A stretch of DNA of 64,000 bases from Candidatus Woesearchaeota archaeon (GTDB lineage: Archaea > Nanobdellota > Nanobdellia > Woesearchaeales > JAFGLG01), in contig JAFGLG010000006.1 of the NCBI GenBank assembly GCA_016928155.1, forward strand, positions 1-64,000, read 5' to 3'. This document shows, in pieces, positions 1-64,000 of the stretch. Position 1 is the first letter of the stretch; each line of letters starts with the position of its first letter. Made by a program: the position numbers and the translations under genes. The notes under the pieces are model-generated. The model searched no databases. It saw nothing but the letters and a program-made list of their open reading frames with translations, and was not told where the DNA came from.

Positions 1-1061
1 GCTTCCTCATACTGGTACTCCAGCCCTGTCATGTTGCCGAAATATGTTGATAGGTTGAGTGTCTTGTTCTCCCCTGGTGCGATATGGAGGTCAGGTATGA
101 AAGCTGTTAGTGCGAGCTCTGTGATGTTTGTCTTATTCTCTGCGAAGTATGTGTATGTGACCGATTCCAGGTTGAGCTGGACATCCTCGATTTCTATTCT
201 CAGGTCGAATTCAGGTTTCTTGAGCACTATCGCGCATGTCTCGTCGCATGTGTCTTGGAAAAGGAAAAGCGGCATTGTCATGTTCTGTGTCTGGTTTGTC
301 TCATTGAGGGTGGCATTGACAGAGAGGTTGCCGGGCAGGGTGAGATTGCCGGAGAGATTGAGAGTCAGGTTCTCTGTCAGATTCAGTGTTAGGTTGTCAG
401 AGAGATTGAGCGTCAGATTGTCAGTGAGATTGAATGAGAGATTGTCTGTGAGGTTCATGGTGAGATTGCCAGAGAGATTAAGAGTCAGGTTTTGTGTGAA
501 GTTCATGGTTAGATTGTCAGACAGGTTTAGCAGGAGGTTTGAGATGTTCAGCGACAGGTTGTCTGTGAGGTTGTCTGGACCATTGGTCATGTTGGGTGTC
601 ATGTTGTATGATGGATTGCCATTTTCAGGCGGATTTTCAGTCTGCTGGGTGGTATTTTCCTGATCTCCTGTCTCCACAGGTATGCTGAATGCCAGGCCTG
701 TTATGTGGAATATGCCTCCTTTTTCCATGGGTTTCTCGACTATCAGATGTCTCTTCTCTCCGTCTTCCATATACACCTTGAAATATCCCTCTCCGGCTGC
801 GGTCCCTGAGAGCCTGACTGAGGTTATCGTCGCATTTGGCGGCAGCGTGGTGAGCCCTATGGTGTATGTTCCTGACTGGTTTGTCGAGATGTTCAGCAGT
901 TCTGTGTTCTTCTTCACAGTGCCTATTGAGAGTCCTGTTATGTGGGGGCTCTGCATGTAGATGTAGATGCTGGCTGACACGAGGACAAGCAGCAGGGATG
1001 CTATGGCCAGTATCATCTGGTTTTTCCTGTTCTCTATCCATCTATCCTTTTTATTATGCAT
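1..1061 (-). CDS. Membrane-anchored secreted protein with tandem N-glycosylation sequon array (partial)
   Basis: The reading frame is open from ATG at 1061 to the left window edge (353 codons seen). Residues about 16-37 form one hydrophobic segment after a charged N-terminus, so the rest is probably outside the cell. Residues 164-239 are an almost uninterrupted tetrapeptide repeat of the form N-L-[S/T]-x giving 19 N-x-S/T sequons spaced four residues apart; further sequons lie on both sides. After it come a Cys pair (D-T-C-D-E-T-C) and the start of a domain with the pattern L-S-x-Y-F, like the cadherin-type domain of the 13544-16831 protein. The start overlaps the stop of the upstream HTH gene, so the two form an operon. 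The function is unknown; a heavily glycosylated stalk or surface-layer role is inference. Confidence 0.85.
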   Translation of the reverse strand, partial: MHNKKDRWIENRKNQMILAIASLLLVLVSASIYIYMQSPHITGLSIGTVKKNTELLNISTNQSGTYTIGLTTLPPNATITSVRLSGTAAGEGYFKVYMEDGEKRHLIVEKPMEKGGIFHITGLAFSIPVETGDQENTTQQTENPPENGNPSYNMTPNMTNGPDNLTDNLSLNISNLLLNLSDNLTMNFTQNLTLNLSGNLTMNLTDNLSFNLTDNLTLNLSDNLTLNLTENLTLNLSGNLTLPGNLSVNATLNETNQTQNMTMPLFLFQDTCDETCAIVLKKPEFDLRIEIEDVQLNLESVTYTYFAENKTNITELALTAFIPDLHIAPGENKTLNLSTYFGNMTGLEYQYEE

Positions 1062-1602
1062 TGTGTTTCTTCTTGCCCTTGTTGTAGCTTGTCCAGATTG
1101 TCCTTGGATCCCTGCCGATCGAATTCCCTATCTGTGTGAATGAGAGTTCCAGCTCATCATGCATGAATATTGTCAGCACCTCAAGCGCCCCTGCCTCTCT
1201 GTGCTGGAATATCGCGATAGGTATCACTTTTTTGTCAGCTGGAGGGAATGGTGCAGGATGTTTTTTCTGTGACTTGTCATATGTCGCCCAGATTGTGCGG
1301 TCATTCCTGTACAGCATCTTCGCTATCTCAGAATTTTTCATGCAGAGGTTCTCTTTCATGTATTTTACAATGCTTTCAAGCACGCCGAGTTCGCTGCTGA
1401 ATATCTGGATGGGAAGCATAGGCTTCTCTTTCTCTGTCATCATCTGTGCAAGAATTCTCAGCATCTCTTTCTCTGAGATGCCTCTTTTGGTGATGTAATT
1501 TTTCAGCGCATGCCTTATCAGGCCAAGGTCCTGGTCCAGAATTAGATTGGCAGAGCTATTTGTACCCCCTTCTGCCCGTTCTTCGCCTCTTTTCCTCTCC
1601 AA
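1054..1602 (-). CDS. Two-repeat helix-turn-helix DNA-binding protein
   Basis: This 182-residue protein contains two similar segments of about 60 residues (roughly 82-130 and 131-180). Each begins with P-I-x-I-F, has a helical stretch, then an 'S-E-I-A/T-Q-I-G' turn and ends in 'R-[ND]-D/P-R-T-I-W-x-x-Y-[DN]-K'. The R-T-I-W motif in both copies looks like the recognition helix of a sigma-region-4-like or Fis-like HTH, so the protein could bind two half sites. It heads a two-gene operon with the sequon-repeat protein, overlapping it by 8 bases. The upstream region carries phased palindromic repeats that are good candidates for its own operators. The exact family name is not recognised; a DNA-binding regulator is well supported by the motif, autoregulation is inference. 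Confidence 0.75.
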   Translation of the reverse strand: MERKRGEERAEGGTNSSANLILDQDLGLIRHALKNYITKRGISEKEMLRILAQMMTEKEKPMLPIQIFSSELGVLESIVKYMKENLCMKNSEIAKMLYRNDRTIWATYDKSQKKHPAPFPPADKKVIPIAIFQHREAGALEVLTIFMHDELELSFTQIGNSIGRDPRTIWTSYNKGKKKHNA

Positions 1603-1643
1603 AAATACTACCCTGTTTCTGTCGAAGTTAATGGATTGCTATT

Positions 1644-1808
1644 TACTCATTAAATAAGAATTTATTTATAAATGTTTTGAATTATATACTTATTAAATAA
1701 GAAATAATACTCACCAAATATGAAAAAAACCAACATAAATCTTATTTAAACAGAAAAAATTAGATTAAATACCTATTAAATATGAAAAATATACTTATTG
1801 AATAAGAA
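1644..1808. promoter_or_regulatory. Phased operator-like direct repeats upstream of the HTH gene
   Basis: Five copies of a 17-base repeat, best form TACTTATTAAATAAGAA, start at 1644, 1687, 1708, 1770 and 1792. The starts are 43, 21, 62 and 22 bases apart, close to multiples of 21 (two helical turns). The core CTTATTnAATAAG is a palindrome, exact in the copies at 1687 and 1792. A sixth, weaker inverted match begins at 1741. The stretch lies between the UMP kinase gene end and the HTH gene start. Binding by the HTH protein is inferred. Confidence 0.7.
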
Positions 1809-1836
1809 AGCATTTTGTCTGTGGATTAACAGATCA

Positions 1837-2502
1837 TTAATTGATTATTGTGCCTGAGTATTTTTTCATGAGAAGATAGTTCTTGACATTGGCCAGGTCC
1901 CTTCCGTCCATCAGCACAACTGATATGCTTTTTCTCTTGGCCAGTTTTGAGGCGACCGGATCAAAAGGTGCATGCATGCCTGGCTTCCACTTACGACCGA
2001 TGATGTCAAGATACCCATCCCAGCTTATCGATTTGATGGCTTTCGCACCCTTATGCTTTGAAGGGTCCTTGTCATACAGGTATTTTATGTTGGAAAGGTT
2101 CAATACTTGTTTTGCTCCATATTCTGCTGCAAGGTGCACTGCATCATAGTCTGTGCTCCATCCCGGCTTCCACCCTCCTGCGACAATGATCCTCTTGCGT
2201 GTCTTCACCTTGAATGGCTCTGTCAATATCTTAGGATATGCCTTGTCCTTAAACACAGACTTGATATAGAATGCATTGAGGTATGTCGCATAGATTCCCA
2301 TCCGGTCTAGCTCAGGAGGGTCCTGGTTGAAAGGCGAGAGCGCATCACGATAGTCCCTGCAGACCCTGCCCCCGCCGCACACTATGATGACTCTCTCTTT
2401 TTTTGCTGCCCAGAGCACAAGCTCCTTGAATCTTTTGACGAAACAGGTATCAATCTTTCCTGGATTGATTACTGACCCGCCTAATGATATCACGAGTGTC
2501 AT
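1837..2502 (-). CDS. pyrH: UMP kinase, archaeal type
   Basis: The protein (221 residues) phosphorylates UMP to UDP in the cytoplasm for pyrimidine nucleotide synthesis. It belongs to the amino-acid kinase family: the N-terminal 'VISLGGSV' phosphate loop, 'IIVCGGGRVCRDY' and the later 'KQVLNLSNIKYLYDKDP' and 'FDPVASKLAKRKSISVVLMDGRD' segments match the archaeal PyrH pattern and length. A longer upstream frame exists, but the family begins at MTLVISLGG, whose ATG overlaps the stop codon of the preceding SMR gene as ATGA. It is therefore the last gene of a three-gene coupled operon with two small membrane transporters. CTP synthase, the next but one step of the pathway, is encoded about 4 kb away on the same strand. 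Confidence 0.93.
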   Translation of the reverse strand: MTLVISLGGSVINPGKIDTCFVKRFKELVLWAAKKERVIIVCGGGRVCRDYRDALSPFNQDPPELDRMGIYATYLNAFYIKSVFKDKAYPKILTEPFKVKTRKRIIVAGGWKPGWSTDYDAVHLAAEYGAKQVLNLSNIKYLYDKDPSKHKGAKAIKSISWDGYLDIIGRKWKPGMHAPFDPVASKLAKRKSISVVLMDGRDLANVKNYLLMKKYSGTIIN

Positions 2503-2846
2503 GCTCCAGCCCCGATAAGTGTCACTCCCATGATTATTGATGTCACGCCCAGGTATTTGTACACGTTCATCTTCTCTTTCAGGTGGATTATCGAAAGCAG
2601 GATGACCCAGATGTAGCTGAGTGATACAAAAGGGTACATCACAGAGACCGGCCCGTACCTGAGTGCGATGATGCATGGTATCGTCGATATTCCGTAAAGC
2701 ACGACCCCGAAAATGAGCCAGTGATTCTTGATGAGCTTCAATGGGTTCAGGCTTATCTTGCCAGAAGCAAATTTCAGGAATAGCGCTCCGTAAGCCCCGA
2801 TAAGTGTCCCGACGACAACCAGCCCGATTCCGAAGAGAAGACTCAT
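2499..2846 (-). CDS. SMR/EamA-like small membrane protein, second of a pair
   Basis: This 115-residue protein is almost wholly hydrophobic with four predicted membrane helices. It carries the SMR-type features 'GALFLKFASGKISLNPLKLIKNHWLIFGVVLYG' (helix 1-2 region) and 'RYGPVSVMYPFVSLSYIWVILLS' (helix 3, like the L-S-x-x-Y-P signature). It overlaps the previous SMR-like gene by ATGA and overlaps pyrH the same way. Two adjacent, divergent single-repeat subunits suggest a heterodimeric carrier, as known for paired SMR genes and ArnE/ArnF; the substrate cannot be told. The start is chosen at MSLLFGIG because the overlap and the hydrophobic start fit. Confidence 0.82.
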   Translation of the reverse strand: MSLLFGIGLVVVGTLIGAYGALFLKFASGKISLNPLKLIKNHWLIFGVVLYGISTIPCIIALRYGPVSVMYPFVSLSYIWVILLSIIHLKEKMNVYKYLGVTSIIMGVTLIGAGA

Positions 2847-3220
2847 TTCCTGCCTCCGGCTGACCCATAGCCTATTGAGCTGACTCCTGCCAGTATCAGC
2901 GCCACACCGCCCCATTTGAGCATGGTCATCATCTCGCTCAGGAGCCACATCGACAAAAATGAGACCCACACATAGCTCATGCCCACAACCGGATAGAGGA
3001 CAGATAATTCCCCGTGTTTGAGCGCGATTATCAGCATTGCAGCGGCCGCACAGTACAATAATATCCCGACGATGAGATGATGGTTCAGGATCAGAGAGAT
3101 GAGATTGGGCTCAAGTTTGGAAGAGGCAAGTTTCCATGATATCTGGGCAAATCCTATGAGAACTGTGCTTAGCATCACTAATCCTATTGCCCACGGCTTT
3201 GTGGCCTTTTTGCTCTTCAT
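2843..3220 (-). CDS. SMR/EamA-like small membrane protein, first of a pair
   Basis: The 125-residue protein has four hydrophobic helices. 'ISWKLASSKLEPNLISLILNHHLIVGILLY' and 'KHGELSVLYPVVGMSYVWVSFLSMWLL' correspond closely to the same regions of its downstream neighbour, so the two are paralogues. The N-terminus begins with a positive stretch (MKSKKATKPW), which helps fix orientation in the membrane. A GGTGG ribosome-binding sequence lies just before the ATG, and an AT-rich TATA-like sequence (TTTTTATATC) lies about 40 bases upstream. It heads the operon with the second SMR-like gene and pyrH. The substrate is unknown. Confidence 0.82.
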   Translation of the reverse strand: MKSKKATKPWAIGLVMLSTVLIGFAQISWKLASSKLEPNLISLILNHHLIVGILLYCAAAAMLIIALKHGELSVLYPVVGMSYVWVSFLSMWLLSEMMTMLKWGGVALILAGVSSIGYGSAGGRK

Positions 3221-3278
3221 TCCCCCACCAGGTCGCTTTCATGGGAGTATGATATAAAAATCTATTGTTTTGGGCGTT

Positions 3279-5006
3279 TTAAGCCTTCAGAATTATCTCG
3301 ATTATCCTGGCAAATGCCGGCCTTGTTATCAGCACTCCGATTGTCACGCCGACTATTGTCGTGAGCGCGAGGCCTTTCACAAGTCCTGCTCCTGCGAACC
3401 AGAGGGGGAGCATGGCAACGACTGTTGTGGTGTATGCGACTATGATGATGAAGAACGCTTTCTTGATCCTCTGTCTCCAGTCAAGTATCTCCTCGTTCTT
3501 CTTCCTGTCTGCAAGGGTCTCGTCTGTGATGACTATCTGGTCATCCACTCCTGTTCCTACTGCGACGATTATTCCTGCGATTGCTGCGATGTCCAGGTTC
3601 CAGCCGATCAGCGCTGCAAAACCCAGGAGCACGATCACTTCGCTCACCATTGTGACTACGACTGGCACTATTATCTGCCACACCCTGTATCTTATGTAGA
3701 TGACCAGTGCAACTGCAAGTATTGATACCAGGCCGATGAGGAGCGCGCTCTTTGTGAATTCCTCCCCGAGCACTGGTGAGATTGAGTCTGATTTGATGAT
3801 ATGCAGCTTGACAGGAAGGCTTCCTGTTATCAGGATTGTCTGCAGTCTCTTCATGTTCTTTGCTGAGTCCTGCACTGCCTCTTCATACATGACTCCTGTC
3901 CCTGACCCGGATATCGCGATGTCTGTTATTGCCCTGCCTTTCAGGTCTGCTGCTATATTGAGCTGGTCTACGAGCACGTCATCCAGGTACAGGTCAAGCT
4001 TCTGTGAGAGGTATTCTTCCCCGTTTTCTGAGAGAACCACATCCAGGCCGCTTGTGATGTCTGCCTGTCTCTGTGCCGCCTCTGGGCTGAGTGATATTGA
4101 GAATGTGAATTGGCAGTAATATCTTCCGTCTGAGGATTGCCCGCACCCCCTTTGTGGGTCTATGGCGAATGCGCACTGCGCTGATCTGCAAACATAGGAT
4201 ATGTCATCTCCGCCGAAGAAGACTGTCTCATTGCCTATCCTTGCTTCGAACTTGCCTTGCTTGGCTATGAGTTCCTGCACTTCCTCCTCATTTGCGCCGG
4301 CTATCTCGACAAGTATGTATTTTGCGCCTGAGAACGGATTATACACCGGCTTCACGATTATATCGGTCAGGCCGAAAACATTGAGCCTCTCTTTCATATT
4401 GTCCACGACGACAGAGAATGTCTCATCATCCACTTCCTGCTCCGGCTCCAGGAGGACTCTTGTGCCGCCCTGGAGGTCAAGCCCTTTCCTTAGGTTTGTC
4501 TTGGGTGCATCATAGACGCTGAGCCCCAGGTCGACTTCCTTGTCCCACAGGTACTCCTTCTCTGTCTTCGGCACCTGGATGTATGTCGTCACATTGAATG
4601 TCTCATTGGTCTCATTGTCGGATACCTGCTCCACAGTTTCGACTGTTTCATTCTCATCAAGTATTATTAGGTTATATGGGACATCAAGCTCCAGCCTGTA
4701 GACCTGCTTGTTTGTCTTCAGTGTGATTGTTGTGTTCCATTCCAGGCCTCTCTGTATGTCATAGAAATCCTTGGCATCTTCGACAGGGAGGTTGTTGAGA
4801 GCCAATACCCTCTCTTTTGCCATCGGTGTTGATGTTGGTGAAGGGTTCGCTATTCCTGCAAGCTCTGCTGAGGAGTTCTTGCCCACAGCCCTTATTGTCG
4901 CCCCTTCATTCCAGAAATTCGGGTATATCGCGACAGCTGAGAGCAGGAGCACTGCGAGTAGTATGATCACTCTCAGGTCCTTGAATATCTTTTTGATCCG
5001 CTTCAT
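3279..5006 (-). CDS. secD: Protein-export membrane protein SecD
   Basis: SecD (575 residues) works with SecF beside the SecYE translocon to help protein export, in the cytoplasmic membrane. One helix near the N-terminus is followed by a long extracellular domain that includes 'LRKGLDLQGGTRVLLEP', the conserved SecD D1 motif. Five more helices at the C-terminus contain 'GWNLDIAAIAGIIVAVGTGVDDQIVITDE', the RND-type helix 4 motif with the key Asp residues. The ATG at 5006 shares a base with the SecF stop codon (TAATG), which decides the start over a longer frame. The extracellular part holds a Cys pair (about residues 282-287 and further on) that is unusual for bacteria. The order secF-secD is the usual archaeal arrangement. 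Confidence 0.95.
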   Translation of the reverse strand: MKRIKKIFKDLRVIILLAVLLLSAVAIYPNFWNEGATIRAVGKNSSAELAGIANPSPTSTPMAKERVLALNNLPVEDAKDFYDIQRGLEWNTTITLKTNKQVYRLELDVPYNLIILDENETVETVEQVSDNETNETFNVTTYIQVPKTEKEYLWDKEVDLGLSVYDAPKTNLRKGLDLQGGTRVLLEPEQEVDDETFSVVVDNMKERLNVFGLTDIIVKPVYNPFSGAKYILVEIAGANEEEVQELIAKQGKFEARIGNETVFFGGDDISYVCRSAQCAFAIDPQRGCGQSSDGRYYCQFTFSISLSPEAAQRQADITSGLDVVLSENGEEYLSQKLDLYLDDVLVDQLNIAADLKGRAITDIAISGSGTGVMYEEAVQDSAKNMKRLQTILITGSLPVKLHIIKSDSISPVLGEEFTKSALLIGLVSILAVALVIYIRYRVWQIIVPVVVTMVSEVIVLLGFAALIGWNLDIAAIAGIIVAVGTGVDDQIVITDETLADRKKNEEILDWRQRIKKAFFIIIVAYTTTVVAMLPLWFAGAGLVKGLALTTIVGVTIGVLITRPAFARIIEIILKA

Positions 5007-5992
5007 TATGTCTTGCCCTTGTTTTCCAGATGCCATCTTAGTATGGGCGCGTTCTGGAACCATGTGAATATGAGGTCAAAGAACAGTCCTAATGCGAGTA
5101 TGAACATTATCTCCTTGAGTGCCGCCGATGTTGTGAAGAAGTATGCTATGAGGACTGCCGCAAAGCTTGTTAGGGTCATTGTGAGGCCGGTCTTCATCGC
5201 CTTGATTATCCTGTCATAAACTGTTCCTTCTTTTCCTCTCAGCACCCTTGTGGTCAGTAGGATGTCAGTGTCTACTGAGTATCCTATGAGCATCAGGAAT
5301 CCTGCGATTCCTGCTGTATTGAGCTTCATGCCCAATAGGATGACGACTGCCAATGGGGCTATCATGTCTGAGAATGCCGCCAGTATCACAAATAGGCTCG
5401 GCACGATTGATCTGAAGTAGATGAATATGGTTATGCCCATGAAGACAAAAGCTATCAGGATTGCGATCAGCGCTTCCTTGAAGAAGCTCTCTCCGAGGTT
5501 GGAGCCCATCACCTCGACGCGGTATTCATATTTGTCCAGGCTTCCGAATCTCTGCTCGAGCAGTCCGATGAGGTTATCAGGGTTCTCGTCGCTTGATTCG
5601 GCGATTATCCCTTTGTACTCTCCTGCCTGCGTCAGCTCTCTCACATTGAATTCTGCATCTGAGCTTCTCATCAGGAAGTTCTGGAGGTCATTGATGTCTA
5701 CCTGCTCTGTGATCGGGAGCGTCAGTGATACGCCTCCTTTGAGTGATATCCCTTTTGGTATGAAATCCCCTGTCTGCATGTAACTGTTCCCTATCACTCC
5801 GAGTGAGAGCAGTATCAATAGTATTGTGAAGATTACGAATTTCTTGTAGTGTATGTCATAAACATGGAGGAAGAAGTTCTTGTCTCTCCTGTTGGTCTCC
5901 TCGGCAGGTTTTTCTTCTTCTGCCCTATAGACTTCTAATTGCTTTTCCTGTTTGAAACCGAGCCGTCTTTCCCTTCGAGATAATTTTGCCAT
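5006..5992 (-). CDS. secF: Protein-export membrane protein SecF
   Basis: SecF (about 328 residues) partners SecD in the export complex. The sequence has a charged cytoplasmic N-terminus, a first helix (FVIFTILLILLSLGVIGNSY), the 'GISLKGGVSLTLP' motif and five C-terminal helices with 'GFLMLIGYSVDTDILLTTRVL', the SecF family signature. Two starts are possible: GTG at 6001 and ATG at 5992. ATG 5992 is preferred because GGAG lies four bases before it. It is the first gene of the secFD operon; the leader region to 6195 contains T/G-rich short repeats. Confidence 0.94.
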   Translation of the reverse strand: MAKLSRRERRLGFKQEKQLEVYRAEEEKPAEETNRRDKNFFLHVYDIHYKKFVIFTILLILLSLGVIGNSYMQTGDFIPKGISLKGGVSLTLPITEQVDINDLQNFLMRSSDAEFNVRELTQAGEYKGIIAESSDENPDNLIGLLEQRFGSLDKYEYRVEVMGSNLGESFFKEALIAILIAFVFMGITIFIYFRSIVPSLFVILAAFSDMIAPLAVVILLGMKLNTAGIAGFLMLIGYSVDTDILLTTRVLRGKEGTVYDRIIKAMKTGLTMTLTSFAAVLIAYFFTTSAALKEIMFILALGLFFDLIFTWFQNAPILRWHLENKGKT

Positions 5993-6032
5993 GATCTCCA
6001 CTATGGTTATGATTGATGATTTTTTATTTGAA

Positions 6033-6095
6033 TGTTTGCTTGGATGTTTAGTTAAATGTTTGTTTGGATGTTTGACTGTTTGTTTGGCTATTTTA
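6033..6095. repeat. Short T/G-rich degenerate repeats upstream of secF
   Basis: The units ATGTTTGCTTGGATGTTTA and ATGTTTGTTTGGATGTTTGA follow each other about 24 bases apart, with further TGTTTGTTTGG copies. The stretch lies in the leader or promoter region of the secFD operon. No known element is recognised; it may be simple slippage sequence. Confidence 0.5.
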
Positions 6096-6195
6096 TTGAT
6101 TATTATTTAAAAAGCATTTATAAAATTGACTTTAGCTGAGAAAAAGCCCTTATTAATAAATTTTCCCATTAATATTCACTGCAAAAGCACGAATT

Positions 6196-7860
6196 TCAGG
6201 GTTTTAGCCTCTCCTTCGCTGCTTTAAGCAATCCATGAAACAATGGTGCCGGTCTTGTCGGCCTTGACTTGAATTCAGGATGGGATTGGGTCCCGACGAA
6301 ATATGGGTGCGTGGGGAGCTCCATGAATTCCATGAGTCTGCGGTCAGGTGAGGCGCCTGAGAACAGCATGCCTGCATTTTCCAGCTTCTTTATGAATTCC
6401 GGATTCACTTCATATCTGTGCCTATGCCTCTCGCTCACCTGGTCCTGCCCATACAGCAGATGCACTTTTGTTCCTTGTTTCAATTTTGCCGGATAAGCTC
6501 CGAGTCTCATTGTGGCCCCGTACTGGGACTTGGCGATCAGCTCTTTCTGCTCAGGCAGTATATCGATCACAGGATATCTTGTCGATGGGTCTATCTCAGT
6601 TGTATTGGCCCCTTCCATGCCGCATACATGCCTTGCGAACTCGACCACTGCAAGCTGCATCCCGTAGCAGAGCCCGAGATAGGGTATCATGTTCTCTCTG
6701 CAGTATTGTATCGCAGATATCTTCCCCTCGACACCTGACCCGCCGAATCCTCCCGGCACTATCACGCCATGCAGATTGTCAAGATTCTTGAGTCTTGATC
6801 TGTCCTTCTCGAAATCCTTGGAATCTATCCATTCTATGTGCGGCTTGAGCCCCACTGCCCATGCTGCATGCTTGACTGATTCTATGACTGACACATATGA
6901 ATCCTCAAGAGTGAAGTCTCCTATGTCGAAGTATTTCCCGATTATCCCTATCTTGGCTTCTTGTCTGCATGATTTTATCTTGTCGACAAATGCTTTCCAT
7001 GATTCCAGCTTGCCTTCATCGTATGGCACATTGAACATCTTCATGAGATTCCTGCAGAAGCCTTGGCTCTGGAATATCAGGGGCACTTCGTATATTGTCC
7101 CGGCATCTGGGCTGGATATGACATTATCAGGCTCGATGTTGCAGAACATGGCAAGCTTCTTCTTTCTCACATCGTCGACAGGCTGTGTTCCTCTGCACAC
7201 AAGAAAATCCGGCTGTATCCCGACTGAATTGAGCGCCCTCACAGAATGTTGTGTCGGCTTTGTCTTCATCTCGCCTATGTTGCCCGGTATCGGGAGGTAT
7301 GAGACATGCACGAATGCCACTTTCTCTTTGCTCATCTTCATCTCACGCAGGGCTTCAAGGAAGAGTATGTTCTGGTAGTCGCCGATTGTCCCGCCGACCT
7401 CGATCAGCACAAAGTCCGCATTCGCGTCTTTTGCTACCTTCATTATGCGGAGCTTGACTTCCTGCGGTATGTGCGGGATCACCTCGACACATTTCCCCCC
7501 GTATTCCAGGTTTCTCTCGCGCTGGATGACTGAAAGATAGACTTGGCCTGTGGTGATATTGTTCTCTTTCATCATAGCCACATCGAGGAATCTCTCATAA
7601 TTCCCCAGGTCCTGATCAGTTTCTCCCCCATCTTCTGTGACAAACACCTCGCCGTGCTCTGTGGGTCTCATCGTCCCAGCATCCACGTTTATATATGGGT
7701 CTATCTTGATTGATGTCACCTGATAGCCTTGTGCCTGGAGAAGTTTCCCGAGAGAGCTTGTCACAGTCCCTTTCCCGAGGCCCGACAGCACGCCCCCTGT
7801 GACAACGATATAATTGGTCTTTCCGACCATATACCCTTCCATTCCATCTTCTCCTAGCAT
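6196..7860 (-). CDS. pyrG: CTP synthase (glutamine-hydrolysing)
   Basis: CTP synthase (554 residues) makes CTP from UTP, ATP and glutamine. The N-terminal synthetase domain has 'VVTGGVLSGLGKGTVTSSLG' and 'IKIDPYINVDAGTM', followed by 'EHGEVFVTEDGGETDQDLG'. The C-terminal class-I glutamine amidotransferase domain shows the 'PGGFGGSG' loop and the nucleophile motif 'GLCYGMQ', with the 'SHPEF' catalytic His-Glu near the end. Length and order match the family. The start at 7860 is supported by GAGGTGA five bases upstream; it adds about 15 residues before the usual start, so an internal ATG remains possible. The gene stands alone between AT-rich spacers. Confidence 0.96.
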   Translation of the reverse strand: MLGEDGMEGYMVGKTNYIVVTGGVLSGLGKGTVTSSLGKLLQAQGYQVTSIKIDPYINVDAGTMRPTEHGEVFVTEDGGETDQDLGNYERFLDVAMMKENNITTGQVYLSVIQRERNLEYGGKCVEVIPHIPQEVKLRIMKVAKDANADFVLIEVGGTIGDYQNILFLEALREMKMSKEKVAFVHVSYLPIPGNIGEMKTKPTQHSVRALNSVGIQPDFLVCRGTQPVDDVRKKKLAMFCNIEPDNVISSPDAGTIYEVPLIFQSQGFCRNLMKMFNVPYDEGKLESWKAFVDKIKSCRQEAKIGIIGKYFDIGDFTLEDSYVSVIESVKHAAWAVGLKPHIEWIDSKDFEKDRSRLKNLDNLHGVIVPGGFGGSGVEGKISAIQYCRENMIPYLGLCYGMQLAVVEFARHVCGMEGANTTEIDPSTRYPVIDILPEQKELIAKSQYGATMRLGAYPAKLKQGTKVHLLYGQDQVSERHRHRYEVNPEFIKKLENAGMLFSGASPDRRLMEFMELPTHPYFVGTQSHPEFKSRPTRPAPLFHGLLKAAKERLKP

Positions 7861-8005
7861 CTTTTCACCTCGTTAATTTTTGCATTCTGCTGGCCGGATC
7901 CTTGTGAAGTCTTGCATGATTCTGCAATTGCTGACAGGGATTCAGATTCTGAGAAAACTATTGTGTGCATTATTTGGAAACGCAATCATCTATATATAAA
8001 TATAT

Positions 8006-8201
8006 CGGTAAATGGAGCTCTGTCCGGAAAGTCATTGGCTTAAGGTCAAAATGCCTTCTCAATAATCAAAAGAATGCGTTGCGAGGGGATGCTCCCTACG
8101 GGAACGCAGCATCTGCTGATATAATAAACTGGCATTTTGAAGCCAATGCATCGAGCTTTAGCGAGATTCCGGACAGAGCCGGTAAATGGAGCTCTGTCCG
8201 G
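8006..8201. repeat. Palindromic element A with 22-bp direct-repeat ends
   Basis: The 520-base spacer 7861-8381 has no convincing gene. It holds a perfect 22-base direct repeat (CGGTAAATGGAGC... ending CTGTCCGG) at 8006-8027 and 8180-8201. Between them is a nested inverted repeat: GCTCTGTCCGGAA pairs with TTCCGGACAGAGC (8167-8179), and CATTGGCTT plus CAAAATGCC pair with GGCATTTTGAAGCCAATG (8131-8148). A core hairpin TCCC-TAC-GGGA sits near 8093. The core resembles the element at 45721-45868, so this is a dispersed repeat, perhaps a MITE or a structured RNA. The remaining 8202-8381 contains only short degenerate GATATGTTGTCAAT repeats. Confidence 0.7.
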
Positions 8202-8381
8202 GATGTAGGTTGGTGGCATTAGGTCAGAGTCCTGATGGGTGATTTTCTGGCTGACAGATGGGAAGCTCCCCGGATGATATGTTGTCAATGTGAGATGTTG
8301 TCAATATGATATGTTACAGATATATCAATAAGGGATTATCAATAAGTGATATGGAAAATTCAGGCAGATTGCTGGGATATT

Positions 8382-8954
8382 CTAGAATATTGCTTTAAGC
8401 AGCCCTGATATGAACTGGAAACCATCAAATGGTGGTATCGGCAGCATGTTGAAGATGAACAGGAACAGGTTGACTTGTTTTGTGATGCCGATCACTGGCT
8501 TGTATCTCTGTTTTATGTTGGGGTTCTTGAGCGCAAAATAGCATATCACAAAGATTATCAGGTTCATCAGAGGCCCTGCCAGCGCAATCAGGGATCCTTG
8601 CAGGTTTGTGGTGGCTGCGTGCTGGACATATCCAGGGATGAAGAACAGTATCGGTGAGTTGAACATCTTGAGAAGCAGTCCTATGAACAGCCATGTGTAG
8701 CTTGTGTAGAATGTCGCGCTTACGCCGAAAGCTATTGCCACAAATTTATGCGCCAGCTCGTGCAGCACAACTGCCGGTGCTGTGACAAGAGCTGCAAAGC
8801 CGATGTCTTTCCAGTTGAGAGTGGATGCTCTCAGAGGGATTCTGACGCCATCGAGGTCCATGAATTGGTGTGGCTTGAATATGTCCTTGAATATGAATCC
8901 GAGTATTAGCGACATTGCGATAAGATCAAATACCTCTCTTGGTGTGATCAGCAT
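8382..8954 (-). CDS. Site-2-protease-type M50 membrane metalloprotease
   Basis: The 190-residue protein is an integral membrane zinc protease of family M50. Zinc-binding 'VLHELAHKFVAIAFG' (HExxH) sits in an early membrane helix and 'PIPPFDGFQF' corresponds to the NPxPxxDG motif that supplies the third ligand. Five or so helices are visible and there is no PDZ domain, which makes it one of the short archaeal forms. The substrate may be a membrane-bound regulator, but none is indicated here. It is divergent from the FKBP gene; one AT-rich box (TTTATAAAAG, 8975-8987) could act as TATA for both directions. Confidence 0.88.
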   Translation of the reverse strand: MLITPREVFDLIAMSLILGFIFKDIFKPHQFMDLDGVRIPLRASTLNWKDIGFAALVTAPAVVLHELAHKFVAIAFGVSATFYTSYTWLFIGLLLKMFNSPILFFIPGYVQHAATTNLQGSLIALAGPLMNLIIFVICYFALKNPNIKQRYKPVIGITKQVNLFLFIFNMLPIPPFDGFQFISGLLKAIF

Positions 8955-9056
8955 GTCCTGATTTTTCAGATATTTCTTTTATAAATGTTGTGCAATATTG
9001 TCCAAACCTTTATTAATGATGCCGGTTGGGGCCTCATCATAAGTGGGGTTGATAAT

Positions 9057-9491
9057 ATGTCAGATAAATCTGCAAAAGAGAATGATCTTGTCAGGGTTGA
9101 TTATAAGGGGACTCTGGAAGATGGGAAGGTGTTTGACACTTCTGAAGGAAGGCAGCCTATTGAGTTCAAGATAGGTGAGCATAAGGTCATCAGGGGTTTT
9201 GAGGACGCTGTTATCGGCATGAAGGTCGGTGATAAGAAGGATATCAGGCTTTCTCCTGAGCAGGCTTACGGCCAGAGGGTTGATGAGCTGATGCAGGAAG
9301 TTCCTAAGGCAGCTTTTGGTGATAAGCTGGATCCTGAGAAGGGCATGACCCTTGCTTTGAAGGCTCCGACTGGCCAGGTCATCCCGGCGACTGTTGTCGA
9401 TGTGAAAGATGACAAGGTGAAGCTGGACTTGAATCATCCGCTGGCAGGCAGGGCCCTGAATTTCAGCATAACCCTTGTCAGCATCGGATGA
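9057..9491 (+). CDS. FKBP-type peptidyl-prolyl isomerase, SlyD-like
   Basis: The 144-residue protein catalyses cis-trans isomerisation of prolyl bonds and probably acts as a cytoplasmic folding helper. 'VRVDYKGTLEDGKVFDTSE' and 'VIRGFEDAVIGMKVGDKKDIRLSPEQAYG' are the FKBP core, and the 'insert in flap' domain follows (residues about 70-130), as in SlyD and short archaeal FKBPs. The start at MSDKSAKENDLV is chosen because the family begins here; a longer frame from 8985 would run through the promoter. No signal peptide is seen. Confidence 0.92.
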   Translation: MSDKSAKENDLVRVDYKGTLEDGKVFDTSEGRQPIEFKIGEHKVIRGFEDAVIGMKVGDKKDIRLSPEQAYGQRVDELMQEVPKAAFGDKLDPEKGMTLALKAPTGQVIPATVVDVKDDKVKLDLNHPLAGRALNFSITLVSIG

Positions 9492-9563
9492 TCTCCATTT
9501 TTTTTCATTATATATCGGCTCGATGCCATAAAAATATTTAAACCTTTTTTCTGTTGTCCTGTC

Positions 9564-9914
9564 ATGACTGATATTATATGCACTTTTGACAGGGATGATG
9601 AGAAGAGCAGGCTGAATCATGTCATGAGACTCATCGAGCTTGGCTCATGGGATAATGTCTATTTGGTCTCTTATTCAGGCAGGTCTGCGAAGATAGGGGA
9701 TGCGAAAGCCCTGACTTTTGATATGAAGCACCTGCCGGATCTCACTGAGGACATAAAGAATGACCTGAAGGGCAGGATAAGTGGTTTTGAAGTTGCCGTG
9801 AACATAATCTCCGGAGATGGGAAGCTTCATATCGCCCTGATGGCTGCATTGCTGAGGCTTGGCCTTGGGATGAGGTTCATGGCCCTGACTGTTGATGGCA
9901 TAAGAGAGATTTAG
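9564..9914 (+). CDS. Conserved-looking small protein of unknown function
   Basis: This 116-residue protein is not recognised. It starts 'MTDIICTFDRDDEKSRLNHVMRLIELGSW' and alternates predicted strands and helices ('VYLVSYSG', 'EVAVNIISGDGKLHIALMAALLRLGLGMRFMALT'), which suggests a Rossmann-like alpha/beta fold such as the CARF-like N-terminal domains of archaeal regulators. No HTH follows. A TATA-like box (ATATTTAAACC, 9535-9545) lies at the right distance for a nearly leaderless transcript starting at the ATG. It lies alone between FKBP and the convergent membrane-protein pair. Confidence 0.7.
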   Translation: MTDIICTFDRDDEKSRLNHVMRLIELGSWDNVYLVSYSGRSAKIGDAKALTFDMKHLPDLTEDIKNDLKGRISGFEVAVNIISGDGKLHIALMAALLRLGLGMRFMALTVDGIREI

Positions 9915-9980
9915 GATTTATGTTCTAGATTTTAGGATTTATGCTCTTTATTTTGGGGTTTATGCTCTCGATTTATGTTC

Positions 9981-10706
9981 TCAGATGAATCCGTACCAGT
10001 CATATATGAGGTTTTCTGCAGCCTTGAGCAGCCCTTCTCCTGAGCCTGTTACCCTCATGCATCTCCCTTCGAACTCCACCCCCATCTCGCCGCCTGAATT
10101 GTCTATGAACACCACTGATTTGTCGTCGTCATCGCATGTGACTGTCGGCCTTTCTGAGCATATGCCCGGTGTCTTCTCTGTGCATGCCGCGATGGGTTTC
10201 CCGTTGAATGACTTCACTATGCTGAGGCTTAGCTCCGCTGCTGAGAGTGCAGTGTAGCCCATATCCTGCCCGTCTGGGTTGAATGTTATGTAGATCTCGT
10301 TTGTCCTGAAGAATTCTTCGCTTATCTGCCCGCTTGTCGGGATTTCTTTTACCTCTTCTGGATTGTAGTGCAGCGACAGCACGATGAGGTTGCTGTTGTA
10401 GAGGAATCTCGTGTACCAAAGCCCGTCATGGAAGACAAAAGGGAAGCTGTTGTATAACATGGCCCCTGTTATCTCGTTCCCTGCCTCGATTTCCTGGAAT
10501 TTCTGCTCTAGCGTTAGCTCATTCTTGCTCTCCCTGTGCTCCATGTATCTCGTGAGGCCGATTGTTCCTGAGAATATGATCACTACGAGGATGATGAATG
10601 CAATGATATACATGGCGCTCTTGGAGACCCTGATTTTGTTGGGAGGGGTGCCATTATCTCCCTCGGTTTTTTCAGGGATCCTATTATTGTTCTGGTCCGG
10701 GTTCAT
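9981..10706 (-). CDS. Single-pass membrane protein, paralogue of its upstream neighbour
   Basis: This 241-residue protein has a Pro/Asn-rich cytoplasmic N-terminus, one helix at about residues 31-54 (AMYIIAFIILVVIIFSGTIGL) and an extracellular domain of about 180 residues. The outer domain contains four Cys residues; the pattern 'T-C-x-D-D...V-V-F-I-D...G-R-C-M-R-V' near the C-terminus is repeated in the gene just upstream. Its ATG at 10706 overlaps the neighbour's stop (ATGA), which fixes the start well inside a longer frame. No family is recognised. The conserved Cys pair suggests an exported, disulfide-bonded domain. Confidence 0.8.
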   Translation of the reverse strand: MNPDQNNNRIPEKTEGDNGTPPNKIRVSKSAMYIIAFIILVVIIFSGTIGLTRYMEHRESKNELTLEQKFQEIEAGNEITGAMLYNSFPFVFHDGLWYTRFLYNSNLIVLSLHYNPEEVKEIPTSGQISEEFFRTNEIYITFNPDGQDMGYTALSAAELSLSIVKSFNGKPIAACTEKTPGICSERPTVTCDDDDKSVVFIDNSGGEMGVEFEGRCMRVTGSGEGLLKAAENLIYDWYGFI

Positions 10707-11332
10707 TGTAATATGCCGAGCATCTGGTATAAGATCCTGTCCCTCACTGCGATCATGTCCATGTTTCCGAAGCCTTCCATGATTGCGCAGTATCCGTCCA
10801 GGTTCAGGCCTGTTGTATTGCTTGTCCTTATGTATATGACTGGCTTCTCCGGTGTTGCGTCCTCGCATGTCATCAGGGGGAGTGTGTATGCAGGATTTGT
10901 GTTGTTTGCCATGCCCTGCTCGAGATGCTTCCCGAGTTGGCTGAATGAGATGCCCAGATCATATCTGAGAAGGTCTATTGTCTGTATGTTCTTGTCTTTT
11001 GGATTGAATGTCAGCCCTATTGCATTGCTGTCCTGCAGCAGATGGTATGCATCCGGGTTCAGGTTTAGGTTTTGGACCTCCTCTGGCAGGTAATAGAAGT
11101 AATAGCTCACCCCATTCACTTCTGTTTCCCACATCCTGTTCGATAGGAGCTTGAACTTGTGTCCGTTGTAGTTTGATGTCTGGGTCCCTCCGCCCATATA
11201 TAGGAATCCTGCTATGCTGGATATCATTATTGCTGCTATGAAGATGGTCATTAATGTCTGTTTTGACATCCTCTTCTTCTTTTCTTCCCTGCTTTTCAGC
11301 TTCTTGTAGCCTTTGTTGGGATTCTTCATCAT
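10703..11332 (-). CDS. Single-pass membrane protein, paralogue of its downstream neighbour
   Basis: This 209-residue protein has a strongly basic N-terminus, one helix at about 28-47 (IFIAAIMISSIAGFLYMGG) and an outer domain. Shared features with the 9981-10706 product are 'YYFYYLPEEVQNL' against 'SLHYNPEEVKEI', 'GLTFNPKD' against 'YITFNPDG', and a C-terminal Cys pair ('MTCEDATPEKPVIYIR...LDGYCAIMEGFGN'). The two are tandem paralogues in one operon. The function is unknown. The start is set by the first Met; a later Met (MSKQTLM) is possible. Confidence 0.8.
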   Translation of the reverse strand: MMKNPNKGYKKLKSREEKKKRMSKQTLMTIFIAAIMISSIAGFLYMGGGTQTSNYNGHKFKLLSNRMWETEVNGVSYYFYYLPEEVQNLNLNPDAYHLLQDSNAIGLTFNPKDKNIQTIDLLRYDLGISFSQLGKHLEQGMANNTNPAYTLPLMTCEDATPEKPVIYIRTSNTTGLNLDGYCAIMEGFGNMDMIAVRDRILYQMLGILQ

Positions 11333-11441
11333 AAGGTCTGGACTTTGTGCGCCTTTTTATTTTTTATCATTGATTATGTCATGGTTTGGTATCCGAAGCT
11401 GATTTGGCGGATATTTTGGGGGTTTATCCGTATCTTGCGGA

Positions 11442-12326
11442 TCATTTCATCTTTAGCTCTTGCAGCAATGCGCAGGTGCTGCATATCATGCTCTTTGATG
11501 GCTGGCCGCAGCTGCATGTGTTCGGCTCCCCTGCGCCAGTGAATCTGCTCTTCAGCTTCTCTTGCCTGGCCAGATAGTATTTTATGATGTTCTCTTTTGA
11601 GCCTGGCATCTTGTTTTCCTGCTCATTTATCATGTCCCTTATCCTTGCCCTGAAGCTGAGCTTTGCATAGGGGCATTCGTTGAATCTTATCCTGAACCCA
11701 TTGAGCAGGGCGTATGTCATTATCTCCTTTTCTTTGCAGAAGTACAGCGGCTTCACTCTTGGTGTGAACCCTTTGAATTTCCTGAGTCCTGTCTTTGGGC
11801 CGAGCCTTGCGTTTATCTCGGGTTGGTTGCGGATTAGGTTCATCATGACCGCCTGCGCCTCGTCATCCATGTTGTGCCCTGTTGCTGTCTTGTCATATCC
11901 CTGTGAATATTTGTTGAGGAGGTATCTCCGCAGCACTCCGCATATTGTGCATGGACCCCTTTTTGTCATCTTCACGAGCTGGTCCAGGCTTTTGCCGAAT
12001 ATCCTTTTCACAGAATATATCCTTATCTTTATGCTCTCCTTCTCGGCAAAATGCTTGAGGTCCTCTATTGTATGCTCCCTGTAGCCTCGGATCCCTTCAT
12101 CTATGCATATGCCCTCGGCGTCATACCCTAATTTTTTGAGTATATGCAGTGTTGTGAGTGAGTCTTTCCCCCCTGAGACTGCCACGCATATTCTGTCCTG
12201 CTTCTCCAGGAGATTGTAGTCCTTTATTGTTTTTATTACCTTTTTCTCGATATGGCTGACGAAATGTTCTTTGCAGTACTGTGGGTCATCCGATACTGCT
12301 TTTGCACTGCATTTTCTGCATTTCAT
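11442..12326 (-). CDS. ncsA: tRNA 2-thiolation enzyme, NcsA/TtuA family
   Basis: The 294-residue protein adenylates and thiolates tRNA uridine (s2U34 or s2U54 type) using sulfur from a carrier protein. It has an N-terminal zinc finger (C-x2-C ... C-x2-H near residues 3-21), the PP-loop 'AVSGGKDSL', the catalytic 'GPCTICG' Cys pair, 'ATGHNMDDEAQ' and a C-terminal zinc finger (C-S-C ... C-S-T-C). All catalytic motifs are intact. It directly follows the ubiquitin-like sulfur carrier gene (start one base after its stop) and the ThiI-like gene, so the operon is a sulfur relay to tRNA. Which uridine is modified cannot be decided from the sequence. Confidence 0.92.
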   Translation of the reverse strand: MKCRKCSAKAVSDDPQYCKEHFVSHIEKKVIKTIKDYNLLEKQDRICVAVSGGKDSLTTLHILKKLGYDAEGICIDEGIRGYREHTIEDLKHFAEKESIKIRIYSVKRIFGKSLDQLVKMTKRGPCTICGVLRRYLLNKYSQGYDKTATGHNMDDEAQAVMMNLIRNQPEINARLGPKTGLRKFKGFTPRVKPLYFCKEKEIMTYALLNGFRIRFNECPYAKLSFRARIRDMINEQENKMPGSKENIIKYYLARQEKLKSRFTGAGEPNTCSCGQPSKSMICSTCALLQELKMK

Positions 12327-12518
12327 CTATCCGCCTGATATGACTGATATTATCTTTATCTCGTCGGTTTCTTTCAGTTTCTCGTCTGCTGTGACCAGCT
12401 CGTTGTTCTTTATTATGAGCGCTGTCTCGGGGTTTATGCCGAGCTTCTTCAGCAGTCTGCCTGCATCCGTCGCTTTCATGCTGAGTTCCTTGTCGTCTTT
12501 CTCTATATAGACCTTCAT
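12327..12518 (-). CDS. Ubiquitin-like sulfur carrier protein (ThiS/MoaD/SAMP type)
   Basis: This 63-residue protein ends in 'ISVISGG'; the C-terminal Gly-Gly is the site of thiocarboxylation in ThiS, MoaD, Urm1, TtuB and SAMP proteins. The body has the small beta-grasp pattern ('LLKKLGINPETALIIKNNELVTADEKLKETDEIKIISVISGG'). It lies between the ThiI-like gene and ncsA in the same operon, so it very probably carries sulfur for tRNA thiolation, as TtuB does for TtuA. No E1-like activating enzyme is seen in the window. Confidence 0.92.
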   Translation of the reverse strand: MKVYIEKDDKELSMKATDAGRLLKKLGINPETALIIKNNELVTADEKLKETDEIKIISVISGG

Positions 12519-12530
12519 CTTGCTAGCCCA

Positions 12531-13403
12531 TCATCTTGCTCCCTCTATCTCATGGTATGCCCTGAATATCTCGTCTTCTGACCATCCGAGGAGCGGCCTT
12601 AGTGTGAAGACTTCATCCTGCACTTTGGGGACTCGGGTGTCGCCTCTGACGAGCGCTTCGTGGCCTGTCTCTTCCATCAGTCCTTTTATGTCCTCTGTGC
12701 AGTGCCTGCCTATTTTCGAGCCGTAGTCGAATTTCTCCAGGTGACTTATGAATTTTGCATTCTCATGCTTTCCGTCCATTGTCACGACTTCTATCTCTGC
12801 CCCCCTTTTCATCATCAGCCATGCTGCAACGCATGATTGCATGTCTTCCATGAGCACGAGGCATTCTCCTTCTGAGCCCAGGGGGAGCCCGCCGTATCCT
12901 CTTGTGGTGTTGTCGAAGATGAACGCATTCTCTTTCGTGATCTCTATCCCTATCTCGGTGTCATGCCGTTTAAGGTCGACCTTCGCGCCTGTCGCCTCGA
13001 CTATCTGCTGCCCTATCACTCTCTCCAGCTCTATGCTGTCCGGCTTGAATCCCTTGTCGAGCCTTTTTGCTGTGACCCTGAAGCTCTTGCCTTTTATCTT
13101 TCCGTAGAATCTCTCTGTCTCTCTGCTGATATCAGAGATGTCTGCTCTGCAGGCTACTGCCTTGCTGAAGCTTGATATGCCGAATACTCTTTTCAGCCCT
13201 GATATGTCTGGCATCTCGACTCCCTCATGCATGCTTAGGAGTATCCTCCCCCTTGTTCTCCTGATCCAGCAGTCGATTTCATTTCTTGAGGCAAAATCTC
13301 TTATGTTCTGGACCAGTCTGCTTTCGAACCATCCTCTGTTCTGGCCTTTTATGCCAATTTCACCATATCTGATAATAACCTGATCCTCAATCCTTTTGAT
13401 CAT
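12531..13403 (-). CDS. ThiI-like protein (NFLD-THUMP) with degenerate PP-loop
   Basis: ThiI makes 4-thiouridine at tRNA position 8. This 290-residue homologue has the N-terminal ferredoxin-like segment ('QVIIRYGEIGIKGQNRGWFESRLVQNI'), a THUMP domain, and the C-terminal fold ('LPLGSEGECLVLMEDMQSCVAAWLMMKRG', 'RPLLGWSEDEIF'). The P-loop that normally reads S-G-G-x-D-S-P is replaced by M-E-D-M-Q-S-C, so ATP-PPase activity is doubtful although the surrounding fold is kept and the frame is intact. It may now act as a tRNA-binding partner for the NcsA and sulfur-carrier proteins encoded just downstream. The start at MIKRIEDQ matches the family; a longer frame reaches 13484. Confidence 0.8.
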   Translation of the reverse strand: MIKRIEDQVIIRYGEIGIKGQNRGWFESRLVQNIRDFASRNEIDCWIRRTRGRILLSMHEGVEMPDISGLKRVFGISSFSKAVACRADISDISRETERFYGKIKGKSFRVTAKRLDKGFKPDSIELERVIGQQIVEATGAKVDLKRHDTEIGIEITKENAFIFDNTTRGYGGLPLGSEGECLVLMEDMQSCVAAWLMMKRGAEIEVVTMDGKHENAKFISHLEKFDYGSKIGRHCTEDIKGLMEETGHEALVRGDTRVPKVQDEVFTLRPLLGWSEDEIFRAYHEIEGAR

Positions 13404-13495
13404 CTCCGTGATTTCTGATTTTGCCTTTCCAGACCCTATAAACCTGGAATTCGAGCTTCTTATTAAATCCGACCAATGCCGCAACTGACCGAAAC

Positions 13496-13508
13496 CTTTT
13501 TAAATAAC
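13496..13508 (+). promoter_or_regulatory. TATA box for the Ig-repeat membrane protein gene
   Basis: CTTTTTAAATAACC is about 40 bases before the ATG at 13544, in the divergent spacer with the ThiI-like gene. It fits an archaeal box A. Confidence 0.5.
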
Positions 13509-13543
13509 CACCATTACTCAGTAGCAAACAAAGGTGTCCTAAT

Positions 13544-16500
13544 ATGAGTTCATACCTCAAAATCCCATACATGACATACATGATTTTGTTTATATTTATT
13601 ATGGCTTTCAGCGCTGTTCCAGCTTTTGCTGCAGATTTCGATGCCTTCACCTCATTCTCTGGCGCAAGGACATGCTCTTGCAGTGTGTTTGAGTATAAGG
13701 TCTATGTCACGAACAATGAGATTGCAGGAGCATCATTCAATATTGGTGTTGATTCCGGGATCTCCGGATGGATGAGCTTTGCTCCGAAGCTTTTCTATCT
13801 TGCGCCTGGTGAGACCGGTGAGGTCACAGTTTTTGTGAACATTCCCTGCGGGGAAAAAGGGACCAGCAGGATTGACACGATCATCTATTCAGGAGATACT
13901 GAGAAGACGATAAGGAATGAGCTTGAGTACAGGAGCTGTCCGAATGTGAATATAATCGCTAAGAACTATGCCCAGGATATCGTGTCATGCAGTCCGGCTG
14001 AGTTTGAGTTTGAGATACTGAACACAGGTTCCTTTGTAGAGACATATTATCTGGGTGTGGATGATTATGAAGACCATGCGACCCTGTCAAAGAATCCTGT
14101 GATCCTCTTGCCTGGAGAGAAAGAGGAAGTTTTTCTTTTCTTCGATAGCCTGTGTGCTGAGAAAGATGTGAAGATTGAGTTTTTTGCCGATGCCTCGAGG
14201 AATATGATAAGAGGCAGTGTCCCTCTCTATGTGGATATGATCGGGATTGTCCCTTTTGAGGTTGATTTTCCTGATGAGATAAAAACATGCCTGAATGCGA
14301 AATCCGGCTACACGCTTGGATTGAAGAATGGTGCCGGCAAGACTGAGACATTCTCTGTCTCCTCTGATGCGGGCTTTGTCTCATTCTCAGAATCGGATTT
14401 TGAGCTTGGGCCGGATGCCTCAAAGAGCATCACAGTATATGTGGAAGCGACTTCGCCGATCCAGGACAGCTTTGACATAGACATCAGTTCAGGTTCATCA
14501 GGCAAGACTGTCATAAAGGCCTTTGTTGATGTGGAGGAATGTGATTTCCTCATGGTGGATATGCCTTCAGAGCTTACTTCTCTGCAGTGCGAGTCCAAGA
14601 GTCAGAATATTGTCATTAAGAATCTGGGTGAATCATCTGATATGGCTTTGGTCCTTTCAGGCCCTGAATGGGTTTCCTTGAATTCTCCTCAGTCCCTCAA
14701 GCTTGCCTATGGTCAGGAGATATCCTTGTCATTGTACCTGGACATACCCTGTGATGCCCATGGGCAGTATGACCTGTCACTTGAGGCCAAGCATATTGCA
14801 AGCGGTAAATCAGTATCGAAATCGCTCAGTGTCAGTGTTTTCAACAAGTCTGAGTCATACCAAATCTCTTTCGGGCAGGAGAAGATCCTGCTGAAGGAAG
14901 GCATGGGCTCAGCATCATTGCCTGTCCGGAACACAGGCTTCAAGAACGCAACCTATGTCTTCTCAATAGACAGCCCTGACTGGATTATCTTGGCGACAGA
15001 CAAGCTTGATCTGTCCCCTGAAGAGCAGGGCATCGTTTACATCAATGTCTCATTGGATAATGTATCCAGAGAGGATTATAATCTTACTTTGACAGCCCAC
15101 GAGGTGAGAGGGGGCTCATATTATTCCCAGGCATATGACATCGGGTTCAGCTCTGGTTCTGATATCCTGCTCTACATGCTGATCGGAGGGGCTATCCTGC
15201 TGATTATTTTGATTATCCTCGTGGCGGTCCTTGTCTCCAGAAAAGGGGGCAAAGGGAAGAAGGACGAGAAGAAAAGCAAGAAAGAGGAAAAGAAAAGCAA
15301 GAAAGAGGAGAAGAAGGAAGAGAAGATTGTAAAGGTCAGAGAGACACCTGCAAAAGCCCGGCTTATGGGGCCGGAAGATCGTGATTGGCTTATGCCTTTC
15401 AGGTTCATCTCGGTATTTGCTCTGGTGTCTGTTATCCTGATTGTCCTTCTCATGGTATTCTCTTACGCTTATTATATCCTTTATTTCCCATTCATTATTG
15501 CCTCCATTGCGCTGCTAATCATTGCATGGCTCATCATTTTCTTCAGGTTCAGGCCTAAGAAGGCAAAGAAACCTCTGGCTGAGAAGCCGGCTGCAGAGAG
15601 GGAGAAGAAGGCCGCGAAGAGTGGGAAGAAGACACTGAAGGAAAAGAAGACTCAGAAAGGTCCTTTTTTCCCGCCTGGATTTTTCGGGATGAAATTCTGG
15701 GCTGTTGCAGGGATCATCATATTGATTGCGCTGCTGGTCCTGGCTTCTGTTTTCTTCTATGTTTATCTGGTTGTTTATCTTCCGTTCATCATATTGGGGG
15801 TAGTGCTGCTCATCATCGCAGCAATGGTGCTTATGTTTGCCGGGCCTGCCGGATCCAAACAGCTGAGAAAGGGAGTGCAGAAGAAGTCATCTAAGAAATC
15901 TAAGGCCGGTAAGAAGACAGGGAAAGATGGAGTCAATCCTTGGCTCGTCATTGCTTTGGTTGCGTTGGTGCTGGCAATAATCGGAGGCATTGGATATGGT
16001 ATCTGGAAAGCAGGGAGCGACACGATAAAGGATATGGGATTGGATGGATCTGATGGGTCTGATGATTCTGTTATTGATGGCTCAAACCTGACTCAGAAGA
16101 AGACTGTTTCTGTAGTCGGGAACCAGACAGCTGATAATGTCAACCAGACAGATGGTGAACCTGGGCGGGAACAGTCCCTGGATGGGGATGGAACAGATGG
16201 GCAGGCAGGTGGAGAAGAAGGTTCTCCAAAGGACGACGCATCGGATACGCAGGACACAGATGACATACGTGACACAGAGGACACGCAGGACAAAGGATAT
16301 ATGCAGGATATGCAGGATACAGCACCCGCAGAGAAGTCTGACAGGGAGAGGATTCTGGAGCTCATAGGTTTTCTGGAGCAGGAGAACAAGACAGGTCTTT
16401 TCACATATCAGATAATTGGCGAGAACTCCTCGAAGAGCATTGATCTGAGCCAGCATTTCACAGATCCTGATGACGACCTGCTGAGCTTCTCAGCTTCTGA

Positions 16501-16831
16501 AGTCGAGGATATTGATATTGTTATTGATGGCAGCACTGCGGATATCATCCCGGATGAGGGTATGGTTGGGGTGCGCTTTGTCACATTCACTGCAACTGAC
16601 ACTTCAGGAAACAGCGTCTCGAGCCCGAAAGTGACTCTCATAGTGAAGCCTTATACCGATGATGGAGAAGAGGTTGGTGGGGATTTGGACAGCAAAGGCA
16701 GCAGATTTGTCAGTTTCTTGAAGTCCTACATGTACTATTTCATCGCAGGTATTGTTATATTGATATTTGTTATTATTGTGATGAGTCTTCTTGATAAACC
16801 GAAGAGAAGGAAGAGAAGACGATCTCATTAG
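13544..16831 (+). CDS. Large multi-pass surface protein with Ig-like repeats and cadherin-like domain
   Basis: The 1095-residue protein starts with a signal peptide (cleavage likely after A-F-A near residue 29). About five Ig-like repeats (residues 30-530) follow; most carry a Cys near each end ('C-S-V-F-E-Y', 'N-I-P-C-G-E-K', 'S-C-S-P-A-E-F', 'D-S-L-C-A-E-K', 'D-I-P-C-D-A-H'), as in NEW3/CARDB-type domains. A first helix at about 539-563 is followed by a Lys/Glu-rich loop. Then two similar two-helix modules (about 620-670 and 715-765) share 'Y-x-x-Y-F/L-P-F-I-I' and are separated by a second basic loop. A single helix lies at about 799-822. A long acidic D/T/Q-rich linker leads to a cadherin-like domain (962-1035), a last helix and a basic tail. 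The two-helix modules look like an internal duplication. A structural or adhesion role is inference. Confidence 0.85.
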   Translation: MSSYLKIPYMTYMILFIFIMAFSAVPAFAADFDAFTSFSGARTCSCSVFEYKVYVTNNEIAGASFNIGVDSGISGWMSFAPKLFYLAPGETGEVTVFVNIPCGEKGTSRIDTIIYSGDTEKTIRNELEYRSCPNVNIIAKNYAQDIVSCSPAEFEFEILNTGSFVETYYLGVDDYEDHATLSKNPVILLPGEKEEVFLFFDSLCAEKDVKIEFFADASRNMIRGSVPLYVDMIGIVPFEVDFPDEIKTCLNAKSGYTLGLKNGAGKTETFSVSSDAGFVSFSESDFELGPDASKSITVYVEATSPIQDSFDIDISSGSSGKTVIKAFVDVEECDFLMVDMPSELTSLQCESKSQNIVIKNLGESSDMALVLSGPEWVSLNSPQSLKLAYGQEISLSLYLDIPCDAHGQYDLSLEAKHIASGKSVSKSLSVSVFNKSESYQISFGQEKILLKEGMGSASLPVRNTGFKNATYVFSIDSPDWIILATDKLDLSPEEQGIVYINVSLDNVSREDYNLTLTAHEVRGGSYYSQAYDIGFSSGSDILLYMLIGGAILLIILIILVAVLVSRKGGKGKKDEKKSKKEEKKSKKEEKKEEKIVKVRETPAKARLMGPEDRDWLMPFRFISVFALVSVILIVLLMVFSYAYYILYFPFIIASIALLIIAWLIIFFRFRPKKAKKPLAEKPAAEREKKAAKSGKKTLKEKKTQKGPFFPPGFFGMKFWAVAGIIILIALLVLASVFFYVYLVVYLPFIILGVVLLIIAAMVLMFAGPAGSKQLRKGVQKKSSKKSKAGKKTGKDGVNPWLVIALVALVLAIIGGIGYGIWKAGSDTIKDMGLDGSDGSDDSVIDGSNLTQKKTVSVVGNQTADNVNQTDGEPGREQSLDGDGTDGQAGGEEGSPKDDASDTQDTDDIRDTEDTQDKGYMQDMQDTAPAEKSDRERILELIGFLEQENKTGLFTYQIIGENSSKSIDLSQHFTDPDDDLLSFSASEVEDIDIVIDGSTADIIPDEGMVGVRFVTFTATDTSGNSVSSPKVTLIVKPYTDDGEEVGGDLDSKGSRFVSFLKSYMYYFIAGIVILIFVIIVMSLLDKPKRRKRRRSH

Positions 16832-16842
16832 TATTCTGGTTC

Positions 16843-17952
16843 TCAGATGATGGTGTGTATCAATCCTATTAGGAATATGCTCATCAATATGTATTCGAGG
16901 AATCTGCTGTTTATTGCTGTGAACTCCGGCTTCCTGTCGCCGCGCGCTCTTGCTTTGCGGAGGATCATTATCATGAAAAGCAGGATGAGGCCTGATCCGA
17001 TGCCGCCGACATAGTTCAGTGCTGATATGAATCCTGTCACGCCCAGCAGGACAATTGCGATAGGTATGATCATTGTTGTCAGGAATGACGCATCTCCTCC
17101 GAGGTTTACGTCAAAGAAATAGCTTTCCTTCAGGGCATAGCCTACTGCGATGAATGATGTGCTCAGTGTGAGTATGGCCAGCAGGTTCGCGATGATGTTC
17201 ATCCCTGCACCGAGCTTTGCACCTATCCCTACTGTCGCAACCTCTGATACAGACATGCCGAGCAGACCCACCATTGCATAGCTGAATAAGAGGTAGAGCG
17301 CTCCGGATCCTATGACACCTATCAGGATTGCTGTCTTGAAGTCATGCAGGTCGCTGAGCTCTTCTTTCATCATAGGTATTGCTGAAAGGCCCATGAAGGC
17401 GAACAGGACCACACCATACGGGAAGAACCATGATGAGAGGCTGTATGCTGAGAGGTTGGCTGTATCCGCATGGGGTATGGAAAATATCACAATTGATATT
17501 ATTATCGCAATCAGGGCCAGGATGAGGATGTTCTCTGACTTCTTGAATACATCTATGTCATAATATAATATGAGGGAGAATGCGAAGAAGCAGGCTAACG
17601 ACCATAATATCTGTGCCCCGCCGAAGATGGAGTTGAAGGCCTGCCCCAGGGCTATCAGGTATGCCACCAGGCTTCCGTAGAACGCTAGCATTGTTATGAT
17701 TAGATAGAATATCTTGCCTTTTTTGCCCAGATACCTGCCTGCAAGGCCGACCAGCTGATGCTGTTCTTTGGTCCTAAGGACTATCTCAGCCACAAAGAAT
17801 GACATTATGACATACACTGTTGTGAAAAGGATGATATAGGCTGTGCCTATCAGGAATCCTGATTTGGCAAAGACATATGGCAGTCCTAGGATGCCTGCTC
17901 CGATGGTTGTCGCCATCAGTGTCGCTGCCGCTGTCCACACCTCTTTTTTCAT
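16843..17952 (-). CDS. Amino-acid permease, aromatic/hydroxy amino-acid transporter family-like
   Basis: The 369-residue membrane protein has about eleven helices and begins with 'AAATLMATTIGAGILGLPYVFAKSGF', the typical G-A-G-I-L-G-L-P unwound helix 1 of APC-superfamily carriers. 'FAFMGLSAIPMMKEEL' in the sixth helix is like the conserved G-x-x-S/A-I-P region of tyrosine/tryptophan permeases. It probably imports an amino acid by ion symport; the exact substrate is not shown. The gene is convergent with the surface-protein gene, 11 bases away, and divergent from tRNA-Trp. Confidence 0.85.
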   Translation of the reverse strand: MKKEVWTAAATLMATTIGAGILGLPYVFAKSGFLIGTAYIILFTTVYVIMSFFVAEIVLRTKEQHQLVGLAGRYLGKKGKIFYLIITMLAFYGSLVAYLIALGQAFNSIFGGAQILWSLACFFAFSLILYYDIDVFKKSENILILALIAIIISIVIFSIPHADTANLSAYSLSSWFFPYGVVLFAFMGLSAIPMMKEELSDLHDFKTAILIGVIGSGALYLLFSYAMVGLLGMSVSEVATVGIGAKLGAGMNIIANLLAILTLSTSFIAVGYALKESYFFDVNLGGDASFLTTMIIPIAIVLLGVTGFISALNYVGGIGSGLILLFMIMILRKARARGDRKPEFTAINSRFLEYILMSIFLIGLIHTII

Positions 17953-18044
17953 TTTATATGCCTCTAAAATTGCCTCTCAGGTCAGGATTATATATTTTTT
18001 GTCAAAATCTTTATATATAAACAATTTATCATTGTCTTTGCTAG

Positions 18045-18178
18045 GGGGGTATAGTGTAACCTGGCTATCATAGTAGGCTCCAGTAACTGGAGCACTGAGC
18101 TTCGGCGATGATGTACTGATGGTGTGTGCTTCGGCATGAAGACACCTGCGGATCTGGGTTCAAATCCCAGTACCCCCA
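18045..18178 (+). tRNA. tRNA-Trp (CCA) with a 60-base intron
   Basis: Acceptor GGGGGTA (18045) pairs with TACCCCC (18171), with A as discriminator and no encoded CCA. The T arm CTGGG/CCCAG and anticodon stem GTAGG/CCTGC (one G-U) are well formed. The anticodon CCA is at 18080-18082. An intron of about 60 bases (18084-18143) follows position 37, the canonical site. Inside it are CTGA (18094), a C-box-like GATGATG (18107) and CTGA (18116), consistent with the box C/D guide RNA known in tRNA-Trp introns of many archaea. A TATA-like TTTATATATAA lies near 18010. Confidence 0.9.
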
Positions 18179-18217
18179 TTAATAGATTTGAGGTGACTGA
18201 TTAAAGTGTGGGCTTGA

Positions 18218-18300
18218 GCAAATCTCTGATTTGCGAAACCCTCGATGGTGCCAGCCGGCGGAAATCATAGATTTTCGTGCGCCAAAAATCAAAGATTTTG
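18218..18300. repeat. Three short triloop hairpins
   Basis: Three hairpins follow each other: GCAAATC-TCT-GATTTGC (18218-18234), GAAATC-ATA-GATTTTC region (18261-18276) and CAAAAATC-AAA-GATTTTG (18283-18300). All have an AAATC/GATTT stem and a three-base loop. A similar hairpin, GATTTGC-ATA-GCAAATC, is the centre of the dispersed repeat at 47043-47122. They lie between tRNA-Trp and the lipoprotein gene; terminator or repeat-family remnants are possible. Confidence 0.5.
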
Positions 18301-18357
18301 GGGCGTGACATGTCAGCTGCCCAGTGCCTCCATATCTTATTTATACTATAATAGGTG

Positions 18358-18960
18358 ATGAAAATGAAAAGGATTTTTTTTGTGCTGTGTTTGATATTAT
18401 TGGTATTTGCTGTTGGCTGCTCTCAGCCAAAAGTGGATGACAATGACATTGGGGATGTGGAGGATGACTCTGATATCATTATGGATGATCCTGCTGCAGA
18501 CAAGGATGATGACCCGGTGATTGACAAGGACGACGAACCGGAATCCTGCGATTCTGACCTGCCACCCCAGCAGTTGAAGATGATAAGGATAACAGATTTG
18601 AGGAGAGAGAGCGATGGCTTCTCATTCAAGCTGCTGCTCAGGAACGAGGCAGACTCTGAGAATGTTCTTGTCGAGGGCAATGCTGCGGTTGTTGTCTATA
18701 CGACCAGGATAAGGAATGGCAAGTTTGTAGGTGACGATGAGATCTACAGAAAAGGTGTGAGATTCAAGCAGGATATGGTCGCTCCGGACTGCACTTACCC
18801 GAGGATTAAGGTGGAATTCGATGATTATGATCAGGACCTTCTTGAGGATGTCCTCGATGAGGATCTCGGCATCTTGCATATCGATCTTTCATTCATCGGG
18901 GGTCTTGCTCTGGAGACGGATTATTATCCTGAAGGTACAGCTGACAGACTAATGCCTTAG
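18358..18960 (+). CDS. Putative lipoprotein with acidic linker
   Basis: The 200-residue protein has a short basic start, a hydrophobic stretch and the lipobox 'VFAVGC' (Cys at about residue 21), so it is probably lipid-anchored outside the cell. An Asp-rich linker (residues 28-62) leads to a compact domain with 'MIRITDLRRESDGFSFKLLLRNEADSENV', a beta-sandwich-like pattern. No family is recognised. ATG at 18358 is used rather than the GTG just before it, since AGGTG overlaps that codon. It is convergent with the DUF192 gene and overlaps it by four bases. Confidence 0.8.
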   Translation: MKMKRIFFVLCLILLVFAVGCSQPKVDDNDIGDVEDDSDIIMDDPAADKDDDPVIDKDDEPESCDSDLPPQQLKMIRITDLRRESDGFSFKLLLRNEADSENVLVEGNAAVVVYTTRIRNGKFVGDDEIYRKGVRFKQDMVAPDCTYPRIKVEFDDYDQDLLEDVLDEDLGILHIDLSFIGGLALETDYYPEGTADRLMP

Positions 18961-19301
18961 AAACCTATTCTGTCTTTTATTTTTGTTTTTGTTCTTCTGA
19001 TTGTCCCTCTTGGCAGTTCGATGACATATCTTGCGTGCCTTTTAGGGATGTAGAATGTGAATGGCATGAAATCTTCCTTCATCTCAATGACTTTCCTGCC
19101 CGCATCCAGCCACAATACATCAATATGATAGAATACGAAAAGCATGTCCAGGCTGATTTTTGTGTCTTTCTCGAATGGGAAGACGAGGCCTTTGTCCCTG
19201 AGCTTTGGATAGAAGCGCAGCCCCATGAATTTTTGCAGGTCATTCCTGCAGAACCTCTTCTCGCGCACAAGTGTTTTTCCATTTGTGGTATTCTTTATCA
19301 T
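18957..19301 (-). CDS. DUF192 family protein
   Basis: The 114-residue protein matches the DUF192 (COG1430) pattern: 'MGLRFYPKLRDKGLVFPFEKDTKISLDMLFVFYHIDVLWLDAGRKVIEM' with the later 'MPFTFYIPKRHARYVIELPRGTI'. The family is small, widespread, often exported and of unknown function; here no signal peptide is present. A TATA box (TTTTATATATAAAAG, 19319-19334) is about 25 bases before the ATG, so the mRNA is probably leaderless. The gene is divergent from rps2. Confidence 0.88.
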   Translation of the reverse strand: MIKNTTNGKTLVREKRFCRNDLQKFMGLRFYPKLRDKGLVFPFEKDTKISLDMLFVFYHIDVLWLDAGRKVIEMKEDFMPFTFYIPKRHARYVIELPRGTIRRTKTKIKDRIGF

Positions 19302-19345
19302 GATCTTTGGTTTTGGGGGTTTTATATATAAAAGACACCATAATA

Positions 19346-19364
19346 ATACTTACAATGTAAGTAT
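19346..19364. promoter_or_regulatory. Perfect palindrome between DUF192 and S2 genes
   Basis: ATACTTAC-AAT-GTAAGTAT is an exact inverted repeat with 8-base arms. It lies just upstream of the TATA boxes of both divergent genes (19319-19334 minus, 19376-19392 plus), so it is a candidate operator. The binding protein is unknown. Confidence 0.55.
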
Positions 19365-19441
19365 AATCTTATCGCATAAAATTTATAAATAGCTCATATC
19401 TCCAGCAGTAAAAGCTTTATTGAGGCATTTAAGGCTGTAAA

Positions 19442-20044
19442 ATGGCAGAAGAACAGAATTTACTCATACCGATTGATGAATATCTTAAGACAGGCATACA
19501 TATAGGTACCAAGTTCAAGACAAAGCACATGGCCAATTTCATCTATAAGACAAGGCCTGATGGATTGTATGTCCTTAATCTGCAGAAGATTGATGAGAGG
19601 CTTGGCATCCTTATCGAGCTGATCTCCCATTATGCTCCTGAGGATATCCTTATTGTCTCAAGGAGAGAGAATGGCTGGAAGCCTGTGAAGATGTTCGGCA
19701 AGTTTACTGGCGCAACTGTTTTCGCAGGGAGATATCCGCCTGGCATGCTCACAAATCCTCGGTTGGACATCTATAGGGAAGCTAAATTCATTCTTGCGAC
19801 TGATGCCTGGCCTGACAGGAATGCTATCAAGGATGCATTTGCCGCTGGCATCCCCATCGCTGCTCTCTGTGACACGAATAATCAGGCGAATCATATTGAT
19901 TACATCATGCCCTGCAACAACAAGGGAAAGAAATCACTGGCTCTTGTCTTCTGGGTCCTTGCAAGGGGCTACATGCTCAAGCGTGGCATGATAAAATCAG
20001 ATAAGGACTTCGATGTAAAGATCGAAGATTTTACTGAGGAATAA
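19442..20044 (+). CDS. rps2: Small ribosomal subunit protein uS2
   Basis: The 200-residue protein is a component of the 30S subunit. 'LIPIDEYLKTGIHIGTKFKTKHMANFIYKTRPDGLYVLNLQKIDERLG' is the archaeal/eukaryotic S2 start, and 'FAGRYPPGMLTNP', 'PDRNAIKDAFAAGIPIAALCDTNN' and 'IDYIMPCNNKGKKSLALVFWVLAR' are family signatures. The length is normal for archaea. It stands apart from other ribosomal genes here. TATA (AAAATTTATAAATAG) lies about 55 bases before the ATG. Confidence 0.97.
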   Translation: MAEEQNLLIPIDEYLKTGIHIGTKFKTKHMANFIYKTRPDGLYVLNLQKIDERLGILIELISHYAPEDILIVSRRENGWKPVKMFGKFTGATVFAGRYPPGMLTNPRLDIYREAKFILATDAWPDRNAIKDAFAAGIPIAALCDTNNQANHIDYIMPCNNKGKKSLALVFWVLARGYMLKRGMIKSDKDFDVKIEDFTEE

Positions 20045-20052
20045 ATCAGATA

Positions 20053-21198
20053 TTATCCTGGATGGATAACTCTTCCTGTATTGTGTTCAGTCACGCTGTA
20101 GTCGCCGCCGAAGTCCATCTCCGTGAGATGGTGCGCCTCGAACCTGCCGCCGTATTTCTCAAACATCTGCTTGAGCGCGATAGGAAGACCGTCATTTCCA
20201 TATTTTATGATTACTCTCTCCACTTTGCCTTCTTTCTGGTACTGCGCTAGCGTCTTCAGAACATAGTCTACCACTTCAGGCTCCTCGACCAGCTTTCCTT
20301 TTTCTCCATTGTACGACAGCACTAGCTCTGATAGCTCCTGCGTCGGAGCTTCGTGCAGATTGACGCTGATGACTCTTGCTCTTGATGCTGCCTCTGCAAG
20401 AACTGTCTTCAATCTGGATATCTTCGCATTCTGCCTGTTCTCAGTTGAAGCCTCCTTGCCAATAAAGGCTCGTAGATAATCCACAGCGCTCTTCTGGACA
20501 TCAAGAGGGATAATGACTTCAGCTATGTCTGCATCGCACCATGCGTGCGTTACATCAATTCCTCCCTTGAAGTAGAATGCAGTCGGCTGCTCGACATATG
20601 TTGCATGAGGGAATTTGGAAAAGATCCTGGAATATACTTGGCTTAATGTCTCAAGATTGCCTGATCTGATCTCTTCGGTGAACATATGCTCAAGCCAGAC
20701 ATTGTAGGCATTGTCATGTCCTCCGAAATAGATCATCCTTGATCCTGATGTCAGTTGGGCAAGCTCGTTGAATCTCTCTGCTGTTCTTTCTGTGACTCCT
20801 TTGAAATATTCAACCATCCTGTCATAATTAGTGTTTTGCTGCAATGGCTGACCGAATTTTCTGTTTACAAGCTCATCGAGTGATATTGTAGGTTTACCAT
20901 CGACAATGGATTCCTCTCCCTGGATGAAGACAGCTGCTTCAAGGATATACGCTCCTGGCCTTCCTAGGTCAGTCACTGCTTGTGGCACTGGACTGCTGAA
21001 CTTTGCTTTCTTCGAGGGCCTGTCCTTCTTGTTGTCGAACATGCAGTCTCCGTTGAAGATCACGACTGCTGGCCCTTCTGCCATCGCTCTCTGCACAACA
21101 GCAGCATACTGCTGGCTTGGAGCCAATGGATTCCCTTCCTGGTCCAATAGGCAATCATGCATATCGCTCATGTTGACTGTGATTGGATTTGTGTACAT
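20053..21198 (-). CDS. Calcineurin-like metallophosphoesterase-type protein, divergent
   Basis: The 381-residue protein shows the order of metal-binding motifs of calcineurin-like phosphoesterases: D12-x-H14 ('SDMHD'), G50-D51 ('IFNGDCMFD'), a G-N-H-D/E-like 'FGGHDN', a His in 'NLHEAP', and a final 'GGDYSVTEHNTGRVIHPG'. The Asn of GNH is replaced by Gly, so activity is likely but not certain. The C-terminal half is unusual. ATG 21198 is preferred, with AGGTG six bases upstream, over a TTG at 21243. A TATA-like AATATATATTAAAAA lies near 21250. It is the downstream neighbour of the giant swivel-domain gene, on the same strand. A role in removing phosphate in that system is a hypothesis. Confidence 0.6.
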   Translation of the reverse strand: MYTNPITVNMSDMHDCLLDQEGNPLAPSQQYAAVVQRAMAEGPAVVIFNGDCMFDNKKDRPSKKAKFSSPVPQAVTDLGRPGAYILEAAVFIQGEESIVDGKPTISLDELVNRKFGQPLQQNTNYDRMVEYFKGVTERTAERFNELAQLTSGSRMIYFGGHDNAYNVWLEHMFTEEIRSGNLETLSQVYSRIFSKFPHATYVEQPTAFYFKGGIDVTHAWCDADIAEVIIPLDVQKSAVDYLRAFIGKEASTENRQNAKISRLKTVLAEAASRARVISVNLHEAPTQELSELVLSYNGEKGKLVEEPEVVDYVLKTLAQYQKEGKVERVIIKYGNDGLPIALKQMFEKYGGRFEAHHLTEMDFGGDYSVTEHNTGRVIHPG

Positions 21199-21318
21199 TT
21201 TTGCACCTTGGATCTGGATTAAATTACTACCATCAAGAGACAATTTTTAATATATATTTTGTTCTTATATTGTATAAGAGAGTATATACTTTTTTTCCAG
21301 TTTTATATATGAAAATAA

Positions 21319-24300
21319 TTAAACCTTCCTTACAACACCATTATTGGCATCAACAAAAACCCTACCCCCATCTTTGAACACTTTGGTTGCGATCTTTGTC
21401 CCTATCACGCATGGCTTCTTCATCTCACGACCAACTATCGCAGCGTGGCATGTGATGCCACCCATGTCTGTCACAAATGCAGCTGCTTTCTTCATCGCAG
21501 GTATAAGGTCAGGCTGTGTTGCCTGGCTTACAAGGATGTCCCCTTCATTCATCTTGTCCATATCCTCAGGGATATTGATTATCTTGACAATACCGATCGC
21601 CTCTCCCGGATATGCGGTCATTCCTTTGAGCTCATGCACTTCTTTTATCTCAGTTTTGATTTTCAGGGATTCTATGAAGCTTGCAGAATCCTCTCCCTCA
21701 AATATCTCTGTTCCTTTTTCTGTATAGTCTATAGCATGCATCTTTCTTCTTCTTTTTATGAGAGGCTTGGGATCAGCTCCCATCAGGGCGCTCCTTATTT
21801 CATCATGCAAAAGGAGCCTGAAATCAGGTTTCACGATGCCTATCCTCTTCATGATTTCTTTCTGCATCTTTTCCATTGAATGATTTGCGAGGAAGAGCAC
21901 ATCCTTTCTTAGGCCTTTCAGATAGACTATGTCTTTGGCTCCTTCCATGAGTCTTCTTGTCTTGTAATCGAACATGGATAGGATATTTCGTTGCTCTGCT
22001 TCCAATTCTTTCATATGATCATTGGATTCCTTTGCTCTCTCGGCGCAGTCATCATTGGCAAGTCCGATAAGCAGTTCATAGTAATAATCAAGCTTCCTGC
22101 AGGGGCCTTGCCACATGTAGCTGAGCCAGCAGAATTCTTTGTGGTGTTTTTCGATATCCTTATGGAGGGCAGGGTATAATCTCCTGACTTTGGATATTAT
22201 GTTTGGCTGTTTTGACTTGAAGATCTGCAGCATCCCCTCGTTTTGTCTTATTTTTTCAGAGATTTTGAGCAGGTTGAGGTCCTCTGACTGCTGGTAGGAT
22301 GGTCTTGTTGGTGTGGTCATCATGCTGAAAAGATCTGCCTCATTCCTGGCGAGGTCAAGCTCCTCGATTTTTTCTTTTAGTTTCTTTATGAGATGGTTTG
22401 ATAGGTATTGGTGCTCATATTCCATTACTCCGGCCGGCTGCCCTGCAAAGTGGAGCTCCCCATAGGCCTTCATGAAATCATCAAAGAACAGGATCAGTTC
22501 TCTGTCAGTCAGCTTGCTGAAATCCATATCCTGGTACTGCTCGCATAGCTTTATCATGTCCTTGGAATATATCTCGATCTTGTTGTTGAGGAACTGCAGC
22601 GTATTAGGATCTTCATATATTTTCTTGAAGATATTTTTGGCCACCCTTTCGAAATCAGCCCTGTCGAATATTAGTGTGATGTTATTCTGCCTGCAGTAGG
22701 CTATTGCGTGCTTGAATCCATCACCGAAATTCTCCCTGTACCCATTTATATATCCTGACAATGCATATTCGATGGCCAGCATGTGGCACTTTGGCAGCTC
22801 TTCAAATATGAAGAAATCATTTTTCGGCTCCTCTTTCTTGTGGATGATGTTTACAATACCATTATATGCATCCACGTCGACAATGTCGCCATCATTCAGC
22901 ATCTGTGTGGATATTTTTGCTCCTACGATGCAGGGTATGCCCACTTCACGGGCCAATATCGCTGCATGCCCTGTCACTGCTGCATGTCCGTCTGCGACAA
23001 TAGCGACAGCCTTGTGCATTGCAGGAAGGAAAGGCGGCAATGCCTGTATGCATACTATCACTTCCCCTTCCTTTACATCTTTTACTTGGTCAAGTTCCAT
23101 CACTTTCCTCACAGGGCCTGTGGCTCTTCCGGCACACCCCTTTACTCCCTTGATCTGTATGGCATCACCATATTGTTTGTGGAAATCCTTTGATATCTCA
23201 CGCCCTTTCTCGCCTGGATAGACCTCTGTCTTGCCATTCTCTGCTATCCATACAGAGAACCCTATCCTCTCTGATGCTTGTTTGCCTAGATTCTTGCCTG
23301 ACAGTGCTTTCTTGATCTCTTCTTTCTTCAGATGTCTTACCTGATTCAGGTCAAGCCCTGTCCTTGACCCCATCTCAAGCAGCACCTTGTCCATGTATGT
23401 CAATGATTCTGAGACATATCTCTTCCGGCACTCTTTGAGGAATATGAATTCACGAAGCACTTGGAAAAGCCCCTTCTCTTCATCATTTAGGCTAAGTTCT
23501 TTCTCTGCTTTCTCTCTTTTCCTTATGATATCAGTATGTTTCTCTATAAGCTCCTTTCTCCTTTTCTCCAGTGTACCTTCTTCGACATGCTTCTTAATCT
23601 GCATGACAAAGTCTTCCACTGTATAGTCTGGATCCTCATAGTCATGGGGCAGCCAGAAATACTTCGCATGATGCTTCTTTATCTTCCTGAACAGCTCTGT
23701 TCTCCTTATATCTTCTTTAAGTAGCTTCTTCTTGGTCCTGCCATCCATCCCCTTCGCGATTTCAAGCAGCTCAAGCTCTGCCTTCTCGAAGAATACTGCT
23801 TTCTCTGATACTATCAAGTCTGTGAACTGCTGTTCTGTAAGTCCTTTCCCGGAAAAAAGCTCTTTGAGATATTCTGCAAATGGAGTGTCAACTATCCAGG
23901 TGAGCCCGTAGACAGCATAGAGTGGCTTGTACAGTTTCGTATACATCTCATAATATTCATGTAATTCCTTGTTTGTAGCTTTTTTTGCATTCTTTGATGC
24001 ATTCTTTGCAGATTTCACAAGCTTTGGCCCGAACTGCTGTGCCTTCCCTACCAGTCTGTACACCAATGCTGGGTCGTTTAATATTTTCTGCAGTACTTCC
24101 TGCATTATTTTCTTCCATTCCTGCTCTGGCACATACCCATAATGGTGGTTGTTCTCATATACGATTGCCAGTTTGCTCCATTTCACCCCCGCATATTTCT
24201 TGAGATCATTTGTCATGACCTCGAAAGACAGGTAGTTAGGGAAAGGGCTCACTCTTGTCCTCTGGCTCATCTCGATAAATTTGTCTTCTGTGCCTTTGAT

Positions 24301-27300
24301 CAGAACTACGCCTTTTTCTGCATCTACTTCGACATAGTCTCCATCTTTCAACGCCTTTGTCGCAACTCTTGTCCCGATAACACAAGGTACTCCGAGCTCA
24401 CGAGAGACAATTGCTGCGTGGCATGTCAGTCCGCCTTCATCAGTCACGATCGCCCCGGCTCTTTTCATCGCCGGCACAAGGTTTGGATTTGTGGCAGGGC
24501 TGACAAGGATATCTCCATCATTGAATTTCGCCATGTCCTGTGCTTCTTTCAGTATCTTCACTGTGCCCTTTGCCTTTCCCACGCAAGCCACTTGGCCGTG
24601 TAGCTCTTTTAGGTTCTCATCTGGTTTCTCTTCATATGTTTCATTCTTCTCAAAATTCCTTGATTCTTCCCCTGAAAGGACTTTTATGCCATTATCCTCG
24701 ATGGTTATTGTATAATGCTCCAGCCTATCATGCATTTCAGCCAGATTCACCTTGTTTTCAAGTATGAAATCCTTGATCTCATGATATGTCATGTTTTTCA
24801 GAATTTTTTTCTCCAGCCTCATCCTTCTTTCCAGCTCATCAAACCATTTTTCCATTGTTGAAAATGACATATACATGATGTCTTTCCTGTATCCTTTGAG
24901 GAAAGTCGTCATTCTTGCTACTTCCAGCCAGTGTTTCTCCTCTTCGCTCAGTTTCAGCTGCTTTGTCAGCTTGTCTTGTGCAGCTAATATTTCTTGCTCC
25001 TCTTTCTGCATCCTCTGGAGTTCTTTCTGTGGATCAATGTCTTGTCTGACAAGGCTTGCTATCCTATCGACATAATCAGAAAGAGGTGTATCCGGACCTT
25101 TGAAGCCGAATCCCATCCATCTGAACCTGCCCCACAGTTCCATTATCATGTTCTTGAGCTCTGCATTTTCTTCGTATCTTTCTGGCACAAAATCTTGTAG
25201 TTTGTTCTCTTGTATGAAATTCACAATTTTGTAGATCTCTCTTTCTTCCATCTTCAGATATGTATCTTTTGGAGATGCCACCAGGGTTGTGAATACCTCA
25301 GATATCTTCCCGGCCTTTTTTGATAGGAAATCCCTGATTTTTGTTGACAGTTTGAAGTTCTCGAAGTCTGCCCAGTTCCCTGTCCAGCCCCATGCCCAGA
25401 AGGCTTGTATGATTTTTCTGTATTCTTCAAATAGGGATAAGAGTCCTTCATTGGATAGTCCTGCCAGTCCTATGTTTTCTAGATTGTCGCAGAAATCCAG
25501 GACTTCATTGCCTTTGTCGAGAACTTTTTTGCTTGAGAGTCTGAAATATTCTTTATCTCTGAGCTTGTTTAGTGTTATCTCGCTTGCCTTTTCCCATTCG
25601 CTCATTTTCACAATGTATTTCCATATGGAGTTCTTGGCTGTCATCCCATTGTATTTTGCCTGGAAGCCTATCATTTCTTGAGTATATTTGGCCAATCCTT
25701 CGAATGCTAGATAGACAGGGAATATCTGTGCAGAATCTTCTGCTATCACTTTCCATTTCTCCTGGTCAGATGCCCTCTCAATTACCCTGACCTTCCCATT
25801 GTCTGCATCGACTTCTATGAAATCATTGTCCTCAAGTACCTTTGTGGCAACTCGTGTTCCCACAATGCATGGCACCCCTAACTCTCGAGAGACGATCGCT
25901 GCATGGCAGGTTATGCCCCCTTCATCTGTCACTATTGCTGCTGATTTCTCCATTGCTATGACCATTGGAGGTGTTGTGCTTGCCGCAACAAGGATGTCTC
26001 CTTTCTGCACTTTCTCTAGGTCAGAAAGGTCTAGGATCTTCTTGGCTCTTCCCTGCACCCTGCCCCTGACAGCTGTCTGCCCTCTTATCTCATCTGCCGC
26101 TTCTGTCTTCTCTTCCTCTATATTCAGTGTGCTGAAGAATTCATCTGCACTGCTGCCTGTCAGAACTTCAATCTTGTCATCCCAGTATTTCAGGACATAT
26201 CCGTTCTCCCTTTCTGCAATCTCTGCATCGAACTTTTTGCCGTACAGCAGCTCTTGTATCTCAGAGAAGGATAGGTTCTTGATGTCCCATTTGATGTTGT
26301 ATAGCTTCTTTATCTTCTGGAATAGTTCTCGCGAAGAGAGGTTCACAAGCCCCATCAGGCTTTCCCCCTTTATTCTGAAGTATAGGTATCGCCTGATCAG
26401 TCTTATCAGTTTCTGATGATTCGAAGGCAACACATCAAGGATCTCTTCAACTTTTGCATCTGTTCTTATTTGGATCCCTTTCAGCTTCTGCCTGTTCTCT
26501 TCAATCTTGGAAAGATCTCCATCTTTTATCCTTTGCATGACATCATTCTTGTCCATTATCTTGCCATTTGTATACGAGTAGACCCAGTTGTATTTGGATA
26601 AGTGCTTCCTGATCATTCCCTTTATTGATTTGTCAGCAAAAGTCATATCAGAAAGGCCTTTCTCCCGCACCTTTTCTATTATATCATACATGCTCAGCTG
26701 CTCTTCTGTCACGATCAGCTGTTGATCTGGCGTGAATACCTCATCATAGCTCTCTAGTTTTATCTCAGCCTGTATCCTTTCTCCTAGCATCTCAGCTGCC
26801 AGGATCGTAGAGCTTATGGATGCCAGAAATCCAGCATATACATCAGGCAGTTTCTTGAATATTTGTTTTATTTTCCTTCTGTCGGGCTTTTTCTTCTTGA
26901 GATCCTCAATGAAATCCTCGAATTTTGTATATGCTTCCTCTACCCTTTCGAGATTATCGACAAGGAATTCATCGTCTTTCACTTTCTCGCGTAGGTGTTC
27001 TTTTATCTGCAGGGTCTCATCTTTTGGCCTGTACTGCGCAATGTAATCCTTCTTGCCATGGACAACCTGTTTCGTGAATCTTGTTCCTATGAAATGTGCA
27101 TAATGGTCTCTATAGCATTTCAGGACGCAGCTCATGAAGAACAGGTCTATCTGCCTCTGTGCATTCAGCACAAATATTTTGCCGCCCACCCTGATGACAA
27201 TGCCCTGATCTGCATCTACCTCAACAAGATCCCCATCCTTGAATGTCTTTGTTGCGACTACAGTCCCTACAATGCATGGTTTCCTCATCTCACGGGCCAC

Positions 27301-29724
27301 TATTGCTGCATGCGAAGTGATCCCGCCGACATCTGTGACAAAAGCAGCTGCCCTTTTCATCGCTGGAAGTAGCTGCGGGCTCGTGTCTCCTGCAATCAGG
27401 ATGTCTCCTTCCTGCACCTTGTGCATGTCCTCTGGTTTCAGCACCAGTTTGGCTTTTCCTGTGGCTTTCCCTGGATATGCTGGCTGGCCTTTCACCTCAT
27501 CGCTTTCTTCTGCTTTGTCTTCTTCATAGTATCTTTCCAGCCATTCCTTAGCGTCTTTTCCTGTCAGGAAATCATATTTCTTTCCATCCCATATCACTAT
27601 GCAGTCCTTAAGCCTTTCAGAGAGTCTTGATGGGACCCCCCTTTTTCCTTCAAGTACAGAGATGACCTCATCTCCTGACAGGACCTCGATCTCTTCTCTC
27701 GGGATCTTCCATTCATTGGACAGCTTCTCTGCAATCCTGTTGAGCAGCACATGTATAGCTTGCCTTGCATCTCCTCTGAGGGCTTTCATATGGACTAGGT
27801 CTTTGGAGAGCTCAAGGATTCTCTTCTCTTCTGTACTCAAGTTAAGTTCTCCAAGAAGTGCCTGCTCATCAACTTCTGTCTTCTTTGGCTTGACACCCCT
27901 TATCTCATTGATGAATTCTTGGGTGAGTCCTGTTCCTATATATCCTTGGTCAAGCCAGAAGTATTCTTTTAGTAATTGGTCATCATCTTTTCTTTTCCTG
28001 ATATCTTCATATGCCTTCTCTGTTGGTGTCTCTGGCTTCATCAGTATGTCATATTCATATCTGGGTCTTTGGAGTTTTCTTTTCTTGAATATGTTGTCTA
28101 CTTCCTTGGATACCCCTCCTTGGATGTCAGCATAAGCTGGTGCTGCTCCATATTTTGCGCATTCCTGCTGCAGCTTGATTGCTTCTTTGAATATCTGAGC
28201 CAACCCAGGGTTATCATAGCTTTCAACTCTGTCGACATGCTTTGCTGCAAACTCCACTAATCCTTTTGATGCCCTTTCCAGTTCTTTCTTGAGGAAGCTT
28301 ACCAGCTCAGGGTTCTTCAGGAGGTTGTCAGCGCTTGTCTTGCAGAATCTCTTCACTTCGCTTTGTTTCATGTAATATCTCTGGTTCCTGCTGTCCTGAA
28401 TATGGATCACTATCAGTGGTGCCTCCATCCCGATTATGTCCTTGACACCTGGATCATGCATCCCTCTCGCTGTCATTTCTACTGTGAGGAATGAGACATC
28501 AATATCCATGTTGAAGAACTTGAATTTGTCCTCTGGACTGCTATTATCATGCTGTATGCCTTCATATCGAGTTATTTCTTTGATCTCATCATAGTCCCCA
28601 TCTGTGTACACTTTTTGTTCTCCGTTGAAGAAGACAAGAACGCTCTTTTCAGACCTTTTGACTAGGTCTTGGGGCAATTTTCCTTTTAGGAGAGCATCTT
28701 TGACCTCCTCGCCGAGCATCATTGTGAGTCCATCAAAGCTTGCTCCTGTCCTGCCAGCTATCTCCTTGAATAGCTTTTCAGAATAATAGTATGACATTGA
28801 CAGATATTCCCTGTGCAGCTTCTTGAGGGATTCTATCTCTGATATTGACTTGACAAGCCTTTTCTCTTCTGCATTCAGCTCAAGCTCATCATGGATCCTT
28901 GACTTTGCAGCGTTATTCTCTGCTTTCTCCCTCTCAATCTCTCTCAGTTCATGCTCAGGGTCCTTCTTCAGGTATTCTTGTATATTGGATATCACTTCGC
29001 GTATCTTCCATGCAGGTCCTGTGTAGAGATAAGGCAGCCATGCATAGTCCTCAAGCACTTCCCTTATCTTCTCATATAGCACTGGATGCTTCCTTATCCC
29101 CCTCTCTTCTGTGTTTTTCTCGAATAGAAATCTGAGCTTTGCCTCATTGATGTACTTGACCAGCTCAAGAAGCCTCTTTTCATATTTTGTCAGATGGTCT
29201 TCTCCACTCGGAGCGCTCAATGTCTCGAGATGGTCTTCATCCCCGCTTCTTGCCAGTATCTTCTTCGCTTCTTCCTTTAGGTCTTCGATATCAAGTGCAA
29301 AATGGAGGTATGTATTGTTGTACACCTCTACTAGCTGTTTGCTGAATTTCTTGTATAATGAGAACAGTTCCTTGTTTGATTTCTTCCTCAGGTCAGAATG
29401 ATAAGCCCCAAGAGCTACCTTGAGTGCCTTTGTAAGGCATTCTGTCAGTTTCTCTTTATGGTTCTTGAGGAAAGTGGGATGATGCTTCAGTAGATCAATG
29501 AATCTTTTCTTTATCTCAGCATCATTCTTTTTGCTCACAAGGATTCTTGTCGAATCTTTATTATGGACACAAAGAAGTGTTCCATGGCTCAATCCTACAG
29601 GGCTCAGTTCATCTAGTGTGCTTACAAAACCGAATTTTGCATGGAAGAACCTAAGGCCTTGCACCGTTGCTTTTTCACAGAATTCTGTGGATTTGAGTAT
29701 ATCTCTTATGGAAGGTGGGATCAT
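21319..29724 (-). CDS. Giant multidomain protein with five PEP-utiliser phosphohistidine (swivel) domains
   Basis: About 2801 residues. Six related units can be seen, each a mostly helical region with a conserved 'W-L-x-x-x-Y-x-G-P'-like motif (Trp near residues 228, 590, 1046, 1536, 2023, 2531), a coiled segment 'E-E-K-x-L...L-K-x-x-R', and an 'E-I-x-x-x-L' segment. Units 2-6 end in a PEP-utiliser mobile domain: 'G-x-A-x-G-x-x', 'G-D-I-L-V', 'P-A-M-K-x-A-x-A-x-V-T-D' and the phospho-acceptor motif G-G-I-T-[SC]-H-A-A-I-V. The candidate His residues are 805, 1274, 1769, 2253 and 2760. In the fourth, G-G-I-T is changed to A-A-V-T-G-H but the His stays. Unit 1 lacks the swivel domain. No ATP-grasp nucleotide domain and no PEP-binding barrel are present, so it is not PEP synthase or PPDK. 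No membrane segment or signal is seen. ATG 29724 has GGAGTGA upstream; GTG 29766 is the alternative. Multi-site phosphotransfer is inference. Confidence 0.88.
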   Translation of the reverse strand: MIPPSIRDILKSTEFCEKATVQGLRFFHAKFGFVSTLDELSPVGLSHGTLLCVHNKDSTRILVSKKNDAEIKKRFIDLLKHHPTFLKNHKEKLTECLTKALKVALGAYHSDLRKKSNKELFSLYKKFSKQLVEVYNNTYLHFALDIEDLKEEAKKILARSGDEDHLETLSAPSGEDHLTKYEKRLLELVKYINEAKLRFLFEKNTEERGIRKHPVLYEKIREVLEDYAWLPYLYTGPAWKIREVISNIQEYLKKDPEHELREIEREKAENNAAKSRIHDELELNAEEKRLVKSISEIESLKKLHREYLSMSYYYSEKLFKEIAGRTGASFDGLTMMLGEEVKDALLKGKLPQDLVKRSEKSVLVFFNGEQKVYTDGDYDEIKEITRYEGIQHDNSSPEDKFKFFNMDIDVSFLTVEMTARGMHDPGVKDIIGMEAPLIVIHIQDSRNQRYYMKQSEVKRFCKTSADNLLKNPELVSFLKKELERASKGLVEFAAKHVDRVESYDNPGLAQIFKEAIKLQQECAKYGAAPAYADIQGGVSKEVDNIFKKRKLQRPRYEYDILMKPETPTEKAYEDIRKRKDDDQLLKEYFWLDQGYIGTGLTQEFINEIRGVKPKKTEVDEQALLGELNLSTEEKRILELSKDLVHMKALRGDARQAIHVLLNRIAEKLSNEWKIPREEIEVLSGDEVISVLEGKRGVPSRLSERLKDCIVIWDGKKYDFLTGKDAKEWLERYYEEDKAEESDEVKGQPAYPGKATGKAKLVLKPEDMHKVQEGDILIAGDTSPQLLPAMKRAAAFVTDVGGITSHAAIVAREMRKPCIVGTVVATKTFKDGDLVEVDADQGIVIRVGGKIFVLNAQRQIDLFFMSCVLKCYRDHYAHFIGTRFTKQVVHGKKDYIAQYRPKDETLQIKEHLREKVKDDEFLVDNLERVEEAYTKFEDFIEDLKKKKPDRRKIKQIFKKLPDVYAGFLASISSTILAAEMLGERIQAEIKLESYDEVFTPDQQLIVTEEQLSMYDIIEKVREKGLSDMTFADKSIKGMIRKHLSKYNWVYSYTNGKIMDKNDVMQRIKDGDLSKIEENRQKLKGIQIRTDAKVEEILDVLPSNHQKLIRLIRRYLYFRIKGESLMGLVNLSSRELFQKIKKLYNIKWDIKNLSFSEIQELLYGKKFDAEIAERENGYVLKYWDDKIEVLTGSSADEFFSTLNIEEEKTEAADEIRGQTAVRGRVQGRAKKILDLSDLEKVQKGDILVAASTTPPMVIAMEKSAAIVTDEGGITCHAAIVSRELGVPCIVGTRVATKVLEDNDFIEVDADNGKVRVIERASDQEKWKVIAEDSAQIFPVYLAFEGLAKYTQEMIGFQAKYNGMTAKNSIWKYIVKMSEWEKASEITLNKLRDKEYFRLSSKKVLDKGNEVLDFCDNLENIGLAGLSNEGLLSLFEEYRKIIQAFWAWGWTGNWADFENFKLSTKIRDFLSKKAGKISEVFTTLVASPKDTYLKMEEREIYKIVNFIQENKLQDFVPERYEENAELKNMIMELWGRFRWMGFGFKGPDTPLSDYVDRIASLVRQDIDPQKELQRMQKEEQEILAAQDKLTKQLKLSEEEKHWLEVARMTTFLKGYRKDIMYMSFSTMEKWFDELERRMRLEKKILKNMTYHEIKDFILENKVNLAEMHDRLEHYTITIEDNGIKVLSGEESRNFEKNETYEEKPDENLKELHGQVACVGKAKGTVKILKEAQDMAKFNDGDILVSPATNPNLVPAMKRAGAIVTDEGGLTCHAAIVSRELGVPCVIGTRVATKALKDGDYVEVDAEKGVVLIKGTEDKFIEMSQRTRVSPFPNYLSFEVMTNDLKKYAGVKWSKLAIVYENNHHYGYVPEQEWKKIMQEVLQKILNDPALVYRLVGKAQQFGPKLVKSAKNASKNAKKATNKELHEYYEMYTKLYKPLYAVYGLTWIVDTPFAEYLKELFSGKGLTEQQFTDLIVSEKAVFFEKAELELLEIAKGMDGRTKKKLLKEDIRRTELFRKIKKHHAKYFWLPHDYEDPDYTVEDFVMQIKKHVEEGTLEKRRKELIEKHTDIIRKREKAEKELSLNDEEKGLFQVLREFIFLKECRKRYVSESLTYMDKVLLEMGSRTGLDLNQVRHLKKEEIKKALSGKNLGKQASERIGFSVWIAENGKTEVYPGEKGREISKDFHKQYGDAIQIKGVKGCAGRATGPVRKVMELDQVKDVKEGEVIVCIQALPPFLPAMHKAVAIVADGHAAVTGHAAILAREVGIPCIVGAKISTQMLNDGDIVDVDAYNGIVNIIHKKEEPKNDFFIFEELPKCHMLAIEYALSGYINGYRENFGDGFKHAIAYCRQNNITLIFDRADFERVAKNIFKKIYEDPNTLQFLNNKIEIYSKDMIKLCEQYQDMDFSKLTDRELILFFDDFMKAYGELHFAGQPAGVMEYEHQYLSNHLIKKLKEKIEELDLARNEADLFSMMTTPTRPSYQQSEDLNLLKISEKIRQNEGMLQIFKSKQPNIISKVRRLYPALHKDIEKHHKEFCWLSYMWQGPCRKLDYYYELLIGLANDDCAERAKESNDHMKELEAEQRNILSMFDYKTRRLMEGAKDIVYLKGLRKDVLFLANHSMEKMQKEIMKRIGIVKPDFRLLLHDEIRSALMGADPKPLIKRRRKMHAIDYTEKGTEIFEGEDSASFIESLKIKTEIKEVHELKGMTAYPGEAIGIVKIINIPEDMDKMNEGDILVSQATQPDLIPAMKKAAAFVTDMGGITCHAAIVGREMKKPCVIGTKIATKVFKDGGRVFVDANNGVVRKV

Positions 29725-29742
29725 TGTTTCACTCCAAGCATT

Positions 29743-29758
29743 ATTACTACTCAGTAAT
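29743..29758. promoter_or_regulatory. Palindrome ATTACT-n4-AGTAAT before the giant gene
   Basis: ATTACTACTCAGTAAT is an exact inverted repeat (6-base arms, 4-base spacer) 19 bases upstream of ATG 29724. A related site lies before the 252-residue orphan gene (35143-35161), and half sites occur near 34139-34152 and 21220-21230. A shared regulator for the block is possible. The region to 29862 is very AT-rich and holds TATA boxes for both divergent genes. Confidence 0.5.
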
Positions 29759-29862
29759 GAATCCACCTAAAATTATATATACCTTTTTCTAATACTATAT
29801 ATATTTGTATATACATATATAAATTAGAAAGACTTATATACTAGAAATCATCAACATCACAT

Positions 29863-30813
29863 ATGAAAAGAAAAATTATCCAGCTTGGTTCTGCAACGCT
29901 TGTGACTTCATTGCCTTCCAAATGGGTCAAGAGATATGACCTGAAGCCAGGTGATGAGATTGATATTGAGGAAGAGGATACAAGGCTCATAATCCGCACT
30001 AAGAATGATTTTGGTGTTGATAAGCAGGTCTTGGATGTCTCTGATCTTCATCCTGTTGCAACTTACTCTTTGCTTGCGATGTACATCAGGGGTGTTGATG
30101 AGTTAGAGGTCAAGAGCTCTGATCCCAAGATGCTCGAGCTTTTGCACAGGAGACCCATGCCTGAGCTTCTTGGCTATGAGATTGTTGATCAGGGCAAGAA
30201 TTACATGCACATCAAGGATCTTACCGGCATCAAGGAGTTCGATTTCAATACTATGGCCAGGAGGATATTCCTCTTGCTCAAGCAGATGGCTGATGATATA
30301 ATCGATGTCATTGAGAAAGGCGAGACTGACATTCCGAACATGTGGTCTCTTGATCACAGCGTGAACAAGTTCTCTTGGCTCTGCATGAGGATAATAAACA
30401 AGAGGGGCATTGATCCTAAGAAGAACGCGATCATCTTCAACATACTTACGAATATTGAGGAGGTTGGTGATTACCTGAATGAGTTCTCCAAGCTTGTCAC
30501 GACGAAGAACATTAAGTTCTCTAAGGACTCAGTTGCTTTCATGAAAGAAGTGAGGAATCTCCTTGATGCTTATTACAATCTTTTCTTCAGGTTCAGCCAG
30601 AAGGATGCTGCTAAGTTCGACAAGATGTATCGTGATCTTGCTTCGACCCCGGGAGGAAGACTTGATAAGACCCATAAGCTGCCTGACTCCAAGTTTGATA
30701 AGCTTATCGAGAGGCTTGGTTCCATCCAGGAAGCACGGGCTTTGTTCATCTTCAAGCAGATCGCTGATCTTCTCGGAGAGACTGCAAGGATTCAATTGAT
30801 AATGGATCTCTGA
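29863..30813 (+). CDS. AbrB-type DNA-binding domain fused to PhoU domain
   Basis: The 316-residue protein starts with a SpoVT/AbrB-like swapped-hairpin domain (residues 1-50: 'KIIQLGSATLVTSLPSKWVKRYDLKPGDEIDIEEEDTRLII'). The rest is helical and PhoU-like ('MARRIFLLLKQMADDIIDVIEKGE', 'TNIEEVGDYLNEFSKLV', 'SIQEARALFIFKQIADLLGETARIQL'). The combination is common in archaea and usually called a phosphate-uptake regulator. No pst genes are near; instead it is divergent from the giant swivel-domain gene across about 140 AT-rich bases, so it may control that gene. TATA ACTTATATACTAG (29829-29841) suggests a short leader. Confidence 0.88.
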   Translation: MKRKIIQLGSATLVTSLPSKWVKRYDLKPGDEIDIEEEDTRLIIRTKNDFGVDKQVLDVSDLHPVATYSLLAMYIRGVDELEVKSSDPKMLELLHRRPMPELLGYEIVDQGKNYMHIKDLTGIKEFDFNTMARRIFLLLKQMADDIIDVIEKGETDIPNMWSLDHSVNKFSWLCMRIINKRGIDPKKNAIIFNILTNIEEVGDYLNEFSKLVTTKNIKFSKDSVAFMKEVRNLLDAYYNLFFRFSQKDAAKFDKMYRDLASTPGGRLDKTHKLPDSKFDKLIERLGSIQEARALFIFKQIADLLGETARIQLIMDL

Positions 30814-30917
30814 ACAGTAGTTGTTGATGGATTTTTAGAGAAATTTGTACTATACCGCCGCATGCTCTGCCAAGCCCCCATCTTGTGATAGAAAATCAAA
30901 GAGATAGGATCTTATCT

Positions 30918-30962
30918 TATCCAGATTTGCAAAGCAGATCTGGTCAGGACCTCTTGAATTTT
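30918..30962. repeat. Dispersed repeat, copy 1
   Basis: This stretch, TATCCAGATTTGC... to ...CTCTTGAATTTT, matches 47078-47122 at about 80-85% over 45 bases. It contains the hairpin CCAGATTTGC-AAA-GCAGATCTGG. The bases after it, CCCGCAATGC, are the reverse complement of the left end of copy 2 (GCATTGCGGG). It lies in the 285-base spacer 30814-31098, which otherwise holds only a GC-rich hairpin (about 31050-31095, GGCTGC/GCAGCC) that may end the kinase-like gene's transcript. Confidence 0.7.
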
Positions 30963-31098
30963 CCCGCAATGCAAACAACAGGGCAAAGAATCAAAGAAGT
31001 AGCAGAAAAAATCACATATATCAGAGTTACATGCAAAATATTGAAAAGAATGGCTGCAGCCAGGCTCGGGCGCACGAACCAGGCCGCAGCCTTGAATA

Positions 31099-34000
31099 TC
31101 ATCTTGGCATGTTCTGTCTCATCGCAACCTGATACTGCTGGTCATGCATCTGCTGTGTATCTCTCCAACCACTTCTTGAATCTGGAGGTGAGACAATATC
31201 TGGATTCTGCTCTGTAAACTCTCTCGCCATCTTCTTATATGATCTTGCATATGTGTTATTGGAATTGTTGGATTTGATAACAGTTTCCCATTGCCCTGTA
31301 CCTTGTCCAAGTCTTTGCAGACCCAAGAAATCTGGGTCATCCTTTTCCTTCTTCTCCATTACGTCTTCCCATCTGAAATCTACATTCTCAAAAAGGAATC
31401 TGACTGATTTGGGCAGGAATGAATACACATCTGCATAGTCTGGATTTGGATTGCCCGTAACCTCACTATACATATCCATGAATTGCTTATAGAATCCCTC
31501 ATCAATCATGCCTAGAGCTGCAATTCTCGCATCACCAGTATTCTCAAGTCTCCATGAGTAAGAATATCTGGATCCGTTATAGCTATTGCTGTGGGAGTAC
31601 ATTAGATGCTGGAAGTTTGTTTTGAGTACATCTTGCCAATGTTCTCTGTCATATTGTTCAGATAAGGCGCATAAGTCCTTACCTGACACATCATGCATTG
31701 TTCTCCCTTCCTTGAATGCCTGATATCTTTCCTGATCAATGAATCTCTTCCACCCATCTTCTCTTATGATATAATTCATCCACTCTTCATAATTGCTTGA
31801 TCCTTTCATCTCCTCAGCTAGCTTGTCCCAATCTATACCGCTTCTTGAGAAAAAATCCCTGAGTGAAGCAGGCAGCATCCAGAGGTCTGGTACTCCGCTC
31901 ATATTATAGCTGTACTTTGTCTTCAGGGTCACTAAGAGGTCCTCTGCAATATCTTGCAGTACCTCTTGTTTTATATCACGGAATAGATCCTTGACTCCAT
32001 GATACACATCAAAATCTGCAAATAACATTTCAAGATCTTTATTCCTCACTCCTTGCCCGAATTGCTCATCCCATTTCTTGTTGTCTGCATCGATAGCCTC
32101 TTGGGTATGTATGGGAACCTCTCCTGGTGTGCCATACACAAATTTGTGTTGTATCTCATCATCCTGCCAATAATCGACAAGTATTCTGATATCAGGGGGC
32201 AGGTTGCCGCTGACCGATGCCCAGCTCTTTCTTCTTTCAGGTTGTGTTGCCTCCACAGCTCTTTGGAGAGCATTTCCATCATAGAATTCTGCGAGAGCGA
32301 ACTCGTCGCTGTCTGAATAACCATTATCATGATACTTATGGAAGAGTTGATTGTACTTGAGGGTTTGCCTGATCTCTTTGATGCTCATTGCTGTGTAGAA
32401 TCTCAACCTCTTCTCAAGGTCTATGCTCTCCTGGGCTGGTGCTCCTTCTGCTGGCACGCCTGTCCGGGCAGGTGCTGGCATTGTCGCTGGTAACGCAGCT
32501 GGAGCCTTATTCAGCAAGCTGTTTCCATAATAAGCGCATGCCGACAATAACAGCGCTGCTGACAGGCATGCTGCTGCAACGCCCATTTTGCTTTTTCCGC
32601 CGGAATATCCTCTGAGCTTCCTGCCTAATTTCTCTTTCTCATCGCTTATCTTCAGGAAACTCAGTAGTGTTGTCTGTGGATGGAGCCTTGTGTGGATATC
32701 CTGCATCATGGCTTCATCAAGCTCAGCATGGGCATATCCTATTGATTCTGTCACATCAGCCTCATGCTGTATGAGTTTCTCTAGCTCTGCTCCTGCTGCT
32801 CTCTGCTTCTGCCTTGCTATCTCCTTGACTGCTAGAGTATAATAATAATTTGAGATGTCTCTTGCATCATATCCGTTCACTATCTTCTCTAGTCCTGCAT
32901 GATGCCTGTATCTTACTGCCCAGGTGAGATGCTCGAATATCTTTGCCCTGTCGAAATCCCTATCAAAATCTGATTGTGGATAATCTACCCCAGCTGCTTG
33001 TATTGCCTCAAGTTGGGCATTTTTTATTTGATCCTCTGACACTCCCTGCTCTGTCTCGACAGGATTTCCATTATGGTCGTAAAGATTGAGTTTAGACATC
33101 AGTTGCATTGTCTGCAGGGCAAGTGAGCCGGTCCCCATCAGCTCGAAATCCCTTTGTGTGTAGATCATGCCAGAGTCATCCTGACCTAGCATCACATTTG
33201 CTGGGTTATTGTCGCCATGGACGACAAGTCTCTGTGTTGGCTCATAGAATGCTCTCATTCTTGAGATTGATTCAGGATCTGCATCTGGATTTGCTCTCCC
33301 CATCATCTTCTCATAGATCAGGGAGATGACATCTCTCTGCAGTGCCTCAGGCCCCCCGGATGCAGCCCGGGTCATCTCATATGACATTACTGTATCCATT
33401 CTTACTTTGTCTCTGACCCAGTCTACTTTCTGCTGGTCTGTCATGCCTCCTGATGCTCTTAATCCATCTTCTTCGTGAAGAAATGTGTCAGAAATGATTC
33501 CTTGTGAGCTGTATCTTGGCTTCAGGCTCTTTGTTCTTGACAGGAACCTTTCTCCTGCCTCGGTTGCTGACGCCATCCCATGGATTTCGTGATAGAATCC
33601 CGCACATGCATGCGCTTGTGCATGCTCTTTTTCATCATTATACTTGTTGACAAAAGACTGAACGATCATGTAATCTCTGCCGGTTTCAGGGTCAGTATGC
33701 CCCAATGGTACAATTATGTATGAGATTATGTTTGCTCCTCGCTGATTGAGCCCTTTCCCTGTCATCCTGTCAAGAGGCACTTCAAATCTTGGCAGTCGCG
33801 CAAGCTCTCTTCCGCTCAATCCATTCAGGTAAGCCACGACCCTCTTGATTCTTGGATCATCCATCGGCATCTCATTGATTGATGCGAGTATCTCATTTGC
33901 GAAGAATTCCTGGTAATTGCCGATAGTGTCTTCAAGTGTATGTAGATCCTTTCTTTTCTTTGTCGCGCGATAGATCTCTTTGATCCTTGCGAATTTCGGT

Positions 34001-34119
34001 GATGCGATCATCTGGTCGATTGTCCATCTGGAATAATCTGGTCTGTTTCGTTTGAAAGAGAGAAGTCTGGCTATTGATCCAAAATCGATTCCAGATCCGA
34101 TTGTAGCTGTTGCTTCCAT
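31099..34119 (-). CDS. APH/choline-kinase-fold kinase-like protein with membrane helix and large C-terminal domain
   Basis: The 1006-residue protein has an N-terminal half with the catalytic loop of aminoglycoside-phosphotransferase-type kinases: 'LVVHGDNNPANVML' (H301, D303, N308), followed by the metal-binding 'RDFE' (D324). The nucleotide-binding lobe before it (about residues 100-250) is not clear. One hydrophobic segment at about 511-531 (ends 'LLLSACAYYG') is followed by a Pro/Ala-rich linker and a C-terminal domain of about 430 residues without recognised relatives, rich in aromatic and charged residues. The likely topology is an inside kinase and outside sensor or effector. It shares the strand and neighbourhood of the giant swivel protein. 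TATA AAATATATAAAGG lies near 34185. The substrate is unknown. Confidence 0.75.
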   Translation of the reverse strand: MEATATIGSGIDFGSIARLLSFKRNRPDYSRWTIDQMIASPKFARIKEIYRATKKRKDLHTLEDTIGNYQEFFANEILASINEMPMDDPRIKRVVAYLNGLSGRELARLPRFEVPLDRMTGKGLNQRGANIISYIIVPLGHTDPETGRDYMIVQSFVNKYNDEKEHAQAHACAGFYHEIHGMASATEAGERFLSRTKSLKPRYSSQGIISDTFLHEEDGLRASGGMTDQQKVDWVRDKVRMDTVMSYEMTRAASGGPEALQRDVISLIYEKMMGRANPDADPESISRMRAFYEPTQRLVVHGDNNPANVMLGQDDSGMIYTQRDFELMGTGSLALQTMQLMSKLNLYDHNGNPVETEQGVSEDQIKNAQLEAIQAAGVDYPQSDFDRDFDRAKIFEHLTWAVRYRHHAGLEKIVNGYDARDISNYYYTLAVKEIARQKQRAAGAELEKLIQHEADVTESIGYAHAELDEAMMQDIHTRLHPQTTLLSFLKISDEKEKLGRKLRGYSGGKSKMGVAAACLSAALLLSACAYYGNSLLNKAPAALPATMPAPARTGVPAEGAPAQESIDLEKRLRFYTAMSIKEIRQTLKYNQLFHKYHDNGYSDSDEFALAEFYDGNALQRAVEATQPERRKSWASVSGNLPPDIRILVDYWQDDEIQHKFVYGTPGEVPIHTQEAIDADNKKWDEQFGQGVRNKDLEMLFADFDVYHGVKDLFRDIKQEVLQDIAEDLLVTLKTKYSYNMSGVPDLWMLPASLRDFFSRSGIDWDKLAEEMKGSSNYEEWMNYIIREDGWKRFIDQERYQAFKEGRTMHDVSGKDLCALSEQYDREHWQDVLKTNFQHLMYSHSNSYNGSRYSYSWRLENTGDARIAALGMIDEGFYKQFMDMYSEVTGNPNPDYADVYSFLPKSVRFLFENVDFRWEDVMEKKEKDDPDFLGLQRLGQGTGQWETVIKSNNSNNTYARSYKKMAREFTEQNPDIVSPPDSRSGWRDTQQMHDQQYQVAMRQNMPR

Positions 34120-34317
34120 TGCGCCCAGATATTGTCACTTAATAGTAATAATAACTGGAGAATCAAGGGCATCTTTCCTTTATATATTTTGTGATTATTT
34201 ACCACTTATTAGTGATTATTTATATATAGTATTTATTAATTTCTATATAGAAGATAATATAAGTTACATAGATTCCGAATAAATCCTGGCATAATAACCA
34301 TAAAAAAGAAAAAAGCC

Positions 34318-35076
34318 TTAAACGATATAATCGCGTAGAGATCCATTTATGGAATTTATCTGTGACTGGGGCATCCCGACAAAAGCCAATGCTCCATAAG
34401 GAAGAGACATATCTATCTTATTTCCATGCCCATTATCCACTTTAAAGGGAGCTGGACCAGGAAAGAATATTGCTGCGCCACCTTTCGGATTTTCGAATAG
34501 ATGCTTATATGATGAACCGCTTCCGAATGTCAGCACATGTTCTAATCCTGTCTGACTGATTGCCTCTGCTATATTCTGGTCGAATTCATCTAAATGTCTT
34601 GTGTTGGAACCGGAATCCGTAAGTCTTAACAAGGTCCCAAGCATCGAATATGTATCATTGGCAGGATCTTTTAGGAAGCAAAGTGAAGATCCTTTCAGGA
34701 TATGATCATCAGCTCCTGACATGACTGGGTTCATCCCGATCCTGAATTCGAGAAGATCGAGTTGTCTCATCCCCATATTGCCATCTGAATAGAAATGATC
34801 GTCTGATCCTAGAAGGAAGAGACATCCGCCATTTGGGGGGATCATGAATGATGAACCATTGAATGCGATTACCTCAGTATATTCTTTGTGCTCTAATTCT
34901 TCCACTCTTTCCCTTAGGGAATCATTTAGTACTGTTCCTCGTTCGGCAAGATAAGCCTTGCGTATTGCTTCCCTGCTTTCCGGAAAATAATTTCTACTGC
35001 ATGTAGAATGCATAACTGATTCGCCTAATCTTGCTAGCTCGGGAGTCGGGGTTATTTGAATACGGGTTTGTTCCAT
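34318..35076 (-). CDS. Orphan protein of unknown function
   Basis: The 252-residue protein is not recognised. It has no signal or membrane segment. The middle is rich in beta strands and Gly ('FNGSSFMIPPNGGCLFLLGSDDHFYSDGN', 'PKGGAAIFFPGPAPFKVDNGHGNKIDMSLPYGALAFVGMP'), which could be a jelly-roll or cupin-like fold. Its translation start GAGGTGAAACAATG closely resembles that of the giant gene (GGAGTGAAACAATG), and a related palindrome lies upstream. It is therefore probably co-regulated with that block. Confidence 0.7.
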   Translation of the reverse strand: MEQTRIQITPTPELARLGESVMHSTCSRNYFPESREAIRKAYLAERGTVLNDSLRERVEELEHKEYTEVIAFNGSSFMIPPNGGCLFLLGSDDHFYSDGNMGMRQLDLLEFRIGMNPVMSGADDHILKGSSLCFLKDPANDTYSMLGTLLRLTDSGSNTRHLDEFDQNIAEAISQTGLEHVLTFGSGSSYKHLFENPKGGAAIFFPGPAPFKVDNGHGNKIDMSLPYGALAFVGMPQSQINSINGSLRDYIV

Positions 35077-35142
35077 TGTTTCACCTCTATTAAGGATGAA
35101 GGTATTGATAGGGGGTATACTATTTAAATTTTTCTGATATTA

Positions 35143-35161
35143 ATTACTATAAAGTAGTAAA
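35143..35161. promoter_or_regulatory. Palindrome related to the one before the giant gene
   Basis: ATTACT-n7-AGTAAA lies in the divergent spacer between the 252- and 130-residue orphan genes. The arms equal those at 29743-29758, but the spacer is longer. The TATA AAATTTAAATAG of the minus-strand gene is just downstream of it. Confidence 0.4.
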
Positions 35162-35236
35162 TATTATTTAAATTCAATATAGAAATATAAATTAGACTAA
35201 GCAAGGTTAATATACCTCTTATAAACACGCACCAGG

Positions 35237-35629
35237 ATGCTCCCAGACTTCCAGTCAGATATATCAGGCCTGTTGATGGCAGATGATGATCATTTAGAGG
35301 AGATTATACTATCAGAGAGCCACCCAAAGATTATTTGCGCCAGTTTTTATGAGAAGTTTGAGAGGGCTCTTGAGCTTGGCCTGACAGAATTATATGAGGA
35401 TCAGCTCATTCTTGTTGCAGATGGTGAAAGAAAATATTTTGTCAGGGGTGATATTGAAGCCAAGAACCCTGAAGGCCTCCATGCATCTGATTGGAACAAT
35501 GAATTTGGTCTGAAGGCGGGCATGATTGAGCAGCCTTATGGGCTTCAGGAGCAGGTTGCAATTTATTCCTTTGATGATGATTATTGGATCCTGGCAAGGG
35601 TCGTTGATATGTCTGAAGATTATTATTGA
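35237..35629 (+). CDS. Small acidic orphan protein
   Basis: The 130-residue acidic protein is not recognised. The N-terminal part is helical ('DHLEEIILSESHPKIICASFYEKFERALELGLTELYED') and the C-terminal part strand-rich ('QLILVADGERKYFVRGDIEA', 'VAIYSFDDDYWILARVVDM'). There is no signal peptide. It is divergent from the 252-residue gene and its last bases overlap the end of the convergent radB gene. A TATA-like TTAATATACC is about 30 bases before the ATG. Confidence 0.68.
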   Translation: MLPDFQSDISGLLMADDDHLEEIILSESHPKIICASFYEKFERALELGLTELYEDQLILVADGERKYFVRGDIEAKNPEGLHASDWNNEFGLKAGMIEQPYGLQEQVAIYSFDDDYWILARVVDMSEDYY

Positions 35630-36318
35630 CTGATATTATCTAAGGGCCTTATGCCCTTGTCATATATCTCAAAATAGGTCTCCTTCTCAGGGAGACTCCT
35701 GTGCTTTCTCAATATGGCCTTTCTGCCATGCTTCAGTTTCTGCAGCTCAATTAGGCATTTAGAACTATATTTCAATATATCCCCCCCGACAAGCTTAACC
35801 TGGTCCTTTCCGTCGACATCTGAATATACCTGGTTAGTCACAAGTATGGGTATGTTCTTCTTGCGTGCTATCTCAGAGAGGAAATTTAGATGGTATCCGA
35901 GTGTTCTGTTCACATTGAAGGTGTCATTGCTTTTTGCAATCTCAAGGCGGTATAGCATTGATACTGAGTCTACTATTATCATGCCTATTTTCTCGCTGAC
36001 CAGTTTGGCGAGCCTTTCGAACACGTTTCTCTGCTCCTCGAAGTTTGTCGGCTTCAGGAATAGCACATTTTCTAACAGTTTCTGGTAATCTGGAGCTATC
36101 TGCTTTACCCGGTCAATAGAGACCCCCTCTGTATCTATGAACACTGCTTTTTTCCCTCTGCGCACAACATCGGCCATCGCAATTAGGCAGAGGTTTGTCT
36201 TTCCTGCACTGCTCGGCCCATAGACCACTGTGATTACATCCCTGTCAAATCCCCCGCCGAGAAGATCATCGATTATCTTTGTCCCTGAGCTTGTCTTGCC
36301 GGCTTCCATCAGTTGCAT
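35623..36318 (-). CDS. radB: DNA repair and recombination protein RadB
   Basis: RadB is the short archaeal RecA/RadA paralogue that lacks the N-terminal DNA-binding domain and assists recombination. 'KIIDDLLGGGFDRDVITVVYGPSSAGKTNLC' holds the Walker A motif (G-P-S-S-A-G-K-T), and 'MIIVDSVSMLYR' is Walker B. 'IPILVTNQVYSDVDG' and 'LVGGDILKYSSKCLIEL' are typical of RadA/RadB. The frame extends to ATG 36354, but a good TATA (AACTATATAAAC, about 36322-36333) lies inside that extension, so MQLMEAGKTSSG (36318) is preferred. The gene follows RNase HII on the same strand. Confidence 0.92.
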   Translation of the reverse strand: MQLMEAGKTSSGTKIIDDLLGGGFDRDVITVVYGPSSAGKTNLCLIAMADVVRRGKKAVFIDTEGVSIDRVKQIAPDYQKLLENVLFLKPTNFEEQRNVFERLAKLVSEKIGMIIVDSVSMLYRLEIAKSNDTFNVNRTLGYHLNFLSEIARKKNIPILVTNQVYSDVDGKDQVKLVGGDILKYSSKCLIELQKLKHGRKAILRKHRSLPEKETYFEIYDKGIRPLDNISQ

Positions 36319-36411
36319 GGATGCCAGATTGTTTATATAGTTTCTTCTCCTCATGAATATATTTCATATTAAAGGATTAATATTTCTTCACAATAAAAAA
36401 TCAGAAATCTT

Positions 36412-37065
36412 TCAGAAGTCTCCCAATTTCTTCTGCTTCTTCTTGTCAGCGCTTCGCCTGAATGTCTCCCAGCTCTTCCTGAATATCTCAGGATATTTCT
36501 TGAAGTTCTTCTCGACAAACTTCGCAGTCAATGGATCGCTTGGGTACCCGCTGCCGAAATCAGCACCGATCTTCGCTTTTATCTTCTCTATCTCCCTGTC
36601 TCTTGTCACTTTTGCAAGTATTGATCCTGCTGCGACAGAGGGATAATTCATGTCTGCTTTGTGTTCTGCAATTATCTCCACATCTTTGACCTTCTTGAGG
36701 ACATATGATTTGTAACTAGAGATGTTATTGCTTGGGCAGTCAAGTATCGCCTTGTCTGGTTTTAAGAAATTGATGATCTCGGCTGATTTGTCTGCTTCCA
36801 GCCAGTTCAGGTTCATCTCTTTTGGACCGAGAACTGCCTCATCTATCTCGCTTGGTTCAATGATGAGGATCCGGTACTCTTTCACTGCAGAGATGACTTT
36901 ATCAAAAAGGTCCTCTCGCTGTTTCGGAGTCAGGAGCTTCGAATCCTTCACTCCCATCTCTTTCAGTTTCTGCTCATCATTCTCATTTATGAGAACTCCG
37001 GCTATTACAAGCGGACCTATCACTGAACCACGGCCTGCTTCATCAATACCGCAGATTGTTGTCAT
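36412..37065 (-). CDS. rnhB: Ribonuclease HII
   Basis: RNase HII (217 residues) cuts RNA in RNA-DNA hybrids and starts ribonucleotide excision. 'CGIDEAGRGSVIGPLVIAGV' carries the D-E-x-G-R-G motif with two catalytic acids. 'AILDCPSN' and 'AEHKADMNYPSVAAGSILAKVTRD' give the remaining ones, and the length is normal for archaea. Its ATG overlaps the stop of the LAGLIDADG gene (ATGA), so translation of the two is coupled. Confidence 0.95.
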   Translation of the reverse strand: MTTICGIDEAGRGSVIGPLVIAGVLINENDEQKLKEMGVKDSKLLTPKQREDLFDKVISAVKEYRILIIEPSEIDEAVLGPKEMNLNWLEADKSAEIINFLKPDKAILDCPSNNISSYKSYVLKKVKDVEIIAEHKADMNYPSVAAGSILAKVTRDREIEKIKAKIGADFGSGYPSDPLTAKFVEKNFKKYPEIFRKSWETFRRSADKKKQKKLGDF

Positions 37066-37706
37066 ATTAATGTTTTTTCAACCTTTTCCCTTTTATAAAT
37101 TTTATGAGCTTTCATTGAGTGCTTTGGATTTGAAAATCCGATAAAATCACACCATTTAATCAACTCTTTTCGACCATTTATCTGAATTCTGACCTTGCCT
37201 TTTCCAATTTGGTATGATTTAAATCTGAAATTGTATAGATTTAACAAATATTCAAATTGTTTCAACATAGGGGAAGGGGATATCTTCATCTCTAAACGTG
37301 GATAAAGTGTTCCATTGTTATTCGTGAGTACAACACTTCCATCTGTATCAAAATATCCTCTTAACACATATTTACCAAATTCTTTATTTAGTAAGTATGG
37401 TGGGATTATCCCACGATTCCATTTTGGAGAAGATTTCAATCCTAAATTAAGCAAATGCATAATAATTTCTTTCTTGAAGATATACAAATCAGCTGTATTC
37501 TCATCTTTTCTTTTCTTGAGAATTGATTTAGTGCCCAAAACATTGTATAAAAGATAGGAAACATAAGAGATATACTCTCTATCATCACTATGAAATGAAA
37601 TCTTAAGTCGGTAATAAGTAGAATATTTATTTGAGAGATAGATATTTATTGAGCCATCTCCTAAGATTATCCCGACCAATTCAGCTAATTCTTTGGTTAT
37701 TTTCAT
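37062..37706 (-). CDS. Free-standing LAGLIDADG homing endonuclease
   Basis: The 214-residue protein has two LAGLIDADG-type motifs, 'LAELVGIILGDGSI' near the N-terminus and 'VLRGYFDTDGSV' near residue 130, as in monomeric two-motif homing endonucleases. Acidic residues in both (D, D) are kept. The Lys-rich start after SD GGGGGTGAT fixes ATG 37706; the longer frame to 37802 runs through hairpins. It is not inside an obvious intein or rRNA intron. It lies downstream of the interrupted initiator tRNA on the same strand and is translationally coupled to rnhB. Its DNA target is unknown. Confidence 0.88.
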   Translation of the reverse strand: MKITKELAELVGIILGDGSINIYLSNKYSTYYRLKISFHSDDREYISYVSYLLYNVLGTKSILKKRKDENTADLYIFKKEIIMHLLNLGLKSSPKWNRGIIPPYLLNKEFGKYVLRGYFDTDGSVVLTNNNGTLYPRLEMKISPSPMLKQFEYLLNLYNFRFKSYQIGKGKVRIQINGRKELIKWCDFIGFSNPKHSMKAHKIYKREKVEKTLI

Positions 37707-37716
37707 CCTATCACCC

Positions 37717-37838
37717 CCAAAGTTTTTATTATCCAAAACTTTGGAGTTCTGAAAAGAGGACATTAAGCGAAACTGCGTAAAAGATTTTGTGTTGAAGACC
37801 AAAAATCTTAATTTGGCAGTTTTGCATGTCCTCTTTTC
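37717..37838. promoter_or_regulatory. Two strong hairpins in the leader of the LAGLIDADG gene
   Basis: CCAAAGTTTT (37717-37726) pairs exactly with AAAACTTTGG (37735-37744), directly beside the SD of the endonuclease gene. Upstream, GAAAAGAGGACAT (37751-37763) pairs exactly with ATGTCCTCTTTTC (37826-37838). Inside that are a second stem (37767-37776 with 37816-37825) and a third (AAGATTTT/AAAATCTT). A structured leader, an excised RNA or a mobile-element end are possible. Confidence 0.65.
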
Positions 37839-37935
37839 TAATAAGAATCAGTTTTTTAGTATTTTATGCCAATATGGCTAGTGTCCTGTGTAAACTTTCA
37901 GAAATAAGGAAAATCTTCCAAGAAAAATGAAAAAA

Positions 37936-38114
37936 TAGCGGGGGGTGGATTTGAATTCGGCAGCATCTGATTTCTCAGAATGCTTCCACCGACCTTTGGG
38001 TCTCCAAGGCAACTAGTGCCATATGAGCCTTCCGCGGCCAATTAGGGGCCTCAACGGGCACTCCTGGTTGGACATTTAAGGGTATAGAGCCCTTAAATTC
38101 TGCCCTACCCCGCT
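37936..38114 (-). tRNA. Initiator tRNA-Met (CAT) gene interrupted by five insertions
   Basis: On the minus strand, segments of an archaeal initiator tRNA occur in order. They are acceptor AGCGGGG/CCCCGCT with the A1-T72 pair, D stem GGGC/GCCC with loop AG..CCAGGAGT, anticodon segment AAGG-CTCATA, CCTTG, AGGTC, and T arm GGTGG / TTCAAAT / CCACC, then discriminator A. They are separated by insertions at about 38068-38099 (D loop, 32 bases), 38032-38053 (start of anticodon stem, 22), 38011-38021 (after position 37, 11), 37996-38004 (variable loop, 9) and 37956-37985 (between T stem and T loop, 30). Removing these leaves exactly 75 bases with all stems paired. Several insertions are self-complementary. 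TTTTTT follows. Boundaries may shift by a base or two. A decayed pseudogene is possible but the exons look intact. Confidence 0.85.
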
Positions 38115-38205
38115 ATTGTGAGCTTGAAACTCCACCCTCTTTATAAATATTATCTCTCAATATTAAGAAACTTTTAAAAACACCATCTTTCACTGCCTTT
38201 TAAAT

Positions 38206-38289
38206 GCCGAGGTCGCATAATCTGGTAGTGCGCTGGCCTGCTAAGTCAGTTTCCTTCGGGATATGTGGGTTCAAATCCCACCCTCGGCT
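38206..38289 (+). tRNA. tRNA-Ser (GCT)
   Basis: Acceptor GCCGAGG pairs with CCTCGGC (38282-38288). The anticodon stem CTGGC/GTCAG holds loop CTGCTAA with anticodon GCT. A long variable arm (TTCC-TTCG-GGAT-like) marks class II, and the T arm is GTGGG-TTCAAAT-CCCAC. The discriminator would be T (38289), not the G usual for serine tRNA in archaea. A TATA-like CTTTTAAAAA lies about 30 bases upstream. T-rich sequence follows. Confidence 0.92.
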
Positions 38290-38299
38290 TTTTTTTACC

Positions 38300-40264
38300 A
38301 TGAAGATGAAAAAAAGAGGTTTGTATTTTTTGGTGTTCCTTTTCTTAGTCTCTGCAATATCTGCTTCTGATGTCTGGCATCTTGACAGCCAAAAAGTCAG
38401 TGTCGGTTTCAGCATGTCTGAAGAGCTTGAAGTGGTCCCTCTTTCAGATTCATACAGGCTGGATTACATCAATGCAAAGCTCACCATGGTGCCGGAAGAC
38501 AGCTTTCAGCAGAGTGTGAGCAATCTTGACACGAGGCCGAAGGCTGAGATCAGTGATGGTGCTCTTTTTTCCTGGCATGATGTGCAGACAGACAGGGTCA
38601 GGTATGAACTGACAGCTGATATCGAGCTTTCTGAAGCCAGGCTTGAAGTCACTGATAAGGTAGATTTTCCTATCGGCAGTTTGCCGGATGATGTCAGGCC
38701 ATTCCTTCAGCCTTCTGAGACGATTGATCTGAATTATGAGATGGCTCTGCTTGCTTCAAGGATCATCGAAGGCGAGGATGACCTGTTTTTTGCAGTGGCC
38801 AAGATAGGCGGGTGGGTTGAGGCAAATGTTGGATATGACCTGAGCACCTTGGCTGCTGATGCATCCATGAAGTCGAGCTGGGTGCTTGAGAACCGTTATG
38901 GTGTCTGCGATGAGATAACATCTTTGTTCATCTCCCTGCTTAGGTCTGTGGGGATCCCGGCCCGGTTCGTCTCAGGCATCGCCTACACTAACTCACCCCA
39001 GTTTGATGCTGAATGGGGCCCGCATGGCTGGGCAGAGGTCTATTTCCCCGGAGTCGGATGGATACCTTATGACATAACATATGACCAGTTCGGGTTTGTT
39101 GACCCGGCCCATATCATCCTGAAGCAATCACTGGATTCTGGTGAGCCTTCGTCCAAATATGAGTGGAGAGGCCATAATGTGGACATCATTCCTAAGGCAG
39201 TGGATTTCGATGTGAGGCTGAGGTCTCATGATGGCGACCAGCCTGACAGGATCAGCATCAATGTTTACCCGCATGAGGACGCTGTCGGTTTCGGCTCGTA
39301 CCAGCTGATAGTTGCTGAAGTTGAGAATCTTGCTGATTATTACATAACAGAGACCCTGTATGTTTCTGGCGCTGAAATCCTCACTGCCCTCGATACGAAG
39401 ATGAGAGTCAGCCTTGGGCCGGATGAGAGAAAGAGGATCTTCTTCATCCTGAAGACAGATGAGGATCTCAATAAGGGATATGAGTACACTGTTCCTGTGA
39501 CTGTATACACCCAGTATGGTCTGGAATCCAGGTCATCTTTCGCCTTGAGGTATGACCGTCCTGTCTTTTCCTTGGAGGATATTGAGGATATAAGATCATC
39601 TCTGCAGGATACTGAGAGCAAGAATTACCGGAAAGAGGTCTCTTTGTATTGCACTGCAGAAAAGAGACTGCTCGTTAATGTATCATCTGATATAGGTTGC
39701 ATGATCAAGAACACGGGCAATCAGATCCTTGAGGATGTGGATGCCTGCTATCAGGACCAGTGTGAGGTCTTTGATCTGAGCATCAGTCAGGAGAGGCCGT
39801 TGGTCTTCAGCGTCCGGTTTGACAGGCCTGGTGAGAACGCGATGCTGGTCAGCATCAGGGATGATTATTTTTCAAAGGCTTTCACGCAGAAGGTGAAGGT
39901 CTTTGACAGGGTGGGCTTTGATGTGGGGATAACAGCGCCTGACTCTGTTGCATATGGTGGCCTGTTTGATGTGGATGTTGTCATAAGGAAGACCTCGGTT
40001 TCAGTGCCGAAGTACCTTTCTGTTACACTTGAAGCAGGCAGGTACGGCAAGACAGTTGATATCGAAGAGCTCCAGGATCCGGTGAGGTATGTATATAGGA
40101 TTGGCTCAAAGCATCTCGCAGAGGGGGAGAACGAGATAAGGCTGAGGATCGCCTATCAGGATGGTGATGAGTGGGCTGAGTTCATTGAAAAGGATTATAT
40201 ATCACTCGATGATCTTACATTTTTTCAGAGATTTATGATAAGGATAAGGAATATTTTTGACTAA
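38300..40264 (+). CDS. Secreted transglutaminase-like protein
   Basis: The 654-residue protein has a signal peptide (residues 1-23, cleavage near S-A-I-S-A-S). The transglutaminase-like core shows the Cys-His-Asp triad: C203 in 'RYGVCDEITSLFISLLRSVGIPARFVSG', H242 in 'GPHGWAEVYFPGVGWIPYD' and D258. Several beta-sandwich repeats follow (residues about 330-640), with a Cys-containing one near 'CTAEKRLLVNVSSDIGCMI'. No C-terminal helix is clear, so it may be released or held by other proteins. The core may act as a protease or crosslinker on surface proteins. The start at MKMKKRGLYF avoids a frame that would run through tRNA-Ser. Confidence 0.88.
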   Translation: MKMKKRGLYFLVFLFLVSAISASDVWHLDSQKVSVGFSMSEELEVVPLSDSYRLDYINAKLTMVPEDSFQQSVSNLDTRPKAEISDGALFSWHDVQTDRVRYELTADIELSEARLEVTDKVDFPIGSLPDDVRPFLQPSETIDLNYEMALLASRIIEGEDDLFFAVAKIGGWVEANVGYDLSTLAADASMKSSWVLENRYGVCDEITSLFISLLRSVGIPARFVSGIAYTNSPQFDAEWGPHGWAEVYFPGVGWIPYDITYDQFGFVDPAHIILKQSLDSGEPSSKYEWRGHNVDIIPKAVDFDVRLRSHDGDQPDRISINVYPHEDAVGFGSYQLIVAEVENLADYYITETLYVSGAEILTALDTKMRVSLGPDERKRIFFILKTDEDLNKGYEYTVPVTVYTQYGLESRSSFALRYDRPVFSLEDIEDIRSSLQDTESKNYRKEVSLYCTAEKRLLVNVSSDIGCMIKNTGNQILEDVDACYQDQCEVFDLSISQERPLVFSVRFDRPGENAMLVSIRDDYFSKAFTQKVKVFDRVGFDVGITAPDSVAYGGLFDVDVVIRKTSVSVPKYLSVTLEAGRYGKTVDIEELQDPVRYVYRIGSKHLAEGENEIRLRIAYQDGDEWAEFIEKDYISLDDLTFFQRFMIRIRNIFD

Positions 40265-40265
40265 T

Positions 40266-41363
40266 ATGGCAGGCCGTGAACAGAAGATAAAGGATCTTGA
40301 AGATGAGCTCTCCAAGATGAAGTACAATAAGAGGACTCAGCATCATTATGGCCTTGTCAGGGCCAAGATTGCCAAGCTCAAGGAGGAGCAGGATACCAAG
40401 AAGCGTGGCAAGGGAAAGACTTTTGGCTATGATGTTAAGCGCACCGGCGACGGCACTGTTGTCCTGGTAGGATTCCCCAGTGTCGGAAAATCAACTCTGC
40501 TGAATGCCTTGACAAATCAGGAGTCAAAGATTGGGGCTTATGAATTCACGACTCTGGATGTTGTGCCTGGTCTCCTGGAATATCGGGGTGCCAAGATCCA
40601 GATTCTTGATCTCCCGGGGATAATAAGGGGTGCTGCTGCAGGCAAAGGCAGGGGCAAGGAGATACTTGCCGTTGTCCGGGCAAGCAATCTGATAATTTTC
40701 CTCCTTGATGTCCATCAGACGAATCATTACAGGGTGCTGTATGATGAGATCTTCAATTTTGGGATAAGGGTGAACCAGAAGCCACCTCAGGTGAAGATAA
40801 CCAAGACGAGCAGGGGCGGTCTTAGGATAGGCTCCACTGTGAAGCTGACCAAGATAACGAATGAGAACATCCAGGGCATCCTCAAGGAATTCAAGATAAT
40901 GAATGCTGATGTGCTTATCAGGGAGGATGTTGACATTGATCGTTTCATTGATGCTGTCGAGGCTAACAAGGCTTATATCTATTCACTGATTGTCGTCAAC
41001 AAGATTGATGAGGCCACAAGGCAGCAGGTTGATGGATTGAGGAGGTCTTATCCTGACGCTGTGTTCGTTTCAGGCAAGGAGAAGATAAACATCGACGAGC
41101 TGAAGGATAGGATTTTCGAGAGGATGGAGCTCATAAGGGTCTATATGAAGGAGCCCGGCAAGGAAGCTGACACTAAGGTCCCGCTCATAATGTGGAGAGG
41201 GTGCACTATAGAGGATGTCTGCAACAAGCTCCATAGGGAGTTTGTCAGTAAGTTCAAGTTTGCGAGGGTTTGGGGCAGGTCAGTGAAGTTTGACGCCCAG
41301 AAGATAATGAAGAAGTCTCATCAGTTGGAAGATGAAGACATCCTGGAGCTTCATCTTAATTGA
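40266..41363 (+). CDS. DRG-family GTP-binding protein
   Basis: The 365-residue GTPase belongs to the Rbg/DRG branch of the OBG-HflX-like superfamily, thought to assist translation. It has the N-terminal helix-rich part ('KIKDLEDELSKMKYNKRTQHHYGLVRAKIAKLKEE'), G1 'GFPSVGKSTLL' near residue 68, the T of G2, G3 'LDLPGI', G4 'NKID', and a C-terminal TGS domain ending in 'DEDILELHLN'. Length and order match archaeal DRG. The ATG at 40266 lies just after the stop of the transglutaminase-like gene, so the two may be co-transcribed. Confidence 0.95.
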   Translation: MAGREQKIKDLEDELSKMKYNKRTQHHYGLVRAKIAKLKEEQDTKKRGKGKTFGYDVKRTGDGTVVLVGFPSVGKSTLLNALTNQESKIGAYEFTTLDVVPGLLEYRGAKIQILDLPGIIRGAAAGKGRGKEILAVVRASNLIIFLLDVHQTNHYRVLYDEIFNFGIRVNQKPPQVKITKTSRGGLRIGSTVKLTKITNENIQGILKEFKIMNADVLIREDVDIDRFIDAVEANKAYIYSLIVVNKIDEATRQQVDGLRRSYPDAVFVSGKEKINIDELKDRIFERMELIRVYMKEPGKEADTKVPLIMWRGCTIEDVCNKLHREFVSKFKFARVWGRSVKFDAQKIMKKSHQLEDEDILELHLN

Positions 41364-41372
41364 ATATTTTTC

Positions 41373-41519
41373 CTAGAAATCCATCAGGCCTTTCTGTCCT
41401 TTCAGCACAAGGTCTTTTGCTTCGTGGTATGTGATGCTTGACTTCAGCATGAGTTGCCTGATCTTTGTGTCAATGTTTTTTTCTTCGTTCTGTTGGACAA
41501 CCCACTGGTTAGCTTTCAT
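41373..41519 (-). CDS. Small hypothetical protein (48 residues)
   Basis: The short protein 'MKANQWVVQQNEEKNIDTK...KGQKGLMDF' is mainly helical and charged. An SD-like AGAGG lies seven bases before the ATG, and a TATA box (ATTTATATAAC, about 41595-41607) sits further up, with a stretch AGGAGG inside the leader. A GTG start at 41573 would add 18 residues. No family is recognised. It is convergent with the DRG gene and divergent from the PINc-ATPase gene. Confidence 0.5.
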   Translation of the reverse strand: MKANQWVVQQNEEKNIDTKIRQLMLKSSITYHEAKDLVLKGQKGLMDF

Positions 41520-41740
41520 CGCATCAGCCTCTTTTAGATGTAGTAAGTAACCCGCCGGAAACCTCCTACACACAACTTAACAGCTTAGCGAAGTTTGTTA
41601 TATAAATTTTATCATTCCTGATTTTTTGTTTCGCAGGAAATTTTTTGTGGGATCCAATGAAAAGCTTTATTAACTTAGCAAGGATATGCGATTCAGGAGT
41701 GATTATTATCATATTGAAAATAAAGTGAGAATGGTCTGGC

Positions 41741-43573
41741 ATGTCAAAAAAAGAGATCTTTGAGAAGGTTGTTCCTGATACTTCAGTGATAATAGAAGGG
41801 ATTCTGTCGAGGAAGATTGAAAATGGTGAGATTGAGGTTAAGGAGATTCTTGTTCATGAGGCTGTGCTGGCTGAGCTTGAGAATCAGGCAAACCAGTCTA
41901 AGGAGACAGGCTTCCTTGGCATAAATGAGCTGAAGAGGATCAGGGAGCTTCAGCCTAGGTTCAATTACAGGATCACATTTTCTGGTCAGAAGCCGAGATC
42001 ATCTGAGATCAGGTATGCGAAGCTTGGTGAGATTGATTCCTTGATAAGGGATCTTGCTTACGATGAGGATGCTGTTCTTTTCACTGCAGATAAGGTTCAG
42101 GCCAAGGTTGCAGAGGCTAAAGGCATGAAAGTCAGGTTTCTCCAGATTTTCACAAAGAGGACTAGGATCAAGCTCGAATCATATTTCGATGAGACGACGA
42201 TGTCTGTCCATCTGAGGGAGAACACTTTTCCTTATGCGAAGAAAGGCAGGCCTGGATCCTGGGATTTTGTCCCTCTGTCAGGATCATCCTTGAAGAGGGA
42301 GCAGATTCAGGAGATTGCTTCTGAGATCATCGAAGAGGCCAGCATAAGGGATGATGGATTTATTGAGATAGAGCGCCGCGGCTCGACTATTGTCCAGCTC
42401 GGTGTTTATCGTATTGTGATCACAAGGCCTGCTTTCTCTGATGGCTGGGAGATCACTGCTGTGCGGCCTGTGAAGAAGCTCAGCCTTGATGAATATCGCC
42501 TTTCAGAGAAGCTTATGCAGAGGATAGGACAGCAGGCTGAAGGGATCTTGATTGCTGGCTCTCCTGGAGCTGGGAAGACAACTTTTGTGCAGGCATTGGC
42601 GGAATTTTATGCATCGCAGAACAAGACTGTGAAGACTGTTGAGGCCCCGAGGGATCTCCAGCTTCCTGAGACAATCACGCAGTATGCTATCTCGCATGGC
42701 TCGCCTGAAGAAATCCATGATATACTTTTGTTGGTCAGGCCGGATTATACTGTTTTTGATGAGATGCGCAACACTTCTGACTTCAAGCTCTTTGCTGACA
42801 TGAGGCTCAGCGGCGTCGGCATGATCGGTGTCCTTCATGCCACAAATCCTATTGATGCTATCCAGCGTTTTGTCGGCAGGATTGAATTGGGTGTTATTCC
42901 CCAGGTCATTGATACTGTCATTTTCATAAAGGATGGGGAGCCGAAGAAGGTCTTCAATCTGGCCATGGTTGTCAAGGTGCCGAGCGGCATGACTGAGCAG
43001 GATCTGGCCAGGCCTGTTGTGGTCGTCAATGATTTTGAATCCAACAGGCTTGAATATGAGCTTTATTCTTATGGCGAGGAGACTGTTGTCATACCTGTTA
43101 AGGGCGGCGGCCAGAAATCCACTGTGAAGAGGATGGCTGAGAAGAGCATAACACAGTATTTCAAGAATATCTCCGGGGCATGCGAGGTTGATGTGACGAG
43201 CGAGAACAGCTGCACTGTCAGGGTCCCTGAGAAGGATATCCCGAAGATTATCGGAAGGCAGGGCAAGAACATTGAGCAGATTGAGAAGGATCTGGGCCTT
43301 TCTATCAATGTTGAAGCCCTTTCGGGCAGGGCACAGCAAGGCTCAAGTGAGGGTGTTGCATTTGATCCTCAGGTCTCAAAGAATTCTGTGCTTTTCTATG
43401 TTGATGAAAGGTTCATTGGGAAGAATGTGGAGATCTATCTGGATGATGATTATCTTCTCACTGCAAATGTCGGCAAAAAAGCCCGCATAAAGATCCATGC
43501 CAAGAACAAGATCGGCAAGATGCTCGAAGAGGCTATCCATAAGAATGGCAATATCAGGTTGATATTGGTTTGA
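41741..43573 (+). CDS. PINc domain-containing ATPase (PIN, VirB11-like ATPase, KH)
   Basis: The 610-residue protein combines an N-terminal PIN nuclease-like domain ('VVPDTSVIIEGILSRKI', 'ILVHEAVLAELENQA', 'DEDAVLFTADKVQAKVAEAKG'), a secretion-type (VirB11-like) ATPase with Walker A 'GSPGAGKTTFVQAL' near residue 272 and 'RLSGVGMIGVLHATNPIDA', and a KH RNA-binding domain ('IPKIIGRQGKNIEQIEKDLGLSINVE'). This is the archaeal COG1855 architecture. It probably acts on RNA at or near the ribosome; its precise role is unsettled. The PIN acidic residues appear to be present. Confidence 0.95.
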   Translation: MSKKEIFEKVVPDTSVIIEGILSRKIENGEIEVKEILVHEAVLAELENQANQSKETGFLGINELKRIRELQPRFNYRITFSGQKPRSSEIRYAKLGEIDSLIRDLAYDEDAVLFTADKVQAKVAEAKGMKVRFLQIFTKRTRIKLESYFDETTMSVHLRENTFPYAKKGRPGSWDFVPLSGSSLKREQIQEIASEIIEEASIRDDGFIEIERRGSTIVQLGVYRIVITRPAFSDGWEITAVRPVKKLSLDEYRLSEKLMQRIGQQAEGILIAGSPGAGKTTFVQALAEFYASQNKTVKTVEAPRDLQLPETITQYAISHGSPEEIHDILLLVRPDYTVFDEMRNTSDFKLFADMRLSGVGMIGVLHATNPIDAIQRFVGRIELGVIPQVIDTVIFIKDGEPKKVFNLAMVVKVPSGMTEQDLARPVVVVNDFESNRLEYELYSYGEETVVIPVKGGGQKSTVKRMAEKSITQYFKNISGACEVDVTSENSCTVRVPEKDIPKIIGRQGKNIEQIEKDLGLSINVEALSGRAQQGSSEGVAFDPQVSKNSVLFYVDERFIGKNVEIYLDDDYLLTANVGKKARIKIHAKNKIGKMLEEAIHKNGNIRLILV

Positions 43574-43658
43574 TATGAGTTGTATATATGAAAATAATTT
43601 GATTCTCGCCAGAATCTTACATAAACCTTTTTAAATTCTCCACAAATAAGCATCTCTC

Positions 43659-44936
43659 ATGATTGACATCAAGATTCTGAGGGAGAATCCGGAGCTGATC
43701 AGGAAGAATTTTGAGAAGCGAAGGATAATGGAAAGATTCAAGGAAGTCGAAGTTCTGAGGGAAAAGGATGAGACCTGGAGGCAGGCGAAGTTCGATCTCC
43801 AGAAGCTCAAGCATTCTAAGAATACCATCTCTCAGGAGATCAATCAGCTGAAGAAAGCTAAGAAGCCTATAGACTCAAAGCTCAAGGAGCTGAAGGAGCT
43901 TCCGAAGAAGATTGAGAGAGAGGAACAGAAAGTTGATAAGCTCAAGGAGGAAATCGGTCTTGGCTTGATGAACATCCCGAATTTCCTGCACGATTCTGTT
44001 CCGGCAGGTGAAGGCGAGGAAGGCAACAAGCAGGAGAAGCTTTTCGGTAAGAAGCCTAAATTTGATTTCAAGCCAAAGTCTCATGTTGACATCATTGATC
44101 AGCTTGATCTGGCAGATACAGGGCGCGCTGCCAAGATCTCTGGCTCCAGGTTCTGGTTCCTGAAAGGCGATCTTGCGATGCTTGATCTTGCATTGCAGAA
44201 ATATGCCATTGATTTCATGACAAAGAGAGGCTATGTCTTTGTCTATCCTCCTTTTATGATGAACAGGAAAGCCTATGAAGGGGTCATCTCATTCGATGAT
44301 TTCGGTGAGATGATGTACAAGGTTGACGGCGAGGATCTGTATCTGATTGCGACCTCAGAACATCCTCTCACAGCGCAGTTCATGGATGAGGTGCTCGATG
44401 AATCGGCCATTCCTCTGAAGTTTGTCGGTCTCTCGACAAATTTCAGGAGAGAGGCTGGCTCGCATGGCAAGGACACAAAGGGTATTTTCAGGGGTCATCA
44501 GTTCAATAAGGTGGAGCAGATCATCATCTGCAAGCCGGAGCAGTCCTGGAAATTCCACGAGGAGCTGATCAGGAATGCAGAGGAGTTCTTCCAGAGCCTT
44601 GGCCTGCATTTCCGGAAAGTCAATATCTGTACAGGTGACATAGGATCCATTGCTGCCAAGAAATATGATCTTGAGGTGTGGATGCCTGTCCAGGATGCAT
44701 ATCGTGAAGTGGTCTCTTGCTCAAACTGCACTGATTATCAGGCAAGGAGGCTTAACATCAGGTACCGCACAAAGGATGGCAGCCGGCTCGTCCACACGCT
44801 TAATGCTACATGTGTCGCCACATCAAGGGCTCTCGTCGCCATACTGGAGAATTTCCAGAACAAGGACGGCTCCATCGCTGTTCCTGAAGTTCTTGTCCCT
44901 TATGTCGGCAAGAGAATCATAAAAAAGCCGAAGTGA
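43659..44936 (+). CDS. serS: Seryl-tRNA synthetase (common type)
   Basis: SerRS (425 residues) charges tRNA-Ser, one gene for which lies at 38206. The N-terminal coiled-coil arm is seen ('DLQKLKHSKNTISQEINQLKKAKK'), followed by the class II core with motif 2 'FRREAGSHGKDTKGIFRGHQ', the 'ATSEHPLTAQ' serine pocket segment and motif 3 'GSRLVHTLNATCVATSRALVAILE'. This is the common SerRS, not the rare methanogen type. A TATA CCTTTTTAAATTC about 25-30 bases before the ATG suggests a near-leaderless transcript. Confidence 0.97.
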   Translation: MIDIKILRENPELIRKNFEKRRIMERFKEVEVLREKDETWRQAKFDLQKLKHSKNTISQEINQLKKAKKPIDSKLKELKELPKKIEREEQKVDKLKEEIGLGLMNIPNFLHDSVPAGEGEEGNKQEKLFGKKPKFDFKPKSHVDIIDQLDLADTGRAAKISGSRFWFLKGDLAMLDLALQKYAIDFMTKRGYVFVYPPFMMNRKAYEGVISFDDFGEMMYKVDGEDLYLIATSEHPLTAQFMDEVLDESAIPLKFVGLSTNFRREAGSHGKDTKGIFRGHQFNKVEQIIICKPEQSWKFHEELIRNAEEFFQSLGLHFRKVNICTGDIGSIAAKKYDLEVWMPVQDAYREVVSCSNCTDYQARRLNIRYRTKDGSRLVHTLNATCVATSRALVAILENFQNKDGSIAVPEVLVPYVGKRIIKKPK

Positions 44937-44956
44937 ATGCAGAAAGAGGTAATATT

Positions 44957-45235
44957 ATGGATAAATACCAGGTTTCAGGCCCTATCTTGATAATCATCGG
45001 ATTGGTTATCTGTGTCGCTTCTGCTTTTCTCGGCCTTAAGTTCATACTTTTTTTCATCATAGGTTTCTTCATCTTTCTGAACGGTGTCAGGAAGATCATC
45101 ATGCGCCAGAAGAAGGTCCACAGGAAGCAGGTCATGCATCAGTATCATCAAGTTCAGATAAAGTACTGCATCAGGTGCGGCTTCCAGATGAGGAAATCAG
45201 ATTTTTATTGCCCGAACTGCGGGATCAAGAACTAA
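44957..45235 (+). CDS. Small membrane protein with C-terminal zinc ribbon
   Basis: This 92-residue protein has two adjacent hydrophobic segments (about residues 6-45), a basic loop and a C-terminal zinc ribbon C-x2-C ... C-x2-C ('YCIRCGFQMRKSDFYCPNCG'). AGAGGT lies before ATG 44957. It sits between serS and the PH-like membrane protein and probably shares their transcript. Its function is unknown; zinc binding inside the cytoplasm is likely from the basic loop. Confidence 0.8.
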   Translation: MDKYQVSGPILIIIGLVICVASAFLGLKFILFFIIGFFIFLNGVRKIIMRQKKVHRKQVMHQYHQVQIKYCIRCGFQMRKSDFYCPNCGIKN

Positions 45236-45236
45236 A

Positions 45237-45716
45237 ATGGAGCCGAATAAGAAGAAGGGATCTGTCAACATATCGGTCAGGCCCGCAAGGAAAGGATTTT
45301 TCTTGTCTTTCCTTATGATAGTTCTCTATCTTGTTGTTGTCATCTTCATCGAGCTGAGGCTCAGGGCAAGCGGCATTGACCAGAAGACCCTGACCTTCCT
45401 GACCCTTATCCTGCTGTTCCTCTCATTTGCCACTTTTGTCTATATCCATATCAGGATTTATTCAAAGAAGCTTAATATCTCAGAATCAAGCCTTGTAATG
45501 GATGAGGGCATCCTGAACAAGCATCATTTGACGATAAGATATCCTAATATAACTGAGATCGGGGTCACGCAGAATTTTTTTGCGAGGATGCTGAATTATG
45601 GGAACCTTTATATCAGGACCAGCGGCGCCAGCCAGAAGGAGTTCAGGATTGACAAGATAAGTCACCCCATCCATGTGAAGAATATAATCGAGAAGTTTTC
45701 AGGCATGAATAGGTAA
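45237..45716 (+). CDS. Membrane protein with bacterial-type PH (bPH2/YdbS-like) domain
   Basis: The 159-residue protein has two membrane helices (about 20-42 and 53-72) and a C-terminal bPH2 domain. 'LNISESSLVMDEGILNKHHLTIRYPNITEIGVTQNFFARMLNYGNLYIRTSG' is the usual core: the phrase on the transition from a strand pair to 'Y-P-N-I-T-E-I' and then 'Y-G-N-L-Y-I-R-T-S-G'. Such proteins are found in bacteria and archaea at the membrane, with unknown roles. The ATG follows the stop of the zinc-ribbon gene by one base. Confidence 0.85.
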   Translation: MEPNKKKGSVNISVRPARKGFFLSFLMIVLYLVVVIFIELRLRASGIDQKTLTFLTLILLFLSFATFVYIHIRIYSKKLNISESSLVMDEGILNKHHLTIRYPNITEIGVTQNFFARMLNYGNLYIRTSGASQKEFRIDKISHPIHVKNIIEKFSGMNR

Positions 45717-45720
45717 GTTG

Positions 45721-45868
45721 TTGTGCCATTTGCGCCAATTCGTGAGGCTTTATCAGGAAATAACCCTGCTCGTCGCGGGGGCTTGTCCCTTACAGGGACG
45801 CAGAGCCTGCAATTACAGTATCTGAAGCCGAACCTGACGCAGTGAGATTTCGAAGAAACGTGGCACAA
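45721..45868. repeat. Palindromic element B, related to element A
   Basis: The 148-base element is bounded by TTGTGCCA (45721) and TGGCACAA (45861-45868). Inside, GTCCCT-TAC-AGGGAC forms the core hairpin and AGGCTTTATCAG faces CTGAAGCC. The core (C-G-y-y-G-C-G-r-G-G-G ... CCCTwACrGGrACGCAG) and the right arm (TGAAGCC ... GyGAGATTyCG) match element A at 8006-8201. It lies between the PH-like gene and orc1/cdc6. Confidence 0.65.
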
Positions 45869-45918
45869 AACAGAGGAGTAAACTTATTATATAATTGATT
45901 TTATGTTGGTGGGATAAG

Positions 45919-46989
45919 ATGTCGATGTTCAAGGATATGTTAGGCTCTGACGAATCTCTTTTCAGGGATAGTGTTGCGCTTGATTATGATTATATCCCGA
46001 AGATTGTGCCTTTCAGGAAAGGGGAGCAGGAGCATATAGCCGCGTGTATAAAGCCGCTTTTTAGCAATCGTTCTGGCCGTAATGTCGTGGTCTTTGGGCC
46101 TCCTGGTGTCGGCAAGACAGTCGCTGTGAAGCATCTTCTGAAGGAGCTTGAGGAGGAGACTGAAGATATAATCCCGATGTACATAAATTGCTGGCAGAAG
46201 AACACCTCTTTCAAGATCGTGATGGAGATGTGCCATCTGCTTGATTACCGCTTCACCCATAACAAGAAGACTGAAGAGCTCTTCAGGATCGTGAAGGATG
46301 CTCTCAACAAGAAGTCTGTGGTTTTTGTGTTCGATGAGATTGACAAGACAGAGGATCAGGACTTCCTGTATTATCTTCTGGAAGAGATTTACAGGAAGAC
46401 CATCGTTCTTATAACAAATTATAAGGAGTGGCATGTCGATCTTGATGAGCGCATAAAATCCAGGCTCACTGCTGAGATGAAGGAGTTCAGGCCGTACAAC
46501 GAGCATGAGACAACTGAAATCATGAGGCACAGGCTCCAGTATGCTTTCGCTCCCGGGGTCTGGGATGATGATGCATTTCTCATTGCTGCAAAGAAGGCTT
46601 ATGAGATGAATGATATCAGGACAGGGCTTTACATACTGAAGGAGGCAGGCAATGCTGCTGAGGATGTTGCCTCGAAAAAGATTGTTAGGGCTCATGTCGA
46701 GAAAGCCATCAGGAAGCTTGATGAGTTCTCCATAAAGAAGAAATCAGAGCTTAAAGATGAGTCCCAGTTCATGCTTGATATCATCAAGGAAAATTCTGGC
46801 CAGAAGATAGGCGACCTCTATCGTCTCTACCTGGACAAGGGCGGCGAGGAATCCTACAAGTCATTCCAGAGGAAGATAAAAAAGCTTGAAGAAGGGAAAT
46901 TCATTGTTATCCAGAAGATGACAGGGGGGACAACAGGCACGACATCGATAATCACTTATCAGACAACAAAAAAATTGACTGATTTCTGA
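45919..46989 (+). CDS. cdc6: Orc1/Cdc6-type replication initiator
   Basis: This 356-residue AAA+ protein recognises origins and loads MCM. The segments are the N-terminal 'DYIPKIVPFRKGEQEHIAACI', Walker A 'FGPPGVGKT' near residue 57, Walker B 'VFVFDEIDK', sensor 1 'VLITNYKEW', 'RIKSRLTAEMKEFRPY' and the C-terminal winged helix ('KIGDLYRLYLDKGGEESYKSFQRKIKKLEEGKFI'). It is somewhat short but complete. TATA CTTATTATATAAT lies at about 45880-45892. Archaeal origins often lie beside this gene; no origin recognition box could be identified by eye. Confidence 0.93.
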   Translation: MSMFKDMLGSDESLFRDSVALDYDYIPKIVPFRKGEQEHIAACIKPLFSNRSGRNVVVFGPPGVGKTVAVKHLLKELEEETEDIIPMYINCWQKNTSFKIVMEMCHLLDYRFTHNKKTEELFRIVKDALNKKSVVFVFDEIDKTEDQDFLYYLLEEIYRKTIVLITNYKEWHVDLDERIKSRLTAEMKEFRPYNEHETTEIMRHRLQYAFAPGVWDDDAFLIAAKKAYEMNDIRTGLYILKEAGNAAEDVASKKIVRAHVEKAIRKLDEFSIKKKSELKDESQFMLDIIKENSGQKIGDLYRLYLDKGGEESYKSFQRKIKKLEEGKFIVIQKMTGGTTGTTSIITYQTTKKLTDF

Positions 46990-47042
46990 TATTTTGTTGA
47001 TTTTCATTGTTTCTTACTTGGGATTATCCGCCTTGCATGTCT

Positions 47043-47122
47043 GCATTGCGGGAAAATTCAGGAGTCAGAAAAGATAATATCCGGATTTGCATAGCAAATC
47101 TTGCCAGGACCTCTTGAATTTT
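47043..47122. repeat. Dispersed palindromic repeat, copy 2
   Basis: The left end GCATTGCGGGAAAATTCAGGAG faces CTCTTGAATTTT at the right, and the centre is the hairpin GGATTTGC-ATA-GCAAATCT. Bases 47078-47122 match 30918-30962 closely. Between 46990 and 47213 nothing else is seen apart from this repeat. Confidence 0.7.
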
Positions 47123-47213
47123 TTGTCAGAATATGCTGGATTGGCAGAGGATAGGAAGAAGTGCAGATTCATTATTATTCTCATCTTTTGAAGGATTCAG
47201 ATCAGGATTAGCT

Positions 47214-47483
47214 TCAATGACGTATCCCGAAATCCTTGAACTCTCCTTTTGTCTCGACAATGGAATGCTCTTCATCGACGACCTGGCTGAATATTGGCCC
47301 TTTCTTGCAGGCCCGGACTAATTCCTGGAGCTTGTCATCATAGCCTTCTGCCACAATTTCTACAGCACCGGTCACATTCTGCACATAGCCTTTGAGACCG
47401 AGTGATATGGCCTGTTTCTGCACAAAGTGTCTGAATCCTACTCCCTGCACTTCTCCATATATGACCATGTTCAATCTTTTCAT
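47214..47483 (-). CDS. acyP: Acylphosphatase
   Basis: This 89-residue enzyme hydrolyses acyl phosphates. 'VIYGEVQGVGFRHFVQKQAISLGLKGYVQNVTGAVEIVAEG' has the G-x-V-Q-G-V-G-F-R phosphate loop with the catalytic Arg, and the Asn in 'GYVQN' is the second catalytic residue. ATG 47483 gives the family length; the longer frame has no support. Confidence 0.95.
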   Translation of the reverse strand: MKRLNMVIYGEVQGVGFRHFVQKQAISLGLKGYVQNVTGAVEIVAEGYDDKLQELVRACKKGPIFSQVVDEEHSIVETKGEFKDFGIRH

Positions 47484-47555
47484 ATACCCACAATTATTTT
47501 CATAGGTATATAAGCTTTTCCTGCATCCACTGGTCACAAGACAGGCCTGCGTGAG

Positions 47556-47664
47556 GTATATAAAAGATTTTCATCAGAGAATAAGGAATGGCTGACGCAA
47601 CTTTGCCCTGCTCCCCGGGACAATGGGGAGGGGCAGTTTTGCCCCATGCCGGGAGGTGATTCAA
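47556..47664 (+). promoter_or_regulatory. Promoter and structured leader with competing hairpins
   Basis: TATA box GTATATAAAAG is at 47556-47566. Downstream, CTGCTCCCC (47608-47616) can pair with GGGGAGGGGCAG (47625-47636), while GGGGCA-GTTT-TGCCCC (47630-47645) is a perfect competing hairpin. GGGAGGTGAT (47651-47660), a full anti-SD match, follows and could pair with the CCCC at 47642-47645. The layout looks like an attenuator or a start-site switch for the tiny ORF at 47665. Confidence 0.5.
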
Positions 47665-47772
47665 TTGACAAATCCGAATGACATATCTTTGCCCACGATA
47701 CAGGACTTGTTTTTTCAGCAGATGAAGAGCTTGAGTGTCTCAAAACATAGGCTTGAGGTATATGAGATTTGA
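47665..47772 (+). CDS. Tiny ORF (35 residues), TTG start with perfect SD
   Basis: The start TTG lies five bases after GGGAGGTGAT, a near-perfect match to the archaeal anti-SD. The product starts 'MTNPNDISLPTIQDLFFQQ' and ends 'SKHRLEVYEI'. No family is recognised. It is followed by a second tiny ORF with its own strong SD and a terminator, and probably forms a short operon. It might be a leader peptide. Confidence 0.5.
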   Translation: MTNPNDISLPTIQDLFFQQMKSLSVSKHRLEVYEI

Positions 47773-47837
47773 TTATGCATGGGAATTTGATTATGCATGG
47801 AATGATGATATTTAGCGGGATAAAAGGAGGTGCTACA

Positions 47838-47969
47838 ATGGAAGAGTTTGTTTCAGATATGGAAGAGGACAATGATATTTATACAGTGGATGGATTTCTT
47901 GATTTCATAGAAGAGGATCATTTCACCCCGGAAGAGGAAGGTTTCATGCTGGGCTATATCTGCTCATGA
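47838..47969 (+). CDS. Small acidic protein (43 residues)
   Basis: The ATG follows AAAGGAGGTG by six bases, a strong SD. The product 'MEEFVSDMEEDNDIYTVDG...YICS' is very acidic with an aromatic C-terminal tail. No family is recognised. A hairpin with a T run follows closely, so the transcript ends here. Confidence 0.6.
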   Translation: MEEFVSDMEEDNDIYTVDGFLDFIEEDHFTPEEEGFMLGYICS

Positions 47970-47983
47970 CCCCCACGCCCGCC

Positions 47984-48006
47984 GCCCCTGGTTTGGGGGC
48001 TTTTTT
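47984..48006 (+). terminator. Hairpin terminator
   Basis: GCCCC-TGGTTT-GGGGGC is followed directly by TTTTTTC. It closes the two-ORF unit. Confidence 0.7.
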
Positions 48007-48059
48007 CTTTTTATTTGGCTTACCAAAACTTTATAAAAATGCCTTCTTTCTGGGACATC

Positions 48060-48629
48060 ATGATACTTACTAAAGAGGAAGTTAAATTACAGGAGCACTT
48101 GCTGATTAAGAAGGTCTGTGAAGGCGCCCTGTTTATTTATCCGACAGATACCATTTACGGCATAGGCTGCAATGCGTGTGATGATAAGGCTGTCAGGAAA
48201 TTGAGGGACATCAAGAAGCGGCCGGACATGCTCTTCTCAGTCATAGCACCTTCAAAGGATTGGATAAGGAATAATTGTGTCATGACGGGGGAGGCCATGG
48301 CTTGGTTGGATAAGCTGCCTGGACCTTACACCCTTGTCCTCAAGCTGAAGGATAGTTCCTGCATCGCCCCATCTGTTAATCAGGGAAGCGGCACTCTGGG
48401 TGTGAGGATACCGGATCATTGGATAAAGGGTTTTGTGGAGAATCTGGATTTTCCTGTTGTCACGACAAGCGCCAATGTCTCTGGCAAGGTTTATATGACA
48501 AAGATTGATGACCTTGATGAGGATATAAGGAAATTCTGCAGCTTCATAATATATGAAGGCCAGAAGAAAGGTTCTCCTTCTGATATAATTGATCTGAGCA
48601 AGGGTTCTGTAGAGGTGAAGAGAAGATGA
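48060..48629 (+). CDS. tsaC: Threonylcarbamoyl-AMP synthase (YrdC/TsaC)
   Basis: The 189-residue enzyme makes threonylcarbamoyl-AMP for the t6A modification at tRNA position 37. 'LFIYPTDTIYGIGCNACDDKAVRKLRDIKKRPDMLFSVIAPS' holds the K-R-P-x motif, and 'PGPYTLVLK', 'TLGVRIPDHW' and 'VVTTSANVSGK' complete the YrdC fold. No Sua5 C-terminal domain is present. TATA ACTTTATAAAAAT lies about 30 bases before ATG 48060, fitting a leaderless mRNA. It overlaps the phosphoesterase gene by four bases. Confidence 0.93.
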   Translation: MILTKEEVKLQEHLLIKKVCEGALFIYPTDTIYGIGCNACDDKAVRKLRDIKKRPDMLFSVIAPSKDWIRNNCVMTGEAMAWLDKLPGPYTLVLKLKDSSCIAPSVNQGSGTLGVRIPDHWIKGFVENLDFPVVTTSANVSGKVYMTKIDDLDEDIRKFCSFIIYEGQKKGSPSDIIDLSKGSVEVKRR

Positions 48630-49228
48630 GGATCCTTGCTGCTGGGGATATCCATGGGGATAAGGGTATTGTGAAGAGGCTTGCTGACAAGGCTGAGAAG
48701 GAGAATGTCGATCTTGTTGTGCTCTGCGGTGATCTGACCCTGGAGGAGCAGTCCACTGAAGGCATCATCGGCCCTTTCCTCAAGAAGAATAAGAAGGTTG
48801 TTCTCATTCCTGGCAACCATGAGACTGTCGCCACTGCTGATTTCCTTGCTGAGCTTTATGGGGTCACTAATCTCCATGGATATTCTATCGAGCACGGCGA
48901 TGTCGGCCTGTTCGGCTGCGGGGGGGCCAATATCGGCGTCTTCCAGCTTCCTGAAGATGAGATATATAAGCTCCTCAAGAAAGGATATGATAGGATCAAG
49001 GACATGAAGAAGAAGATAATGGTGACGCATATCCATCCGAAGTCAAGTGTCATGGAGCGTTTCTCCAAGATGGTTCCTGCGAGCGAAGGTGTCAGGAAAG
49101 CGATTGACAAGTTCCACCCGGATATCCTTCTGTGCTCCCATGTCCATGAGGCAGAAGGTCTGGAAGAGAAGATTGGTAAGACCAAGGTCATCAATGTCGG
49201 CACAAAAGGAAGGATCATAGAGATATAG
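48626..49228 (+). CDS. Calcineurin-like metallophosphoesterase
   Basis: The 200-residue protein has all the metal motifs: 'AAGDIHGD', 'VLCGDLTL', 'IPGNHE', 'MVTHIHPKS' and 'LLCSHVHEAEG'. This type is common in archaea as a one-domain phosphodiesterase. It is translationally coupled to tsaC (ATGA). The substrate is unknown. Confidence 0.92.
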   Translation: MRILAAGDIHGDKGIVKRLADKAEKENVDLVVLCGDLTLEEQSTEGIIGPFLKKNKKVVLIPGNHETVATADFLAELYGVTNLHGYSIEHGDVGLFGCGGANIGVFQLPEDEIYKLLKKGYDRIKDMKKKIMVTHIHPKSSVMERFSKMVPASEGVRKAIDKFHPDILLCSHVHEAEGLEEKIGKTKVINVGTKGRIIEI

Positions 49229-49253
49229 GCCGTGCGTGGCTTCGCTTATTCTG

Positions 49254-49673
49254 CTATATATCCGCTATCACGAAGCATTTCCATCCTGAATCTGTTTTCT
49301 CGACTTTGAACATATGGAGCGTTATCGCTTTCACATCGACTTTCGGGTTGTGTTTCTGGAAATCTATCTTTTCACCGGTTAGTTTTCCTTTCAGGGTATA
49401 GCCGTCTTTTATTTTTATGTCGAATTTCGAGAATACCAGCTGCTCTGCATCCTTGTAGTATACGAGCTCGCTGAGGAAATCGAAGAGCAGCTTTTCTATG
49501 TCTTCATTTTCAAGCTTTATCTCTCTGGTCTCGGACCCTTGGATCCTGCTTACATCCACTTGCACTTCTTCGACTGCCTGTGCTGCGCTTGAGAACATCT
49601 GCTCCAGTGTCTTTCCGTATGCCTCAAAAGCCACATCCGCTCTTGTTATCCCTTCGATATATTTGTACGCCAT
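49254..49673 (-). CDS. Archease
   Basis: Archease (139 residues) activates RtcB and widens its nucleotide use. 'EGITRADVAFEAYGKTLEQMFSSAAQAVEEVQVD', 'LLFDFLSELVYYKDAEQLVFSKFDI', 'GEKIDFQKHNPKVDVKAITLHMFKV' and the C-terminal 'FVIADI' match the family, including the metal-binding Asp residues. It is downstream of rtcB on the same strand, 22 bases away. Confidence 0.94.
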   Translation of the reverse strand: MAYKYIEGITRADVAFEAYGKTLEQMFSSAAQAVEEVQVDVSRIQGSETREIKLENEDIEKLLFDFLSELVYYKDAEQLVFSKFDIKIKDGYTLKGKLTGEKIDFQKHNPKVDVKAITLHMFKVEKTDSGWKCFVIADI

Positions 49674-49695
49674 TTTTGTTCCATGATTGTCTGGA

Positions 49696-51144
49696 TTATC
49701 CTTTGATGTTGCCTAATGGCTTGAATGATGCTATCTTCTTAGAAATCCCTGCATTGTGGACTGAATTTATTACTTCTGACACATCCTTGTATGCCAGTCC
49801 TGCCTCCTCTGCCAGTCCTGGCAGCGACACAGCCTTGACATATATCCCGTGTGCTTCCATATCTCTCTTGAGCTCGTCGCCTCTCACTTTGCTCTTCGCT
49901 TCTGCCCTGCTCATCACCCTGCCTGAGCCATGGCATGTGCTGCCGAATGTCATCTCGGATTCGTCTGTCCCGACAAGCAGATAGCTCATTGTTTCCATGC
50001 TCCCTCCGATTATGACTGGCTGTCCTGTCTCTTGGTGCAATGGCGATAGCTCCTTGCGCCCTGGTCCGAAGCTCCTTGTGGCCCCTTTCCTGTGGACGAG
50101 CAATTTTTTTCCTGAATGCTCCTCGACTTTTGCGATATTGTGCGCGACATCATACACCAGTTCCATGCCGAGCTCCTCAGCACTGCTTCCGAATATCTTT
50201 GAGAATCCTTCCCTGATCCCGTGCATCAGCACTTGCCTGTTCGCAAATGCCATGTTGGCTGAAGCGCACATCGCCTTGAAATAGTCTTGCCCTTCCTTGG
50301 AATTGAATGGCGCGCTTGCCAGCTCCTTGTCGATTACTTTTATGCCGTACTTGGGCATTATGTCGAGGCATTTTCTCAGGTAGTCTGTTCCGACCTGATG
50401 ACCGAGACCTCGTGAGCCGCAGTGCACCATTATGACTATCTGGTCCTCGAAGATGCCGAATTTCTTGGCGATCTTGTCTTCGAATATTGCACCTTTTGGG
50501 ACATGCTGTATCTCGAGGTAATGGTTCCCTGATCCGAGTGTGCCGACTTGGTCTATGCCTCTGGATTTCGCTTTTTCGCTGACCTTCGAGTCATCTGCTG
50601 ACTCTATGCAACCACGGTCTTCCATCATCTCCAGGTCCTTTTCCCATCCCTGGCCCTGCTGGATAACCCATTTTGCGCCTTCATTGAGCAGGTTGTTCAG
50701 GTCATTCTTGCTCAGTCTTGATGCTCCCTTTGCTCCGACTCCTGGCCTTGCGCTTCCATAGAGCCTGTCTATTATCTCCTTGATTTTTGGTTTGACATCA
50801 TTGAATGTGAGGTTTGTCCTTATCAGCCTGACTCCGCAGTTGATATCGAATCCCACTCCGCCGGGGCTTATGATGCCTTCTTCCAGGTCAAATGCCGCGA
50901 CACCGCCTATCGGGAATCCGTATCCTGAATGGCCGTCGCTCATGCAGTATGCGTAGTCCTGGATTCCGGGAAGCGTTGCTACATTTGTCAGCTGGCCGAA
51001 TACATGCGCATCCATCTCATTGACGAGTTTTTGGCTTGCCACGATCCTTGCAGGGACTCTCATCCCTGGTTTGTATCCTTTTCCTATTTCCCATACAAAA
51101 TCATTTATCTTGCTTAATTCCGGTCTTTTTGGCTCTTCTCTCAT
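49696..51144 (-). CDS. rtcB: RNA-splicing ligase RtcB
   Basis: RtcB (482 residues) joins 2',3'-cyclic phosphate and 5'-OH RNA ends after tRNA intron removal. Signatures are 'GGVGFDINCGVRLIRT' (metal-binding Cys), 'GTLGSGNHYLEI', 'MVHCGSRGLGHQVG', 'DVAHNIAKVEEH', 'HRKGATRSFGPG' and 'GSTCHGSGRVMSRAEAK' with the guanylylated His. All metal ligands seem present. Given the interrupted tRNA genes at 18045 and 37936, this enzyme should be needed. It lies between two archease-family genes. Confidence 0.96.
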   Translation of the reverse strand: MREEPKRPELSKINDFVWEIGKGYKPGMRVPARIVASQKLVNEMDAHVFGQLTNVATLPGIQDYAYCMSDGHSGYGFPIGGVAAFDLEEGIISPGGVGFDINCGVRLIRTNLTFNDVKPKIKEIIDRLYGSARPGVGAKGASRLSKNDLNNLLNEGAKWVIQQGQGWEKDLEMMEDRGCIESADDSKVSEKAKSRGIDQVGTLGSGNHYLEIQHVPKGAIFEDKIAKKFGIFEDQIVIMVHCGSRGLGHQVGTDYLRKCLDIMPKYGIKVIDKELASAPFNSKEGQDYFKAMCASANMAFANRQVLMHGIREGFSKIFGSSAEELGMELVYDVAHNIAKVEEHSGKKLLVHRKGATRSFGPGRKELSPLHQETGQPVIIGGSMETMSYLLVGTDESEMTFGSTCHGSGRVMSRAEAKSKVRGDELKRDMEAHGIYVKAVSLPGLAEEAGLAYKDVSEVINSVHNAGISKKIASFKPLGNIKG

Positions 51145-51145
51145 T

Positions 51146-51547
51146 TTAGTCGTAATGAAATTTCATCTCATATGTCCCTTTGTCCTGCGTCAGCTCGAAT
51201 CCATAATAGGTGACTATGCCGAGCTCTTTCACCATCTCTGTCTGGTCGAGCGCTTGCGTCGTGAATTTTGCCAGTATCCTTGATTCTGATAGCTTGTCTA
51301 TGCTGATGTCAAGTATCTTTTTCTTTTTTGATAGGTCTATTGTCTTCTGCAGTATGGATATCGCCAGGTCCTCGAAGTCTTCTGCCTCTGCTTCTATCTC
51401 ATCTTCTGTTGTCTTTTTGCCTGGATCAGGGGCATGGCTTGCATATATGACTCTTATTATCTCTTTGATTGCATTTGTGAGTAAGTTCTCTCTTGTCTTT
51501 GCCCTCACTGTTATCCTTTTTTCGAGTTGTTCGTTCAGGAATGTCAT
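51146..51547 (-). CDS. Divergent archease-like protein
   Basis: The 133-residue protein aligns by eye with the archease pattern: a first helix 'ENLLTNAIKEIIRVIY', a charged 'EAEDFEDLAISILQKTIDLSKK' matching 'ENEDIEKLLFDFLSELVYYKD', paired strands 'ILDISIDKLSESRILAKF', and 'ELGIVTYYGFELTQDKGTYEMKFHYD' matching the K-A-I-T-x-H ... D ending. The early metal-binding Asp is not obvious. It ends two bases before rtcB begins, on the same strand. It may be a partner or regulator of RtcB; this is inference from fold and position. Confidence 0.7.
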   Translation of the reverse strand: MTFLNEQLEKRITVRAKTRENLLTNAIKEIIRVIYASHAPDPGKKTTEDEIEAEAEDFEDLAISILQKTIDLSKKKKILDISIDKLSESRILAKFTTQALDQTEMVKELGIVTYYGFELTQDKGTYEMKFHYD

Positions 51548-51622
51548 TTTATCACCTTGAGCTTTGGTTTTATTTAAATATATGCTGATTTTTTATCGGC
51601 ATTTTGCGGCATTTTTTGTGTT

Positions 51623-52165
51623 TCAATATTTTTTTAGCAGTGTCGGGATTGCTGCTCCGATTGATGCCGGGAATGATATTGTGATTACTGCCTTGAATAC
51701 TGTGGCATGTTCCTGGAAGGAATGGTTTACCCCGAATATGTAGATCATCATGAATGAGACTATCAGTGATATCGCATATAATGTGAAGAATCTTTTTGCC
51801 CAGAACTGCCCGAATCTCCTCTCTTGTTTGTTCGGCACCCGCTGGTAGCTTATGAAGTATATCTCCAGTGTTAGAACGATCAATGTCAGTGATATTATCC
51901 ATATCACATTAAGTGCTGTCATCAGATTGACTGTCCTCACAAGAGCTCCCTTGAAGGCGAATCCTGATGCTATGACCAAGGAACCGAAGACTGCATAGAT
52001 AATGTCTTTGCTTGAGAACAGGTCTGGTTTCTTTTCGATAAGCTTCTCCTCAAGGAGCTTTATGTCCTTGAGTATCTCATCCATCTCTCTTTTCTCCTTG
52101 AACTCCTCGATGATTTTCTTCTCTTCACCTGAGAGTTTCTTTGCTGTTTTCTTTGCCTTTGCCAT
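51623..52165 (-). CDS. Four-helix integral membrane protein, DUF2391-like
   Basis: The roughly 180-residue protein has a charged helical N-terminus ('LSGEEKKIIEEFKEKREMDEILKDIKLLEEKL') and four membrane helices, with 'SYQRVPNKQERRFGQFWAKRFFTLYAISLIVS' between the second and third. It resembles the archaeal DUF2391 family of putative membrane proteins. ATG 52165 (MAKAKKTAKK) is chosen; a TTG at 52207 overlapping the previous gene is possible. Confidence 0.7.
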   Translation of the reverse strand: MAKAKKTAKKLSGEEKKIIEEFKEKREMDEILKDIKLLEEKLIEKKPDLFSSKDIIYAVFGSLVIASGFAFKGALVRTVNLMTALNVIWIISLTLIVLTLEIYFISYQRVPNKQERRFGQFWAKRFFTLYAISLIVSFMMIYIFGVNHSFQEHATVFKAVITISFPASIGAAIPTLLKKY

Positions 52166-52196
52166 TTTATTGGGGGGTGAGGGTGTATTGTCTTTT

Positions 52197-52430
52197 TCAA
52201 TAGGCAATTATCTTTAGCTCTTCGTTTTGCTCTGTCCCTTTCTCTTCTGTCTTCTCTGCAGGTGGTGCGTCGCCGAACATGTTGAAGGCTCCGGATGGGG
52301 CATCCTGGACTTCTGATAGCACAGCTTCGGATGGCACAGGTACAGGCCTATCCCCGATTATTTCCTGTAAGAACCTTATCAGTTTCCTTATCTGTTCCGG
52401 TGATTCATTGGTGTCTATAGTAATCTTCAT
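52197..52430 (-). CDS. Small hypothetical protein (77 residues)
   Basis: The protein starts 'MKITIDTNESPEQIRKLIRFLQEIIGD', a helix-forming part, followed by a Pro/Glu-rich tail. No family is recognised. It overlaps the end of the pilin-like gene by 26 bases and lies in the same operon-like run. Confidence 0.6.
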   Translation of the reverse strand: MKITIDTNESPEQIRKLIRFLQEIIGDRPVPVPSEAVLSEVQDAPSGAFNMFGDAPPAEKTEEKGTEQNEELKIIAY

Positions 52431-52818
52431 AGTGCGCTCTCTCCCAGTATATTATCCTTATGGTCTTGGGTTCATATGATGTATAATTGCCTGCTATTAA
52501 ATAGCTTTCTACTGCGACGCTTTCTTCAGGCAGTGAGCTGAGGTCTATGTCCTTGTCTCCTATGATTATCTCATAGTCGTAGAGCTTGTCGAACTTGTTG
52601 TAGTATCTGATGAGCGTCGCGTTTATGCAGGTCTTGTTCTCTGCAAGGACGCAGTTCCTGAATCCAGGATCTTTGGGCATGTCTTCGAAGATGTGCATGT
52701 CTGTCTTTGATGGTTCTGTCTCATGGAAGAAGGGTATGATGTAGAGCAGGAATACCAGGGCAAGAAGGATTGCTGCGACTGCTTCGATTATCTTGAAGAA
52801 TCCTTTTCTGCTGCTCAT
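52405..52818 (-). CDS. Pilin-like exported protein (class III signal peptide-like)
   Basis: The 137-residue protein starts 'MSSRKGFFKIIEAVAAILLALVFLLY'. A short basic start, Gly, then a hydrophobic helix with Glu six residues after the Gly resembles archaeal type IV pilin signals cut by PibD/FlaK. The outer part has two Cys and N-x-T sites ('CVLAENKTCINATL'). It follows another pilin-like gene. A longer start at 52833 exists. Assembly into a filament is inference. Confidence 0.65.
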   Translation of the reverse strand: MSSRKGFFKIIEAVAAILLALVFLLYIIPFFHETEPSKTDMHIFEDMPKDPGFRNCVLAENKTCINATLIRYYNKFDKLYDYEIIIGDKDIDLSSLPEESVAVESYLIAGNYTSYEPKTIRIIYWERAHYEDYYRHQ

Positions 52819-52826
52819 CAAGGTCA

Positions 52827-54071
52827 TCACCATGTCATTATCAGGATGTAATAATCCTTTTTCTCTCCGTCTATTTCATCTGGGAGTGTTTTTGCCAGGA
52901 CCCTCTTTGAGTTGACCTGCGCCATCTGGTACGGCTCCTGTCCTGTGCTGAACACTGTGGCCCCTGTACTGGATAATACCTGTATGTCGAATTCCTTGTT
53001 CCTCTGGTATGCCCATCTTGATTTCATTTCTTCATAGCTCTCATTCATGCTGCCTAGCTTGTTGGGGTCAAGGAGTGTGTATCTCTCTTCATGGCCTATC
53101 CATGCATGATGGTGTTCGAAGCCTGATGGGACATGTTCATCGTCTTCAAATACAGCTATCTTGTATTCTGTGTCATTGAGGTTGAAGTCTATGTAGATGT
53201 CTGTCTCTTCCCCTCCGCAGACAGTGTAATCAACTTCTTTTGTGAATTTTATGGAGAGCGCTCCTCCACCGTGGAGATTTAGGTAATCATCTGTCTTCAT
53301 GATGCACTCTGTCTCGTTGAAGCTCCCGAATTCTGAATTGTCGAAATAATAGTTGGGATAACTCTTGGCTTTGATCTTTATCCTCATCATTTTGCTTTCA
53401 TGAGGGCTTTTTGCTTTTATTATTCCATATATCCCATCATTCTCTGCTGTCATGATATTGGAATGGTCGAATATGCTGGTTGTCATCTTATATTTTGAAT
53501 GTATGCTGCTCGAGGCGAACCCTGTACTCTCAGGGATGATGTCTGCATTGTTTATCTGTATCCTGAAATCAGTTATTACCGGATTCCCGTTGTAGGAATA
53601 GAGTCTGAGGTTTGAATTTAGATAGTTTATTATTGATTTCCCGGTTCTTGTCTCATTCTCTTCTGCGTGGAATTGCAGCAGTCTTTCTTGGCCTTGCACT
53701 GTGATCGGCCTGTCTGATAATGTGAGTTTTCTTGTCTTGTATCCCTGCGGCAGGTTGTCTATGAATATCAGTTTCCCTTCATCAGTCACGAATTGGATGT
53801 TCTCGAGAAGCGCTTCTCCTGTCTGGAACGGATAGTCGATGAGTATTGCGGCGTGCTGCTGCACTTCTTCGCTGCTTATGAGGATTGGATATTCCCTCAC
53901 TTGTGTGAATGTCTCTGCTTTTAGGTTTTCCAGCACAAGCCCTGTGTAGTCTGTCACTTCCCGTGTTGTGAACAGTGAAGGTCTTGCGTAGATGAAGAAC
54001 AGCGTCAGGAATAGCAGGAATATGCTCAGGCTGATCACCCAGTCTATCTGTGTCACTCCTCTTTTTTTCAT
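52827..54071 (-). CDS. Large pilin-like exported protein
   Basis: The 414-residue protein starts 'MKKRGVTQIDWVISLSIFLLFLTLFFIYA', again basic residues, Gly and an acidic residue five positions into a hydrophobic helix. The long outer domain is beta-rich, with N-x-T/S sites and a few Cys. It resembles a large minor pilin or secreted anchor protein. ATG 54071 avoids a frame through tRNA-Val. No secretion ATPase is in the window. Confidence 0.7.
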   Translation of the reverse strand: MKKRGVTQIDWVISLSIFLLFLTLFFIYARPSLFTTREVTDYTGLVLENLKAETFTQVREYPILISSEEVQQHAAILIDYPFQTGEALLENIQFVTDEGKLIFIDNLPQGYKTRKLTLSDRPITVQGQERLLQFHAEENETRTGKSIINYLNSNLRLYSYNGNPVITDFRIQINNADIIPESTGFASSSIHSKYKMTTSIFDHSNIMTAENDGIYGIIKAKSPHESKMMRIKIKAKSYPNYYFDNSEFGSFNETECIMKTDDYLNLHGGGALSIKFTKEVDYTVCGGEETDIYIDFNLNDTEYKIAVFEDDEHVPSGFEHHHAWIGHEERYTLLDPNKLGSMNESYEEMKSRWAYQRNKEFDIQVLSSTGATVFSTGQEPYQMAQVNSKRVLAKTLPDEIDGEKKDYYILIMTW

Positions 54072-54089
54072 TTTGGGTTTTGGTACTGA

Positions 54090-54162
54090 TGGGCCCACTG
54101 GGAATCGAACCCAGGATCTTCGCCTTGTGAAGGCGACGTCATAGCCACTAGACCATGGGCCC
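54090..54162 (-). tRNA. tRNA-Val (CAC)
   Basis: Acceptor GGGCCCA pairs with TGGGCCC, anticodon stem TCGCC/GGCGA holds loop TTCACAA, and the T arm is CTGGG-TTCGATT-CCCAG. The discriminator is A. No intron and no encoded CCA. Confidence 0.95.
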
Positions 54163-54183
54163 AGTTTATTCTTTGATTATTCT

Positions 54184-55380
54184 TCAATATTTGACTAATT
54201 CCACTATAAAAGCATCTTCTGTGGGATATTCCTTTATAAGTGCTGGTATCAGACCCAGTTTTTTAATTTTACCTAATTCTTCCTTGTTTTCCCCTAGTTC
54301 TTTTATAAATAAAGGGCTTGTCAGTATCCTTGCCCTCTTTTGGTCAAGCTCTATCATCCCGTTAGGGATCTCATATCTCTTTTTGATATGCACCATTGCT
54401 TTTCTTAGCTTTGGCAGGTCTATCGCGTGGAACCTTGATTTTATGCTGCCGGGATAGAAAGCGCCCCTGTAGAGTATCCCGTCTTCAAGCATCACATCGA
54501 ATCTCCTTTTCGCATTCTTTGCTCTTCTTTTTATTCTCTCTGTCATCTGCACCTTGTCTTTCAGCTTTGCTGTGCAGTAATGCACATCCAGCTTTGTGTT
54601 CTCGGCGCAGTATTTCAGTACCTTCTTGGCGCTCTCTTCTGATCCCTTCACCGCATATGAGACTTTGTTCTTCGTCAGGAGCCCTCTTTTGAGGAATTCC
54701 CCGATGTTGTCTTCGGATATCTCGAATTCATTGAGGTTGAGGAATTTCACTTTGTTTCTGATGTACTTGACCATCTCGATGATCTTCTCCTCTTGCCCGG
54801 GTATCACAGGTATCTCGATCCCGGTATCCCAGTCATATTTGTTCACTAGGTCAAGCCTGTTCCAGAATACCTTATCATATAGGTCAAGGTGCAGCCTTAT
54901 CTCATCAAGCCTTGCTTTATGGAGCTTATCCAGTCTCTCCGTTGTCACAGACACTGGTGATGTATAGAGATGCACATGGAACTCCTTGCCGAATCTCCTT
55001 TTCATTGCCCTTATGAGTCTTGCTGTGCGATCGATCCTGGCAAGCGGATCCCCTCCTGTCATCCCCATGCCTTTTGAGTTGCATAGCTCTGCTTCCTTGA
55101 TCACGCTGTTTATCATCTTTTTTTCGTCTTCATTCCCGGCTTCCCATTCATTTGCATATGTCACATCCTTGAATCTCTTCTTTTCTGAGACAGGGCAGTA
55201 ATAGCAGTTGCGGGGGCAGACCCCTGTGACAAACATCACTAGTTTCTCACCGCGGACGCATTGCCGGCATCCTTTAGGCAGTTTGCCGACAAGTCTGGAA
55301 TGGTATTTTGTCTTCCTTATCTTTCTTGTCTTTCTTTTTTTCATTGTTTTTCTTGTTTTTATCTTTGTTATTTTTCTCAT
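54184..55380 (-). CDS. Radical SAM protein (COG2108-like)
   Basis: The 398-residue protein has a very basic N-terminus, a C-x2-C ('GCRQCVRG'), and the radical SAM cluster motif C-x3-C-x2-C in 'GVCPRNCYYCPVSEKKRF'. 'GMTGGDPL' is the SAM-binding G-G-D segment. The architecture is that of an archaeal family sometimes linked to AmmeMemoRadiSam-like proteins. The C-terminal third carries more basic and hydrophobic strands. The start overlaps the TatD stop (ATGA). The reaction is unknown. Confidence 0.87.
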   Translation of the reverse strand: MRKITKIKTRKTMKKRKTRKIRKTKYHSRLVGKLPKGCRQCVRGEKLVMFVTGVCPRNCYYCPVSEKKRFKDVTYANEWEAGNEDEKKMINSVIKEAELCNSKGMGMTGGDPLARIDRTARLIRAMKRRFGKEFHVHLYTSPVSVTTERLDKLHKARLDEIRLHLDLYDKVFWNRLDLVNKYDWDTGIEIPVIPGQEEKIIEMVKYIRNKVKFLNLNEFEISEDNIGEFLKRGLLTKNKVSYAVKGSEESAKKVLKYCAENTKLDVHYCTAKLKDKVQMTERIKRRAKNAKRRFDVMLEDGILYRGAFYPGSIKSRFHAIDLPKLRKAMVHIKKRYEIPNGMIELDQKRARILTSPLFIKELGENKEELGKIKKLGLIPALIKEYPTEDAFIVELVKY

Positions 55381-56129
55381 CCGAAGAACCTCTGGTATGT
55401 CATGAACAGCTCATTCATCATGTCTTCTTGTGTAGACCCTTTCAGCTCTGCTATCTTCTTTGCTCCATCGACCGCAAATGCCGGTTCATTGAGCTTGTTC
55501 TTTTCAGGACCGAGATAAGGTGCATCTGTCTCTGTCATGAGATGGCTTGCAGGTATTGTCTTTGCCAGGTCTTGGAAGTGCTTGTCACGCACAATAGAAG
55601 GAGGTATCGAGAAATGGTATCCTGCATCGAATATTTTCTTTGCCAGCTTCAGGCTTCCGCCATAGCAGTGGAAGTCTGCTTTCTTGATCCTTGAGCTCTG
55701 CAGCATCTCAAATGCATCTTTCTCTGCTTTTCTGGTGTGTATGATCAATGGTTTCTTAATCTTTTCAGACAATTCAATTATCCTGCTGAACAGCTGCTTC
55801 TGCTTCTCCACAAAACTTGTGTCCCAGTGATAGTCCAGGCCGACCTCTCCTATTGCGATTATTCTGTCTTTCTGTTTCCTGATGAATCCGATGTCATCAT
55901 CGATCTGGGCATCTGTCATGTCCTTGCATTCTAGTGGATAGAATCCCAGCGCTGCCTTGACAATCTCGTATTTCCCGCAGATGGCAAGTGTCTCCTGATT
56001 GCTCGCATAGTTTGTCCCATTATTGATTATGGCCTTTACTCCTGCTTTCCTGGCCCGCTCTATGACTGACTCTATTTTGCCTTCGAATTTTGCATCATCC
56101 AGATGGCAATGCACATCCACATACATCAT
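55377..56129 (-). CDS. TatD family metal-dependent hydrolase (DNase)
   Basis: The 250-residue protein has the TatD motifs: 'YVDVHCHLDD', 'AIGEVGLDYHWDTSFVEKQKQLF', 'PLIIHTRKAEKDAFE', 'DFHCYGGS' and 'MTETDAPYLG'. All metal-binding His, Glu and Asp residues are in place. TatD enzymes are 3'-5' exonucleases that act in DNA repair or clearance. It is translationally coupled to the radical SAM gene. Confidence 0.94.
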   Translation of the reverse strand: MMYVDVHCHLDDAKFEGKIESVIERARKAGVKAIINNGTNYASNQETLAICGKYEIVKAALGFYPLECKDMTDAQIDDDIGFIRKQKDRIIAIGEVGLDYHWDTSFVEKQKQLFSRIIELSEKIKKPLIIHTRKAEKDAFEMLQSSRIKKADFHCYGGSLKLAKKIFDAGYHFSIPPSIVRDKHFQDLAKTIPASHLMTETDAPYLGPEKNKLNEPAFAVDGAKKIAELKGSTQEDMMNELFMTYQRFFG

Positions 56130-56201
56130 ATCACCAAGGCATTCAGAATGAGCTTTTATTTATAAATATGAAGAAAAAAAGAAAAAATTAGCTGATTACA
56201 G

Positions 56202-56981
56202 CTACTTCGCAGCTGCCAGAGCCTCGTTGATTGCTGCCTCGAATGCAGTATAAGGCTGCGCTCCTGAAAGCAGCTTGCCGTTGATGATGAATCCTGGTGT
56301 TCCTCTGATTCCTGCTGCCTGTCCGTCCTGCATGTCCTTTGCTGTCTCAGCTGCCATCTTGCCAGAGTCCAGGCATGAATTGAAATCATCAGTGTCAAGC
56401 CCTATGTCTGCTGCATACTGCTTGAATGAATCCACGCCGCCAGTGACTCCTGACTCGAATAGCTTGTCATGCATCTCCCAGTACATGTCCTGTTCTCCTG
56501 CGCACTCTGCAGCCTCTGCTGCCTTCTGTGCGTTCTGGTGGAACGAGAGCGGGAAATCCCTGAACACATATTTGACTTTGCCTGTCTTGACATAGTTGTC
56601 CATTATCTGGCCATATGTGTCTCTATAATACCTCCCGCAGAAAGGGCATTCGAATTCTGAGAATTCCACAATGGTTACTGGAGAATCCTTGTCTCCCTTG
56701 ACTGTATCATCATCTACCAGTTTCTTCATGTCGATTGTTGGCTGGGTAGGGTTTGTTGGCTGGGTCGGCTGTGTAGGTTTTGCATCTGCATCATCATCCA
56801 CAGCTGCAGTCCCTAGATCCATCTTTCCGGGCAGTCCATTCACCTGGAATATCAGGATGACCATCAGGAGGATTTGTACTCCTCCTATCCAGAATATTGC
56901 TTTGTCTGTATGTGTATGGTTTTTTTCATTTGAGGTATGCTTGTGTTCAGCATGTTCCTTTTTCTCATTTTTCTCTTCCAT
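56202..56981 (-). CDS. Membrane-anchored DsbA-like thiol-disulfide protein
   Basis: The 259-residue protein has a His-rich cytoplasmic N-terminus, a helix at about 28-48, a T-Q-P repeat linker and a thioredoxin-fold domain with 'EFECPFCGRYY' (C-P-F-C active site) and cis-Pro 'RGTPGFIING'. This is the DsbA/DSBA-like group. It should oxidise or isomerise disulfides outside the cell, in keeping with the many Cys-bearing exported proteins of this window. AGGAGGT precedes the ATG by eight bases. Confidence 0.92.
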   Translation of the reverse strand: MEEKNEKKEHAEHKHTSNEKNHTHTDKAIFWIGGVQILLMVILIFQVNGLPGKMDLGTAAVDDDADAKPTQPTQPTNPTQPTIDMKKLVDDDTVKGDKDSPVTIVEFSEFECPFCGRYYRDTYGQIMDNYVKTGKVKYVFRDFPLSFHQNAQKAAEAAECAGEQDMYWEMHDKLFESGVTGGVDSFKQYAADIGLDTDDFNSCLDSGKMAAETAKDMQDGQAAGIRGTPGFIINGKLLSGAQPYTAFEAAINEALAAAK

Positions 56982-57139
56982 CTATACAACCTCCTAGATT
57001 ATTTGATATCTCAATGCCTCCATTTATGATATTGGATTGGAGAACTATGTTTCATTATCTGAAACAATATATAAATGGTTCCGAAATGAAGACAAAACAT
57101 TAATTAATAGGTTCTGACACCTATGCTTGTTGTTTCAAA

Positions 57140-57646
57140 ATGCGTAACATAACACTTAAAGCCTATAAGAACCTTGGATTTGGCATCCTGACAGCTTCTC
57201 TTATCATAGCAATAGCCCTTACCATGCTTACTTACATATATCGTGATATGACCAGCGCAAATAAGGTTATTACATCATTATTGGACAACCATCTGACCAT
57301 TCTTATCATAATGATCATCATCAGCATTGCATTCGGTTTCTTCTGGGCCCAGATATCTTATGCTGAGATCTCCAAGACCAAGAAGCAGACCAAGACCATG
57401 ATGGATATCATCTCAATCTTCCTCAGCGAGGACGAGAAGGTTATCTTGGGTCATCTCGTGGAGAACAAAGGCAGATCGAGCCAGGCTGAGATCTCGAGGC
57501 TTCCTGGCATGACAAGGGTGAAGGCATATAGGCTTCTTCAGCGCATGCACGAGAAGAATCTCATTGATATTGAGACCCATGGCAAATTAAGGAATATAAT
57601 CCTGCATCAGAATATTCTTTATATGCTGTCTGAACAGCAGGTTTAG
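57140..57646 (+). CDS. Membrane-bound winged-HTH regulator
   Basis: The 168-residue protein has two membrane helices (about 12-33 and 50-72) and a C-terminal winged helix ('DEKVILGHLVENKGRSSQAEISRLPGMTRVKAYRLLQRMHEKNLIDIETHGKLRNIIL'). Such membrane-anchored wHTH proteins are frequent in archaea. It is divergent from the DsbA-like gene, so it may regulate that gene in response to a membrane or envelope signal; this is inference. Confidence 0.82.
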   Translation: MRNITLKAYKNLGFGILTASLIIAIALTMLTYIYRDMTSANKVITSLLDNHLTILIIMIIISIAFGFFWAQISYAEISKTKKQTKTMMDIISIFLSEDEKVILGHLVENKGRSSQAEISRLPGMTRVKAYRLLQRMHEKNLIDIETHGKLRNIILHQNILYMLSEQQV

Positions 57647-57738
57647 ACATTCTTATAGCATAATCCCACAGACAATATGTACTCCATTCTCATAAAATTT
57701 ATAAAACTGGGCTTTTTGGACTGATTCAGGTGATATTT

Positions 57739-58167
57739 ATGGCAATTGTTGGTATGAGTTTCATAAAGATTGTTGCTGAGAAAAAAAACCCTATAAAAGG
57801 CAAGGTGGGTATAAGCAATAATGTTGGGATTAAGAAGGTAGAAAAGGCTGATTTAGCCTTGGGAACAGCAAAACAGGAAGGATTGCGCTTTGAATATGAA
57901 TTCAAGTCAAAATATGACCCAGAAATTGGGGAGATACTTATTATTGGTGATGTCCTTTTGCTGGAATCACCTGAGACAGTGAAACAGGTCATGGATTCAT
58001 GGAAGAAAGACAAGAAAGTGCCTGGTGCCATGATGAAGTCTCTTCTTAACAATATCCTGACAAAGTGCAATATCCAGGCTCTTATCTTGAGCAGGGATCT
58101 GAATCTTCCTCCGCCCATACCTATGCCTAAGGTGGATGTCAAGGAGAATCCGAAACCTTCGAAATAA
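57739..58167 (+). CDS. Conserved archaeal protein of unknown function
   Basis: The 142-residue protein has the pattern 'IVGMSFIKIVAEKK', 'LRFEYEFKSKYDPEIGEILIIGDVL', 'SWKKDKKVPGAMMKSLLNNILTKCNIQALILSRDLNLPPPIPMPKV'. I recall similar archaeal proteins and the beta-sheet plus long helix layout suggests a SecB-like fold, but this could not be checked. ATG 57739 is chosen over GTG 57730. It lies upstream of the Cdc48 gene on the same strand. Confidence 0.75.
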   Translation: MAIVGMSFIKIVAEKKNPIKGKVGISNNVGIKKVEKADLALGTAKQEGLRFEYEFKSKYDPEIGEILIIGDVLLLESPETVKQVMDSWKKDKKVPGAMMKSLLNNILTKCNIQALILSRDLNLPPPIPMPKVDVKENPKPSK

Positions 58168-58229
58168 TTCTTTTTCTTTCCAAAAGCTTTATTTATTCAT
58201 CAGGTATTGAATTTTAAAAAGGTGGTAAC

Positions 58230-60503
58230 ATGAAGGAATTTGAGCTTAAGGTCGCAGAGGCCATTCAGGATGATGTCAATAAGGGCATTGTCAGGATTGA
58301 TTCTAATCTTATGAGGCAGATGGGTGTAAGGCCGGGAGACATCTTGAAGATCGCTGGCGAACGTGATGCTGTTGCGATTGTTGACCGTGCTTATCCGGGG
58401 GACATCGGACTCAACATCATAAGGATGGACGGCATAATAAGGAGGAATGCCAAGACTGCTATTGGTGAGACTGTGAAGGTCGAGAAAGCTGCAGTGAAGG
58501 AAGCCAAGAGGATAACGATCGCTCCCGCTAAAGAGGGTGTCATGATAAAGGCTCCGCCGAACATATTCAAGCAGGGTCTTCTGGGCAGGGCTGTTTCGAA
58601 AGGTGATATCGTTTCTTTAGGAGGCACAAGATCAAGGAAATCCACCATGTCATCCTCTCCATTCTTTGAGGATATCTTCAACATGCTTGATGAGAACATG
58701 CTTGGCTTTGGTTTCGGTGACCTGAAATTCATTATTGTCGACACTAATCCCAAGGAGGCTGTCATAATCACAGAGCTCACAGAGGTCATCTTCAATCCCG
58801 AGCCTGCTGAGATTTCTGAGCAGGAAGCTGTCCCTGAAGTGACTTATGAGGATATCGGCGGATTGAATGATGAGATCACGAAGATAAGGGAGATGGTCGA
58901 GCTTCCATTGAAGCATCCTGAGATATTTGAGCGCCTCGGCATTGAGCCGCCTAAAGGTGTCTTGCTTCATGGCCCGCCGGGAACTGGAAAGACTCTCCTG
59001 GCAAAAGCGGTTGCTAACGAGACCTCGTCGCATTTCCTTACTATAAACGGGCCTGAGATAATGTCTAAATATTACGGCCAGTCTGAAGAGAATCTCAGGA
59101 AGAAGTTCGAGGAGGCAGAGAAGAATGCCCCTGCTATCATCTTCATCGACGAGATTGACGCTATTGCTATCAAGAGGGAGGAATCAAAAGGTGAGGTTGA
59201 GAGGCGTGTTGTAGCTCAGCTTCTTTCCTTGATGGATGGTCTGCAGTCAAGAGGTCGCGTTGTTGTCATCGCCGCTTCGAACATCCCCCATGCATTGGAT
59301 CCTGCCCTGCGAAGGCCGGGAAGGTTTGACAGGGAGATCGAGATCGGTGTCCCTGGCAAGGAAGGCAGGCTCAATATCCTGAAGATCCATACCAGGAACA
59401 TGCCGCTGGCAAACACTGTCAATCTGAAGAAGATTGCTGATATAACCCATGGTTTTGTCGGCGCTGACCTGTCATCGCTTGCAAAAGAGGCTGCAATGAT
59501 TGTTCTTAGGAAGGTTCTTCCTGACCTGAAGCTTCATGAGGATGAAACGATCCCGAAGGATGTCCTGGAGAAGCTTAGGATTAATCAGAAAGATTTCCTT
59601 GAGGCACTCAAGATTGTAAGGCCGAGCGCCATGAGAGAGGTCCTTGTTGAAGTGCCGAACATCAAGTGGACTGATGTCGGCGGGCTTGAGGACGCTAAGC
59701 AGGAGCTTATTGAGGCTGTTGAGTGGCCTCTGAAATATCCTGATGCATTCAAGAGGCTTGGTGTGAATCCGCCGAAAGGTGTCCTCATGTATGGCGCTCC
59801 GGGCACTGGAAAGACCATGCTGGCCAAGGCTGTGGCTAATGAGTCTGAATCCAATTTCATTCTTGTGAAAGGGCCTGAGCTATTGAGCAAGTGGGTCGGC
59901 GAGTCAGAGAAGGCTGTCAGGAAGATCTTTGAGAAGGCGCGCCAGACTGCTCCTACGATCATTTTCTTTGATGAGATGGATGCTCTTGCCCCAAGGCGCG
60001 GCATATCCACTGATTCTCATGTCAGTGACAAGGTCGTGAACCAGCTTCTCACTGAGATGGATGGCTTGGAGGACATGCATGATGTTGTCATGATCGCTGC
60101 AACAAACAGGCCGGATATCATTGACAGCTCTCTGCTGAGGCCCGGAAGGTTCGATCGCCTGATCCTGGTTGACGTGCCTGATGAGGCATCAAGGCTGAAG
60201 ATCCTTGAGGTCCATACAAAGGGGATGCCTGTCGAAGACATTGATCTGCCTGAGATTTCCAAGAGCACAAAAGGCTATGTGGGAGCTGATCTCGAGTCAG
60301 TCTGCAGGGAAGCGGCTATTCTTGCTCTCAGGGAGAATATGAAAGCCAAGAAGATCCTGAAGAAGCATTTCAGCGCTGCCCTGAAAAAAGTGAAGCCTTC
60401 TGTGACTGTTGATGTTGAGAAAGGTTACAAGGAATTGGGCGATACGCTCAAGGCTGAACGGGGCAAGGGGATAAATGAGGACAGGCCGTCTTATATGGGC
60501 TAG
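58230..60503 (+). CDS. cdc48: Cdc48/VAT-type AAA ATPase
   Basis: The 757-residue protein unfolds proteins, often to feed the proteasome. The N-domain is a double-psi barrel ('[16 protein letters not shown]'-like start, '[11 protein letters not shown]', '[15 protein letters not shown]'). The two AAA domains have Walker A '[17 protein letters not shown]' (near 248) and '[17 protein letters not shown]' (near 521), with 'FIDEIDAIA' and '[13 protein letters not shown]', and Arg fingers '[13 protein letters not shown]' and '[13 protein letters not shown]'. AGGTGGT precedes the ATG. Length is normal, and the gene is probably the main unfoldase. Confidence 0.97.
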
Positions 60504-60519
60504 TTGAGGGATAAGAAAA

Positions 60520-61275
60520 ATGGCTGAACTGAAGAAGCTGGTGGATTACCTGGATTCTCTTTATCAGCCGAAGGCATTTGATGATCTTCTCATGAATGGC
60601 CTGTTGATTGAAGGCAGGAATTCTGTGAAGAAGATTGCTGTGGTTGTCGACGCTTCGATGGAAGCTTTTGAATTGGCCAGGAAGAGAGGGTGTCAGCTGG
60701 TGATAGCCCATCATGGTTTTATCACAAAGGACAAGCCCATCAGGGGTATCTGGAAGAAGCGCCTTAAGTATCTGATTGATAATAATATGTCTCTTTATGT
60801 GATACATTTCCCTTTGGATTATCATCAGGAGATGAATCATAATGGAGAACTGGCAAGGATGTTCAAGGCCAAACCCATCTCTCCTCTTTTCAAGGATGGC
60901 AACAGGGAGTTTGGTGTTGTGGCTGAATTTGATGAGCACAAGAAGAGGGAGGATTTCATGGTTGAAGTTGAGCAGAAGCTCGACACCCCGTGTCATCTTC
61001 TTGCTTTTGGGAAGAAGAGTGTGAAGAGGGTGGGGATATCCTGCGGTTCAGCACCGAGGGATCTTACTGATATCGAGCATCATGACCTTGATCTCTTGTT
61101 CACAGGGGAGCCGAAGCATTCTAATCATCATGACGCCCTTGAGATGAAGCTTAATGTGCTTTATGCAGGCCATTATGCTACTGAAAAGCCAGGGATGTGG
61201 CTTCTCCAGAAGCATATTGAGAAAAGGTTCAAGGATATCAAGACATTTTTCCTTGACATACCGACAAGTGTGTGA
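60520..61275 (+). CDS. Nif3-like dinuclear metal-centre protein
   Basis: The 251-residue protein is of the NIF3/YbgI family, also annotated as GTP cyclohydrolase I type 2. Metal-binding residues are in 'VIAHHGFI', 'CGSAPRD' and 'GEPKHSNHHDALEMKLNVLYAGHYATEKPG'. Its true function is unsettled. It lies 16 bases after the Cdc48 gene and four bases before gatD. Confidence 0.93.
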   Translation: MAELKKLVDYLDSLYQPKAFDDLLMNGLLIEGRNSVKKIAVVVDASMEAFELARKRGCQLVIAHHGFITKDKPIRGIWKKRLKYLIDNNMSLYVIHFPLDYHQEMNHNGELARMFKAKPISPLFKDGNREFGVVAEFDEHKKREDFMVEVEQKLDTPCHLLAFGKKSVKRVGISCGSAPRDLTDIEHHDLDLLFTGEPKHSNHHDALEMKLNVLYAGHYATEKPGMWLLQKHIEKRFKDIKTFFLDIPTSV

Positions 61276-61278
61276 TTT

Positions 61279-62562
61279 ATGGCAGATACTGGAGATTATG
61301 TGAAGGTTGTTCTTCCAGATGAAGAGCTTCATGGCATCCTTATGCCTAGGCCTAAGCTTCTTGATGAGGGTTTCATCGTTCTCAAGTTGGATACTGGTTA
61401 TAATATTGGTATGGATAAGAAGAAGATAAAGAGCATCGAGACTGTCAAGGCATATGCGCCAAAACAGGCCAAGAAAGGTGTTCTTAAGCATGATCCAAAG
61501 CTCCCGAACATTTCTCTGATATCATTTGGTGGCACCATATCAAGCAGGATAGATTACAGGACTGGTGGTGTTTTTGCAGATTATTCTGCTGAGGATTTCG
61601 TCTCCATGTGCCCGGAGCTGAAGGATATCGCTAATCTCAAGGCCATCAAGTCTGCTCAGGTGATGAGCGAGGACTTCTGTCATGAGGACTGGCAGAGCAT
61701 GGCAAAGGTTGCAGCGAAAGAGCTGAACTCAGGGGCTGAAGGGGTCATCCTGACGCAGGGCACTGATACCCTGCATTTCTCTGCTGCTGCGCTCTCTTTC
61801 ATGCTGAGGGGATTGAACAAGCCTGTCATATTCACTGCATCCCAGAGGAGCATTGATCGTGGCTCAAGTGATGCTTTCATGAATCTTGTCTGTTCTGCAC
61901 ATGCTGCTTCTAAGTTGAAGGCAGGTGCGGTCATGACTTGCATGCATGGAACGACTTCTGATGATTACTGCACTCTTGTTAGGGGCACAAAGGTCAGGAA
62001 GATGCACACTTCAAGGCGTGATGCTTTCAGGCCGATTAATGATCTCCCGATGGCAAAGGTTTTCCCGGATGGGAGGATAGAGACTGCTGTGGAATTCCCT
62101 CCTGCACAAAAGGGGGATGTGGTGGCTGACACGAAGTTTGAGGGGAAGACAGCGCTTGTACAGATCCATCCTGGCATGGACCCGGGTGTCATTGATTATT
62201 ATATTGACAGGAAATTCAGGGGGATTGTCCTTGCAGCGACTGCTCTTGGCCATGTCCCGACAAATTCAAAAAAGAATGTGCTTGATCAGCTTGAGAGGGC
62301 GAAGCAGGAGAAGATTCCGATCATAATCGCATCCCAGACATTGTATGGTCGTGTCCACCCTTATGTTTACACTAATCTGAGGAAGCTTTCTGTTGAGAAG
62401 GATTGCATATTTGTTGAGGATATGCTGCCCGAGACTGCCTTTGTCAAGCTTGGCTGGGTGCTTGGCCACACCAAGGACATCAAAGATGTGAGGAAACAGA
62501 TGCTCACGAACATGGCAGGGGAGATCACTGAAAGGACCTTGCCTGAATCATATCTCTGTTGA
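61279..62562 (+). CDS. gatD: Glutamyl-tRNA(Gln) amidotransferase subunit D
   Basis: GatD (427 residues) releases ammonia from a side-chain amide donor for the GatDE complex, which turns Glu-tRNA(Gln) into Gln-tRNA(Gln). The N-terminal beta-barrel segment 'GDYVKVVLPDEELHGILMPRPKLLDEGFIVLKLDTGYNIG' and the asparaginase-like core with 'ISFGGTISSRIDYRTGGV', 'ILTQGTDTLHFSAAAL' and 'HGTTSDDYCTLVRGTKVRKMHTSRRDAF' are typical. The complex is archaeal only. It is followed at two bases by gatE. Confidence 0.97.
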   Translation: MADTGDYVKVVLPDEELHGILMPRPKLLDEGFIVLKLDTGYNIGMDKKKIKSIETVKAYAPKQAKKGVLKHDPKLPNISLISFGGTISSRIDYRTGGVFADYSAEDFVSMCPELKDIANLKAIKSAQVMSEDFCHEDWQSMAKVAAKELNSGAEGVILTQGTDTLHFSAAALSFMLRGLNKPVIFTASQRSIDRGSSDAFMNLVCSAHAASKLKAGAVMTCMHGTTSDDYCTLVRGTKVRKMHTSRRDAFRPINDLPMAKVFPDGRIETAVEFPPAQKGDVVADTKFEGKTALVQIHPGMDPGVIDYYIDRKFRGIVLAATALGHVPTNSKKNVLDQLERAKQEKIPIIIASQTLYGRVHPYVYTNLRKLSVEKDCIFVEDMLPETAFVKLGWVLGHTKDIKDVRKQMLTNMAGEITERTLPESYLC

Positions 62563-62564
62563 AA

Positions 62565-64000
62565 ATGATATTAGATTATGGAAAGATCGGTCTGAAGTGT
62601 GGTATTGAGATTCACCAGCAGCTGGATACTGGTAAGCTTTTCTGCAGATGCCCTTCAATGATCCTTGATGATGGTCCGGATTTCACTTTCACAAGGCGTC
62701 TCAGGGCTGTGATTGGTGAGACTGGGGAGGTTGATGCAGCTGCTGCTCATGAGCAGATGCGCCAGAAGCTGTATGAATATCATTTCCATGGCAGGAATTG
62801 CTGTCTTGTCGATATGGATGAGGAGCCTCCGCATGATATGGATAAGGGTGCTTTGGATATTGTCCTCACAGTTTCTAAGATGCTTGATGCAGAGGTCGTG
62901 GACGAGATCCAGGTGATGAGGAAGACTGTTGTTGATGGTTCTAATACATCCGGATTTCAGAGGACTGCTCTTGTTGCCAGGAATGGCGCTTATGACACTT
63001 CATTGGGTAGGATTAGGGTGCCGACAATAATGGTTGAGGAGGATTCCTGCAAGATTATCGAGGAGAGCCAGGAGAAGAAGGTCTATGATCTTTCCAGGCT
63101 TGGCATCCCATTGATTGAGATTGGCACTGAGCCGGATATAAAGACACCAGAGCATGCGAAGGAGGCTGCTGAATATCTTGGTATGTTGCTGAGGAGCACC
63201 AAGAGGGTCAAGAGGGGTCTTGGCACCATAAGGCAGGATTTGAATGTTTCAGTAAAGGGTGGTGAGAGGATTGAGATCAAGGGTGCTCAGGATCTGAGGA
63301 TGATCCCCACTCTTGTAGAATACGAAGCAAAGCGTCAGCTTGCATTGCTTGAGATAAAGGATGCTCTGAAGAAGGATTTCAAGCTTGAGAAAGTGGATCT
63401 TACGAAGATCTTGTCAGCTTGTGATTCGAAGATCATCACTTCAGCTCTGAAGGCTAAAGGTGTTGTCATAGGTTTTAAGCTTCCTGGATTCAGAGGGCTT
63501 ATAGGCAAGGAGCTTGTCCCGAACAAGAGGCTTGGCACTGAATTCAGCGATTATGCCAAGGTCAAGGCTGGTGTCAGCGGTCTTTTTCATTCTGATGAGC
63601 TTCCGAAATATGGCATCACTGGAGATGATGTCAGGAATATATCCTCAAAGCTTTCCTGCAAGGAAGGGGATGCCTTCATATTGGTTGCTGATTCAAAGGA
63701 GAAGGCTCGTAAGGCAATTGATGCTATTTTCGAACGTGTAATGATGTGTTTTGATGGTGTTCCGAAAGAGGTGAGAAGGGCCAATCCTGACGGTACCTCT
63801 ACTTTCATGAGGCCTATACCCAGCGCTGCGAGGATGTATCCTGAGACTGATGTGCTTCCTGTCAGGCCAGACACGGGAATGATCAGGATTCCTGCATTGT
63901 TGACAGATGTTGCTAAGGATCTTGAGAAGATTCTTGGGAAGGATCTTTCTGTGCAGATATCCAAGTCAGATAGGATTGATCTGTTCAATGGATTGAGAGA
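62565..64000 (+). CDS. gatE: Glutamyl-tRNA(Gln) amidotransferase subunit E (partial)
   Basis: The first 478 codons are seen before the window edge. GatE binds the tRNA and carries out amidation. 'LKCGIEIHQQLDTGKLFCRCPS', 'VDMDEEPPHDM', 'QRTALVARNG', 'EEDSCKIIEESQEKKVYDLSRLGIPLIEIGTEPDIKTPEHAKEAAEYLG' and 'GTIRQDLNVSVKGGERIEIKG' are GatB/GatE motifs. The middle insertion ('VVIGFKLPGFRGLIGKELVPNKRLGTEFSDYAKVKAGVSGLFHSDELPKYGI') is the AspRS-like domain that marks GatE. Confidence 0.97.
   Translation, partial: MILDYGKIGLKCGIEIHQQLDTGKLFCRCPSMILDDGPDFTFTRRLRAVIGETGEVDAAAAHEQMRQKLYEYHFHGRNCCLVDMDEEPPHDMDKGALDIVLTVSKMLDAEVVDEIQVMRKTVVDGSNTSGFQRTALVARNGAYDTSLGRIRVPTIMVEEDSCKIIEESQEKKVYDLSRLGIPLIEIGTEPDIKTPEHAKEAAEYLGMLLRSTKRVKRGLGTIRQDLNVSVKGGERIEIKGAQDLRMIPTLVEYEAKRQLALLEIKDALKKDFKLEKVDLTKILSACDSKIITSALKAKGVVIGFKLPGFRGLIGKELVPNKRLGTEFSDYAKVKAGVSGLFHSDELPKYGITGDDVRNISSKLSCKEGDAFILVADSKEKARKAIDAIFERVMMCFDGVPKEVRRANPDGTSTFMRPIPSAARMYPETDVLPVRPDTGMIRIPALLTDVAKDLEKILGKDLSVQISKSDRIDLFNGLR

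Follow-up and report, generated by a model that had tools for sequence, protein, structure and literature searches.

The only initiator tRNA-Met (iMet) gene of a Candidatus Woesearchaeota archaeon is cut into five exons by four short introns, and a LAGLIDADG homing-endonuclease-like gene follows it on the same strand. Judged by its sequence, the gene is very probably functional, with all four introns removed by splicing. The account that we favour as a whole, a functional four-intron iMet gene served by a homing endonuclease encoded outside it, is probable. Note that "the window" refers to the whole stretch of DNA analysed, 64,000 nucleotides of contig JAFGLG010000006.1.

Layout and splice motifs of the initiator tRNA gene

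The iMet gene occupies window positions 38114-37936, on the minus strand. Here, 104 extra bases split an archaeal initiator tRNA whose parts are all present and in order, as an earlier note on this DNA had described. The diagnostic features named there, an A1-T72 pair, a CAT anticodon and a GGTGG/CCACC T stem, were all seen. With intron lengths in brackets, the minus strand reads AGCGGGGTAGGGCAG [32] CCAGGAGTGCCCGTTG [22] GGCTCATA [20] ACCCAAAGGTCGGTGG [30] TTCAAATCCACCCCCCGCTA. The introns, of 32, 22, 20 and 30 nt, are located at 15/16, 29/30, 37/38 and 53/54 respectively. Exon 1 (38100-38114, minus strand, as for all parts below) covers positions 1-15, including the 5' strands of the acceptor and D stems, and its 5' end is unique in the genome. 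Exon 2 (38052-38067) covers positions 16-29, exon 3 (38022-38029) positions 30-37 with the CAT anticodon, and exon 4 (37986-38001) positions 38-53. Exon 5 (37936-37955) covers positions 54-73, and its 3' end is again unique in the genome.

Removal of the introns restores a tRNA, as expected of bulge-helix-bulge introns. ARAGORN identifies the spliced 75-mer, containing ...CTCATAACCCAAAGGTC..., as tRNA-Met(cat), and it forms a full cloverleaf (-35.0 kcal/mol) in which all stem pairs are Watson-Crick. Of the 85 iMet genes parsed in an order-wide sample, 42 have this same 75-nt form without interruption. Because intronless relatives have this form, the exon boundaries are fixed. The earlier arithmetic, 104 bases removed to leave a 75-base tRNA with paired stems, is right. 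The unspliced gene was missed by ARAGORN and by the Rfam tRNA model at its gathering score.

The number of introns required correction. The earlier note counted five insertions and six exons, separating an 11-base from a 9-base stretch and suggesting that the latter might be a retained expansion. Since intronless relatives fix the mature sequence, these stretches together make one 20-nt intron at 37/38. Briefly, relatives read GGGCTCATAACCC, while the window, with the 29/30 intron removed, reads GGGCTCATA[TGGCACTAGTTGCCTTGGAG]ACCC. Under the single-intron reading, the score against a profile of the mature form, built from intronless relatives, is 128.6 bits, and the anticodon stem is TTGGG/CCCAA, with five of five pairs Watson-Crick. 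Keeping the 9 bases in the variable loop also leaves 75 bases, but scores at most 117.7 bits against the same profile, introduces a T-T mismatch into the anticodon stem and breaks the 37/38 splice helix retained in relatives. That reading is very unlikely, and we rejected it on the score and the mismatch. The 9 bases instead form the 3' portion of the 37/38 intron, where its splice pairing lies. Of the proposed insertion sites, those in the D loop, the anticodon stem, after position 37 and between T stem and T loop stand; only the variable loop site is lost, being part of the 37/38 intron.

In an archaeal bulge-helix-bulge motif, a stretch of four exon bases that stops two bases short of the 5' cut pairs with a four-base stretch of the intron that stops two bases short of the 3' cut, with an intron hairpin between the paired strands. 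The earlier note proposed that each junction be checked for this structure. All four cuts have the 4-bp exon-intron helix with 3-nt bulges in register, and all four inner hairpins start at the expected base. Intron 1 (38068-38099, D loop) has helix GGGC/GTCC, with four of four pairs, and an inner hairpin of 9 bp. Intron 2 (38030-38051, anticodon stem) has CCGT/GCGG, also 4/4, and a 4-bp hairpin. At intron 3 (38002-38021, the canonical site), the helix is CTCA/TTGG (3/4), the inner hairpin is GGCA/TGCC and the outer helix is the anticodon stem. Intron 4 (37956-37985, between T stem and T loop) has CGGT/GCCG (4/4) and an inner hairpin of 6 bp followed by a 1-nt bulge. The one mismatch, in the 37/38 helix, counts against our favoured account. 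By eye, an outer exon helix is clear only at 37/38, and the other three motifs are relaxed HBh' forms.

Shuffling each intron 200,000 times gave P = 5e-6, 3e-4, 5e-3 and 1e-5 for the splice pairing at 15/16, 29/30, 37/38 and 53/54. When distinct introns from relatives are compared, 80-100% of helix cells are paired at the correct register, and about 10-60% with the helix shifted by one or two bases. Where exons vary, intron bases covary. At 29/30, relatives have CCGT/GCGG, CCGA/TCGG and CCGG/CCGG, and at 53/54 they have CGGT/GCCG, CGCT/GGCG and CGTT/GACG. Shuffling of partners at these two sites reached the observed pairing in 0 of 2000 trials. Group I introns were ruled out: the introns are 20-32 nt, and within the window Rfam matches tRNAs only. 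A group I ribozyme core needs about 200 nt or more.

The gene is flanked by ATATTTATAAAG upstream and a TTTTTTCATTTTT run downstream, which look promoter-like and terminator-like by eye. A tRNA-Ser(GCT) gene (38206-38289, plus strand) is divergent from iMet and 91 nt away. Several relatives (L295, L296, L146 and L153) also have this gene close to iMet, and the pairing may be an old linkage.

Copy number and splicing machinery

The genome assembly is 1.48 Mb in 17 contigs and 99.7% complete. A second initiator tRNA gene, which the earlier note named as the observation that would make this one a decayed copy, was sought genome-wide with 5' and 3' patterns, allowing up to three mismatches. The 5' pattern had no other match with two mismatches or fewer; with three mismatches there were three, near chance level. 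The 3' pattern, at up to three mismatches, matched only at this gene. The window gene is the sole iMet gene of the genome. A pseudogene with accumulated insertions, as failure of two standard tRNA tools to find the gene could suggest, is most improbable; we rejected it on the intact, fully paired mature form, and the lack of another iMet, insertion sites common to relatives with conserved splice pairing, and promoter-like and terminator-like flanks also speak against it.

Genes for splicing are present. RtcB tRNA-splicing ligase is encoded at 49696-51144 (minus strand) and archease, the RtcB cofactor, at 49254-49673 (minus strand). A second, weaker archease-like gene lies at 51146-51547 (minus strand, E 7e-9); archease-family genes are thus found on both sides of RtcB. 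On another contig (L196:1264-1788, G000 contig C17) is one EndA gene, alpha-like and of 174 aa, whose closest PDB match is the alpha subunit from Nanoarchaeum equitans. No second EndA subunit was found in the genome with PF01974 at E <= 10. Similarly, 108 of 117 genomes in the order encode EndA, nearly all with exactly one match, and none of 21 EndA sequences has a long loop insertion of the CSL/ASL type. Hence, we found neither mark of a relaxed-specificity (alpha-beta)2 or epsilon2 enzyme, these being a second subunit or multi-unit chain and a CSL/ASL loop.

The order is full of relaxed-motif introns, and three of the four motifs of the iMet gene are relaxed, yet EndA is a single alpha-type protein. 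This conflicts with the rule, stated in reviews, by which efficient removal of relaxed introns is confined to (alpha-beta)2 and epsilon2 enzymes (PMC6379350). Therefore, either a beta subunit has escaped recognition or the alpha-type EndA has broad specificity. A very divergent beta subunit may still be encoded in this genome.

Other tRNA genes may be similarly affected. Just 20 tRNAs in the genome exceed the Rfam cut-off and half are over-long, so multi-intron tRNAs are probably common. A 134-nt tRNA gene at window positions 18045-18178 (plus strand) scores 43 bits to RF00005, was missed by ARAGORN and must hold about 60 nt of intron.

Introns of relatives and the LAGLIDADG family

The window's family contains no other genome, so comparisons were made across its order, Woesearchaeales. 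In the order sample, iMet has no intron in 42 genomes, one in 21, two in 13, three in five, four in three and five in one. Recurring sites are 15/16, 20a/21, 29/30, 37/38, 43-46, 53/54 and 59/60. Five introns in one iMet, claimed in error for the window, do exist among relatives. At least four species have such genes: L184/L067 (JAHJAV010000128.1), L186 (DUGG01000073.1), L147 (JAFGRH010000043.1) and L384, which belongs to another order. Note that two introns of L147 were joined by automatic parsing and separated by eye to give five. These cases were gathered from the order sample, a pattern scan for the 29/30 intron and later searches. The scan covered one genome for each of 84,980 species and selects intron-rich genes, so intron frequencies are taken from the order sample only. 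Many bacterial matches of the scan lacked the iMet 5' end and were discarded as chance. One entry titled "Candidatus Aminicenantes bacterium" (L149, JAFCCF010000011.1) bears a Woesearchaeal three-intron iMet, and its title is probably wrong.

The LAGLIDADG gene (37062-37706, minus strand) begins 229 nt downstream of iMet. The reading frame is open to 37802 and the likely ATG is at 37706. The protein matches Pfam LAGLIDADG_3, _1 and _2, and has two intact motif regions, ending GDG and DTDG, with the aspartate invariant in the alignment. A profile of the family matches I-DmoI in the PDB. The gene is not intron-encoded, since it lies downstream of the tRNA and the introns are only 20-32 nt.

Homologs are found 3' of iMet in many relatives. 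In the order sample, this is so for 8 of 43 intron-bearing and 0 of 42 intronless iMet genes (P = 0.003); if a distant LAGLIDADG type is included, the counts are 8/43 and 1/42 (P = 0.016). An order-wide profile search detected homologs in 62 of 117 genomes. Two of the strongest homologs, neither of them used to build the profile (G056 and G067), adjoin iMet genes missed by our first pattern, with three and two introns. As a prospective check, we searched new genomes of the phylum. Four unseen homologs had E < 1e-60, three of them from other orders of the class, and all four adjoin an intron-bearing iMet (2, 3, 3 and 5 introns).

Weaker homologs adjoin other tRNA genes. Such adjacency, defined as an Rfam tRNA match within 600-nt flanks, was seen at 25 of 40 further loci, of which one match is of the tmRNA clan and one just under the cut-off, compared with none of the 20 control regions taken 8 kb away (P = 8e-7). 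A lenient scan gave 26/40 endonuclease loci and 1/20 controls (P = 5e-6), adding at least one endonuclease locus and one control. About 21 of the 25 matches are 85 nt or longer, indicating mostly intron-bearing genes, though a few could be tRNAs with long variable arms. The counts rest on Rfam because ARAGORN, with introns allowed, gave unreliable isotypes at several loci, calling iMet Pro or His. Isotype labels come from agreeing calls or inspection by eye.

Some further loci were recorded. Extra or distant LAGLIDADG types, outside the two iMet clades described below, lie upstream, downstream or a few kb away at L133, L158, L147, L193, L055 and L260. At L388:853-1173 (plus strand), an archaeal RNase P RNA gene is directly upstream of a tRNA-Phe with an adjacent endonuclease of the family. 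One control region (L368:1437-1656, plus strand) has a 220-nt tRNA-Gly-like gene in which insertions total about 145 nt and may represent five introns or more.

In a protein tree, the iMet-adjacent endonucleases fall into two supported clades (1.0 and 0.994), each free of other isotypes. Among endonucleases not beside iMet, 14 of 34 have a nearest relative that adjoins the same isotype (3.3 expected, P = 4e-4). This isotype tracking could partly stem from vertical inheritance at one locus. The clades also differ in intron site. Clade a, which includes the window's protein, has the 29/30 intron in 4/4 genes, compared with 9/83 others (P = 3e-4). Clade b has the 53/54 intron in 4/6 genes, compared with 5/81 (P = 8e-4). 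Both associations remain after a tenfold correction for the ten combinations tested. Introns at 15/16 and 37/38 had no convincing tie to an endonuclease of their own, a point against the favoured account. We consider it likely, with good confidence, that the family is tied to its tRNA gene as target.

Origin of the introns and comparison with known systems

We propose the following. EndA would cut each of the four introns from the iMet precursor, and RtcB with archease would join the exons into a normal 75-nt tRNA. The LAGLIDADG enzyme would recognise the uninterrupted iMet gene at a single junction, which for the window's clade would be 29/30. If it cut an intron-free allele, repair from this locus would transfer the intron along with the neighbouring endonuclease gene. 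This would be ordinary intron homing, except that the intron is very short and the endonuclease gene lies outside it. By repetition at other junctions, multi-intron genes could then arise. From sequence comparison, we infer that the introns are spliced, that the enzyme cuts the empty site and that homing follows. On balance, we lean slightly towards the endonuclease driving, or having driven, intron gain. Our general proposal is that tRNA introns in Woesearchaeales and neighbouring orders are mobile by way of isotype-specific LAGLIDADG endonucleases encoded beside them, reaching five introns, and are removed by a broad-specificity, alpha4-like EndA from a single gene. We judge this evenly poised.

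The gene could be functional, with its four introns, and the LAGLIDADG gene a passenger, a selfish gene that uses conserved tRNA loci as safe insertion sites and is unrelated to the introns. Introns would then arrive by another route, such as transposition among tRNAs, which has been proposed for Thermoproteales (PMC4033280). Several endonuclease-adjacent tRNAs are intronless (L304, L305, L321, L325, L355, L357 and L388), and most intron-bearing iMet genes have no endonuclease beside them, as a passenger would allow. Such solitary iMet genes are expected if the endonuclease is lost after fixation and, equally, if it is unrelated to the introns. Against a passenger are the association with iMet intron presence, the match of clades to particular intron sites, and the introns in every out-of-sample iMet case. 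Hence, this explanation is possible but doubtful. It is far less probable that introns came with plasmids or viruses integrating at tRNA genes, as in the Caldiarchaeum model, leaving the endonuclease behind (PMC3293823). While tRNA genes are common attachment sites and the precedent is published, no integrase was recognised beside iMet, where the neighbours tested are RNase HII, a transglutaminase-fold gene and a GTPase, and the endonuclease is repeatedly found at the same tRNA in different families and orders.

A candidate mobility enzyme accompanies the gene. Since its family tracks both tRNA target and intron site, a homing origin for tRNA introns becomes testable by cleavage assay. The gene likewise calls into question the rule by which relaxed motifs are beyond single-subunit EndA enzymes, and it makes clear how standard tRNA finders come to overlook essential tRNAs in these genomes.

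In open-licence literature, we found no report of more than three introns in an archaeal tRNA, or of archaeal homing endonucleases adjacent to tRNA genes. The archaeal maximum is given as three per tRNA (PMC8450103, PMC4033280, PMC4390854, PMC6379350). The iMet gene, encoding an essential single-copy tRNA, exceeds this with four, and the earlier note was correct to call its intron number exceptional for an archaeal initiator tRNA. Thermoproteales such as Pyrobaculum resemble the present case in having several short bulge-helix-bulge introns, at canonical and non-canonical sites, within one tRNA (PMC4390854, PMC8450103). There, a tRNA has at most three; here, there are four, or five in relatives, in a single initiator tRNA of a DPANN lineage with a linked endonuclease gene. 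In Atabeyarchaeia and Freyarchaeia, of the Asgard archaea, introns occur in 92-95% of tRNA genes, and more than half have several (PMC11291895). They belong to another phylum, and the main text of that report gives neither a per-gene maximum nor an endonuclease link. The permuted initiator tRNA-Met of Thermofilum pendens is likewise a disrupted archaeal iMet rebuilt by splicing (PMC4090602), but exon order is normal here. A related protein fold is seen in the LAGLIDADG enzymes that archaeal rRNA introns encode, I-DmoI among them. These also involve bulge-helix-bulge introns; in 16S rRNA, one such enzyme co-converts a small neighbouring intron (PMC4496867). Those genes lie inside large rRNA introns, whereas this one lies beside a tRNA gene, outside tiny introns.

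Free-standing homing endonucleases of phages, in collaborative homing, are likewise encoded beside, not within, the element that they mobilise. They act among phage genes and self-splicing introns, whereas the introns here are archaeal tRNA introns of the protein-spliced kind.
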